Positions 1-64,000 of a DNA stretch of 64,000 nt are shown here, piece by piece; the stretch's first letter is position 1; each line of letters opens with the position of its first letter. Source of the stretch: Paramecium tetraurelia (lineage: Eukaryota > Ciliophora > Oligohymenophorea > Peniculida > Parameciidae); the NCBI RefSeq assembly GCF_000165425.1, contig NW_001799030.1, positions 62,001 through 126,000 of the forward strand, given 5' to 3'. The notes beneath the pieces were generated by a model. It had not been told where the DNA came from. It did not search any database and was given only the letters and a program-made list of their open reading frames with translations. A program made the translations under genes and the position numbers.

Positions 1-184
1 ATGTATCTCTTTTATATATGATAATATTGAAAACTATTATTTCAAAATTAATTACTATCGATAATAAATTGTAAAAGCATTAAGACTAACTATTTTTTAT
101 AGTATATTTTGATTTAGGAACTATTTTTATTTTAAATTGTGATTTAAATGATCTGTAATGATATAAAAATATCAACTCACATCT

Positions 185-585
185 TCACGATCTAAATTTA
201 CTTCCTTCCTAATTAATGTTCTTTAAGCTACAAATAATCAAGTGATAAACATTTTTTCGTTAAGAAACTAAGAAAATCAAATAGACTATGTTTCCAAAGT
301 ACAATAAATTCTTATTTGAGAATTGTATATAAAGCTCTGTAAATTTGATTTGTCCATCTAATGTAAAAAAACAATCTAACAAGTTAATTTATTTTTGAGA
401 TTGGTGCTATTCATTTAAATTGAATTGGAAAGCATCAATAAATTCTTTTACAAAAGGAATTATTCCTTTCCATTAAAGAGAATTTTTGGATACCTTCAAC
501 CTATTCTTCTTTTATACTTATGTAAAGTTAAAAACATGATCTCATTAAAAACTTTCAATTCCACATAATAATATATAGAAAGCAT
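185..585 (-). CDS. Hypothetical protein, one intron proposed
   Basis: An open frame under the ciliate code gives about 121 aa if a 35-nt intron (466-500) is removed; its N-terminal exon is hydrophobic and the second exon contains a run such as VKEFIDAFQFNLNEQ. The stop is TGA at 185-187 and the start ATG at 583-585. The proposed intron begins GTTG rather than the usual GTA and is long for this window, so the exon junction is the weak point. I recognise no family. It lies just downstream of, and co-oriented with, the RING-H2 gene. Confidence 0.35.
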
Positions 586-682
586 AATGAGCTACTAACC
601 CTTAAGTAGGTAAAGAAAGGGAAAAATATGCTGGATTGTGCAAAATAATTAATAGAATAATAAATCAGCTATTTTTAAATAA

Positions 683-1592
683 TCAAATAGCAATTACTAC
701 AGTCTGTTTGCAAATAGGGCAGTTATTATGCTACAATAACCAACTTTTGATGCATTTAGAGTGGTAATAATGATTGCATCCCAGTTTTCGATATTTCTCA
801 CCTATTTCCATGTTGCATTGACAAACTGGGCAGACTCCTTAGATATTGTCACTTTGTTGAATAACTCTTTTACGAATTCTTCTGATATCTTCCCTTGCTA
901 TGCCATTTGACACATTTCTGATAATATTAAATTTAAGAATACCCGATCTAATCTTCCAACTATAGCAATTATTCATAACTCATGTTGTCTACATCAATGG
1001 CTTGAGTTTAATATTGACGTAGTCTTTATTATTGTTATAAAAGTGGCAGCACTTGGGCTGTCATTCTTAGTTAAAGAAGAAGTGCCCTCATTTCCAATAA
1101 TTATTGAAATGGATCATGTTAATGTTATTGGTGCTATGATTATATTTCCTAACATTTTTTTTTGTAATCTTTTTTCTTGCCTTTCAATTTAATAATTAGG
1201 TCCTTTTGGTGTTTTATTTCCTTATCCTTAACATCAATTTTCGAAATAAAATAATCAATTTCTTCTTCTCTTTTCTTCAGTTCTCTTTCTAGTTATTTAT
1301 TAAGCTATGAGAAGAATAAGAATTATAATACTTCACTCATATTTGAAATTTTTTTATCATATTCATAACACTTATCCTTCAATTGCTATCTTAGTTGTTC
1401 ATTTTCATTCAAAAGTTTTTTTTATTCATCTTTACTAAATATAGTTCAATTTATATCAATACGTAAGTAGATTTGAAGTATTTTCTAATTAAGCTTGTTA
1501 GACTGGGGACTATTGGGGAATCTTACTCACAGGTTTTTGTGGAACTGTAATGAAATATATATTTTACTTGTTTCAATCTTTTGTTTTTACAT
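683..1592 (-). CDS. RING-H2 E3 ubiquitin ligase with coiled-coil
   Basis: Predicted 277-aa protein. The C-terminal ~45 residues form a RING-H2 finger: CPVC, then GCNHYYHSKCI, then NCPIC, giving the C3H2C3 metal ligands; this kind of domain recruits an E2 to ubiquitylate targets. A preceding stretch YEQLLQLEDQIG followed by VSNGIAREDIRRI resembles the helix found just before the RING in BIG BROTHER/EL5-type ligases. Residues ~35-130 are a Lys/Glu/Gln-rich coiled-coil. Three introns (918-942, 1435-1462, 1545-1567; 25, 28 and 23 nt) are needed; removing the 25-nt one rejoins the helix to the RING in frame. Many glutamines are TAA/TAG. Substrate unknown. Confidence 0.85.
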
Positions 1593-2102
1593 TACTGTAG
1601 ACCTACGAATAGTAAACTTCTTGGTTTATTACATTGATATATTAATTAATATTTTATTTATAATAATTTTTACATGCAATATATCGATTTATATTCATAT
1701 TTTAGATTACAAACGTTCACAAATAGAATGCAGATGCAAGGCGGAGAAACAAAATGAGAAAACTTTTAGAACATAAGCACAAATTCAAAGTTATTTATTG
1801 TGTGGAACATCACAACGAAGATGTGATAAGATAATATGTGCAATCGCATTGATTTCAAATCCTAAATTTATTTTCCAAATGAGACAAACCTTTGGTTTAT
1901 TTCATTAAAGGGATTGAATAATATCAGGTTCAATGAGATTTGAAGACTTAGAATAATAATTATTAGATTGACTGAAACCTAAAGAAAACGTTTAAAACCA
2001 CACCAATGTTATTGACTGACTTAATATTACTAAATTCTTCATCTATATGGATTAAGATTGATAAAATTTAATTGATTATTATTTTAATTATATATTTGGG
2101 AT
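1593..2102. other. Spacer without a convincing gene
   Basis: AT-rich stretch between the RING and cyclin genes. Minus strand holds a short ATG-started frame (about 45 codons, start near 2040) with a hydrophobic beginning that meets TGA and then stays open for about 40 more codons. Without a supported intron I do not call it a gene. Confidence 0.5.
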
Positions 2103-3115
2103 TCATTATTAATTAGGGAGGATGGTTAGGATGACATCTGCGATTTTATTGAACTTTTCCAGTTGATACTTTCTCCTGATTGCGGTCATGTTGAAACTTT
2201 TTAAAAGTGAAATAACAGGTAGGAATTCTGATAAACATTGTCTTAATTCCTCTTAGTCTTCAATATAATGCAAGGATGAGGGAAGAACTTGTGGAGATCT
2301 TAGCATATTGATGGCAAGGAGTATGGAGGTGGTGGCTAGCAATGAGGAAGAAAACCTAAAGGGGTTGTGATTGTAATGGTTACTTTAAACATTTAATGTC
2401 TAGTAGGGACAATTCTAGGATCATGCGGGAGGCATAGTTGATTTTATCGCAAAGGTTGGCTCCTTGAATCTATCGTTCTAAGAATTTAAGTGGTGAGGTG
2501 TAAGTCAAGCTGAATTGGACAGTCAAAAGGATTTTGCTTTCCATTTCTAATTGTTGATAGGGTTGGAGAAATACCTAAGATTTCTTCTTTGGTGTAGGCG
2601 TTGTCACAGACATGCACGAAATCCTTCAATTCAGGTGCATAGATCTCTTCAAATTTAGAGGCTATGAATAAAGATGCAATCCCAACCAATTGTAGTTTAT
2701 TTCTCATGATTGTGTTTTTTGACAAATAGCGATCTATAAGGTTGATTGTTAAGTAAAGGGTTTCAGGTTGTAACTTAAATTTGAGATGTACATCCACTAG
2801 CCAATCTATTAGAATTGAACGCATTTGATTTGTGATATCCAATTATAAATTCATATAAAATGGAGTCTAACACATGAACTTATGTTGATTGACACATAGG
2901 TATTCAAATATATCAACTACGTATGGGTTCACAAATTCTGGAGGGATGATTTCCTCTTCCATTTTAAGAATGGGCTTTGAACATATGAATTGAGAAGCAG
3001 AACGAGTGGGGATTCGCTAAAAGTTCGTGAGTTCATTTCCAAACTATCGATTGCGAGTAGTCATAAAGTTATTATATGACACTCTCACATAATTGTTCTC
3101 GTTGTTCTGCTTCAT
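2103..3115 (-). CDS. B-type mitotic cyclin
   Basis: Predicted 318-aa cyclin, the regulatory subunit that activates a cyclin-dependent kinase. The N-terminal cyclin box begins with the diagnostic MRSILIDWLVDVH motif and runs through TLYLTINLIDRYLS and SLFIASKFEEIYAP; the C-terminal cyclin fold follows (ASRMILELSLLDIKCLKF, then LLATTSILLAINM). Two 28-nt introns (2356-2383 and 2547-2574) must be removed; both restore conserved cyclin sequence. The N-terminal ~95 residues are short for a B cyclin and I see no clear RxxL destruction box, so its degradation signal may differ. The start ATG at 3113-3115 is the first in frame. The gene ends only 60 bp from the end of the next gene's coding sequence. 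Confidence 0.93.
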
Positions 3116-3175
3116 TAATATTTAAATTAACTGTTATAATTAAAAATTTTCATAATATTCCTTTTTCATATAATA

Positions 3176-4159
3176 TCATAAACTCAACTCCCCATTTTTA
3201 AAAAAGTATACTTAGACGAATGAAGCATTCTTCTCTTGCACAGTCTTGAAATTGTAGATCACAGCCTTATTCAATTATTCAGCATTAAATTAATGGCTGT
3301 TCAACCTGGCATAATTGACAAAGGCATCAATGTGATTGGCTGATACCTTGACAGCCAAATAACTATGAGGAGCTGAAATTTTCCATTCGAAGATATTCTT
3401 CTCTGGATGATATTAAACACCGAACACAGGATGTTGTTTTCCTTGCATGGAGGCAACAAAAGTTTAACCCTTATTATCCTAATTGGTTCCAGTGATTTTG
3501 AAGAATGCATCTAATGAGGGATACTTTTTATACAAGTCTGGACTCACCCCCCAATTGTGACTGTAATATAAATATTGGTTTGTCTATATTGCCTAATATG
3601 TGTCGTCATCGAAATCTTTATATAATGCAAAATTTCTATCTCCATTTTCTAATGAGTGGCTGATACCGTTCTCCCCATAAACTCTATAAAGGAAGGGAGT
3701 TTTGTATCCAGAGATAATGTAGTGCAATGTTTGGAATCCCATGCATATTCCAAAGACAGGAAATACTTCACCAGCTTCATTCACTTGGAGTGCTCTATTA
3801 ACCATATAAGCAACAGCCTTAGCAAATTTGGATGGACCAGTTGGAGTATCAAGGTCAGATGCACCTCCTGGGATGATGATACCATTAATGCCTAAAAAGT
3901 ATTTCTCTAAAATGGTGTTGTCAGCCTCATACGGAATGGGTACAACTCTTGCTCCAGCCATTTCGACAAATTTAACATAAGATGCAGCCAAATAAGAATA
4001 TTAACTAGAGGGGTAATCAACATAGTCTGGATCTGAGGGTTGAGTGAATATTCCAATAACAACATTATTGTTGATTTCTGTCAGATATTCAATATCATCG
4101 ACGAAACTCGATTAACTCAAAAACAAGATGCAGGATAGCAATAACAATATTCTTGGCAT
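3176..4159 (-). CDS. Gamma-glutamyl hydrolase (peptidase C26)
   Basis: Intronless 327-aa frame. The family removes gamma-linked glutamates from folylpolyglutamates, usually in lysosomes or after secretion. The first ~20 residues (MPRILLLLSCILFLS) form a signal peptide. IGIFTQPSD near residue 40 and the PGGASDLD loop near residue 95 match the class I glutamine-amidotransferase-like fold. The nucleophile is Cys139 in GICMGFQ, and the catalytic histidine is His251 in GVQYHPEKNIFEW; both are intact. Length is normal for the family (~310-320 aa). The protein is built with several TAA/TAG glutamines, for example immediately before the YHPEKN motif. Likely role: folate turnover in an acidic compartment or outside the cell. 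Confidence 0.95.
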
Positions 4160-4344
4160 TGGTTATAATATATTTAATAATAAGTTGTAATTGTATTTGG
4201 CTATTAATCATCGGAATAATAGGGTAGAATTGAAAAGAGTAATATAGAATTTAGTATTAAAAAAAAATCTCTACTACTACTGATTTATTGATAAGATGTT
4301 TGGTGTGAAACTTTTAATATAAAAATTATAATTAATTAAGTAAG

Positions 4345-4706
4345 TCATTTATAAGCATCTGCATCCGGCTGAATTTACTTAAGTTAGATGCCTGACTATT
4401 ATAGTTTGATGAGGTGGTTCCCCCTTTGGGATGCGAATCTTTATGAGAGTTCATATAATTCTAATTTCTTTTGGTCCAGTTGAGATTTTAATTATCTTTG
4501 ATCTGACTCCAGCCTCTCTATCAAGGCATCTCTCTCTCTTATGATCAATTCGAAAGTGGCATCTGTTATTATATATTATTAACTGCTCTATTGTGTATCC
4601 TGCATTATTTTAGACTATGTCAAAAGGATTGCCTTACTTACGGTTTCTCTTAATTATCAATGTCTCTTTGTTTCGATGACCTCTTGATAGGTTATGACTT
4701 ATCCAT
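4345..4706 (-). CDS. Small coiled-coil protein
   Basis: Predicted 112 aa after removal of a 23-nt intron (4615-4637). The N-terminus is basic (MDKSQPIKRSSKQRD); residues ~45-90 form a charged Gln/Leu/Glu helix (ELIIRERDALIERLE) typical of a coiled-coil. No catalytic motif is visible and I do not recognise a family. Two GTA donors sit 4 nt apart at the exon end; only the inner one keeps the downstream coiled-coil in frame. It starts head-to-head with the RRM gene with 31 bp between the two ATGs, so the two must share promoter sequence. Confidence 0.7.
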
Positions 4707-4737
4707 TTAATATATTAATAATTTTTATATATATTTA

Positions 4738-5193
4738 ATGTTCAATAACCAATACCCCAATCCCATGTTCAATAATCAGTATTTTGAATTGATTCGAGAC
4801 AATTAGCAATTTCAACCTTAAAAAGACTCTACCCACTCACTTTACGTTGACGGTAAGATCTTCAATAATAAGTACAATAGGAATTCCAAATGATGCGCAA
4901 GAACGAGAAGTGGCACGTATCAAACCTCAATATACATTAGATATTTTTCGTCCTTATCCAGGGTTCCAAAGAGTCCGTCTAATTAAAAAGTAAACACAAA
5001 AGGGAAGAGAATATTTGCTCTGCTTCGTAGATTTCGATGATGCCTTCCAAGCTACTATAGTTATGCAGACTCTTCAAGTTATTCATAAAGCATTAAAATA
5101 TCTTAGGGATACCGTTTTGATAAAAATGACAAGACAGGCCTCAAGATTTATTTCGCAAATAACCCAAAATAAGAGAAGCAAAACAAAAAATGA
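4738..5193 (+). CDS. Single-RRM RNA-binding protein (RBPMS-like)
   Basis: Predicted 124 aa after removing introns 4853-4880, 4917-4940 and 5078-5106 (28, 24, 29 nt). One RRM fills the protein: RNP2 is SLYVDGI, RNP1-like sequence is REYLLCFVDF, and the end of the fold reads LQGYRFD then GLKIYFANNP. EREVAHIFRPYPGF and the overall spacing resemble RBPMS/couch-potato-type RRMs, which bind RNA as dimers; that assignment is by memory of the family. The last intron's removal joins LQ to GYRFD, which strongly supports it. The 24-nt second intron is a multiple of three and contains no stop codon in frame (see findings). Confidence 0.9.
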
Positions 5194-5586
5194 CATACTA
5201 AAGTATATAATGAGTAATTTATTATCATACCATTAAACTCCTCTTCTATTTATATACGACCTACTTATTGGATTCAACAAATACCACAACTAACTTATTT
5301 TTACTCAATTCAAAGCAAAAATCAGATTCTTAATATTCTCACTCCTTTAAATGGGTATTCTACTAATTCTAAGGGACTTTGCTAGCTAGCGTTCTCTAAT
5401 TGAAGGTTTCAAATTATTTATTTTGTATTTATACTCACACATTTCTCAGTCAATATTTGATTTATTTGGACTTGAGAACAGCTGTATGATAGGTCTAGAT
5501 GATATTCAATTGTTATAATTAATATTTTATGTTGTAGTTAAATTTTTACTTTGAAATCAACTCATCCTAATCAACCCAAACTACAA
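5194..5586. other. Spacer after the RRM gene
   Basis: AT-rich. A plus-strand frame is open from about 5497 into the remnant that follows but has no ATG before 5587. Nothing else seen. Confidence 0.4.
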
Positions 5587-6220
5587 ATGTTTTAAATAGA
5601 TTGTTTTAATCATGATGACTGCCATATTAAATCAAAGTTCTTTAAAGAGGGAATACTTTGGTTTAGTTTTGGCAATGAATTTAAACATTAAAAAGAATTA
5701 ATTAAAATGATAAACCCAAATGTAATTAATAGATAATAGACCAGTCTTTAAATATTTCTTATGAGGTTTTGAAATTGATTTAGAACAATTTCACTATATA
5801 AATCTTCAAACCCTGTCTAGCAAGTAGATATTCATTATGATACTCTACTTTGTTTTATAACGGAAACATTTATGGGCAATAAAAAATTGATCCCTCGCTA
5901 TCAGTATAATTTATAGCAAATCATACTTAGAGATCCAAGTTAATAAATTATCTTATTTCTTGGTTCCAATTTCAAAACTTATCTACATAATTGATTGCTC
6001 CCTTTATCTTCTATATCTTTGTCCAACTATTAGTAATAATGTCTATTTCTTCTACAAACAATTTAACCATCCTCTTTAAATTCTTGGTTATAATTTAAAT
6101 CACACAAAGAATCTCAAAGTCTTTAAAAATGTTTTGGTTTATGCATAATACTAATACCTAGAGTTAAAAAAACATTTGAGATTTCCGAAAAAACCTTTTG
6201 AAGGGATTGTTATGAGATGA
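5587..6220 (+). pseudogene. Possible decayed coding remnant, frame-disrupted
   Basis: Three frames take turns carrying protein-like sequence on the plus strand: an ATG-started 61-codon frame from 5587 (NHDDCHIKS, FFKEGILWFSFGNEF) ending at TGA 5770, then a piece around 5860-5980 (LIPRYQYNLQQIILRDP), then another frame ending at TGA 6218 (YQYLELKKHLRFPKKPFEG). I found no GT-AG introns of normal size that join them. It could be a gene with introns I missed, or a relic of a duplicated gene. No family recognised. Confidence 0.35.
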
Positions 6221-6262
6221 ATAAAGTAATCTAATTGAATAAAGTAATCTAAATTGAATAAA
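6218..6262. repeat. Imperfect 18-19 bp tandem repeat
   Basis: The unit TGAATAAAGTAATCTAAT occurs at 6218-6235, again with one extra A at 6236-6254, and its first 8 bases recur at 6255-6262. It starts exactly at the TGA that closes the last frame of the remnant upstream. Confidence 0.85.
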
Positions 6263-7009
6263 TTTTAAAAATCCCAGAAAATTAATAATAAGCTATCTTA
6301 CTTTCTTAATTATTAGAATCTGATAAGAGTCGAAAATAACATAACCTAGATATAAGGGAAATGATTCTAACATAAAATAAATAATGCAAGATTATAGAAA
6401 ATGCCATAATTTATTTATATTAAGTGTTACTTTAAACATATATATTAGAAGAGATGATATAAATTAAAATACATTATATAGAGATCCAATCAGTTTGTTC
6501 AAGCTTCATCAATTATATTGGTTAATTATTGTCCCATTCTTTGTTTTACCTACAAATATCATTGTAGTTATATTTCTTATTAAAAAGTCATCAATATTTT
6601 GAATTAGACTAATAGGAGGATTTTTATGTTTAAAATGACCACTACTAACTTAGATGCCCTTATAAGTTTATGAATTAGTTGAGCCTTTGTTTTTTTTGTT
6701 TTTTAAATTAAATTTAAACAAATTTCTTTTTTTTCTCAAATTCCTTTCCCAAATTTTATTGGTTTTTCTTCATTCAAATATTTCTCTTACTCAAAAATTA
6801 CCAAAACCTTCCGCTATGATACAACTTGTTTTTAGATTAATCTAATTTTTAATATTTTTACTCCAACAATCAGCAACTTTGATCTTCGGAATATGGAAAA
6901 TGAATTTGGATTATTAATTAAATCATGGAATTCAATTACGATAATTTCGGATCCAATTAAGAAAAAGGATTAAATCGCATTTCAATTAAATTGACATAAA
7001 TTAATACAA
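6263..7009. other. Long AT-rich spacer
   Basis: About 750 bp with T-rich runs and no frame that I could extend convincingly. A plus-strand frame starting at the ATG near 6925 overlaps the next gene but closes at a TGA near 7060 and I rejected it. Confidence 0.4.
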
Positions 7010-7219
7010 ATGAACTCATAATTACAGTTAAACAAACCATTCAAACCCTTAGGAGATATTGAGGATGTTCAAATCAGAGATTTCTCAGTGTAGTTTAAAT
7101 CACAGAATTCAGTGTGCAAATTCAAAAGAACTTAAAGAGTGGACTTTATATCAACATTTTACACTGGCAACGTACCATCGTCATCCAAAACACCTGTAAA
7201 AGGAATACTCAAATAATGA
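7010..7219 (+). CDS. Small hypothetical protein, 69 aa
   Basis: Uninterrupted frame from ATG 7010 to TGA 7217-7219. It is polar and mixed-charge, with VQIRDFSVQFKSQ in the middle and the C-terminus SSKTPVKGILKQ. No signal peptide or membrane segment. Amino-acid make-up looks like a real short protein, not AT-rich noise, but I know no homologue. Upstream exons cannot be excluded. Confidence 0.5.
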
Positions 7220-7462
7220 TGTTATTACTACCCTTATTACTTATATAAATTGAGATTTTGAAATGTTTGATGAATGCTTCTCAGTTTTCTCATTCGGATT
7301 TTCTTTTTTTCTTATAGAATATTTAAACCATTCTATAATTTAACATCGTATTTTAATCACAACTAAAACTTTCCACATTTAAAGTAAATATAGAAGGGAT
7401 TAAAATGATTGCATATTTATAATTAAATAACAATGATTGTGAACAAACGAATTTCAAAATTT

Positions 7463-7519
7463 GAATGTCTTTCATTGTTTAATGTTTATTCTTCATTGAT
7501 CAAACAATGAAAGACATTC
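7463..7519. repeat. Perfect 18-bp inverted repeat (hairpin)
   Basis: GAATGTCTTTCATTGTTT at 7463-7480 is followed after a 21-nt loop by its exact reverse complement at 7502-7519. The RNA would form an 18-bp stem. A GA-dinucleotide run follows at 7533-7546. It lies about 240 bp after the 69-aa ORF and about 170 bp before the next start. Confidence 0.9.
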
Positions 7520-7691
7520 TTAATAGACAGAAAGAGAGAGAGAGAGGCGAGTGATAAATTCGAATAAATAATGACTGGCTTTGATATCCACAAAATGGCT
7601 AATCAGTCAAAAGGAGATCTGTTATTAAAATTTATGGTAAAAAAAATGTTTGTAAAGTACTAAATGATAATATAATTTAATAATAATTCTT

Positions 7692-8234
7692 ATGACTAAT
7701 TATATACCTGAGACAAAAACCTTCGGCAAATTTGATCCACTCTTCTAAAACAAATATGAGAAGGTTGGCCCTGAATTTGGATAATTACAATAATGTAATG
7801 CTATTGTTAGTTATGACAGAGAAATCTGACTATTTGGCTGCAAATGTTGGGAAATTTGAAGTACAACCAGAAATCCCTTCATTTATCGAAGGACTAGTCA
7901 GAAGAACAGCCACCACAAGTGAAAAAATATTAATTAAGCGTAGGTCGTACTCCTGCAACAATGGCATGGTTCAGAAGAACAACATCTTTTGAGAGGAATG
8001 GAATTTTCAACATTCACACTCCAGTTATGAATACAAGAATATTGCCATGGGTGTTTTTCATCTTTATTGCATATGGATGGTAAGGATACTAGATTTCCTC
8101 ATGGAATTCAGTTGTTAAGAAAGATTCCAATGAACCGTAATGCATTTATCAACTATTATAGACGTAATACACCATATGACAAACTTTCCTTAAGGGAATT
8201 ACCCCCTGCTAAGAATTGGGCTAGACCTGGATGA
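7692..8234 (+). CDS. Single-pass membrane protein, unknown (possibly mitochondrial)
   Basis: Predicted 155 aa with three 25-nt introns (7795-7819, 7919-7943, 8137-8161), all required to keep one frame. One hydrophobic segment (ILPWVFFIFIAYGW) lies near residue 110, followed by a polar tail ending PPAKNWARPG. The layout of an N-terminal soluble part, one membrane span and a short tail, with many Arg and aromatic residues, is like small ciliate-specific subunits of respiratory complexes, but that is only an impression. The next gene downstream also encodes a small membrane protein and converges on it. Confidence 0.75.
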
Positions 8235-8259
8235 AATAAATAATATTCATAAAAAACCA

Positions 8260-8490
8260 TCACCAATATGTTCTGGCATATAAATAAAAATCATGGTAGC
8301 ATAGTCCCAAACCAATCACAAGTGCTCCACCCACACTATGAGAGAATGAATAAAATATTCTTCCTCCACTGAGACCTCCATGTATGATACCTCCAAATAA
8401 TCCAAGAAGAGCACCCCATCTGAATGTTACAGGCATTTTGTATTTCAATTTTCTCTCAATTCTTCTTCTTTCCTACTCTGAATTGTCCAT
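8260..8490 (-). CDS. Small glycine-rich membrane protein, 76 aa
   Basis: Intronless. The N-terminus is charged (MDNSEQERRRIERKLKYK), followed by two hydrophobic Gly-rich segments (WGALLGLFGGIIHGGL and GGALVIGLGLCYHDF) likely to form a helical hairpin in a membrane. Reading starts at ATG 8488-8490; a later Met exists but the TAG (Gln) codon between them is read through under the ciliate code. Its TGA lies 25 bp from that of the convergent upstream gene. Family unknown; mitochondrial inner membrane is a guess based on size and composition. Confidence 0.7.
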
Positions 8491-9236
8491 AATTAATTTT
8501 ATAATATATATAATTATTTATAAATTCGGCAATTACTATATCATTAAAAGAATACCTATTCTATTATATACATTCAGATGATGAACCTAATTGGATAAGA
8601 ACCTTTAAATAATAGATGTTTCCATAGAATACTTATTATATAGATCAGTAGTCCACTTATCACATATCTGATAAATAGTCTATTTAAAAAGTGACTAGAA
8701 CATTGTTTTTAACACCCTTAATTTGATTAATCTACAAATCCTAATATATTAATACTAATGATCTTTCTTTAATAAAATTGACCAATATATCTTATATTAA
8801 AATATCTAGAGCAATAAATATATGATCTTAATCTCATGCTTAAAACGATATTTATACTTTTAAGTTTATAGATACATGAATTTAATCATATGAGACAGTA
8901 GTTTATGTAAAATGAATCTAAAATATTAATCCAAATAGGATACTAGGTATACAATATTAAGTGAAGCTTCTGTTTTTCGTATTCACCAATGATTAATACT
9001 GCTTACCTTACTATAATAATATTAAAGAAGCAATATGAATAAGAGAGTCTACACAAGATATATCTAAAAATAGTACATTTATCTTATTTGTATTTGAGAT
9101 TAATATTGCATTAAATAGTTAAGATTTAACAGCAGGTAAAACAGATTGCAGAGATTTCAAAAATCATAATGAACTATTTTTTGCAAGTTTTTAAGATCTA
9201 TTTTTAAATATATATATATTAATTTAACAATAATAC
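8491..9236. other. Spacer with a possible coding fragment
   Basis: A plus-strand frame from about 8515 to 8720 reads as plausible protein (KEYLFYYIHSDDEPNWIRTF, then HISDKQSIQKVTRT) but has no in-frame ATG at its beginning and ends at a TGA. It may be an exon or relic. The remaining ~500 bp show nothing. Confidence 0.35.
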
Positions 9237-9764
9237 TCATTTTTTTTTTTATTCTGCTATTTTTTTTTCTTCCATATATTTCTAAACAAATTCCTTAATC
9301 ATTAATTCGTATTTAGGTAAGTCTTGTTCAAAAATTTTAGCTAATTCAGCATTTGTGGGGGACTTTGGATTAGGACGATAAAGGAAATCTTCCAAGGCTT
9401 TCAGTATTTCTACACAGGTTTTGGCTGGCGAATATCCTATTTTATCATTGAGAATGTCAATGCAAGTTTTGCCTGATGAATAAATGTTCATATGTAGAAA
9501 TCTGTTTTTGGAGTATAACTTCCAAGTGTAGGTTGGTGATACAGTAGGATAGTTTTAAGGGAATTCTAAAGTACCTGCGAATTCACCTCCTTACCATATG
9601 GTATTTTCTCTTCCGTAGATTACCACATCCCATTTGGTGTAGTTTGCTGAGTTGTTTTCATATTAGATGGCAACTGTAATGTTATCAATGACACCTTCAT
9701 CTATGGCGTTTTATACTTACTCGAATTCTTTTTCCAATCTCTTAATCATTTAATCGTTTATCAT
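9237..9764 (-). CDS. Ubiquitin-conjugating enzyme E2
   Basis: Intronless 175-aa UBC fold. E2s carry ubiquitin or a ubiquitin-like protein as a thioester. The catalytic cysteine is Cys101 in GKTCIDIL. The core shows WQGGEFAGTLEFPQNYPTVSP, the usual beta-sheet leading into the P-rich loop, and the C-terminal helix ends EQDLPKYELMIKEFV. The canonical HPN tripeptide is HMN (FLHMNIYSSG): the histidine and asparagine are kept and only the proline is lost. Its first ATG overlaps the TGA of the upstream gene; a second in-frame Met (residue 6, MIKRLEKEFEQ) fits the usual E2 start and would leave a few bases between genes. Confidence 0.92.
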
Positions 9765-11190
9765 TATTATTATATTAATAGAAAATCAATTAAATTTTGA
9801 TCATTTATAAGTAATGGAATTTCACGCGGAAATCTTACATCTGTGTTGATTTATTCTATTTCCCTCAAAGCTGTTTCAAGTGATTCGATGGACAGCTAAT
9901 GAACGATAGAATTATAATAATAAATTAATTTGAATTGGTTGGCTTCGTAGTAGGAAACATGAAATTGATTATGAAACTTCTTGTTTACTTATTGTAACTA
10001 TTTGATTATTTTGGTATGATGTTCATCATATTGCGGTATCAGAATGATGAGAGTATTTTCATTGTATTAAATGTAGGGTTGCGAGGGAGATTTGTTTTAC
10101 TCCTTTTTGATGAATGAGTATTTTTAGTGAAAATGTTTGGAGTCCATGGAGAGGAAGTCTTTATAGAAAGTGAATATGGTAGTGAGATTATGCAAATCTC
10201 CATTGTAGATGGCATTAGCATTTGAATCCAAGTTGAAGATTGTCAGTTTGATTTCTTGATCGAATTTCTCTATTCCCAACATCTACAATCGATCTTCATT
10301 CAAATTTCCATCAATCCAAGCGAATCTTAGAGAGGGTAATTAGAGTGCGATCTTTTGTATTTTGAGTAAGTAATTCTGATTATCCTAAATGGAATCCATC
10401 ACGATAAGTGCATGTCCTAGATAGTATTTTGAATTGTCAAACTTCAATTCATTGATTAATGGCACAATTGGTTGAGCCAACAAATCGTCAACAAATTAAT
10501 AATGATTTGGAAATCTGGATATTAAAATATGGGAATAAGTGTTAAACTTTGAATAGATGTTTTTAATTTCTGATTTTTACATTAAGAATCCAAATTTGAT
10601 TCTATAATTATAGAGCTTCTTACATTGTTGAGTAAAGTGTTTGATTTCATCATGGTATTCCACTTGATCATAGAATAATCCGATGATATAAATGTCATAT
10701 AATGATTGCTAATTATGCTAATTATTGATGGCAGACTCGATCTCTTGGAGAGAGTGAAATTGGGTGAATTGCAATCCATTCAAGTAGTAGTGGATGAAGG
10801 AGAGGAGGGTTTCATAGTGAAGCAGGTCGTTATAATGATAGATGACTCCAGATTTGGTTTCCAGAAAGATGGCTGGAAATCGTTTGATTTGGTATTGTTC
10901 TATGAAGGAGACATTATCTAAAAGTGGTAGAGAGATATACCTTCTAATTCAATTCTCAAGAAGTTTACTTGTTTGGGGAGGTCTTGCAGTAATTATTTGA
11001 AAATGACTTCATGAATGCAACAGGCTTTGCATGCTTTGTGAGTGGCGAGAAGGAGGGTCATCTAATACTTGGGGTTGTTGATGGGTTTGGAAACTGAAAA
11101 ATATGGTAATCCAGGGGAACAGTTGCTAATCCTGAGATGTTGATTTAATTCTTTAGTAAATATCAATGTGAAACAGATGAACAAAATCAT
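9761..11190 (-). CDS. Thioredoxin-fold PDI-like secretory protein
   Basis: Predicted 468 aa with one 23-nt intron (10918-10940). The N-terminus MILFICFTLIF is a signal peptide, placing it in the ER or secretory path. Residues ~45-130 look like a thioredoxin domain: MTLLLATHKACKACC provides a CxxC-type pair at Cys54/Cys57 (CKAC), and QYQIKRFPAIFLETK carries the cis-proline loop. The remaining ~330 residues have alternating hydrophobic strands like extra redox-inactive thioredoxin folds. No KDEL-like retention signal (ends IQQQ). Its start codon shares ATGA with the TGA of the upstream coiled-coil gene, and its own TGA shares ATGA with the E2 start. Confidence 0.75.
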
Positions 11191-11819
11191 TATTTATTTT
11201 AATTGATTCTTTTCCTTTGAATGTTTTGAGTTCTCTCGGTCAGTTGTTCGAAGTAAGGACTGTTGTGTTGGTTGTTGTATTTGAATTTCTCAGAGTAGGG
11301 TTTAACCTGAATGGGAGCAAGACGTTTGTTGGATTTGTAACGATCGTATCGTTCCAACAAACCATCATGAGAGAGATCTCTCTCCATGTGATTGACCCAA
11401 CTGAAATCCAGGTTGGGTTTAGATACACTCTGCAGGAGAGGAGGGTATGAGATTATTTACTCTTAGAGTTCTGCAATTTTCTTCTTCAACTCTTCAACTT
11501 ATTATTTTAGTTATACTTCAGCAATTTGAAAAGTCTCATTCAATAGGGATTGTCTTTACACTCTCTCATTCAATTAAGCAATCTAATTATCCTTCTGCTT
11601 GATCTGCTCAGTTAGATTCTGATTCAATTTCTACAACTGCACAATCTCTTCCCTCAACTAAGAGATGATCTCAGAATCTAAATTGATTTAAACGGACTCA
11701 TCCTGCATTTGATTGGATTCCGTCAATCTGCTCACCTATATTTGTTTCTCTTCCACTCCTTCCTATTGTTAAATGATCGATTGATATAAAAATTGAGATT
11801 CAATATCTGATTCTTACAT
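11187..11819 (-). CDS. Coiled-coil protein, 210 aa
   Basis: Intronless. Residues ~50-135 form a long Gln/Glu/Leu helix with clear heptads (SQLREEIVQLQKLNQNL; VEELKKKIAELQEQI). The C-terminal third is basic and polar (RYDRYKSNKRLAPIQVK) with no motif I know. A scaffold or basal-body/axonemal role would be typical for such proteins in ciliates, but nothing here proves it. TGA at 11187-11189 overlaps the downstream gene's ATG by one frame shift. Confidence 0.8.
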
Positions 11820-11912
11820 AATTATTTATAAACAAATTTTGTATTTGCCTAAGCAAAATACATTTGTATTTCCTCAACAACAACAACAAATTTATACATT
11901 AAATTAATTAAT

Positions 11913-12619
11913 TCATGGTTGTTCCACACTCTTGTTGCTCTAGATCTCTTCCGAAGCATTCTGCAATGTCGTATAATCCCCCTTCATGGCCATCATATAG
12001 GCAGAAGCTCCAGCATGCATACTTAATTTCTTTATCAATTTCCTCTTCTCCTCAGTCGATTGAGGTTTGCCATCGGTGGACTTGAATGAACTGGATGAGA
12101 TAGGCTAAACGAATTTGTCAATGACTGCCATCGCCTTTTCAGTCTGACTAGTAGATTTTGGGATGATAACTATTTATATCCATCATATATTTATATACCT
12201 GACTGAGTCACTTTATCACTCCTTACAAATTCTTGCTGCTTCTTTGATAATTGATATTGCATCTCGTCATTGCATGCTTACAAATTATTAACCTTGTTTT
12301 CAAGTGCAGCAACTGCTTCTTTCAGTTCCAAAATTATAGTCTCTTTTAATTGCAATTCATCTTAGTATTTTTGGATCAAATCAGTTTCATCAGGCATTGT
12401 TGGAAGATTGCAATTGGCTGCTGATGACACTGAGACCTTGGATTCTGACAATTTGTTATTTGGAGTCTCTGCTTGATGTAATTAGATTATCAAGAACTCT
12501 CTCTTCCTTTTGTAGAAATTGCATCGCTTCTCAAGAAAGCGATTCTTACACAGCAATTTTTCAATCAAGTCTTATTGGTCGACCTCACATTAGACCTCAG
12601 GTATCGGGTTCAAACTCAT
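11913..12619 (-). CDS. Coiled-coil protein, 225 aa
   Basis: One 29-nt intron (12170-12198). Residues ~85-140 form a coiled-coil (ILELKEAVAALENKVNNLQ). The C-terminus carries KRKLIKKLSMHAGASAYMMA, a short amphipathic stretch, then a polar tail. No catalytic signature. It belongs to the same co-oriented minus-strand run as the E2 and PDI-like genes but is separated from the next one by 93 bp, so it is not part of the overlapping set. Function unknown. Confidence 0.75.
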
Positions 12620-12776
12620 ATACTTTATAAATTTTATTTTGTATTTAATCAATCTCGATCCCTCTAATTTAACCTACCCCCCCTTATTAATTAAAAAGTA
12701 GAATAATTATATTAGAAACTTTATAATAGCAATATATTTATTATTTGAACATAATTATACTATTAATGTAAATCTA

Positions 12777-13344
12777 TCAATAGATACTCTGGCTTTTCAC
12801 CTTGTTAGTCACTTAATCTATCTTTTAATCAATATGCTTATGGTATTTCAAATAAACAGGTTGAACAACCTATAACAATATGAGAACTATCTTACAGTTT
12901 TGTACACCTTCTCTGCTCCATTGAATGATGGATGGAAGAGAAAGACAAACAACGCCAATCTAATCACGTGGTAGAATGGTATGAATTCCAAAACAAATCC
13001 TATGCTCGAATCTGCCAAGGTGAGGAGGGAGAACAATATCCAATACGATAGCCATTGTCTGTCATCTTCTTTGTCTATCATGTTAGTTAATACTGTGTAC
13101 TGTCTGATTCTATTGCTTTAATGCTTCTATAAGCAGGATATATCATGGATACGAAAGTGGCTAGAAAACGTGCTGCAATTCCTAGTACGATGCTGGCCAC
13201 AGAAACAACTGCACAAATAAACACAACGTGAGCTGGACGAACTCCGATTTTTTTGCATGGTCCCTTTAGGATCTCAATCTCATCCATATTATCAAGACCA
13301 CACTTTGTAACTAACGGGTTAAGTTTTTCGAATAAAATGTTCAT
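12777..13344 (-). CDS. REEP/DP1/Yop1 (HVA22) ER-shaping protein
   Basis: Predicted 171 aa after removing two 26-nt introns (12870-12895, 13075-13100). The TB2/DP1/HVA22 signature is clear: SMIYPAYRSIKAIES, then DDRQWLSYWILFSLLTLADS, FVLEFIPFYHVIRLALFVFLF and HPSFNGAEKVY. The paired hydrophobic hairpins wedge into the ER membrane and generate tubule curvature. An additional hydrophobic region (FICAVVSVASIVLGIAARFL) sits just before the motif, as in REEP5/Yop1. The first intron has two possible GT donors; only GTACAC keeps the conserved ESD-NKEDDRQW join. Length is normal for REEP5-type members. Confidence 0.93.
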
Positions 13345-13370
13345 TATATTAAAAATTTAATTCTTTTCAT

Positions 13371-14106
13371 TCACTTTCTACTGACCATCTCGATATATAT
13401 TGTCATTTATTAATTTCTAAGTCTCCCGTACTCTATCAGATATGAATTGTCTTTAACTATTATGATTAAATCATACCTTTCATCGTTCCTACTTTCAACT
13501 CGTACTCACCTAACTCTGATAATGAGCTTCTAATTCTTAATATTATCTCACACTCTCAGCCAAAGAACTTGAATATTCGACTACACAAATACTTTCTGAT
13601 CTCTCCACTCATTTTATTATAATCTAATATTCTCTTATTCCTTGTATTCATCTACCTCCAAATTGCTAAGAACTGCATCCCTTAATTATTAGCTCATCAA
13701 TTCCAGAATCCCCAAATACAATGTTCTCTAACCCATATTGCCTATATTCTTTAAGCCAACACTTCCACATGCTTACCTTTCCCCAATGTCTTGATCTCCT
13801 CCAACAGGATATCTTTCTCAATCAGACTGTGTCCCTCTTTAACCAAGTCATGCACGTACTCTGTAAATTATCGAATAAACCATCAATTATTTATTGCTAT
13901 TGATTCACACTTTGATCCTTGCATTCTTGCTCTCCACTGATAGTCTCAATTCCTCAAAGTCATTGACCAACCCTTATAATGCAGCTTCCTATCCCCACTA
14001 TTTCTCATTGAAATATTTTTCGTCCTCACAGCCAAGTTTTCTCTGAGCTCTTCTACAAGATCATTCTTCCTTCTAAATTATCATCAATAAGATTACTTTT
14101 CTTCAT
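13371..14106 (-). CDS. Coiled-coil protein with several tiny introns (structure incomplete)
   Basis: All three minus frames carry charged helical sequence in turn, which is what several 3n+1/3n+2 introns would give. Well supported pieces are NDLVEELRENLA joined across a 26-nt intron to KQWGQEAALQGLVNDFEELRL, then DLVKEGHSLIEKDILLEEIK, LGILELMSQQLRDAVLSNLEV, and a C-terminus ending IEMVSRK at TGA 13371-13373. I could not settle the first exon or the junctions near 13480-13600, so the start at 14106 is provisional. No family recognised beyond coiled-coil. Confidence 0.5.
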
Positions 14107-14717
14107 ACTTTTTTTAATATAATTATCATTACAATAACCTTTCTCGTTCATTCTTACTTTAATTATTTATATTTAAATAACAAATCTACAAGACTAGAAA
14201 TCAACATTCCTCGACTGGAATAAAACAATATCAATTACAATCTCATTATATTATGAATTTCTTAATCATTAATATATGTACGATTACAAACAATTAATGA
14301 TCATAATAATAGTTGCTATATTAATATATTTGAATTTATATTTTATTCTATTTCATTTTGGAGATTTTCCATCTTATTGTTAATGAAAACTTATTAACAT
14401 CCAAATAGATCTAGTTTTTTTAATGTAGAATCTATAGATTGATATTAATATTCTCAACTCATTCAATTACAATAACTCTTATGGATGATGCATTAAAATG
14501 GAAATCTAGAAATTTTACTTATTATTATTTAAAAAATTCCTAGAATTTAACTAATTTAAAAATAATTAGATTTAAATATTCATTATTTAATATTAATTTA
14601 AGTGAGATTTGCATTTTTAGGCTAATGTTGTGTAAATTAAGGTTTTTGCTTTTACATAGTTTTATATAAAATTCTTTTATTGAATTTAATTTAATTTATT
14701 ATTGCCAAAGAGTTTGT
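14107..14717. other. AT-rich divergent spacer
   Basis: About 600 bp of very AT-rich sequence between a minus-strand coiled-coil gene and UPF1, with no frame worth calling. It must hold the UPF1 promoter; no recognisable motif seen. Confidence 0.5.
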
Positions 14718-17636
14718 ATGACAGAAATATTCGATAAAGTAAAAAGGCCAACAGAGCAACAAATTCAGGTAGCGGATTATTCTTGCGAGTATGTATTGGA
14801 CATGAATTAGATATTGTTTATAATCGGATGTTAATGCAGTGGCACAGTGTTTATAATGCAAAAGATGGTATTGCAATTGTGCGACCAAAAGTGGATCTCA
14901 CATAATCCTTCATTTGATTAAGAGCAAGCACAGTTAAATTAGTTTGCATGAGCAGAACAAGGTGCAAATCACGACGATAGAGTGCTACATTTGCGAGTAG
15001 AAGAACATGTTCACTCTTGGATAAGTTAATGGTATGGATTATTGAACATTCTTGATAGTTAGGGTGGATGAAGAGGAGAACATCTTGATTCTGTGTCGAG
15101 GATGCCTCCCACTGAAACAGTCCGACAAAATTACTTGGGACTCAAATGATTATGAGCCGCTCATCAGGGACAAGTGCATTAAGGAATGGTTGTTGGGACA
15201 AGGAGAAAAATTGAATGTACTCGAATTCACTAATTATTCGTCTAGTCCCGGATGGTTACCTTGGAACGTATAAATCAGTACGAGGAGGAAAGGAAGCAAA
15301 AGCCATAATTAAAATTCGAAGATTTCGATCGAAAGGGTCCAAACCAATAATTGAAAGAGGTGCAATTGAGATACAGAGATGCCAATCACTATTAGCAAGT
15401 ATTTTCTCCGTTGGTGAAATTGGAAGAAGAATAAGACAAGCAAGTTAAGGAAGGTCAGGTGTTGCAGAGTGTGAAGGTGAAATGGGATTTGAGTTTGAAG
15501 AAAAAGAGATTGGCTTACTTCTTGTATGGAGGCAGAGAAGAATTCGACACAAACACTCTTTAAGGAAGTGAAATGCAATTAAGTTTAAAATCTGGAAATT
15601 CCATTTGGCAATCCAAGGGAACTGTGGTTAAAGTTATTAATAATGAGGAAATCTGTTTGGAATTACATCAGAATGATCCCCCTCCCAATAATACAGATGA
15701 GGGTTACACTGTAGAATGCATATGGGTGTCAACTACATTTAAAAGAATGTAAATTGGATTAAAGACTTTCAATTTAAATGAGAGTTCAACTAGCAATTAC
15801 ATTTATAAGATGATTTTGGGTAGAATAGATACTTTGGCTCCTCCAACTAAAGTGGAGAATATTCCACAAAAGTTATCTGCTCCCAACCTCCCAGATTTGA
15901 ATGTTTATTAAGCAGATGCAGTTAAGAAGGCTTTGAAATCTCCCTTGTCATTAATACAAGGACCCCCAGGAACTGGTAAGACTGTCACCAGTGCCACCAT
16001 TGTTCATCAATTAGTAAAGGCATTGGAGAAGCAGAAGTAAAGAGGATAGATTTTGGTTTGTGCACCAAGTAACATTGTCGTTGACTAATTGGCTGAGAAA
16101 ATTAACAAAACTGGAGTGAAGGTTGTCAGACTCTGTAGTAAAACAAGAGAGAGTGTGAGTACGACTATTGAATTTCTGACATTACATAATTAAGTGAGAA
16201 GTTTGGATATCCCATAATATCACCAATTATAGATGTTTTATGAATTGATGGATTAGCAAGGAGAGTTAGATTAAAAGGATGAATAAGTGTTCATAAGAAT
16301 GAGGGATGAGGCAGAGAAGGAAATCATTGAATAGGCTGATGTCATTTGTACTACATGCATAGGGTCAGCTGATAAAAGACTCAAAGACATGAGATTCCCA
16401 TTTGTTTTAATTGATGAAGCAACTTAAGCAATAGAACCAGAGTGTTTATTACCCATGATAAAGGGAGCTCAACATGTGATCTTGGTTGGAGATCATAGGC
16501 AATTGGGTCCAGTGGTGTAAAGTCGAGAAGCAGCTTCAGTAGGTTTGGACAGGAGTTTATTTGAAAGGTTGGTGCAGTTGGGGATAAGACCTGTTAGATT
16601 GTAGGTTTAATATCGTATGCATCCTGAACTAACAGTCTTCCCCTCAAATACATTCTATGAAGGCACACTATAGAACGGAGTCACCATAAGCGATAGGACT
16701 CATTCTGGCAATTTCCCTTGGCCAAACAAGTAGAAACCCATGATATTCATCAATGTGTAAGGACAGGAACAACTGTCAGCCTCAGGCACTTCGTATCTGA
16801 ACACTCAAGAGGCTGTTGCTGTTGAACAAGCAGTTTATTATCTATACTAGAACACAGTCAAATTGAACAAGATCGGAATCATCACTCCTTACAAAGGACA
16901 ACGCACATATATAATTTCCTATCTCCAAAGGAATGGACAACTCCCGTATAATCAATACAGAGACATTGAGGTTGCTTCAGTGGATGGTTTCCAAGGTAGA
17001 GAGAAGGATTTCATTATTATCTCATGTGTCCGTTCAAATGACACTCAAGGCATAGGTTTCTTGACGAATCCTAGGAGATTGAATGTCACAATCACCAGAG
17101 CTAGGTTTGGATTGATAATCATAGGGAATGCGAGAGTATTGTGCAAAGTACATTGATGTAATCTATTGATAGGACAATCTTTGGAACAATATGTTGAATC
17201 ACTTTAAGGATCTGGACTTGTTGATGGAGGGTTCATTGCCCAATCTTAAACCAAGTTCTATGAAATTTAGGCCGCCTTAAAAGTTCATTCCAGAACGACG
17301 TAATAACACTATGAATGGAGCCAATGACGAAAAGAGTGTTTATTCATATGCATAGACAGGTAAACATGTTAAGTCAATTATTCGATAGATAACCTAAATT
17401 AATTTGACCATGATTTGGGTGATTTCCCATTAACCAAGGGAATCAGGAACAGTGAATTTGGATTCAATTTTATACCAGACACTCAAGCTTTCGTCAAGGT
17501 GGCTGATTAGAATGAAATCAGAAAAAACCAAGATTTAAAAGAGATTGATTAAACCAATGTAATTAATGTTGGATAATACCCTTCGTCGATCATGTAAATT
17601 GGAACATTCTAAAATGATTTACAATTGGATGTCTGA
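14718..17636 (+). CDS. UPF1: UPF1 RNA helicase (nonsense-mediated decay)
   Basis: Predicted 928 aa with five introns (14789-14810, 15032-15058, 15217-15245, 17148-17172, 17360-17388; 22-29 nt). The N-terminal Cys/His-rich domain starts at Cys23 (CEYC) and continues [34 protein letters not shown], matching the UPF2-binding CH module. Superfamily 1 helicase motifs follow: Walker A GPPGTGKT near residue 390, LIDEATQA (motif II, DEAT) near 540, [31 protein letters not shown] near 726 and LNVTITRAR near 760. The first intron's removal alone creates CEYC. The C-terminal tail (~130 aa) is short and not SQ-rich. UPF1 binds terminating ribosomes and triggers decay of transcripts with early stops; here only TGA would be such a stop. 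Confidence 0.98.
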
Positions 17637-17820
17637 GCAATGGTGACTTGATGTAAGGTTTGAAAGGAATTATATTTTCATATGATATAAATACTCATAA
17701 TTCTTGTCTCTTTGTGAATTTGATGTATCTATTCTATGACTGAATTCCTTAGTTTTTAATAGAGAATTTGAATCTTGATTTAAGAACTTGAAAGGGGTTT
17801 TAATCATAATATAAATAATA

Positions 17821-18738
17821 TCATTTTTTTAAGACTTTGATTTTTTTTTAAGAAGTAATTTGACTTTTCAATTCCATTACTGCTCTTCGAGGAGAACTCA
17901 ATAAATAAACGGAGAATTTGCTTTATTCACGTTTAGAGTTGATAGAGGGTAGTTTGATTTGTTTTGAAGGCTTTGGAGAATTCAATACTCTGATTGTTGT
18001 ACAAGATTAAACAAATTACTGGACAGTCTTATTTATATTTGGATGCATCATTCCTTCAGTAAGTTTTCGACTATGCATGGAGTTATTTTTGATTTTAATT
18101 TTAGGAGTTGTGAATTGTAGTTGCTTATCTTGTAAGTGTTTTTAATGTTATTCGTCGTCTGAACTCGTTTTGGATTCGTTGATTATGTTGTTATAACTAT
18201 TAAGCACGAAGCTGGGAGATTTGGTGAAATTGACAAAGGATATGAGGGCAGCTTCGTAAGTTTGGGAACTCGATGAATTTTCTAAAAAGCCTTTCGATAA
18301 CTGAAGTTCGTTGTTATAGAAAAACTCGTACTTTATTTGCTGATCATCTTTGGTTAAAAGTCTCTTGCCTTTTCTGATTGTTTGCTGTAATTCTTTTGTG
18401 ATGGAAATCGTCTTAGCCTTTCTTAACTTGGGTGCATTCTGGAGGATGATTGTGTTGTTTTCTGACTATCCAACATTCAAACTGGTGGAAGTGAGGTAGG
18501 TGCCTTTTCTCCTTTGCATCCTCCGTTTTCTTTTCTTACAATGATGAGCTCTGATGTAGGTTTGCGGATGTTGAGCATTCTATCTTTCTTGAAAAGGCCC
18601 CACTCCTCCACATTCAGTGCATCTACAACTCTGTCTTCGAAAAGGCTTGTTAGTGATAGACTTGCCCATTTGAGGAGAGAGAAAACTACGTTTCTTATTG
18701 ACCAGCTGTAGCAATTCCTACCTGCGAGATCTATTCAT
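17821..18738 (-). CDS. Basic protein with N-terminal cysteines, unknown
   Basis: Intronless 305-aa frame from ATG 18736-18738 to TGA 17821-17823. The N-terminal ~95 residues are strongly basic with a cysteine cluster (SCRCTECGG and later HHCKKRKRRMQRRKG), which could bind metal or nucleic acid but does not match a finger I can name. The remaining 200 residues are Ser/Lys/Asn-rich with short hydrophobic patches and look largely disordered. Convergent with UPF1; 184 bp separate the stops. Family unknown. Confidence 0.75.
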
Positions 18739-18863
18739 ATTTAATATAAATTTATATTTAGTTCAATTATCATACCAAAAGTGAAAATGAGAATGTTGTT
18801 TTGTTTGTTTTTCAATTCAAATACGAAAAAGATCCGATTACATATTTATAGATATATAAGCAT

Positions 18864-20100
18864 TCAATCCCACAATCGCACTTTCATGTTATCTATCTTG
18901 CTAACTATCGAATCGTTGTCCAGATGTCTCAAGATTTGATTGAATTAATTGGCAGTCTCTGGAATGGTTGCCTCGTCAGATTCAAAATTAAAAAAGGGAA
19001 TGTCTATGAACTGTCTAAAATGAGGGTTCTCACAAACCAACGGATTCTTAATCAACTCATTAAGATATTGAAGCAGCAACCCACTTCTTTGGTTTGGATT
19101 GACATTCTACTGGAGAGCACTGCTCTTCTACGGCAATAGAGGTAGAAATTGGACCCTATTGATGATCAACACAATTGTACCTCTGTTTCAGGATGCTGTG
19201 CAATTCATCAAATTATGAGTATCGCTTAGTAATGACATGATATTGATTAAAGACATTATTATTCACAATTTGGAATTGGTACTTAAAGTATTTGTCTCCA
19301 TTCTAATCCTGAACATCCTCAAATTGCAAGAACTTCACGGTGGATTAAACGACTTACTCCACATCCTTTTGCATTCGTTGATGTTGCTTTTTTAAGAAGA
19401 GTTCCTAAACCATAGTGATACCAACAAACTTGAATAATGGCAAACAATTATGATTACTCCTGTCATTCAATAACACCTTCAAATAGATTTCCAAATCCTT
19501 CTTTCTTTCTTCCACATCCAAATCAGTCAACTTTCCAATACTCTTTTAAGGGAATAAGGAAGAGTATTTAATGCCCTGTTGTTTTAATTGCTCATTCAAC
19601 TCTGAGAACTCTCTGAATCTCTTCTGCGTAACCAGGGTTTCTTAATTGATCTTGATCACTATCCGGTATTGGATGTAGGAATCGCCATGCTGCTTAATTG
19701 TCAGATGTTCTTTGATCTTCACATTCACATACGGAATGTAGGGCTGTTGTAATTCCCATTTCTTGTAAGGGAAATTGGTTTATTGCTGCTTCTTAGTGAA
19801 TGACTATCTGTGGAGTTGTCTGTTTTGTAGTTTGATGTCGTCCAACAATTCTCTTTCTTGTTGAGGCAATTCAATGAAATCCAGGAAAGTAGTGCATATC
19901 AACTCTATTTTGCTCATGATGACATTTAAATATTTTTGGATGTAGGTGATCAATTGTAAATCGGTGCTCTCTGAAATCTACTTGATTAAGAAATTTAATT
20001 CGAGTTAGTCATTATTATGCTACTCAAAATAGGCTGTGCATTCCACCACCAATTTGGAATGCATGTCGAACAACTCCGAGACTCTCTTCTTCAATTTCAT
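18864..20100 (-). CDS. Protein with two PX (phox) domains
   Basis: Predicted 403 aa with one 25-nt intron (19156-19180). Residues ~1-115 are helical. A first PX-like fold (~120-225) reads YIQYRIVIKINQETLVTQKRFREFSELNEQL with FPQKSIGKLT; a second (~250-360) reads YHVITKRYSQFDELHSIL, then LPLLPQKSSAL and GLLLQYLNELIKNPLV. The R-Y/F-S-x-F basic motif and the proline-rich PxxP loop are the phosphoinositide-binding parts of PX domains. Removing the intron joins LKQR to VQFLPLLPQK exactly where PX needs it. Likely a membrane-traffic protein on endosomal phosphoinositides. Two PX domains in one protein is uncommon. Confidence 0.85.
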
Positions 20101-20171
20101 GCTTTTCTCTTTCTCTGCAAAATGGCTACACTATACTATACTCAATTTACATATTCAATTTTATTTCTATA

Positions 20172-20969
20172 TCATTATCCACAATATTCCACATCTTTTT
20201 TAGTTCCACAGAAAAAAATTGGGTTTGAAGATCTACTTATTAACATTTAAATTGTACTATTTAAGGTCGAAATTCTCAGCTTCTGCTCCTATGAAGAAAC
20301 ATCGATATCTGGCAATTCACTATTGAAAAACCCTAAATCTTCAAATTCTACCAAGTCTTGTTTTCTGATAAAGAGTGTGTATATCAAAAGAATGGATATT
20401 ATGAGTAATCTGCAGGATATTAAAATCACATCCAAAAAGTAACCTTCAGAATAAATGATCAAGGCTGCTATGATTAAAAGAACAATCCAATTAACAATCC
20501 AATAAAGCTTATGGACAAAAAATAAAGGTACTCGCTTCTTATACTCGAAGATCTAAATTTGCAAGGTTTTTGTACCATGAGGAATATTTAAAGGATTAAA
20601 GCAATCATGTTGACGAAGAGGATTATCAAAATGTAGTGTTGATATTCTTCACAATTCATGCAGAGAAATATAAATGCACACTAAGTACTTTAAATGCCTA
20701 GACTACTTATTAATATGGGAATGTATACCTATGTCACAAATCAATAGACTCACACGAAATTTCAGAGAACAATTCAAGTTTATTTCATCAGCCACAATGT
20801 CCGACTTTAATTGGCAATAACGACAAATCATCAGTATAACATATATTATGGAAACCGAGGAGGGAACAATAAATGAATATGCAAATAATTACATAATTAA
20901 ATTAATAAACACAAATTTAATTGACAACATCAAGTAATCCCACCTCAAGTACAAATCTATCACTTTCAT
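20172..20969 (-). CDS. Multi-pass membrane protein, unknown
   Basis: Predicted 249 aa after removing introns 20553-20575 and 20729-20753 (23 and 25 nt). I count about six or seven hydrophobic segments (for example FVFINLIMQLFAYSF, VSIIYVILMIC, YILIILFVNMIALIL, WIVLLIIAALIIY, LLIISILLIYTLFI) and a polar C-terminal tail of ~65 residues. The spacing recalls plant TOM1/THH1-type or other seven-helix proteins, but no signature residue settles it. It lies upstream of, and co-oriented with, the double-PX gene. Confidence 0.75.
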
Positions 20970-21756
20970 AAAATATTAATGATGAATCTACTTATAATTT
21001 AGATGTAATCACATATCCATATCCTCGAATAATAATAAGTAAAGGTTGAGGTGCAAAGAGAATTAAGAATAAGTACAATCCAATAATAATCTATGCTGGA
21101 TGATCTTTAATATAACTATGTCAATATTAAAAGGAAGGAAGAATGAAATTAAATAAGAAGAAAGAGAAGAGATATAAATCTATATGATTTGAATTAATAA
21201 AAATAAACTAACTCATCTAACAAAATATTTTTTAGGAACATTTAGAAAGAGCTTTCATTAACTATTTATGTCTCAGATAGGGATATATCAATAGATGTAT
21301 GAAAACTTCTTGCATTCCAATTCATTAATTAAATATTAAGATTATTTACTACTGTTTTACCTTATTAACAAAAATAATTTAGAGTTATACTTATAACTTA
21401 GTAATTAAAATGGAAGAAATGAATTTCATTTATTTTTTATTTCCAAACATAGTTAAAAACTAAGTACCTTGTCATAGTATTATCAATAATAAGGGAAATA
21501 CCTTAATTAAACAATTATAAATATTAAACTCTTTCCGATACCAAAGGAGTACGAATAATCGACATTTCACAATTCTTTTTTTGAGAGTGAGAATTTTATT
21601 TACTAATTCTTATCATCACACAGAGCAAATCTAGATGAATACAGGGAAATACATAATGAATTATTTAAATTATTTATATGACTAAAATTCTATTCTAATT
21701 GATTTGAGATTATTAAGTTGAATTGGCTTAAGAAGTCATTTAATAAAAATATTAAA
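20970..21756. other. AT-rich divergent spacer
   Basis: Nearly 800 bp between divergently transcribed genes. No open frame or repeat that I can support; it should contain both promoters. Confidence 0.5.
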
Positions 21757-22773
21757 ATGACAGATTTATTCGTTAATTTTCCTTAAATTTATTGCAGTAG
21801 GCATCCTAGTTATCAATTAAATATGGTTTGCAGACATCCAAATTGCATTAATAAGGGTGCAATATGTTGTAGATGCTAGTTAAAATATCATTGCGATAAT
21901 GGTCATACATTGGAATCATTTGTTCCATTAGATGAAGTGTTAATATTGTGTCAGACATAAAATCCAAAGGCTGAATATTTCGAGGATTTAAGTGTCGATG
22001 GAATGTTGGAAGTTCAGCAATTGCAATCTACACTTTCAAATATCAACAATTCAATTTAGGAATAATTGAAGAGGGAATTATTGATCTTGGGATAGTACTA
22101 AAAGCCATTCAAAGACATCTATGGCATCATATCCCATTACTCATAAATTGATGGGGATACCTCAAGAACTGATGACGGAACTTAGGGAGGGATGAAGTCT
22201 GATTTCATGGCCATTATGCAATACATAGCAGATAGGATAATAGTTGTTGATGGGGAATTTGCAATTGATTAATCAGACATGAATAATTGTTTAACATAGA
22301 TCATCGAAAGAAAGAGGAAGAACTTGAGCATTTTGCAAAAACTAAACAAAAAGTCATAGAAATAGGCCAGAATAATCTCAGCTCTATTTTAAACAGGGTG
22401 TTCCTTTGGATTGGATTAACACATTCCCATTTCACAGTTTAATTAGTGGGTGCAAGTTTACAATGCCTAATATTTTGAATATACTAGTTACTAAGACATT
22501 GCATAATTGGCGATCCCTCAGAATAGTTTAATAATGGTTGGCATCTTGAGAGAGAAATACTTGGAGTTTTGTGCAATAGACCGATATAAGGCAGTTTTCA
22601 AAGGGAAAGCTAATTCCTATTCAAAATTAAAGTGGACTTTAAATTAGGTCAGTTTTGGATGTGAATGTCTGAAATGGAATTTAAATGAACAACTATTGGA
22701 TCATTAAATTGATTAAAAAGAATACTTGTATCACTTAAATGATAGAAGGGTAATATATTATTTAGAAATCTGA
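21757..22773 (+). CDS. Cys/His zinc-binding N-terminus protein, unknown
   Basis: Uninterrupted 338-aa frame. Residues ~12-55 hold a metal-ligand pattern: YCSRHP, then VCRHPNC, AICCRC and YHCDNGH, a B-box-like double-zinc arrangement often seen at the N-terminus of ciliate proteins. The middle has a helical Gln/Leu region (VQQLQSTLSNINNSIQEQL). The C-terminal half (ISALFQTGCSFGLDQH, MVGILREKYLEFCAID) has alternating strands, possibly a beta-sandwich, that I cannot assign. TGA at 22771-22773, 21 bp from the convergent neighbour's stop. Confidence 0.75.
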
Positions 22774-22793
22774 TTTATAATATATATTTAATT

Positions 22794-23633
22794 TCAAAAC
22801 CATTTATTAAGCCATTATTTGAATTTTAGAAAAAATGCAACAAATATGTTAGTTTTAATAGGCGAGGATTGTTGTGAAGAGTCACTTTTTTTTTGTTGTT
22901 TTTTCTTATTTTTTAGATGGTCTTCTTGATTGTCAAGCATTTTAGAAAAGTCCTCCATGTCTTTACCAATCTAATTATAAGAGGAGAAGATTACTTATTC
23001 TTTTAAGTCCCACCAAATTTAGAATTTGTCATTTTTATTTTTGCTTAGATGCAACCACAATTTGGATTCAATTTTGGTGATATTCAAAACCATGGTGCCA
23101 ACACTTTCCACTTGCCAACCTATGGTCTTGTCAACTTGATTAAGGAGGGGAATCTCTAAGTAGAATTTAGTCAAGATGTTATTCTAATCGGATTCTGCAG
23201 AAATCTACAGATTTTGATTGAGGTATTGGATTTGGTGATTCTTAACACTAATGTAAGCAGGAGCATCGATTCTATGTGCAAATTTGACCTTGATCAAAAT
23301 ATTGGCTCTGGATTGTGCCCATAGGATAATGGGTTTGATGAGTACATGATTTTCATGATTGGTGAATCTCTTTTTGAGTGATTCCAATTGTAATAAATCA
23401 TTTTGAATGGATTGTTTTGCACATTGCAAATGAGACTCCAGAATGATTGAATCAGTTGTTATTAAATCGAGGATCTGTTGTCCAAATCCTCTGGTGATTA
23501 GCAATTGGATAGTTTGGCAATCCAATTAATTTTCATCTATCATTTGAAGCAGCTATTCTTTGAGGCCTTCTCCATTTAATGATAATTGCGCTATTTATGA
23601 TTATATAATTGTGAATAGAGTAAAAATAATCAT
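22794..23633 (-). CDS. Secreted/ER CS (p23/NudC-like) domain protein
   Basis: Intronless 279 aa. The first ~18 residues (MIIFTLFTIIQS) look like a signal peptide. Residues ~30-95 form a helical region ending HENHVLIKPIILWAQSRANIL. From there a CS-type beta-sandwich is likely: ILWAQSRANILIKVKFAHRIDAP, FYLEIPLLNQVDKTIGWQV, then MVLNITKIESKLWLHLSKN. The W...I/VKV start and the final LxKxExxxWxxL strand are the CS hallmarks of p23, SGT1 and NudC, which assist HSP90. C-terminal tail is Lys/Gln-rich. A secretory CS protein is unusual because most are cytosolic. TGA 22794-22796. Confidence 0.7.
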
Positions 23634-23667
23634 TAAACAAAATAATTATTCCAATATTTACTTATAT

Positions 23668-24700
23668 TCAAACTAATCCCTTTAATGTGGCAGCTGTATT
23701 CTTTCTTTAATGAAATTAGTGTTTTTAAATAAGCAATTCAGATGAAATACTCTTTGTTACTGGTCGTGGTGTTCTGCTGAAAGAGGACTGAATGATAGTG
23801 TCGATAGGGTTTCTCGAAGTTAGATGATTTAAGTAAGGAGAATGTTGGATGGCGGAAGGACTGTTTTCTGTTTGATGAGATATTTTTAGATATGTTGAGC
23901 ACCTGGGGGATTTCTAATCCTCTCCCTTTGAGAACCTCAAGGGCTGAATGTTCGCAAAGGAGCTCTAACTAATCTTCTGGATCTTGGGCAATGTTAGTTG
24001 CGAATCTAAGGGAATGAGAGGTTGAGATTACCTTTATCGTGTAATTTTTATTGCAAATATATTCTCACTGATTGTCTTTATTTGTGTCTTTGATCAATAA
24101 TTTTGGCCTGTATAGATTGCGAATGGATGTTCATGTGATGTTTCTCATCATGTCCATTGAGTTAATGTTGTTGATGTTGAGAACTCAAGAGTGGAGATCC
24201 CTCCAAGAACACTTTGGTTTTATATCTGAACATCTTCTTCTGCTTGTCCAGCAACTTCTGTTTCCTTCTCTTGTAAATCAAGTACAGGATGCAATAAACT
24301 GCATTCTGGAACCTTAAGTGCAATCTCTGAGATCTTACTACTGACATTTGTGTCCGAAACTATCCGAATTTCTTTTGCAAATTTTTCATCTTCTTATTGG
24401 GCTTACTGCAATCGAAGCAGCAACAACTCCTATTGTCTTCAATCATCGTCGCTCTTGAAGACTCTGAACTACCCATATGTCGACGCATTACCTTTCCGAA
24501 GACAAACAGTCCAGGTTTTGTTAAGACATTGGCTTCGTATGCAAATTTAAGGGGTGAATGGCCTTGGAGTAAGTCTTTTTTGGCGACTTCTTCCTGGCAT
24601 GTTGTTTGTTCGTTATCAAAATCCCAGTTCTCTAACGATGAAGGGATTGTGGTTTTCTGCGATAATCCATTCTTTGCTTTAATTTTTGTTAGTAAATATA
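23668..24700 (-). CDS. Basic protein with Cys patch, unknown; N-terminus unresolved
   Basis: A long minus frame runs from the TA-repeat near 24700 to TGA 23668-23670, with a 26-nt intron near 24005-24030 joining LQQKLHDK to DSQLTLPK. Inside are NRSCCCFDCSKPNKK, a hydrophobic helix AVYCILYLIYKRRK and GHSPLKFAYEANVLTK. No in-frame ATG occurs near its 5' end. An alternative start at an ATG near 24630 with a 23-nt intron near 24500 also works in frame. I give only an approximate start. C-terminal 120 residues are Ser/Pro-rich. Function unknown. Confidence 0.55.
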
Positions 24701-24735
24701 TATATATAATTTATATATATATATAAATATATATG
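24695..24735. repeat. TA-rich microsatellite
   Basis: Alternating TA runs broken by short AAT/TTT pieces. It sits in the spacer between the divergent genes at 23.7-24.7 kb and 24.8 kb. Confidence 0.8.
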
Positions 24736-24847
24736 TCTGATTATGTATGCCCAATTAATTTGAATTTTATATAGGAGACTTTATAATGTAAATATTATTT
24801 CAGCAAATCATTGTTTGGTATTAATTAAAATTCTTATACCGTCATCA

Positions 24848-25273
24848 ATGGGCATGTGCACTTCACAATCACAGAAGAAACCCAGGCCTCTCATAAAATT
24901 AATGAAAGTCAAAATGGATCCTGCTCAACAATCGAAACGCATCCAAGAAGTCATTCAAATATGGAACAACATCGATGGGTTGTTTACATAAATGAAATCT
25001 ACATCCAAAATCTCCAATGCTTAAATTCAAGAGCATGCAAATAACATTAATAAATTACTTAAATCTCATCCCAATTCGAAGTTTCTTGAGACCTTCTTTT
25101 CACACTTTGACCAATTCCAATCAAAATTGAATGAGCACATCAATGAACATCAAGAATTAGGGATTCAAGGCGAAAATATCTTCAGCAATTTGGACTCGCT
25201 TAATAGTAAATTCACTAAGTGGGGATACGCATCTCGTCTGGGATGCACACAATCACTCATTAAATATAATTGA
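24848..25273 (+). CDS. Small helical protein with lipidation-like N-terminus
   Basis: Intronless 141 aa. The N-terminus is MGMCTSQSQKK: Gly2 and Cys4 fit N-myristoylation plus palmitoylation, which would attach it to membranes. The body is helical (SKRIQEVIQIWNNIDGLF; FLETFFSHFDQFQSKLNEH) with no catalytic motif. It starts head-to-head with the gene to its left across a TA repeat. Family unknown; the lipidation is inferred from the motif only. Confidence 0.7.
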
Positions 25274-25610
25274 TCTATCTATGTATTCAAAAATGATAAT
25301 TATAAATAATCACTCAAGAGAGTGCAATTTCTGTTGTTTATTCAAATTGTAAAAATATTAAGCAATATGTGATGACAAAAACAGAAAAAGACTTTATCAG
25401 ATCAAGAGGTTAGAGTCTGATCTGCATAAAATTGCAACCACATAAAATTAATTGAGAAAATTATTATAAATAAATGAAAATCAATTATCCATAAATTAAT
25501 TTTTTATATTCTGAATTCATCTTATTTCCTAAGCCAGATTTATTACAGAAGATACGTTTAGTTAACATTTAAACAATCTTAAATAGTAAATAATAATCAA
25601 TATTTAGAAT
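25274..25610. other. AT-rich convergent spacer
   Basis: About 340 bp between convergent stops, with no frame or repeat I can support. Confidence 0.5.
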
Positions 25611-26592
25611 TCAACCTTAAGACAATCCTTTGTGATGAAAATGTAACCCATTATTATTTGATCCGCTAAAAACATTCTTGACACCAAAGGTTTAAAGAGT
25701 CAATTTTACTTGTTCAATTTTGTCTGATTTGATTTCAATGGCTGATTTGTGATGACCACTCATCCCTTGATTCCAAATATTCTCGACATTCTTTTGCTTT
25801 TAATATCTTCTGAAGAAGTCATCATTATTGGTTTATTTTAAGAGACTTCCCACACTTCCTTGCTTAAAAAAACTTTTAGGATTATTATTAGTATTTGTCT
25901 GTTTTGCACTCCCATTTACATAAAATTGACTCACTGAAGGACTTTCAGATTCTCGCTTGGTCTCTTTATATCCAGAAGACATTCTATCCAAAAAAGATGG
26001 TTTCGCACTGTGCAATGACCCTTTGCTAGCAGACGTAACTGATCCTCTGGGATTTGAATGGAAGGAGGCTCCATTTCTCGTTCCTTGATGGGAATTGAGA
26101 TTCTATTTGTATTCGTAATCCTATAGTTGTTTCATGAAACCTACAGAATAGCATTGAGAGCAATACCTGAATTCGGCTCGACTATTGATCTTGCTCCCTT
26201 GACTTTCTTGAGTGCCTCTTTGAGGGAGTAACCCAAATGTTTGATCATGTATGCAATCACAATAGAGGCAGATCTGGAGATACCAGCATAACAATGAACG
26301 AATACATTGGTGTTCTTGATGTGATCTCTTATGAAGTTGGCGCATTCATCGAAGTAACGATAGAGGTCGAAGTTGACTGCGTCTTCGGCCATTATCCACT
26401 AAGTTATGAGATGGGATTTGATACTAATCGAGTCATTGATGGATCAACTCGGATTTCACTTGTGTCGATCACAGCCACAATGGCATTGATGGAGTGTTCT
26501 CGCAGGTATTTGATGTCATTGGCCGCATTGATGTTTCCCAAATACAATTGTCCATAACGTGAATTCTTGTAAAGATCCACAATCAGATTCAT
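25611..26592 (-). CDS. Dual-specificity protein phosphatase
   Basis: Predicted 309 aa with two 26-nt introns (26141-26166, 26399-26424). The catalytic domain (~1-140) opens with SRYGQLYLGNINAANDIKYL, contains FDLYRYFDECANFI and the P-loop HCYAGISRSASIVIAY with nucleophile Cys92 and Arg98, and ends ALKKVKGARSIVEPNSGFMKQL. Removal of the second intron creates the conserved PNSGF join. DSPs dephosphorylate Tyr and Ser/Thr, often on MAP kinases. The C-terminal ~165 residues are Ser/Asn/Lys-rich and probably disordered; there is no MAPK-docking CH2 domain, so it is an atypical DSP. All catalytic residues are intact. Confidence 0.93.
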
Positions 26593-26915
26593 GGGACTAC
26601 CTATTGAGTTGAGATTGTAGATTCATACGATTGCTGCACGTGTTGCCAACACTCTGATTGAGGTTTAGTTGCGTACAAGTTAGGCTTAAATCTAACCACT
26701 TAGACATTCGTTAAATTAACAAACAACAAATTAATGAATTTATTTATTTTGCATCAAATGCTTATAAATATCAATTGTGCTCCTCAAGAACTAGATAATT
26801 GATTTTTCATTATAGATGAACATTTTATTATTCAATATTTCAATTTACAACTTTTATGCTCATCCTATGAATGATATTTGTAAGATGCATCTCCATCTCC
26901 AAATCCATCCCAGAA
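26593..26915. other. Spacer between co-oriented genes
   Basis: About 320 bp, AT-rich, no supported gene. Confidence 0.5.
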
Positions 26916-27128
26916 TCAATCGATGTAATTGGTTTCATCTAACAATGTGTTAAATTCAGAATCTGTCAACACCACTGAAAATTAAGTCTTCTCCTATTTC
27001 CATCTTATGTGCTGCTACTCCCTTGCAGAATTCTTGCTCCCATGATTCAAGAGGTGCACAACAATTAAAGTAATCAAACAGATCGACACCAGAGTGAGAG
27101 CCTCTAGGAAAATGTCGTTTTTAAGCAT
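26916..27128 (-). CDS. Small single-pass membrane protein, 70 aa
   Basis: Intronless. A short N-terminal stretch leads into one hydrophobic helix (LEALTLVSICLITLIVVHLL) and a polar tail (EQQHIRWKQEKTQF, ending LLDETNYID). It could be a signal anchor or a tiny type III membrane protein. No homologue recognised. Confidence 0.55.
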
Positions 27129-27285
27129 CACTTGATTAATTATAATATTGTATGATTAATCAATAAATTCAAGTTTTTCATATTATTCATAACTCACTTT
27201 ATCAACTCAACCACCGAATTAAGAGTCTATTGAAATAGAGATAACAACTCAATAGGTATTAATTATCTATTTATTGTTTAAGATA

Positions 27286-27859
27286 ATGTTATCACTCATC
27301 GTAATTCATCTCATTGAATTGATCAAAATGTGAGTACTAATATTTCTTGCAAGTATAGCATTTTATATGTTCGGATTGGATAAATATTGGATTCATTAGA
27401 GAGTATGTATGTTTGTAGAAAGGAATAAACTTAAAATATTGATAGGGTGGATTCATCATTCTAGCAAATACTAATTTAGTCTAGTCTCTAGAATATGAAA
27501 ATATATAAGATGGATCATTAAATCAGAAGATTTCAAGAGTGATCGAGAATCTATTAGACTATATGGCAATCCTTGTTAAGCTCAGATTAAAATCATTATT
27601 ATTTAAATTAACCATATTCTAGATGATTATTTGGACATCTTAGTGAAAGATCTATGACAGAAAGGAGGTGATAAAGAACTTAATGAGAACTGAAAATGAT
27701 AACTTCTGGTTAGTCAATATGGATGCGGCTTTTTCTAAATATAATTCAGATAACTCGAGATAATGGATTGTCAATTATAGAGTTTTCTATCATCGCTTTC
27801 TTGTTGATGGTCTTGTTAGTGGAGTAGTATTCAGAAGTATTAAGAAGATAGAACAATGA
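27286..27859 (+). CDS. Hypothetical membrane-associated protein, unusual introns
   Basis: Predicted 162 aa if three introns are removed: about 24 nt near 27330, 43 nt near 27400, and only 18 nt near 27650. The N-terminus is hydrophobic (MLSLIVIHLIELIK), then GGFIILANTNLVQSLEYENI, a helical hydrophobic stretch, and a soluble C-terminus (NDNFWLVNMDAAFSKYN, QWIVNYRVFYHRF). The total length agrees modulo 3, and the 18-nt intron would otherwise put a TGA in frame. Intron sizes outside the window's usual range make this model uncertain. Confidence 0.5.
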
Positions 27860-27900
27860 ATTATTATTAAATAATAGAATAAATATAATATATTTATTAA

Positions 27901-29241
27901 ATGAATAGAGAAAGATAATTTGAAGTAATTAAAACATAATAAGTAAATTAACACTTATTATGCACTATTTGTAGAGAAGTATTTTATAATCCAATAAGGG
28001 CAACATGTGGGTATCATTCATTTTTCATCAGTAGGCATACTTTTTGCGGAACTTGTTTGGTTCGTTGGATTTAGATGAAAAAAAGTTGTCCTTTATGTCG
28101 ACATCGACTTGAACGAAACTATTAATTTGACAAAGACATTCTAGCCACCAAAATTGTTGGAGATATTGAAGTTAAATGTTTAAGATGTCAATTATGGGAG
28201 GGAACCTTGGCTTAATTTAAATAACATAAAAAATCATAATGTACTTACATATCTATTAACACTGAAATACATCAAGATGCTATTGAAATTGGAGATGATG
28301 ATGATGAATTTACATTTGCGAATCTTGTAGAAGAAACAGAACCTTAAATTAAATAATAAATCATTGAAAATTTTGGGTAATAAATTTTGATTTCGATTGA
28401 TTAATCCTAAAATCAAGAATAGCAACAACAATCTTAATAAAGCAATAATCTAAATTAGAATCATTAGGATCCTCCATTAGAAACTAATTCTAATAATATT
28501 AATCTCAACTCTAATCAAATAGAAAATCTAAATTAAAATCCAGAATTGAATAATGATTTGCCTCAATAGAATCTAGAGAACAACCAAATCGATAATCCTC
28601 CTCAGGAAATCAATTAAGAGAATCAGATTAGTCTCTCTATTATTTAGGATGATTCAATTAATTAACAGAATACTACCCACCAAGTTGATTAACATATTAA
28701 TTAAGCAAAATAGTTGAATGATTAATAACAATAGGATATACCTTAGATTCCAGACTCTAACCAAAATGAGACTGAGGAAAAGCCTTTATCTTTAGAAAAT
28801 TAACAATTAATATTGCAAGATAATTAGGACACTAGTTAAAACAATATCCTTAACGATGAAGCAAGCGTTCATTAAGACAAACTATAATAAGTGGCAGACA
28901 ACATATAAATTCAACTGTAAACAGAAATCAAGGATGATTCTCCTAATTACAATTAAACTAATCAATAGAATCTAAATTCTGCAGAGTAATTTAAGACAAA
29001 TGATCCTGATATTCAGATAATTGAACCTCCCATCAAATTTTTAAATAATAAAGATCTGAAGAAATTTAAGGCTACCAATAAATTTAAAATTAATATTCTC
29101 AAAAATAATGTGAAAATTTCAGAACCTATGATGATGGAGGAAATACATGATAGTATATTTTTTGAATTTGTGAACCAAATGAAAAAAGAAATGGTTAGGA
29201 AATTAAGTGACATCTAATACTACAATACTCTGCTTGGTTGA
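27901..29241 (+). CDS. RING-HC finger protein with Asn/Gln-rich tail
   Basis: Predicted 438 aa with one 24-nt intron (28011-28034). The N-terminal RING is LLCTICREVF, NPIRATCGHTFCGTCL, KKSCPLCRHRLE (C3HC4); the intron falls inside the CGH and its removal recreates it. A second Cys/His cluster follows (CLRCQLWEGTLAQF then KSQCTY), as in TRAF-type E3s. Residues ~130-370 are extremely Asn/Gln-rich, with many TAA/TAG codons, and probably disordered. The C-terminal ~70 residues are charged and helical. Probable E3 ubiquitin ligase. The intron is a multiple of three and carries no stop. Confidence 0.9.
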
Positions 29242-29429
29242 TGTAATTATATTTCATTTCATATATTATTTCTGTAATTTTAATCATTATTACTTATGAT
29301 TTCTATCTTTAGTAAAACCCTAGATGAATATCCTTTTCATATTCTAACAAGGACATGATGCACTTTTATTATAAAGAACTTCTTTTTTATTTTTATAGAT
29401 AATAAATTCAGATGAAAAAAGATTATGAA
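29242..29429. other. Short convergent spacer
   Basis: AT-rich, no gene seen. Confidence 0.5.
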
Positions 29430-29982
29430 TCACCATTATTCGGTTAGGTTATATAATTAACCAGCCAAAAATTATCTGAATATTATCTTATTGAAATTAT
29501 TATAAATATCTAATTTATTTTGATCGATCCAAATGGTTAAATCTGTATATTTATTTATTAAAAATCTAATTAAAATCTTATCACTTGGTGCCAAAATGAA
29601 TTAATTTTCAAAATAAATCGAATTCATTCCTTTACAACATCCAAATTCATCGACATAGTCTTCCAATCCACCTCCGCATTATTGAATCATCAAATTCGCA
29701 TTGAATAAATGAAAATTAAAGTTTACTCCAAAAACCGCAATTTAAATCATCCTATCATATACATGATAGTCATTCTGAAGGATAATGGTACACACTGATT
29801 TTAAATGAATGGAAGCCCCAGCTAGCCTATATCTTTCTAATATGATACATTTTCATTTTCTAAATAAGTTTGAAACATTTAAGAATGGAATTTTTCCTGT
29901 GATGAGAAAATTCAAATACCAGACTTTGCACTTAGTATTCTATGATATTTCTATATTTGAATTAGATGTCAGCTCTGGGCAT
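29430..29982 (-). CDS. Hypothetical protein, 176 aa
   Basis: One 22-nt intron (29827-29848) joins two exons in a single frame. It reads as a globular mixed alpha/beta protein (RNIIEYQVQSLVFEF; ASIHLKSVCTIILQNDYHVYD; MIQIAVFGVNFNFHLF) with a cysteine-containing segment CGGGLEDYVDEFGCCKGM and a Trp/Asp-rich C-terminus. The start is the first ATG after an upstream in-frame TGA. I know no family for it. Confidence 0.6.
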
Positions 29983-30562
29983 GATCTTGGATGTAGCAAT
30001 GAGGATGAAGTTATAGAAATTTAAGTATTATCATTTTCGATGACCAACTCTTCTAATACTAATTCGAACCTAAGAGGTGTAATTAAATGTATACCACCAC
30101 AAATTCATTTCTATTGTTATCTTGAAATGCGAAGTTAGATCAAAAATACTCTAATAGTATTTAAAGTAAAATACTTTTAAATTACGGTATCATGTGTAAA
30201 CACATCATATCCACCAAAGTCAGGCTAATTAGTTTATTCTAGCTTGTAAATGACTTGTTAAGAGTTCACGAAAATTAAAATAAAGATCAAGAAATATCTC
30301 ATGAATATTAATATTTAGCTAATTCAAAATCTATACTTTAAAAAAATGATTATTTGGAATAGTTCCATAAATATGTATTGTAATTAATAATGTTAATTCA
30401 AATATTAATAAGAGATATGAAAATGCTTTATTAATTTACCAAAAATTAAAACTTAATTAATAATGGACACAAGATACAGAGCTTTATAATGCAAATTAAA
30501 ATAATTAAAGGAAATTATAAATTTCATTCTTTTTGTTGACTCCACTTGTTGTTCTTAATCTA
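29983..30562. other. Divergent spacer
   Basis: About 580 bp of AT-rich sequence. A 46-codon plus-strand frame from ATG near 30463 overlaps the next gene's start and closes at TGA; I treat it as noise. Confidence 0.45.
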
Positions 30563-33500
30563 ATGGAAATTAACAACCATAACCAATTGACGTAAGCTGA
30601 ATTTGCTTTAATATATAATTATTTTTAATATTTAATTTTATTAGAATATGCAGTAAATCACTTCTTCACTTCTTAAAGTAGTGAGCACTTAGATTTAAGG
30701 TATAGAAATAATGTAAGAGTAGATCTTGATTCACTTATTTCAAAGCAGGAAAAAGTCATTAATGAACAAGCTAGCGAGATAAAGTCTCTGAAAAATCGAA
30801 TCAATCAGAAGGAAATGTTGAGTTAGCCCATTTTTGACAATCCAATTGATCAATTATTAACTTACCCTAAATCCCTGAATGCACTTGGTTTACAGATACA
30901 AGAGGAATTTGAGAAGTTGAAATCCTAATTATAGGAAAAGGAGTAGGAATTACACCTGCTTAGATCTGGCATAGAGGGTCAAAGGAGATCATACAAGCCG
31001 AACACGACCCAGGTAGATGAAATTATTAAGCAACACGAGGAGATTGATGATATTCTGATTGAGTTAGAGAAAAAGCTATATGACAAGAAGCAATAAAAAT
31101 AAGAGTTAGAATAGATTATAAATACTTATGGGGATGACGAAAAAATATTAAAATAATTGAAATAGCAAATATCTGTGTTGAATGAGTAACTGGTAGTAGA
31201 GAAGGCATATAATTAGGAGGTAAGGATTTAATTAAAGAAATTGCAATAAGAGACTTAGAATTTGAATGATTAATTGGAGATGAAGCTAGCAGAAAAGTAA
31301 GATTTTGAAGATTAAGTGGCAAAGACTAAAAGTTAATTGGATTATTTAAAGTCCTAAAATATTATGTTAGGGATTGGAACACCAGTAAAAGGAGAGACTG
31401 AAAAGTTGATAGCAATAGATGACTTAGTTAAATAGAATTAAGCTGTGGACGATTTGATGAATGAATTGCAAACCAAATTGCTTGAAAAACAATAGGCTCA
31501 CAATCAGCTGATGGATTAATTAAGTAAGCAGAATATATAAGAGAATGAACAGAACTCATCCACGTCTCTCAGACCTCAAAGTCTGTCTCCAAAAAAGGAG
31601 TTAATCTCATAATTAGAAGTCGAATAGCATGAATGTGAAATAATTCAATAGCAATTGAAATAAAAACAACTAGAAATCGAAGAGTTAAGAGATTAATTGG
31701 AGAAGGAAGAATAGGAAGTGTTTAGGTTACAGTACAAACTGCAAGAGGAGATAGAAGTCAAGGTTTCAGTTGAATAGCAAATTTAGAGTGTGCAATCAAG
31801 ATAACTAATAATAGAACCAACAGTAACTTCTTACATTCAGGAGGCACCCACAATCAATGTCTTTGGTCCTTAAACAGAATCAATCCCTCAGGATTACTAG
31901 TTTTAAATCGATTAATTGAAGGAGACAATAAAATAGTAGGAGTCGTAGATTGAGTTCTTGAAGTTTGAAATTCAATAGAAGGATGAAATAATGAATATGT
32001 CACAACACACATACTTGCAAGACTTGAATCAATAGAATTAAGAAGTCGAAAGTAGGATACAAGAGTTAAAGAAACAATTGAGTTATAAAATAAAGAGAAA
32101 GGATCAATTGGAATCTATTGTGAATGAGGATCAGAAGCCTAGGAGGAAATCTTTTGTTCAAAATACAGAGCTGATGGATTTGTAGGAATAATTACATGAG
32201 AAGAATATGAATATTGTATAGCTATACGAAGAAATATCTAGATTTTAAAAATAATTATACGATAAGGAATAAGAATTACAATAAAGGGATGTTGAATTGA
32301 GATATTAAGCATTGATGAAGACGAATGAAGATTAATGTGAGAAGGCAGATGAATTGGTTAAAAAGAATTTGTCAATGGATGAGTTGATTCATTCATTGGA
32401 GGTAAGGTTGGTGGAGAAGGAATCAAAATTAAAGGAATTAGAGTATTTGAATTCATCAAAGAATTTTGAAATTGAATCTAATCAAAATAATAACTCATTC
32501 TATAAAGATAGAGAAAGCATTATAAGAGATAGTGGAATTAATTCATATGATCAAGACTAAGATCACTAATTTGTTTAATAATAATAAATTCTAGCTGGAT
32601 TCAACAGTGGCTTGGAACATTTAAAGAGCAGAGTAGAATGTTAGAAGTATGAATTGCAAGAAAAGGATAAGATTATTGAATAGCTTAAACAATAATTAAA
32701 TGATTTGAAAAGAAGTAATTTCAATCAATAGATTTTGGCAACCCAGGACGTGTCTGTTATTAATAGATAAATCAATGTGTTGTAGGAATAGGCAGATAAT
32801 TTAGTTAAGTAAAACTTAGCTTTGGAGGATGTTATACATGAATTAGAGTACAAGTTGTAAGAGAAGAAGAACAAATAAGAAGAAGTCTAATAGATCATTT
32901 AAAATATGATGGAGGAAGAGGTTCAATTAAGATAACTTAAATCAGACGAGATGGTTAAGAAGAATTTGGAGTTGGATGAGAAGATCTAATAAATGGAATC
33001 GAGGTTGATTCAGAAGCAGCAATAATAGTATGAATTAGAATAAAGATTGTCATAGCATTAAAGGTCAATGCCTTAGCGATTGCCAGTATTCCATGAGGAT
33101 CAGGATATCATCTAAGATCATAATTCAAATTTATCTGAATTGACCATTTAAATCGCTTAGATAACAGAGTCAGTCAGGTAATTAAGTTAAGATGATATTG
33201 AATTGGAATTCTTATTAAAATAAAAAAAAGAAAAGTAATCTCAAATTGAATAACTAAAATTGTTTATCTAATCATCAACTGATGTACTCCAAGATTTGTA
33301 GTCTGAGCAATAAATCAAGTAGGAATAGGTTGAAAAAATGAAATCTCAAAATAAAGATATTGAGTAAATGGTTAATGATTTATAGAACTAACAAGTTAAT
33401 TTAATTGAAGATGTCAACAAATCGTAATAGAATGTTCCTAATTGGTTGAATTAGAATATGGAATCATCTAAAAGGTTGAATGAACTCCAAAAAGGGTAAC

Positions 33501-36500
33501 AAAAAGTGAAAGAGCAAATTAAGAACTTAGAATCCTTGATTTTGGATTTATAAATAGTGGTTAAGGAAAAACAAGAAGAATTATAACGAATATCATAAGA
33601 GAACTATTAGTTGTCCATTCTGACAAGAAAATAGAAGTAGAAGAGAGATCATTTACTGAGAGAGTAAATGCCCTTGGGAGAGAAGGTTGGATTACTTGAA
33701 CAATAAGTGAATGATTTGGTGGCAGAAAACAAAAGATTACAGCTTGAATTAGCAAGATTATTTTAAGAGGCTGAGTCTGCTAAATAAGTGAAGTAAACTA
33801 AGGAATAGCAAATATCAGCATTGAGCATAGAGAGTTCGCAATTAGATTAAAATATAATGTTGTTAAAAGACGATATTGAGTAAGCAAAGATACTGGAATA
33901 ACAATTGTTGGATCAATAGAATTAGTACAAGTAAAAGAATGCCTTGATAGAATAAGAAATTAAGATCTACACAGAGATGAATTTGGATGGTGCAAATATA
34001 AATAAGAAGATAGAAGACCTAACTCATTAGATTTCAGAGGAAAAACAACTATTCGAATAGCTTATTGAAGAATTGCAAATTCAAAAGGAATAGGTCTTGT
34101 TGATAGTGCCTTAGAAAGATGAGATCTAAAAGTTATATTTACAAACTAAGCAATAATACGATTAGAGTGTGGAGGACCTATCTGAACTATAGAAATAATA
34201 GCAAAAGGTATAAGATTAAAAGAATCAAGTGACGCAGGAGGTCAATTACCTTAAATTGTTCACAGAGAATTAAGAAAAGTAATTAGTTGAATTGTAGGCT
34301 TTAAGGATCAAGTTGGATGATAATATTAAATAAGAAAATACATTAAAAAATGCAATACAGGATAAGGCTGATAGAATTTAATAGGAGTTGGATCGCAACA
34401 AGCAAGCAATTCAAACCTAGATCTAGATTCTAGAAAAGTAGAACAGAGAGAAAGAACAACGATAAGAGTAGATTCAGAAGATTCAAACGGAGATTGAAGA
34501 TTAGAAGAACAATTTGAATAAATTGACAGATTAACAGATGAAACATCTTTATCAATTAGATTAGATTGCAAAATTAGATAAGGATATGGAAAGGTTGATG
34601 AAGGATGTATTTGAGAAGGAAGAGTAAGTGTAATAGTATGCAGGATTAGTATATTAGAAATAATAGAAGGTTAATGATTAAAAGTAGAAGTTCAATTAAT
34701 TGGAGGATGAATTGAAGTTTTATGAGAGAGAAGAGGAAGAAATAAAAAAGAGGATATCTGAATAAGATGAGAAGTTAAGCAAATTGGAAAGAGAATTTTA
34801 AATAAGGTCAGAAAAGAGGAGTAAATTTGAGGATGAAATAGCGAAGGCTGAAATGGATTTAAGTAATTTGGAAGAGATGCTAAGAAATAGGGATGAAGAA
34901 TTAAGAAATTTTAATGAGTCAAAGGTGGAGTTAATGAAATTTAAATAGCAATATTCTACTATTTAAGGAGAGATAAGAGAGAAGTAGGAGTAGATCTAAG
35001 AATTTGAGAAGTAGAGATCGAAGTTGTCTGAAGAGATCAAGAAGGAATAGGAGCAATTGACAGAAATCAATCAAGAAATATATCAAACTAAGGTTAAAGA
35101 AGAGGAAATGAATTTCTAAATACAGTAGAAATTGAAGGATTTAGATATCTTGAATGATTAATTTAGAAAATTGGATGATGATGCAAAAATGTTGGAAGCT
35201 GTAATATAATTGAAAGAGAAAGAGTTGAAATAATATTAGGATAAGAAAGAAACACTCAAGAAGGAATTAGATATAGCTAATTTTTAAGTAGTGGAAGTGA
35301 AGAAACAATTGAATAAAAAGAAGCAATAAAAGCCAATAGAAGCAGATAATAATGAAGTAGAAGTGTATGAGGATGCATTATCATAACAAATAAGTTGTTT
35401 AAATACTAAGAACTTGAATTTAAAGGATGATTTATAGAGGTTGGTGCAATCACAGAGTCAACCAATATTCTAAACCATGCAATAGATTGAAGGAACTAAG
35501 ACTCAATTGGAAGAATTACAATTGACTATTAGGGAGAAGGATAAGAAATTAGATATATTGGAGTAATAATTATAACAATTATCTATGCATCAATCTAAAG
35601 TTACTATTCAATCTGGTTTCTACTTTGATGATGAACCATTGTTGTTGGAATTGTAGGATAAGTTCACTAAAGAAAGTGAGATGTTGGATGATCTATAATA
35701 GAAATTAAAGAGAACTGCTGAGAGACATCATGAGTTAGCACTTAAATTGTAGGATTGGGCTGAAAAAGAGCATAAATTGGCCATAGAATTGGATTAAAGA
35801 AGACAATGTGTGGAGAAGATAGAGAAGGAATTAGAAGTCCTATTTTAGAAGTAATCAGATTTAGAGAGTGACTAGGTTAATCTGCAACAAAGGATGTACT
35901 AATTAGAATTGGACAATTAAGAGTTGAATGAATAAGAAATCATTTCTTTGAATAGAATTAAAGAAAAGAAAGATTATGTTTAGGTGTTATTCAAGAATTT
36001 GATAGAAATGGATGAAAAATTGTTATAATTAAGAAATAGAATGGCTGTTTATTCACGAGAAGGTAGACAGTTAGCAGAGTAAGTAGAGAATTTGGAGAAT
36101 GAAAAGGAAATGAGAGAAGAGAGTTTGCAAGTGATTTAAGAGGAATTGGAGAGTTTAGAATTGGAAAAAGGGGAAAAATAGAGCATGATCTAATAGATTA
36201 AAAAAGAAATACAGGATTAAAACACAGAGAAAGATAAATTGGAAATATAATACGCTTTAACACATAGTAAGAATTAGCAATTGAAATTATTCATTGGAGT
36301 AGAGGAGTCCTTATATAAGAAAATGTAGACTGAATTTGAAATTCAATAGAAGAGGGATTAAAGCAAATATGAAAATATGTTTGTTTGCAACAGCACATAA
36401 ACATATTATGAAGTTGATTAGATTGAAGTTTTGATGGATAATCTAGTTGGATAGAAAATAACAAAAAAGGAATTGCAAAAATTGAAAACAGAATGTTATA

Positions 36501-36973
36501 CTGAAATATAACAATTATTTGCTTAAAATAAATCTTATGTTTAGGATAATGTAAATGTGAGAAATCTAATTTAATTTTAATAAATTCTAATCTAAGTTGT
36601 GGAAAGTGAAAACATATTGCTCTCTGAGAAGACTAAATGCAGAAAATCATTAACAATATAATCTGAAGAACAAAACACATTCACATTAGAATTAGTAAGT
36701 ATATTAAATTATTAAGATCGACACAATTATGAATTCCTCTTCATTAATTGAAATCTCAATAAATGAACATAGTTTAAATATAGGAGACAAGAGAATACCT
36801 AGATAATGGATAGTCGATAAATACTTTGATTATAATCATTAGATTTATCCCTTGGGAGTGTTGTATATTGTTTATAAGGTAATAATCAATCAATATTTTA
36901 GGTATCACTATGTTAAGTAATAACTTTAGCTTTAACCGGTACTAAAATAATCTAATTATATTCTTAAATTTGA
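30563..36973 (+). CDS. Giant coiled-coil protein (~2121 aa)
   Basis: One uninterrupted frame of ~6.1 kb, extended by two 3' introns (36695-36716 and 36879-36901; 22 and 23 nt). The N-terminal ~60 residues (EFALIYNYFQYLILLEYAVNHFF) are hydrophobic and helical; nearly all the rest is Glu/Lys/Gln/Leu heptads (for example EEEIKKRISEQDEKLSKLE), broken by short Pro/Ser linkers such as SLRPQSLSPKK. A compact globular C-terminus begins near residue 2035 (DTIMNSSSLIEISIN, RQWIVDKYFDYNHQIYPLG). No motor or kinase domain. Such proteins are typical of basal bodies, fibres or Golgi tethers; which applies is unknown. TAA/TAG glutamines are very frequent. It converges on VPS13 with 27 bp between stops. Confidence 0.88.
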
Positions 36974-37000
36974 TTATTACAATATATATATATAATTATG

Positions 37001-40000
37001 TCACAATTATTGTTTCATAAATTTAATTTCGTCTGTTATTTATTGACTTTAATATGTCGAAGACATTGGCAATTAGATAGCAGATTTTCCCTTTAAAATA
37101 TAAATTAATTAATACTTAGAATGCCCTTTTGGATTTCTTGTTCTTCAATAATATTACATTTTCACGACAATCTATATTTTCTACATCCTTATACAAAATA
37201 GACCAAAGTTTTTAATGCTAATCCAAATCAAATAAAATCAGACTAAGATCTGTCTAAATCAATCCATAAGTTTTGTTATCTCTTTCAATAGTTACAACTT
37301 TGAGAAGCCTATGATTTTCGTATTTTCCATTTTTCATTCCTTTAATAACTTCGTAGCATTCTGCTTCAATCCAATTGTATTCCTTATAATACCCATCACT
37401 TTCATAGAAAGGTCTCATATATCTAATCCTATTGTTGTTAGGCTATCCATCAGATGATAACTAGTTTTTAACACCCTCTGATGTTTTTGAAATGACATCT
37501 AGAACTCCTGTGACAGGCTTAATGATTAGCCCTGAAGTGCCTTGCCACAACCCCTTCAAAAGTCCAGAAGCTCCATTCTATTAAGCACCCTGAATGGGTT
37601 TACTAAAGAATCCAGATATGCCCCCTGCTACTCCCTTGACCAAAGATACAGATCCTTCTTATATTCCAGAACCAACATTCCTAGCTTATTGTTGATTCTG
37701 GATTTATCTCTGCTTTTGATAGGATTCATCCATCGTCACTTTAGATAAGCCACTAGAAATACTGCCTACAACATTCTTAACACTATTAAATACTCCAGAG
37801 ACAGTGTGACTGACTAAGGAAGTGGCTCCTTTTAAAACCCCCATGCCCCCTTCAAGTGGGCCCTTAGTGAATCCTTCAATGGGTCGTTCGATTAAATCTT
37901 ACATGCCTGATACAAAGTTTTTCAATAATTTAGTAGGATTTCCTATGACAGCCAGACTACCCAAAATAGCAGGCAATTGATATTGGATATTAGAGAGGTA
38001 TCTTTAGGTTAATTTGATACTTAATCCATGTATGCTGTCAAAAACGTCATCCATTTGAATACCCTTCAATGCAATTTCGGCTTCATCAACAGAGGCTAAT
38101 TAAAATCCAACTCCAGATAGGAGTGATGTAAACATAGAGTTATTAGCATCTTGATCTTTCTTGTTACTCCATTGGACTGTAACTTAAATTATGATAGGGT
38201 ATATGGCTATTGATCCAAAGTAGGTTGGAATCAATTTATCAGGTAGAGGACATAACTTCCAATCGAATTTCTATTGTAATTTTTGTTGTTGATTGTCCCT
38301 TATCTATATCATTTTATTGATGGTTTTAAGTATAGTCTTAAGTATGGCATCATTGATTTTAATGGCTAAACGATTGGTTTCAAGAGAGAATTTCTCAATC
38401 AATTACAATTTCTTAGCCTATAAATTCATTTATATTAAGACGTTTAAAATTGGGAATTATTATTTGACTTTACCAGTAGGAAGAAGTGTTAACAACACGG
38501 GAAATAGAGGGTGTAATTGAGATGTATTATCAATTTACAATGCAGTCAATTTACATTAAAAGATAGCCTTGTTTTATTTGTTTATCAATAAGATGGCTTC
38601 AGATTGATAAAGTACAATGTTAATAATTTCTTATGGATATGATAAATGGTTATCAATCAGAGACAGATTGACTTGAGTTATCACAATATCAAATTTCAAT
38701 TATTATGGTCCTTGAATTTCTTTTCCTTAATTCTCTTTATATTTCTTCATTTCCTCTTCACTTGAATCAATGAATTGAGCATGTCTAGTAAAACCATTCA
38801 TTTCAGTTATCAATTTAATGATAACCTTATCATTATCATTAGGAATTTTTGATCTAAGAGCAAAGAAAATGGGATCTGTTATTTTATCAATTCTAAATTG
38901 ATATTCCACGACTTCGTATTGATTTATCTTAGGATAAATAATAAGAGGGACTGTATTCTATCTAGTTGGTTCATCCCAAGCAAAGTAGCAATCCTAATTG
39001 CAATCTAGCTCTGCTGGCAAATTTAAGACAGTGACTGTAATCATATTGCTCTGATTAGTGATTCTATAGGGTGTTTGATCATGCTTAGTTTCACTGATGA
39101 CTACAAACAATACCCCATTGCTTTCATTGATGTCAATTTAAGCAAATTTTCTAATTTCATTGTAGATGTTGCTTCTTAATTGCAAATAAAAGACTCCAAT
39201 CTGATTACACTCAATTTAGCCACTCCAATTCCAGTTATACTCTTCCATAAATGTGAATTGAAATTGATAAATGCCTTCAGATGATTGAGGTATTTTATCA
39301 GCAAAACAGATCTCCAAAGGCATCCTTTAATGTGGTTTAATCTCAAAAACCTTAAATTGCTTGATGCATACTGAATAATCAGAATTATTGACTAAAATGA
39401 TCCTATTCTTTATGCTCACAATCTTCTAACATGTCTCTTGAATTAATTTGATCTCAGATGTAACTGATAATGGTGCGATATAGAAGACTTCCTTTCTCTT
39501 AAATATGATATCGCTAGCTGTAGTCCCTATTGAATTGATCTAGGCAGGAGTACGCGAGTACAAAAAGGGTGAGCCTCTATCTGAAAATACTATGTCATTA
39601 GATTTATTGGAATTATTCAATATCAATGGCCTTATTAGTGATCCTTACATCTATCCACCAATAAATGAGTATTATTCACCCTTACCTTGACATACAATAA
39701 AATCGTATTAAGTTTCATTCTTAATATATTCCTGAGCAAACAGTACTGCACTGCATAACCCACTTTGCTTAAACAAAGTATAATTGTATTCAAGAATCAA
39801 TTCACTTTTGCCTCCTTTGGTCATTTACCCTTCTTCGCCTACCAAGGAGATCACAGTTTCTTGAGACTTGAAATTTCTGCTGTTCAATATTGGGATAGGT
39901 TGAGACTGCTTATAGGAATCGATGTCTATTAATATAGAATGAGATTCTTTAGTGCTTTTGATTTGATGTTCATCCAAATATTGAAGTGGTTGTAATTTAG

Positions 40001-43000
40001 CAACTTCAATCTATTTGTATTCAGACAACCTACTTATGGTCACAGGGAATGGCAGTAAATTTTACAATCTGAAATTTGGTTGGATATAAATTATGCATCG
40101 ACCATAGAACCCTGGATCTTTGCGCACGTTCAAATTTATAAAGAAATTTTCATTCAATTATAGTTTAAGGGCTTCCTTACTCTCGTAACATTTGTTTAAG
40201 TATTTCATATTGTATGATTAAGACTTCTCTTAATTTTTGAGGGCCTTTCTGATATAAAATTCACTCTATAACAAATATTATGGAAGCACAAATTAATTGG
40301 CTTAACTAGTAATTTGTTATGCATTTAAGTTCTGCATAAATGGTTGCAACTTAGTGATGTGGAGGTTTCCTTTGGTATCTTTGAATACTATTTCTAAATG
40401 GGTTTAAGTATTGTTTTCAAAGATAAATTCAGAACTCAAATAAATAACTCTCTAATTTTTTAATTGATCGACGAAATTCTTAATGAGCACCGGACTGTTT
40501 TCTCCAATTTTCTTTATTTTTTGTTAGAGCTTATTGATATTCCAATTGGTAATTTCAAATGGAATTTTATCACCTTAGATCTGCAGATTCACTGAGTGGT
40601 TAGTACTAGAATTATTAATATCAAAATCCTTGTATTCATTCTATTGGACAATTATCATTTTATTGTCTTGGGTTTCACAAAGAACTTCAGATCCTAATTG
40701 ATTATAGATTGCATATTTGGCATATGAGTTATGCTGAAATCTTATTTGGTTTATGTTCTTGGCTTACAACCTTTAATTTAAGATAGTCAATGCTGGATAA
40801 ACGGTCGAGATCATTTGAGTCGATATATTGATATTAACTCCATCTTTTATAAGAACATCTAATTGATTTACGCTAACTTGATCAAAACCAGCTAGATCCT
40901 TTATATATATAATTGAGATGTCACATGTTTCAATAATGGGTTCCCAAATCCCAATGTTTTAATTGTAATAAAGCAATTGAATTGGTAAATTGATTATGAA
41001 TTTAAAATTCCTAGATGTTTGATCTAATTTGGTTTCAGTTTAGAACAATGTAAATTTCGTGATATACTAATAATGATTCTCAATATCATTCAAAATCATC
41101 ACTTCAATGCCATCAATTACTAAATCAATATTTTATAATTTATTTTATTTTTGTTAATTACTCATTTCCTACTATTGTTGCCTTATATCATTGTTGGTTA
41201 ATTCATTAATAATTTGCAATTAGTTATTAATCTGATTTTAAATAAATAACACATCCGTGAAAGCAATCCTGAATTCAAATGGACTCAATGACAATCTTAT
41301 ACTCTGTTTTTCGACAAGTGCATCCTAGTCTTCGGATAGCACTAATTATTAACTCTGATTTAAGAGCATAGTAAATGGCCATATGATTTACCTTTTATTC
41401 TCAATTTGATTGAATTATTAACTATACAATTATTACTTTGATGCCACATATGCTTGCACCAGTTCGACCGACACTGATGATTTGATTTTGTAGTTCATAT
41501 CGTTTTAATCATTATAATTCAAACTTTTTTCTTTAATTAAACAAAGCAATTCATCTGAACTCACAGTGTTTAGTGTATTCAAAATAATGTTGAATTTACC
41601 AGTAAACGTTAGAATTGAATCCTCATTTGATGGAATCCCAATTATTACATCCCCTAAGGTAATAAAGATTTGAGAATCTGTAGGTTGAACCTCTTCTTCC
41701 TTTTATTAGCTTCTCAAATATTCATCATATTTAAACTAATGTTCCTATAATTGTGTATTTACAAATTGACTCAATTCCTCTCTCTCAAATATTGTCAGAA
41801 CCTATAAGATTATCTTTGTCTAAATTGTAAGTAAAAATGATTCAAATTTTAAATATAATTTATTATGGGTCTGGTTTTAAGTGGGGCTGATATATATTTC
41901 AATTTTACCTGACTCCTTATCTGAATTAGATGCATTCTCTATCAATTATCTTAAATTATGTAAATCATCATATTTCTTCTCCACTTGTATTCCTATTAGT
42001 GGTTTACTGACATAATATCCATCAATCTACTCATATACACATGAATTGAATGAGGAGATGTTGATAACTATTTCTTTCTTACCATCCCTCTTCATTTTAA
42101 ATTCTATATTGCTATCCACTATTGACAATCGAATTAATGGTCTATGCAAACATAAAAATATTGAAACATTAATAATTTTCAGTTTCAATTTAATAAAGTA
42201 ATCCTAATTTCTTGTTCTCTTCTCAACATCCTACTTTAATATAATTTTCGATTATTCTTAGTTTATTTAATTTGATTTTTGAGTATTAAGCAATACATAT
42301 TGATTAAATGAATCATTTAGAGTGAAATTATACACTATTAATCTATTGATCAATTTAACAGTATTTCTATCTACGTTTAAAATAAATTAGCTCAATTCAC
42401 AATTAACATAAAATGCTTCGTCAACATAGTTACTGATCTATTTATAATATTTTACTAAATCAGGTACAGTGACAGTCAATAACAAATTAAAATCACTTGC
42501 AATGATAGACTTCTCGCTGTCACACTCTCCTGTGATGTTTAGTTGAGTGATTTATATTGTATAAATGTCCTTATAAAATGAGTTTATCTATTACTTTATG
42601 TTAGTAACACTGATCATTCCTAAATTGATAATCATGAATTCATTTGAAAATGTGTTTCTAACGATAATCTAAGGATTGTCAATCTTTACTCTTAACTTTA
42701 TTCTAGGGGGATCTTAAGTAATCTTAATTGAATCCTCTTTAGAGGGTTCAACAATAATTATACTAGGTTACACAATCTCTTTATAGATATTTTCAATTGA
42801 ATAGCCTTAAACTTTAAACGAATAGGGATTGATGAAAGGTTCTCTCAAGTTTTGAATATAATCAATAATTCTGAGAATGGGCTATTGTTGATAATCAGTC
42901 ACAATTTAACTTATATTTGCATCAATGTTAATGATATCTCGATTTAATTAGGCTTTCTTAGATAATGGTTCTATTAAGATAATTTTAACAAATAATAGAG

Positions 43001-46000
43001 ATTGACCCTTTTATTTGATTCCCAAAATTTAGTAAGGTTTAATCAAATGGTAATCTTCCTCTTATGTCAATGTATAAGGATGATTGGTCAAATCATTGAT
43101 TTATAGATCGCCTAAAATGGCTTACATTTATAATTCATCCTGATACTTGAGTATTTCTATAGCAGAATCTTAGAATTGAATATCTAAAAATGGCAATTTG
43201 GTAATTTCGTGAATAATAGATAAACTGATTTGATTGATCTACACATTCGCCTTTAATAATAGAAATTGCTTTTCAGCTTCCAAAAACTCTTTTTCCATTT
43301 TATTAAATGATTTCTCCTATTAATTATCCTTTTTTTTATGACCAATGAATTATAACAAATAGGCAATTGTCTCACTTTTGAAGTTGATGTGCATCTTACC
43401 AAATTTCAAATCTATTTGTTTATCCACATCCTTATAATTTTTAGAATTCCTCTTAGTTTAATGAAATTATATTTCAATAAGTTCTCCATTCTCTTTTTCT
43501 GATATGATAAGGTTACTTAATTACTGCTTACAGTATTATCTTAGACTATCTTATAGTTGCAATCCTGAAAGAGAAAGTTGAGCCTCCAAGAATTCAGAGT
43601 GCACCTTCATTCTAAGAGATAAATCGTTAGTTTTCAGAACTAGAAATTACTTAGATTTTGAATCTTATAAATTAATTTAGACAACGGATATTGTAAAATT
43701 AATGAACTTCTTAAACATAATAGGTTCTATCAATTATTTATCTTATTCATTTTCTAATTATTTAAGCAATTATCTCTCTAGATCATTCTATGATGAGATC
43801 TTTTGAATCAGATCTTGGATCTGAGTTTAATTTTGGATACCAATTTCAAATGAATTATTCTCATTTACAATTTTGAGAACATTCATTTTAAATTCATCAA
43901 TTCCCTTTTCGACGATTGTTGAATTTCTTACGTATTTGATGTAGATAGGTTATTAGGATTTTGGATTTGTATAAAAATATAAATTAGAACCATCCATCAC
44001 ACAAGTGTATTTAACCCATTAATTCAATGGACCTTCCTTAATGTAAAGTGGTCCAATGTTTGTAGCATTTTCAATTAGTATTTTGTTTTCGATTTCTGCT
44101 AACTTATTTTACTTTTAGTATTCTTAAACACTTATTGACGGAGTTAAACAATCTTCAATTTTTTTTAGTTTTTGATATATCTATGGATTCAAATTGGTGA
44201 TAATTTCTTGGATGTTACCATTCATGATCAGATTTTTGTTTTTATGATTTGGTAACTATAAATCAAGCAGAATAGTAAAATTGTCAATTACACTATATTG
44301 AGTTTAAGATAGATATTTCAATCCTATGTTTGAAATTTACACTTTGAACAACTCTTAACCGTTCATGATGCTACTATTAATGTTTATTAAACCTGGACAA
44401 AATAGCCAAGATTCTTATGAGTTGTTTAAGGGGATTTCAAAATAGAACTGCTCCATTGTTATATTAACCCATCTATTCTTTTCAACAATTACTTAATTAG
44501 CCAAGGCTGCTTGTGCATTCTGTTTAAGTTCTTGAATTCTATCATTGGCCATATTTTTAATCTAATTTGACTTCAAGTCTACATTACTGAAATCACTAAG
44601 CACTGTAATTAGGTCTGGATGAAATCTTAGTTTGGAGGATCTTGTTTCTAATTAAATTTATGTGGTGGTAGACTCAATCAAGTTGAAATTCAATAGGATT
44701 ATAGGTTTTGAGTTATCATTGCTTGTATTGGTTAGAAATTGTTAATCATTGAATAGAACAATTATATCTATTAAAGATAGATCCACTTTTAGATCCCTAT
44801 CTGATTTTAAATTGCATTTTAGATCTTAGAATATAATTTTAATTTGATCCACTTTTTGTTATCTAGGATTGCTTAAAATTATAGTTCCTTGTCTCATTTT
44901 GCCATTCACTACTATTTAGGTAACCTTCCCTTAATTGGCTTAAGAAGATTCATCCTATGAGAAATTTTATTATAAAAATTTCTAGATTTCCTCTGATTCT
45001 TCAGCTAAGAGAGTTGGAGTTTCATTTTATTATTGCTATTTACCTTTTCCAAACCAATTTTATAAGAATCCTTAAGGTTATTTCTTTTTCAACGCCTTTT
45101 ATTTCATGTCCTCATATTGTTACTCTTTGATAACTTCTAACACTATTGGTTTTACCTCTTCTATCTATGTTTTCTCTAAAATGGCACAAAGCTCTTATTT
45201 TTAATCTTTATTGAGTGCATCTTTATATTTTTTATCCAATTGTACTGATTGCAAAATTTGCTTAATTCGTCCTTGATCCTTTTCATCCAATGGTTAGATC
45301 ATCAACTGTTATTTCTAAAATTTGATCTTAGCTCTATTGTAAGAATTCAAATAGTGCGTAAGATTGATAATTTGTTGGACTTAAGGCTTCGATAATTGGA
45401 TGTCAAATGATTGCAAATCTAGATCAAATTTGAAGTCTGGAAGATTCTCACTCTATTTCGGTGGTTGTACAACCTTACTCTATAAGGAGATTCTAAATAG
45501 ATAATCATGCTTTGGTATTTCCTTTTCGAACAGAGATTCAGAAAACTGAATACCATCCTAACTCTGCCAATATAAACCAATATTACTAATCATCAAACTC
45601 TTAATCAACTGCTAATTTTTATTTGAAGTTCTATCAATAAATTGTTCCACCCCTTGTTCATTTACTGTAAGTAAAGTGAAATTCTACAGTACAAACCCAT
45701 AGCTTATCTAGGCATCTTCCACTCTGATGTGAATATTTTAGATGCTAATCTACAGATTTTCAATCACTCTGATTATGATTCTTTACATCATACCATCTTA
45801 TTGTTCTTTATTCGATATTCTCTCTAGGAGTTTCTGTTTAAAGGAATCAACTTCTATTAATTTGTCTGCCCCTGTAACACACCCAAATTTCCAATCGTGT
45901 GCTTCTTGAGGGTTTAGTATTAAATACAAAGTATCGAGGTTTGCTTTGATTGGAGCACTCGCTAGATTCTTCCAAGGAATATTCAAATTAAGGGTTCCCA

Positions 46001-46181
46001 ACTTGCTATACTTAACGAGGAAGGGGAGGTCTAATTTAATAAAAGCGTCTGGTTTCAATCTAAGATTCTCAATTTTGGCTTCTCCACTCCAAATCCCAAC
46101 CTTAAGGGATTGTTGATCCAAACCATCAATGTATTCTCCCAAAACCTATTAAAGGATATTTTCAATTAATTTCTCAAACAT
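37001..46181 (-). CDS. VPS13: VPS13 bridge-like lipid transfer protein
   Basis: About 3051 aa with a single 25-nt intron near the 3' end (37091-37115). The N-terminal chorein domain is unmistakable (MFEKLIENILQQVLGEYI, QQSLKVGIWSGEAKIENLRL, LGTLNLNIPWKNL). The middle consists of long beta-strand-rich stretches that form the hydrophobic groove. The C-terminal VPS13/ATG2-type region is present: GLSIKLTQRYLSNIQYQLP, LLKNFVSGMQDLIERPIEGF, KGPLEGGMGVLKGATSLVSH, SSGLSKVT. VPS13 moves lipids in bulk between organelles at membrane contacts. Length matches other VPS13 proteins (~3100 aa). Convergent with the giant coiled-coil gene; its start lies 20 bp from the stop of the co-oriented ligase gene. Confidence 0.97.
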
Positions 46182-46200
46182 AAAATTAATATTTTATAAA

Positions 46201-47451
46201 TCAAATATCTTCCCTGATTCTCTCGAATACAGGGAATCTTGGTTTGCCATCATCAGTCAATCCATAATAAGTATACGAAACTCTAGAACCAATCTTGGGA
46301 GGGTCTTTCCTTAATTTGCTATTGAATCCAACTCCAATCTAAAAGGTGATTCCAGCATCTGTCTACACTTTCAATGCTCCCAATTAATCCTTAAACTTAC
46401 CCATACCACTGATGTGATCAATTACAGTAGCCTCTGAATCCATCGTGGTTTTAACCTTTAATAGCGTATTTGATCGTTTTCCTTCATATATGGATGATGG
46501 ATCTCTCAACATCAATCCTTCTCCTCCTGCCTATTGAGCAAGTGCCAATTCTTCTTTTAAATGTTCGTAACCTCTGCATACAACATGTGGAACATAAACC
46601 AAATGAGGATTCTTTATTTTCTCAATAGCCTTCTTCAATTTGGAGTATCGATTAACAAATGGCTCATCCAACAAAGGGGCATCAAAAACCATAAATTTGA
46701 TATCCTTCCAAGCCTTGTAATCAGATTATTTCTTTTTGGCTATGCTAACCAATTTCTAAAATTGTCCCCTGTCAAGCCATAATTCTCCATCCAAATAAGT
46801 AGTTGGCCATCCTTCAACAAATGAAGTAGGGAAGTTTAATGAGTTACCAGTCCGAGTAAACATTTCACATCCACTCCAAATTATACGCATCCCATCCAAT
46901 TTCTCAGACAATAAATAATTTGTTGGATTAATACTTTCATTCCATTGTCCAGCCAATAAACAAGCAATAGGTTTTGTGTCTCCAGGAGGACCTAGATCCA
47001 AGGTCTCACCAAAATGAGTTCTGGCTCTGTATTTTGGCCATTCTCCCACTAGTTTCCCCTAAGTAGCATCATCTGTCAGTGCTACAACTGGTTTCCTTTA
47101 TTCTGGCAAGTTCACCTTCTTCAAAATCTTCTATTGCATCAAATCCTTTTTTGAAGTTGCAACCATTTTCTCCTAGAATTGTTATTCATTTGCCTTCAAT
47201 ATATCATTGCTATTGATTTCTCTAAATCCCTTGTGCAACTTTTACTAGATTTAATCACTCATCACTTCAATACCTCTTTCCATGGTTGGGAACTTGGTTA
47301 ATGAGATTTCTATGGTCTCTTGTTATTCTAAGTTGCCGTTCAAAAATCCATTCCGAATTTGAATTGTTATTGGTTTTAATGATATAAATTAACAATGCCA
47401 AAACTGGTCATTCTTTATTAAGTACATCTCAGGACTTTGCTACTTTTTCAT
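46201..47451 (-). CDS. ATP-dependent DNA ligase with WGR-like N-terminus
   Basis: Intronless 416 aa. DNA ligases seal nicks through an enzyme-AMP intermediate. The nucleophile is Lys184 in SEKLDGMR (motif I); TRTGNSLNFP (motif Ia), YLDGELW (III), EGLMLRDP (IV) and LLKVKTT (V) follow in order, then an OB-fold (GSRVSYTYYGLTDDGKPRFP). The small adenylation-plus-OB architecture resembles compact bacterial/viral-type ligases, not the large LIG1/3/4. Residues ~8-85 (EMYLIKNDQFWHCQFISL; TMERGIEVMSDQIQQKLHKGFRE) look like a diverged WGR domain, a nucleic-acid-binding module of PARPs that is also fused to some ligases; the WGR triplet itself is not visible. Probable repair ligase. Confidence 0.92.
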
Positions 47452-47580
47452 TATTCTTATAAATTTCAATTATCTTTTAAGAATTTCTTATACATTTAAA
47501 AATCATTTTAAAATTATTACTCCGCATCCCCCCAAATTAATATAATCCATTTATTTATCAGATAATAACATAAAATATTA
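47452..47580. other. Short spacer
   Basis: AT-rich, 129 bp, between the ligase start and the stop of the upstream co-oriented gene. No gene seen. Confidence 0.5.
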
Positions 47581-49229
47581 TCAATCATCCCTCTCCTCAT
47601 AAACTACTGGAGTCATTGAAGATCCTTTATTCTCTATTTTCTCAAATTTCATTTATTTTTTAGAATCCTGAGAAGGACTCAAATTATGTCCCTCCATTTC
47701 TATTGAGTCATTCTCTACCATCTCATTGTATTTGACAAAATTTTCATATTTCTTGAATTCTCTGCACACCTGACAGATTAACATCATAAACCCAAGACCT
47801 AAGATAAATGCAACCACATAAATTAATATAATGTAATAATAACCTCCACCTCTCGTGGGAGGGATGAAATTAATTGTGTAAGTTTTTTATATCTAGCAGT
47901 ACTCCCCCTTCGTAATATTGAGATTATCTGGACATTTCGTAGATTTTTGCTTATAAACAAATGTTGTCGAAAGCATCTCAGTATAATTTGCCTAGCATAC
48001 AATTAAACTTGGAGCCTAGTATTTGAATAAACATTTACTTCTCTGATGGAGGAGTAGAAGAATCTATGCTTTGTGAATCCAAAAATAATAGTCTTGTTTT
48101 TATAATCAATGTAATCTAATTGTTATAGATTGGGAATGATAATTGAATTTGATGATTGATTACTAAACTTTTGAGGTAAGGAATGTCTTTACACTTAATG
48201 ACCATTCTAGCCTAAGATGATCACGTATTTATTCAGAATGTCTACATCTTGCACATCCTTAAAAGTATTATATTTATTGATTTATCTGTATGTGTTGTTT
48301 GTTAAATCTAATTCTAACTCATTTACAGATGAAAATGTAGGTTGGTGTCTGATGATGATCAAAACAGACTATTTTACATCAAAGATATCTCCAGCCAATG
48401 GGATAGTTCCCAATTTAGTATTCTAAGAGATCAAGGTTGTAACAGAATTATATATGTATTGTTAGACCCCAACATTCTTATCCAAAACATAGATGGTATA
48501 GATTTGATCTTGGCTTTATGAGAACACTTTGATGTCCACCACATTTTACAATTGACTACTTGTTTAGCCATTCACGACCCAAGGAATTGATTAAAAATTC
48601 TTCTCTTTAAATTAATAGATCGAAATGCCCAATTTTCCCATTGCAATAAACATAATGTCATTGACTGTAGTTACACTTGAGATTTAATCCACGTTGAATT
48701 TATCATACAACTTTAATTTTTGTGAATCTTCAAAGACATCCGTGTTATTTGAGAGTTAGAAAGCTAAAGTTTCTTAATCTGCTATTATCACTAACACTCT
48801 ATTTTTACTAAAGTATTGTAAATGTACCTTTTTTGTGGTTGTAATGTTTATCTGAATTGAACTTCCTAAAGTGATTGTATTGGTAATCAGTAAATGTTAT
48901 AATTTACCTTATCGAGTTAAAACTATAGATCCATTTTTAATTGTGACAGCTGCTATGATTTCATCTATTTGTCCACTTAAATGACCTTCCTCATAATGTT
49001 GAACGAAGAAAGTTTCATTAAAAGATTCAACAATATCTATATTTAAGCCTGAACTTTGCACTAACTGTTGTTTAGTGAAATGGCAAGGTTAGAATGATTT
49101 GTCCATGTATTCCATCTCCTAGAAAAATATTTCGCCATATTGTTCAAATCTGTCAATTATTTTTTCAGAATCAGCAGAGATATTATATTCTTAACTCTGC
49201 ACAATTGTGAGTAATAAAAAAATTAGCAT
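47581..49229 (-). CDS. Type I membrane protein, tandem paralogue A
   Basis: Predicted 541 aa with one 23-nt intron (48016-48038). A signal peptide (MLIFLLLTIVQS) is followed by ~430 luminal/extracellular residues of repeating beta-strand character with blade-like segments (TVNDIMFIAMGKLGISIYQF; IYTIYVLDKNVGVQQYIYN; LGTIPLAGDIFDVKQ), a membrane helix near residue 450 (YYYIILIYVVAFILGLGFMML), and a cytosolic tail of ~70 residues. The ectodomain resembles a beta-propeller. The second copy (49260-50852) shows the same order and matching motifs. Function unknown; receptor- or cargo-like roles fit the topology. Confidence 0.85.
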
Positions 49230-49259
49230 TAATTATTTATTACAATATAAATATTAAAT

Positions 49260-50852
49260 TCATTAAACTTAATGCAATCTAGATATATTACTGATTATAG
49301 AAAATTATGATGAGTGTGTTTTAGTTTAATTGTATTTAAAATTTTTAGTTGGGCTTTCAAATGTCTCCATAGAAATTTCATTTGATTTTTGGACATTCAT
49401 CTCGAGGTTATCAACAAATCTATGATATTTCCTGAATTCCTTGATTAGTACAACCACAATTGAAATAAAGGCTGATGCAACAAAGAATAGAATTAAATAA
49501 ACTAAATACTTTTACTCTGTTGTAATTATTGGCTTGATTGATTGTATTATATAATCTTGATTATAAGTGCAGATGCCAGTTTCCTTTTTTGTGCATTCAG
49601 AAATATGAGAATAGCTGAGTTCAACCTATTATTCATGTTCAAAGTAACAATATAAGTAACTCTATTTCAATTCCAACTTGGAAAAGTAAAAGTTATGTAG
49701 ACTAACACCAATCAGATACAATGATCCTTAAGTTTTGATGAAATTCAATTTAATCAAGGAAGGCATAATAAATCTTTGCTATTTTATTTGAAATGCTGAT
49801 GGAATTGAATGAAATATAACTGTGTTTCCATTTTGACCCAAAGTTATGGCAACATGATCTAAAATCTCAATATCAACGATAATGTAATTGATTACATGTT
49901 TATTTACTTATTTCCAACTAAAATCAGAATAATTCAATTTAATTTCTTAAATAATTGTTTATTAATCCTAAAAATGAGCAATCATCATTGTATTATTGTA
50001 AATATCAATAATATCCCCAGAAAATGGTATTGTGCCTAGTTCTTCATTCTTATAAATCAAAGTAGATTTGGGATTGTATATGAAGGATGCGACTCCCAAA
50101 TCATAATCAAGTAAATAAATAAAATATACATCGAATTGATGAAACACTTTGAGATCAGTTGCATTGTTGATTGAATACTAAAAATCAATTGAACCTAGCA
50201 CTTATCCATTCAATTAAAATATGTGTAAGCCTCCAACCCCCATTGCAATAAATAACATATTATTGACTACAGCAACACTCATGATTTTATTAGTATTGAA
50301 AGATTCGTAAATTCTAAAGGATTTCTCAAAAATATTCTCAGCCTTTGCGCCTAAAGTAAGACCTATAGTATCTGAATACATGATAATAATAAGTTAGTTC
50401 TAAATTATCTCCATAAAAACGGGATACTACAAAATGGTTAAATTAATATTAAGATTAATTTTATCTGCTACAACAAAGGTTTCATTAAAAAATTGAAGAT
50501 ATATAAGTTCTGCTGAATTTGTTAAAATGACTACATCATTCCCAACATTTACAAATGAAATGATACGAGGTATCAATCCTGAAAATTGGCCATCATTAAA
50601 AAATTAGGAAAACTACTCAGCTTTATATTAAGGTATTATAGGTAATGATTGCTATAACAAATTCTGATTGATTAGTTACTATGGCACAACCTAACAAGGG
50701 GAAGTAGTTAAATTCATATCTACAGATGATGTGAGATTTTGTTCTATTATGATTCCTGAGGTTTAATAATACTCAATTATTTGAGGGTTGCCGATAAGGA
50801 TTTCATATTACTATAAGGAGCGAACGAAAGAGAGAGTTAGAAATATGAGCAT
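49260..50852 (-). CDS. Type I membrane protein, tandem paralogue B
   Basis: Intronless 530 aa, upstream copy of the pair. Signal peptide MLIFLTLSFVRS; ectodomain motifs align with paralogue A (VVNNMLFIAMGVGGLHIFQL; FIYLLDYDLGVASFIYN; LGTIPFSGDIIDIYN); membrane helix YLVYLILFFVASAFISIVVVL; short tail KEFRKYHRFVDN, matching CREFKKYENFVKYN of copy A. Only 30 bp separate its TGA from the ATG of copy A. It lacks the 23-nt intron of A, so an intron was gained or lost after duplication. Confidence 0.85.
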
Positions 50853-50906
50853 CTTAGTAGTTATTAATATATATAATATGAAAATGTCACTAAATTACAT
50901 ATAAAT

Positions 50907-53125
50907 TCAAATAGTAAATATATTCATTAGTTATTTTTGATTGAAAATATTATATTTTACCGATAGGTGTTATAATTGAAGTTTAATAAATAGCAGTTCC
51001 AAGTGATTTGCATCTGAAGTGGATTCCTTAAGATTTTGTTCCAAAAACACTACCAATTTACCCAATCCAAATCCAGAATGGATTGATAAGAACTGTGTTG
51101 TCACAAAATCGGATAATAAACTGTCTATCTTTTCTTTTTTATTGAATAGGTGCTCAACCTTCTTGATAATTTCTAAGAATATTTGCAAGAGTTGGTTTGA
51201 AACTTTCTTTTAATCCTCTAGATTCCTCTCACTATACACATGCTTATTAATTTGATATTTCAGACTCTTCAATTAGAAATGCCACTATTTGTTATAGATG
51301 TCATTCGAGTCGATAATATTCTTAATACTATTTAATTAGTATAATAGCTTCTTAATTTGAATTAGATCGTCTACCTATTCTTAGAATTGATCCTAATTTA
51401 GTAAATTCTCAATATTATTATATTGTAGCCTATCAAATTCATACGCAATCTTCTTGATCCCCTTATATATTTAACATTAAATTCTCTGAGAGTCTTATGG
51501 ATTCATCAGAGTGTTTTTCTCTTCTAATCGTTTTAGATTATTAGGAGACAATGGAATTTGTCTTGTGATTTCATTTATTCTTGTTGTCTAAATCTTATTC
51601 TCCAATCCCAAATTATCTAATTGGGCTAAGCTCTATACTTTTATCGAAAAAATCTCATCACATTCATCTGACAATTGTGATTAATAGAATATCTCATTTT
51701 TTGTTAGGATATGTTGAATCTCTACTTTCTAAAAGCCCTTCAAATATTTGTAAATGGTTAAGTCATTCTTTAAATAATCGATTGGAATCAAATCATGATA
51801 ATCTTTCTAAAATATGAACTCAGGAAATTTGTAGATGAAGAATTTTACAATATAAATCTGTCTAGTAAGGACTGCCAAATGCAAGCAATTGTGCTTTTAC
51901 TTTTAGGTTTTCTGTCTGAAATTGAACTTGTATTCTTTCTGTTTATAGACGTATTCAATCACTTAGATGTATCCTTTTTATACAGCCAAGTGAATAGGAG
52001 TGTAGCCATTATGATTGATATGATTGCCATTGACTCCATTCTTCAATAGCAATTGCAGAATCTTTTGAGCCTCTGCTTCATTCATTTAATACACACAAAA
52101 TAAGTAATGAATACTATTATTACCGTAAATATCTTATTCATGCAATCCTACATTTCGCTTGATTAAATCAAACACTAAATAATATTATAATTTAGATACT
52201 GCAATATTTAAACAACTCTTAGCCCATGAACTATATATTAATTATAAACATACGCTCCTTTATTTGGGTCAGCATTTGCATATAACAAATATCTTGCTGC
52301 TAAATATTTCTCTTCCCAAATCGACAATCCTAAAGGAGAGTAATCATCCTGATTAATTTCGTCAATCTAGAATTTTTTGGGTTCCGACAGCAGTATTCTC
52401 AGCATCCCAATATCCTCATCCAATATTGTCTAGTGTATTTTATATTGGATCTAAATGTCTTTGTCCTGGTACTTTAAGGCAAATTGTTTAAATGCAATCG
52501 AACTTAACAATTGTTTTGCTGATATCGTTTCGCCTGTGCAACATAATTCAATCGTGTGAAACAACTGATATATCAGCTCTTGGGATTGAAATAACTCCTG
52601 AACTCCTGGATCTCCATACTTGAACCAATCAAGTTGGAACACATTTAGAGTATCTATGTTAATCACTTTAATACATTTTAGTTTGGTGATGCTCTTTGGG
52701 ATCTCCATGAAACTGTTATGTGAGATGAACAATTGATCAAGCTACAATAAGTCGCCTATGTCAGCAGAAATTTTCTTAATATGATTTTATGATATGTCCA
52801 ATTGCTGCAAATGCTTGAATTTTCCAAATTAGAACTCTTATAATAGATTATTTCTGATAAACAATATTTCCAAATTCTTAAATCCATCCAAAATATTGTA
52901 ATCTAATTGTTTAATGTAGTTGTCATTCAAATTTAAAGATATCAATTTTTTTAGTTTCCCCAATCCATCTGGGAATGCAGTAATTCTCGTCTATTATAAT
53001 GAGAGATGTTTCAAAGATTCGTCAAAATCTTGCTGATTATTCTAAAAAGCAAACCTAGGCACTGCACTCTTTTAATTGATTTTGCTTCTAGTTACTTAGA
53101 GTTATAAATCGTATTCCTAATCCAT
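50907..53125 (-). CDS. LRR-ankyrin repeat protein
   Basis: Predicted 731 aa with one 23-nt intron (52231-52253). Residues ~40-200 are leucine-rich repeats (LKHLSLQQTRITAFPDGL; LISLNLNDNYIKQLD; LEILFIRNNLLQEF; LDQLFISHNSFMEIPKSI). Residues ~285-450 hold ankyrin-type repeats (DYSPLGLSIWEEKYLAARYLL; GYTPIHLAVQKGYIQVIEYV; HNCLHLAVLTRQIYIVKFFI). The last ~280 residues are helical and charged. LRR and ankyrin modules are both protein-binding scaffolds; the combination in one chain with no enzymatic domain suggests an adaptor. It starts 177 bp from the divergent SAM-cyclin gene. Confidence 0.88.
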
Positions 53126-53302
53126 TGATTTATTAATTTATTATAATAATATTCTGATTAAATATATATACATCATCTATAATTGTTTGGCTTAGTATTT
53201 TTTGATCAATATTTATCAAATTTTTGCTTATTAGAATTGTAGATAAATTAATTTGCTATATAAGAAATAATTTGAATTTATAAAATCAAAATCATTGATT
53301 AA

Positions 53303-55645
53303 ATGAAGTAGTGGGAGAAGCAATAAAGTCAGAAGCTCTATGAAAAGCGAATCCAGCATGCCAAAGCGCAAGTGCCTGTTTCAAATAAGAAGAAATCAAC
53401 TAAAGTGAACGAATCAATGAATTCCATGAATTCCTCCATTTCAGGATTCACACACAAAGAAAAAGAAGATAAGGAATCAATCCCTCTATACAAATTGTTG
53501 AAATTGTATCAGCTGTAATAATATGCTCAATAACTAATAACAAGAGGATATGGGTATGATTTAATTAAATTTGCGATGCTCACAGACAATTAAATTGAAT
53601 ATTTGTTCAATGACATCAAAGTATTGCCAGGCCACAAAGTCAAACTCCTGGATCTGATAGCCTACATTAAAGAGATTATTACACCTTCAAACTCATCCAA
53701 ATTTAGAAACACTAGTTATACAAAAAAAAATAGTAAAATCATAACACAATAAAAACCCAAAACAAGTTAAACTTAAAGAATAAAACCACAATAACAATAA
53801 TAATAATAATAATAACAATAATATTAACAATAATAACAATAATAATAATAAATACAAGCCATCAACAAATAAAAGCAAATGAAAATTACAAACATTGGCT
53901 TTGATTTTTTCTAAGATGAGAGTGATTATGAAGATGAATTCAATTAAGCACTAAACTAAATTATGGAGAAATACAAAGGAGACACAACTACAATTATTAA
54001 TTCTAATAATTAGACCCTCTAAAATCAATATAGTAAACCAATATTAACAAAAACTAATAATTTTTTATAAACTACAACAGGACCAATATTATCTGATACC
54101 AGCAGAACTCATACAAAACCAAAAGCAAAAGATGATATCATCTTGGTTAGTAAATTTCAAGATGATAAATTGGTTACAGAAGTTAAGGAGAACAAGTAAT
54201 TTAGACTTATGATTTTAGGTTGATAAAGAATTTGGAGAAGCAATTAAATTAGAAAAGAAGAAAGAGAAATTTTGAAGAGGATGAAAATTTGCCAGATTTA
54301 CAAATGTCCTAAATTAAACACATGTACTTATCCTATGATACTGGTAAATTGACTTCAACCCTTGTGAATTTGGATATTGAGGAAATGAGTAATTGCCTAG
54401 CTTGGGCTATATTGAAGCATATACAATTTAGTAAGAGGATTAACTATTCGACAATGAAAAATTCCAGTATTCCTTTCTCCATGGATATAAGATTTCGTGG
54501 AACTGGCATGAATTACTAAGATACTTCCTAAAATCCAATTGAAGAACCAACTCAATTGCATCTTTATAGTGAATAACAATAATAACAATAGATAGGATTA
54601 TTCTAATCATAATAAATATCAAAATTAGATAAAACCAATTTGAGTAATAAGTAGAATAAGACCTTGGCCTAAATAAGTGAGAAAACCTTAAGCAAAGACG
54701 AAAATGAGTTTGAGATTAAGAAGTAGGAAATATAAGATATTTTGAAGGAAAGTTATCTTCATAATGAGTAATTTGATAATGAAGAAAATGATGACTACTA
54801 ATAAGATTATGATGTTTGTTCAGAGGAAGAAAATGATAATGAAAATTAAATTATTTAGGTTTAATAGAATGAGTCAGACTCTTTTAGTCCCATTAAACCT
54901 AAATATATATAACATTAGTAATAATAATTGGTTAAAGTCAATAATATCTCTGAAGAATCTTTACAACATATTGAGGATTCTTAAAAAATATACAACTACT
55001 CTCAAAGTATGCAGTATTAAGAGTAATAATCCTTATTTTAATCTAAATTTGACTTTATTGAGATGGAAGAGGATGACAAAGAAATTAAGCTCTAATACTA
55101 AAAAATTTATTTTGATGTTAATTCTGAGTAAGTTATACCAACAGCAGAAGTTGTAAGTAACTATTGTAAAAATGTTATAATAACTTCAAAAATGGAAAAG
55201 GAAGTGACAATTCTTTGTCTGGTTTACATAGAAAGATTATTAACATTAGCTAATATTAGTTTAGAACCATAAACCTGGAAAAGAGTAGTTCTTATATCAT
55301 TGGTATTTCTCTTTATTATAATATTAGATTATTGCATCTAAGATTTGGGATGATGAATCCTTTGAGAATGACAATTTTGCAAAAGTGTTTCCCCAATATA
55401 GAACAAAAGATATTAATGAAATGGAAAGAATATTTCTGATGTTATTAGATTATAGACTTCAAGTATATCCAGCTGAATATGCAAAATACTATTTTATTTT
55501 GAGAATGTATACAGAAAGCAAAAAGAGAAGTTTTCCTTTACGCCCATTAGATTTAAATACTATCATGAAATTACAAAAGTAATCCAACCAGGCAGAATTT
55601 GGATTGAAGTAAAAGTATGGACAAAGTTTAAATAAATCTTTTTGA
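53303..55645 (+). CDS. SAM domain - polyQ - cyclin Y-like fusion protein
   Basis: Predicted 764 aa with introns 54196-54218 (23 nt) and 55303-55327 (25 nt). Residues ~65-130 form a SAM-like domain (YAQQLITRGYGYDLIKF, TDNQIEYLFNDI, PGHKVKLLDLIAYI). A polyQ tract (11 Q, one Y, 9 Q; 53789-53851) is written mostly with TAA. The C-terminal ~180 residues are a cyclin box of the cyclin Y/PHO80 type: VTILCLVYIERLLTLANI, TWKRVVLISLIIASKIWDDE, DINEMERIFLMLLDYRLQV, YAKYYFILRMYTE. The second intron restores LISLIIASK. The first intron is what joins the two halves; if it is not spliced, the SAM half ends at TGA 54221 and the cyclin would need a start near 54304. Confidence 0.8.
53789..53851 (+). repeat. 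PolyQ-encoding TAA/CAA trinucleotide tract
   Basis: Twenty-one consecutive codons read CAA or TAA (Gln) apart from one TAT (Tyr). Read with the standard code it would be a string of stops; on the opposite strand it gives a false Leu-rich frame. Confidence 0.9.
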
Positions 55646-56196
55646 ATATAACTAATAATAACAATAACATTAAAATCATATTTTAATATTGTGCTTAAAA
55701 TTATAATTCTCTACTAATGATTTTATATATTTTTGATTAAAAATTTAAATCTTTTGATGATTTCCTTTACAAAAAAATTTTAATATTTACATAAAAGATT
55801 AGATTTAATTTAGGCATTATCTAGAGTCAATATTAATTGCAAATATAGAAAATTGATTTAAAGATCGTATTGCTTGAAGGATATTTCAATGGTTTCAGCA
55901 TTTGTTTCATTTAATAATCTTTCTAATTTTGAAATATATTTTTATATAATGATAAATTCTTAAAGTTAAATAATATATCAAAATTTTTATCGTTTACAAT
56001 ATTAAATTAGATTATTTTTAAAATAATATTATCATAAATTTATAAAAACTAATTGATAAGAATGTCAATAATATCTTCGGAATTATGGCTCTAAGATTTG
56101 TATGGTTGTTGCATAATTTAATAAATTATAATAATTTCACACAGGATTTGTAAAATGAATAAAAATCTCATTATCATATATAATTTTTTTATTATT
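55646..56196. other. Very AT-rich spacer
   Basis: About 550 bp, mostly A/T homopolymeric runs, between two plus-strand genes. No frame or repeat supported. Confidence 0.5.
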
Positions 56197-59100
56197 ATGA
56201 TTTTTATAATATAACAAATATTGATTGCTGATTTCTTTCTACGAGGGAATTGTTTAGATATATGCAATCAATAGTTATCCTATTCATCATGTATCAATAG
56301 CATCGAGGGTTAATGTATGTGGGATTCAGTGAGAAATCATTGTCAACACACGAATGATTATATGCAAGGATGTAGTACTTTTTTGAATTTGTTGGCTTGT
56401 TAAAAGTAATTAGGAGATGCCCTAGGTTAGTTTGCAAAATGTATAATATAAGATTGAAATAGGTCGATTCAAAAAATTCTGTGAAAATATTCCTGATGTA
56501 TTGACTGAAACATGTTATAATAATTTATCAAAGTATGGATGTTTATCTGTTTAAAATCCAAAATAGATTTGCATTTGGAAAAATCAGAAATGTTATTTCC
56601 TAGGAACATCATCATAATCAAGTTTAATATAAAATGATTTCGATAAGATGATGTATAGCGCGTCTGCTTGTTCACTTATAGAACATTATTTAGTGATTCA
56701 TAGTAGTTTATTATGGAATCTCACCTCATACATTCCTGATTTACAATTAGAGGCGTTTCAACAATAATAAAGAGATTTGAATATTATTGACACTGACGAT
56801 ATAAATTTCGATGACCCAAGCCTAAATGAGATGCAGAATAACTATTTAACAAAAAACGGAAAGTTTATTTGGTATAAATTAGGAAAATCTCTCTAATTTA
56901 GTTAAACAAATTGTAAAATATTGATTGATATATTAAGTGTAAATATCAAATAGATTTCGAGAAGGCTGTATTGCATTAGAAATATATGATGACGATGACT
57001 TTTACTCAATTTTTAGTGTATAAGGTGAAATCTTAGGTGTAAATCATGTGTATTGCAAATATTTAAATTAAAATCCTCAAATAAACTAAAAATATATATT
57101 CATAGATAATAAATGTGTGAAGTTTGATACAAATGAATTAGCAAACTAAAGAATTATAGAGGAGTATAACATAAATTGTAAATCATTAGATAAATATTAA
57201 TGTATATTTTTTAACCCAAAAGAATATAATTGTTAAATAGAAGATGATTAAAACGAATATTAGTGCGTGGAAGTTTAAAATGATTATGAAATTGATTGTA
57301 GTGATGCATTTTGCACTATCAAACAATGTCAAAAATTAGATAATCATTATATTGATTTAGGTACTAATATGTGTGTTAATACTTGTACTTCAATTTCAAA
57401 TATGAATGAATGTCTAAGTCAGGATTGCAATTATTTAGGAGTTAAGAGTACATAATCGGAAATCATTTGTGCACCGATAAATATATGCAATTAAATCGGT
57501 TTAACCAAATCTGGTTGCATATTCTTAAGAGCAAAATGTGATTGGGATAATAATGAAAATAAATGTTATGAATTGCAGGACAATGCGATTTCTTTAATGA
57601 AATGTTCAGATGTCTAAAACTTACATGTTTGCACTCTCATATCATTAAGCGATTAGTTGTGTTATTGGTCTGAACTGATGATGAAATGCATCAACATACT
57701 CGATTAACCACTATTGATGGTACAAACTATATTTATGGACAGAAATTTAGATGAAAATTATTAATAATAAATAAGTTTGGTTTGCAATTTGAATCTCTGT
57801 AAATATAACTCTTTGCTAGCAACTGAGTTTGATGAGGTAAAAAGAGTATGCTTATTCGATTAATTAAATTTGAATAAAAACTTAGCCTTAATAAACAAAT
57901 ATGATTGTCTCCACAATTTTAAAGGTTATTATCTATGGAATTAGGAGAAGTAGATTTGTTAAAAATTTGAATAATCCCAAATCAAAAATCAATATTGTTT
58001 GGAATTGGTAGATGTAAATGAACGATTTTGTCAATATAGTAAGTTATCTTCAATTACTGTTCGATGTGTTTATGATTAAATCACTACTTCCTGTATTGAA
58101 AAAACTGAAAATGAGGTAAATATTTTGGGGTGTTCAGGGAATGGATTATCAGAAGAGAAATGTTTAAATAACAATATTAAAGGACAGTTTTGTACTTATT
58201 AAGATGAATTGTGTATGGAAGTTTCCATAAATACCATTAATAATCTAAAGTGCTCATCTCTAATTAATGTAAATGAATAGATTTGTAGAATGTATTTTAT
58301 TAATAAAACACTTTGTAAATATAATGAGGTTACTCATTCATGCATTGAATTAAGTTCAACGGATTTAATAGAATATAATTACAATTTAAATAGGTATGCA
58401 TGTTAGGCAGTGTCAGATAGTTATACATACTTTGATGAGTAGATAAATAGGTGTATTGAATTTGATTCAACCTCAGATATTTATTTAATGAAACTAAAAT
58501 GCGAAGAAAAATATGTTAATAAATTGACATGTTTAAGTATTATAACTGATGGACAATTATGTATTTGGAGTACATCTCTAAACTAATGCAAAAATTATTT
58601 TGATAATTTTCCTAGTTGTTCATTTTTTGAAAATGGTAGTAGTTAAACATGTGTTAAATTGAAAAATATGAATAAATAGGAATCTACGATGGAAAATTAT
58701 TGTGTATATTAAGATAATAAATGTATCTCAAAAATAGAAAATTAGATTGATTGTGGAGATGAGGATATAATGAATATTCATCGTTGTAGTGGTATGACAG
58801 GGATTGACTAAGATGGCTATTTTGTGTAAATGTGTGCTTTTGTTGCTAAAAAGTGTATAACATTGATCGATTCCAGCATGGATACAGAAATAATACTAAA
58901 CACAATTACTTGTGAATAAGCAAATTAGAAATCTTGTGGATAAGTGAAAACTCCTGGTTAATTTTGCTATATCACAAAATCATCAGATATCAATAATATC
59001 ATAATAAATAAAGGATGCAGATTTCAGAAATTGGATAAGAAGTATTGTTATTTGTTGAATTATAAATATGGAGAAGATATTAATTTATTAAATCCAAAAA

Positions 59101-62100
59101 TATGTTCATAAGCAACCGATGAGTGCATTTATGATTCAGCAGAAGGTTGCATGTCTATTTATGATACAACTTTAAATTATGATTGTGAGCAGCCAGGAAT
59201 ATCATATAAGTTATGTATAAGTTAGACAAAAGAACGTAGATGTGCTTTTATAGACAAGACTTGTAAATATATTTCAGAAAATTATGTATTTACAAAGGAT
59301 TGCAAATATCTTAATGAATTTGCTTGTTCCTCGTCTCCATTTATTTAATGTGTTTGGAATGAATATTATATGGAATGCGAGCTTATGAGTTTTTATTACA
59401 TAGAATCAATTACTAGTGATTATTTCTGTTCTTCTAATCACGATAATATATTCATGATATCTGGTGAAACTGAATGTATTGAAATAGACTAAGCTGATTA
59501 CAATTTATACACTTGTGATACTCCAGGGTTGAATAAGTATGGTTGCTATTCAATTCCAACATAATATTGTCAATACCTAAATAATAAGTGTTAATTTTAT
59601 TCTTCAGTATTGTGTGATGATACCACTTTTGAATGTGAATCAAATGATACTAATGATTAATAATGTGTATTTAAGGATGGTTAATGTTTTGCCATAACAA
59701 ATACTCTCTTTGATTGTGATTCTTTTGAGAAGACTAATTACCTATTTTGTCTTTAATACCCTAATTGCATTTATAAAGATTCTCAATGCTAATAGATTAA
59801 ATAATATCAGAAATACACAGATTGTTAGAGTATCGATAATGTTACTACATGTACTGTCTAAAACAGTGAACACTAATGTTAATATATAGAAGAATGTGAT
59901 AGTCTTGATTAGCTCTTAGATATCTGTCCATCTCTTTCTGGGTATTATTCAAGAAGTGTATGTTCAAATTTCTAGGATTGTTAATATGGATACACAAAAA
60001 ATGGTTTTGGCTTTTGTTTTTAAGGATAAAACATAGTTGAATTAACTTGTGAACAATTACCTTAAGATCTCTGTTTATCAGATTTATCCCATTTAAATGG
60101 TGATCTGACATGCTTTTGGGATAGTACTGAGGAAACATGCAGGAATGTATAAAATTATAATATTCTGACTTGTGATGATTTATCATAGTATAAATCCAGT
60201 TATGCTGCATGTATGCACATTGGTAATAATGATTGTAAGTACTCCTTTCAAGACAATAAATGTAAATTAGTGAATGAATACTTTGGTACAACTTGTCAGG
60301 GATCTACTAAGTAATAATGTGATTAGATTGAATCCATCTGTTATTTTAAAGCTTCCACATGTGTAAAATCTGGAACTAATGATCAAATTAATAAATATGG
60401 ATGCATCCATCAAACAGGCTATTACAAATACCACCAAGGAAGTTGCAAATTATTAGAATCTACAGATTATCAGTAATCTTGCCAAAATCTTTCTAAAGAT
60501 GCTTGTTTGAGTGAACTCACTAAAGAAATTCATTGTAGATGGATAAATGAAAAGTGCAAAACTGTACTCATATAGGAAAATAAGGAAATATCTTCATGTT
60601 CAGATTTAAATCAAAGAGTTTGTCTAGAAGTTGCACTTTCCAATATTCAGTGTAAATGGAATTCTGAAATCAAAAGCTGTGAAACAATTATAATCACTCA
60701 GTTCGATTGCACTTTGACTGATTAAACTAATAATACATCTAAAAGTTTATGCAGTGGTCAAACATCTAATTATTGTGTAAGACGCCTTGATGGGACTGAA
60801 TGTTCTCCTGCTACTACTAAAATTAATTCTTGCGTTCTTTTTGGATTGAATTTGAATGCTTGTGTAGAATTAACTAATGATGTACCCTGTATATGGAAGT
60901 AATACAACAACGGAGGATATTGTGAAAATGCAAATCTATATTAATCTTAATGTTCAGATCTACTCAACGAAAAGGCTTGCATGAATGTGAAGAATTTAGG
61001 GTAACATTGTAAGTGGGATATCGATCAAAAACGTTGTTAATTTTAAGAGATTACAACCTGTTCATCAGCAAGTTACCTTAATGGAATTCTACCATGTAAA
61101 GCTGTATCTGAAGAACTTTGTTAATATGATGAATTATTTAATTAATGCAAAAAGATAATTGATACACTAACAGATTGCTCTGAACTCTATAATTAATAAG
61201 CTTGCATTTAATCTAGCAAAGGTTGTGTTTGGAATTTGAACTCTTGCAAGTAATAAATATTATTAAGGTGTGAATTGTTTTTAAATAAATTTGTCTGTTT
61301 GAATAACCAATAAGTTGGATGCTAATGGGTTGATAATTAGTGTGAATCATTTGAATCTATATACCAAAAGATTTATTGTGTAAATCTGCCAAAAGGACTC
61401 AATAAATTTGCTTGTCTAACTAATGCAATGGATCCTTGTAATTTAAATTTTCAATTAGAGATGTGCCTACCATCCCAATCATTTTCCCAGAATTTTGATG
61501 ATTATGTTTCTGTTTCACAACTTCTAGAGATTTAAACCTTGGATTATCCATAACCATTATTGTTTAATTAATGCGAATAATTTGAAACTAAACACGATTG
61601 TATTCATTCAAGAAAAGAAGATTAACCCTGTGTTTGGATTGAAACATGTCAAAGAGTGACCAATTTTGATAAATTGAAATGTTCGGATGCACTCAACATC
61701 TGGGGTTGTTTAGGTATTACAAGTACCAATTAACTTTGCTTTTGGAATCATAAATGTTTAAATTGGAATTAAGATAACCCAATTATGTCAAATGTTAATA
61801 TAAATGTTTGCATTAATCATAGTATAAGTAGCATATATTCTAAGAATTCCTGTTAAGTCAAGGATCTATAAACAATAGATTGCACATCGGTTGGAATAAG
61901 TAAACTAACATGTTTATCAATTCCTAATTAACCTTGTTAATGGATAGCATCACTTAATCAGTGTTAAAAATTTGTTTAAGACAATAAAAAAAATAAATGT
62001 TCAGATTATTAATTAGTTTCACCTTTTGTTTGTTAAATGCTCTCAGATTATGCTTGTATTCATGATACAGATACATTTAGTTGTATTACAACTGATCAAG

Positions 62101-63680
62101 ATAATTAAATGATAGGTCTATCTAAATTGGCATGTCTTCAAAATAATTAAAAACCTGTGTATTGGAACGAAACTAATTATTGTGAAGACTTGAAAATATA
62201 AATAACTTGTGATTCTAAATTGTAAGTTAACTCAATTGCTTGTTAAAGCATTTCTGACACCCCTTGTTTATACAATAATAAATTAAATTAATGCATTAGC
62301 TAATTTAATGTATGGTCACTCACATGTGACGCAGCTGGTTTAAATCTACATGCATGCAGCATGGTCCTTTAAGAACCATGTATCTTTAGGAATAATAAGT
62401 GTTAGAAATTTAATGATTATTAGTCATCTTGTATCACTGTAAAGAATGTAAATGCTTTGGCTTGTGCATCGATAATTAATGAAAATTGTATATATGATTC
62501 TGTAAAACTATAATGTAATGTTCCTATCTATCAATCTAATACTTGTAATGTTTCTGGCAAAAATAAAATGTTTTGTGAAACAAATTCTCTATGCAATTGG
62601 AGTTAAGAAAAGTTAATGTGTACATGTATTGAATTCCAATCAGAAATTTGCAAATTTGATAAAATTAATGAATGCAAAGCAAACTCAAATTGTTATTTCA
62701 ATGGTAATTAATGCACCAGAAAATAGTGTTATCATTTAAAATCAGAAGATTGCAATTCCATTTTAGATGATAAATAATGCTACTTAAATAATTTAAATGA
62801 TTGTCAATCAGCAAGTAGATGTGAAGATATTATTGATTCAAAGTTACCATGTTCTAACTATGTTATCAATTCTATTCAATGCAGTTAAGCAGGGAATCAA
62901 TGTGCTTCATCTAATAATCTAGATCTATATTGTCCATACTCTGATTGCTCAAATCCTAAATGCAAATATCAATTTGGTATTTGTAAAGTTAGAACTTGCT
63001 CTGATTACAGTATCAAAGATTGCAATGGTGTAGGTGGTTGCTATTTAGATTCAAATAAGATATGCTAAATACTAAGTTCGTGCTCTTTGGTAAATAATTA
63101 TGGAGAGTCTGCTATGAATATTTGCAATCAATTATCAGTATAAGGTTTTAGATGCAATTGGCAGAAAATGTCTCTATTAGATTCTATTGAAGTGTGTACA
63201 AGTCAACCATGTCAATTATATGGATCATCAAAAAGTTTATGCCATGGAAATGAAATAAATGGCTATTCATGCATTCTTTCTAATTCATTGATTTGTTCAT
63301 AATGTGAACAAATTGTAGAGAAGTGCCAATGTGAAAATTAATAATAGATCTGTTCTTATGCTAATGGTAAATGTGTTTCAATCTTATGTTCTTCCTTCCT
63401 GACAAAGGTTGAATGTTTATAGGCATAAGACCGTTGTTATTGGAGTGCTCAATTGAAAGAGGATAATTCTATTGTTGAGAAATGTGTAAAAGAATGCATT
63501 AAAATTATTGATTCAGATGAATGTACTTCTAGATCGAAGGAATGTTACTATGAACCTTTGCAGATGAAGTGTATGAAGGGTCAAAAACAGGTCATAGATT
63601 TAAGCACTGATATCATTATTGAAGAATTCTATTCCCATGTCATGTCAACTTTGATCCTAATTTTTATTTTATTGTCATGA
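56197..63680 (+). CDS. Giant cysteine-rich surface antigen with PSA-type repeats
   Basis: Predicted 2477 aa with two introns (56441-56462 and 56937-56964; 22 and 28 nt). The N-terminus MIFIIQQILIADFFL is a signal peptide; the C-terminus MSTLILIFILLS is a short hydrophobic tail with no cytosolic part, as in GPI-anchored proteins. The body is made of ~60-70-residue repeats with regularly spaced cysteines and a recurring C-x-W-(x)n-C pattern (INSIEGQCMWD; ICIWKNQKC; PCVWIETC; RCYWSAQ), typical of Paramecium surface antigen (PSA) repeats in immobilisation antigens and related proteins. It would form part of the cell-surface coat. No frame break in 7.4 kb, so it looks functional. Confidence 0.92.
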
Positions 63681-63881
63681 ATTAAAATAATTATTTTAAC
63701 AATTCTCATCTATTCTCTCTGATCAATTTGATTTATAATTGATTATTTAAATATATATTATATTTATTACTGTTGAATAATACTTACATCATAAGAACAG
63801 ATTAGGAGTGTATTTAATAGAAATTACCAGGATGAGATATCATATAATAAGTATGGTTTTAAATTAAATAGATTTGTTATA
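63681..63881. other. Spacer at the right edge
   Basis: AT-rich, 200 bp, no gene seen. Confidence 0.5.
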
Positions 63882-64000
63882 ATGAATAATTAGAATAGTA
63901 TTCCAACTTAACTAGTTAATTTGTCAATAATTGAGAGTATTAAAGATGAGAATAGACAGAATAATAAATATCAATCGTATTTAATATGTGCATATGAGAA
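63882..64000 (+). CDS. Partial gene running off the window
   Basis: Frame open from ATG 63882 to the window end (about 39 codons): polar start NNQNSIPTQLVNLSIIESI. Too short to identify; it may have introns or start elsewhere. Confidence 0.4.

Follow-up and report, generated by a model that had tools for sequence, protein, structure and literature searches.

Human cyclin Y is myristoylated through its N-terminal Gly and is thereby held at membranes. It activates CDK16/PCTAIRE-1 and is bound by 14-3-3 at two phosphoserines, Ser100 and Ser326 in the human protein, as outlined in PMC4613515. The ciliate protein described here is predicted to have its box type in common with cyclin Y (CCNY/CCNYL1, the CDK16 activator), but it carries a SAM-like half at its N-terminus and an acidic Q/N-rich stretch ahead of the box (137-230 residues in the four measured copies). 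The PHO80/Pcl cyclins have the Pfam family Cyclin (PF08613) in common with it, although PHO80 itself is only a distant second match in the PDB. The SAM domains of the Caskin, ANKS1, and EphA2 type are the only chains that match the family profile of the N-terminal domain in the PDB (E<=10); unlike them, the ciliate domain lies below the Pfam cut-off and is joined to a cyclin. The same genome also has an apparently plain cyclin Y-like locus (C221), with a cyclin Y-type box as in the fused copies, but absent from the SAM-like matches.

A cyclin with a SAM-like domain would combine, within a single polypeptide, the activation of a kinase with spatial assembly. No SAM-cyclin fusion was announced in the titles and abstract openings of the literature searched, a scope outside which most subscription journals and the ciliate domain databases lie.

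A predicted three-exon gene

The window, a stretch of 64,000 nucleotides (C77:62001-126000), belongs to the assembly that was searched as the genome (69.07 Mb, 231 contigs). It has long frames when TAA and TAG are read as Gln, and lacks them under the standard code. With this and its short predicted introns, it reads as macronuclear DNA of a Paramecium-type, probably P. aurelia-like, ciliate. Read with code 6, the fused gene occupies 53303-55645 (+) and comprises three exons encoding 764 amino acids; joining 53303-54195, 54219-55302, and 55328-55645 keeps the frame and gives 2295 nt, that is, 764 codons plus TGA. Exon 1 (53303..54195, +) carries a conserved N-terminal motif MK-x-W, the SAM-like domain, a polyQ tract, and a linker, and ends after the second base of codon 298. 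Exon 2 (54219..55302, +) contains the junction, a conserved pre-box block, an acidic Q/N-rich insert, and the start of the cyclin box. The remainder of the box and the C-terminus ...NKSF lie in exon 3 (55328..55645, +), with the stop TGA at 55643-55645.

Intron 1 (54196..54218, +) is 23 nt long, runs from GTA to TAG (GTAATTTAGACTTATGATTTTAG), and is supported by the frame, the gene finder, and paralogue comparison; when it is kept, a TGA follows at 54221-54223. Intron 2 (55303..55327, +; 25 nt, GTATTTCTCTTTATTATAATATTAG) lies inside the cyclin box and is supported by the frame and the gene finder. Its removal is required for an open box, and its excision gives ...SLIIASKIWDDESFEN..., colinear with the paralogues on contigs C153, C191, and C175, which are intronless at that site. 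Both introns are predictions from the gene model and from comparison, not from RNA.

The gene finder learnt codon use and background from the window, with intron lengths and splice weights set by hand, and its later rounds of training included the fused gene. Its output at this locus was exactly the single fused gene, with introns 23 and 25 nt long. Across the window its output comprised 17 genes with 36 introns kept; predicted introns measured 22-30 nt, started with GTA in all but one case (35/36), and ended with TAG (30/36), AAG (4/36), or CAG (2/36). With identical parameters, the fused gene scored 12.4, 13.4, and 14.1 log units above two genes (53303-54223 and 54304-55645) at three gene densities. 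When intron 1 was barred, the best model was 5.6 log units worse and still fused, not split. Between intron 1 and the first Met of the cyclin half (54304) lie 28 whole codons (54220-54303), whose coding log-odds is +6.0 in the fused frame and negative in both alternatives (-6.5, -8.7).

The preliminary description had placed a 23-nt intron at 54196-54218, and there it is found, with the TGA on retention; that description listed this intron only, whereas the second, at 55303-55327, is needed as well. Its protein-like, in-frame codons ahead of the first cyclin Met are borne out by the log-odds, with their number corrected from 30 to 28. The order SAM-like, polyQ, cyclin was read correctly, and what had been called a 20-Gln tract consists of 11 Q, a Tyr, and 9 Q (53789..53851, +; residues 163-183), mostly as TAA codons.

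Related loci elsewhere in the genome

Using the SAM-like half of the window protein as query, we detected four loci in the genome at E<=1; the C191 SAM-like domain detected six at E<=10 (C77, which is the window, C49, C153, C191, C175, and C160). All six candidates scored have a cyclin half, more than chance would give, in each case downstream of the SAM-like half on the same strand. Because the join recurs at six genomic places, the fusion represents a gene family and no reading error. With the cyclin half as query, we recovered the same six loci, C221, and weaker cyclins (22 matches).

The models of C153, C191, C175, and C160 keep the order MK-x-W, SAM-like domain, linker, pre-box block, acidic linker, and box (the C153 model, originally longer, was trimmed to start at the aligned Met). 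The C153, C191, and C175 models have an intron where the SAM-like domain begins, and a single exon holds the remainder of the domain plus the pre-box block; in the C160 model, that exon includes the entire SAM-like domain. Since the exons of these four copies span the join, a splice is unnecessary there. At the splice point, KENK|LIKNL in the window corresponds to KDNKLLKKL (C153, C191) and KPNKFINKL (C175, C160), and the paralogue codons are contiguous. TGA codons and frame changes disrupt C49, the copy closest to the window; this copy has a 24-nt sequence, GTACTATAAAATTATCATCTTAAG (GTA..AAG), exactly at the window intron-1 site, with gap-free flanks on both sides. This insert at the identical position supports the intron-1 site and suggests that the site predates the C77/C49 duplication.

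The gene model, the four paralogues that are splice-free at the join, and the broken C49 with its insert at the intron-1 site support a single fused protein, and the SAM-like half and the cyclin Y-type half almost certainly form one gene. The fusion in one predicted protein that had been proposed is thus upheld, being preferred by the gene model and repeated by the paralogues. Judged from sequence, cyclins of the Y type that incorporate a SAM-like domain constitute a small conserved gene family in this genome.

Full-length open models were obtained for three of the four intact-order paralogues, C160 being the exception. In C160, the frame changes between the acidic linker and the box at a place without a predicted intron, although the frame of its box stays open as far as the shared C-terminus; this copy may be decaying, or may reflect an assembly error or an unusual intron. 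Its SAM-like region also has eight extra residues, perhaps an unremoved intron.

Affinity of the cyclin box

The cyclin box (55087..55459, +; residues 588-703 as set by Pfam Cyclin_N) is split by intron 2 and was delimited with Pfam and a PDB profile. The window protein matched Cyclin_N at 6e-11 and Cyclin (PF08613) at 1.1e-10. Against the PDB, the family profile matched Cyclin-Y (9r2i, E 4.4e-30) and PHO80 (1.7e-6), the sole two at E<=0.01; the Cyclin-Y alignment spans residues 168-302 of 9r2i and includes ASKVWDD, which reads ASKIWDD here. In a tree of cyclin boxes, a branch (86/89) set the five fused boxes apart, and these boxes grouped with C221 and human CCNY (100/99, with a long-branch warning); ten other cyclin boxes of the same genome occupied the opposite side.

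The myristoylation Gly of human cyclin Y is absent from all five aligned copies, which begin MKQW or MKKW. Because this Gly is lacking, we call the protein cyclin Y-type rather than an animal cyclin Y orthologue, an assignment predicted from the profile and the tree.

A divergent SAM-like domain

The SAM-like domain (53483..53680, +; approximately residues 61-126) includes an LPGHK helix and was located by a family profile against the PDB, hhalign, and Pfam matches under the cut-off. All 16 PDB sequences matched by the profile at E<=10 are SAM-bearing (best E 0.0022), a status judged by name or from known members (Caskin, EphA2); among them is 2eam, which we take to be SAM-bearing. Comparison by hhalign with ten canonical SAMs of the same genome gave P 7e-4 (controls, 0.4 and 0.7) but a probability of 26.7, and the alignment set LPGHK opposite the LGHRK helix of these SAMs. 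At E<=1, Pfam SAM_1 matched two of the five family members, and the window member missed the curated cut-off (13.6 bits versus 23), hence the name "SAM-like."

On these comparisons, the N-terminal domain is probably a divergent SAM fold. It might instead be some other small helical bundle, the protein then being a cyclin Y extended at its N-terminus by a lineage-specific segment, but this is rather improbable given that every one of the 16 PDB matches is SAM-bearing and that hhalign matches the LPGHK helix to the LGHRK helix of canonical SAMs encoded in the same genome.

The "cyclin Y/PHO80-type" box of the preliminary description can be narrowed to cyclin Y; its SAM domain survives as a divergent SAM-like domain, short of a Pfam-level member. 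The domain search that it had proposed found Cyclin_N but left SAM_1 below the curated cut-off.

Genome-wide, SAM_1 (PF00536) has 23 matches, 18 of which pass the cut-off alone and two more with their neighbors; none of the 23 is at the six SAM-cyclin loci.

Selection on the halves and their junction

Between C153 and C191, dN/dS was 0.15 in the N-terminus, 0.14 in the SAM-like domain, 0.15 in linker 1, 0.05 in the junction (28 codons), 0.06 in the pre-box block, 0.15 in linker 2, and 0.04 in the box. For C175 and C160 the corresponding values were 0.14, 0.21, 0.27, 0.02 (26 codons), 0.18, and, for linker 2, 0.37, which is inflated by the C160 frame change; the box of this pair was omitted for the same reason. 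The C77/C191 box gave a dN/dS of 0.18 at a dS of 2.3, near saturation. These ratios indicate purifying selection on the SAM-like half, the cyclin half, and the junction in the paralogue pairs; being low across the halves and the junction, they imply that both halves and the join are constrained as protein.

The cyclin half could also be a pseudo-cyclin that has lost kinase activation, leaving the protein as a SAM scaffold. The long stretch inserted ahead of the box, after the pre-box block, would agree with this, as would the kinase motifs: an exact DNA pattern search of the genome for P[C/F/S]TAIRE (Ser only as TCY) found one site, PSTAIRE, and no PCTAIRE or PFTAIRE, although intron-split or variant motifs would escape it. 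However, the box is the most constrained part of the protein in C153/C191, and its ASKIWDD matches ASKVWDD of human Cyclin-Y, and we consider such a loss improbable.

Less probable again is that retention of intron 1 is regulated, giving either a 306-aa SAM-only protein (TGA 54223) or nonsense-mediated decay, with splicing setting the cyclin dose. The intron, at 23 nt, is no multiple of 3, and when kept leads to an immediate TGA; introns of 3n length without stops are reported in PMC5485702 to be counter-selected in Paramecium, as expected if decay polices retention. Yet Paramecium introns ordinarily have this property, the data give no hint of regulation, and the C153, C191, C175, and C160 models are intronless at this site.

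We consider it extremely improbable that the SAM-like protein terminates at TGA 54221-54223 and that the cyclin is encoded by a second gene next to it, beginning with ATG 54304. Both reading frames exist (stop, 54223; in-frame Met, 54304), but the two-gene model is 12-14 log units worse, four paralogues pass the join in one stop-free exon, purifying selection acts on the junction codons of two paralogue pairs, and the gap would be only 80 nt.

Possible function

We regard it as probable, for the reading as a whole, that the SAM-like/cyclin Y fusion activates and places a CDK-family kinase. By analogy with cyclin Y and CDK16, the cyclin part would bind and activate such a kinase; we infer this drive because the box is conserved, and it is the part of the proposal that we hold with good confidence. 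The SAM-like domain would bind itself or another SAM protein, so that the kinase complex would be clustered or held at one location in the cell. The MKQW/MKKW starts preclude myristoylation, so the SAM-like domain would be a reasonable substitute as an anchoring or clustering device, and we lean towards a role of this kind. The idea in the preliminary description that SAM could polymerize or localize a CDK complex is thus a plausible one.

Because the architecture is retained in several duplicates under purifying selection, the family is likely to be functional. Ciliates position cyclins and kinases at precise cortical sites in division, as PMC10565251 describes for Tetrahymena CdaA (there cyclin E). 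More speculatively, and with less than even probability, the duplicated genes may represent a dedicated cyclin family of Paramecium-type ciliates in which the SAM-like domain oligomerizes the kinase-activating cyclins or tethers them to a scaffold of the cortex or nucleus; the site of polymerization, rather than cyclin synthesis and destruction, would then set CDK activity. The family is amenable to tagging, RNAi, and pull-down in Paramecium.

Linkers, termini, and neighboring genes

Among the five copies compared (C49 left out), polyQ is confined to the window copy, and on this comparison the tract falls outside the conserved architecture. Q-rich tracts are reported in PMC10942620 to be common in ciliates with this code. 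The conserved block before the cyclin box (54313..54423, +; IKHMYLSYDTGKLTSTLVNLDIEEMSNCLAWAILKHI) has 18 invariant columns out of 48 in the five aligned copies (C49 excluded), and a profile of these 48 positions had no match in the PDB at E<=10. Between the block and the box (window 54423-55087), the acidic Q/N-rich stretch has 42 D+E against 22 K+R.

An identical NKSF-stop C-terminus is found in all five readable copies (window 55628-55645, C153, C191, C175, and C160, the last in the box frame). This shared end suggests a docking signal at the C-terminus; a terminus of the form phosphoserine-X would be well matched to 14-3-3.

Downstream, at 56362-63680 (+), is a very long cysteine-rich predicted protein (approximately 2405 codons) that by eye resembles Paramecium surface proteins; its 2251-aa open frame has zero Pfam matches at E<=0.001. 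The divergent neighbor at 50907-53125 (-) is one predicted gene encoding leucine-rich repeats followed by ankyrin repeats.
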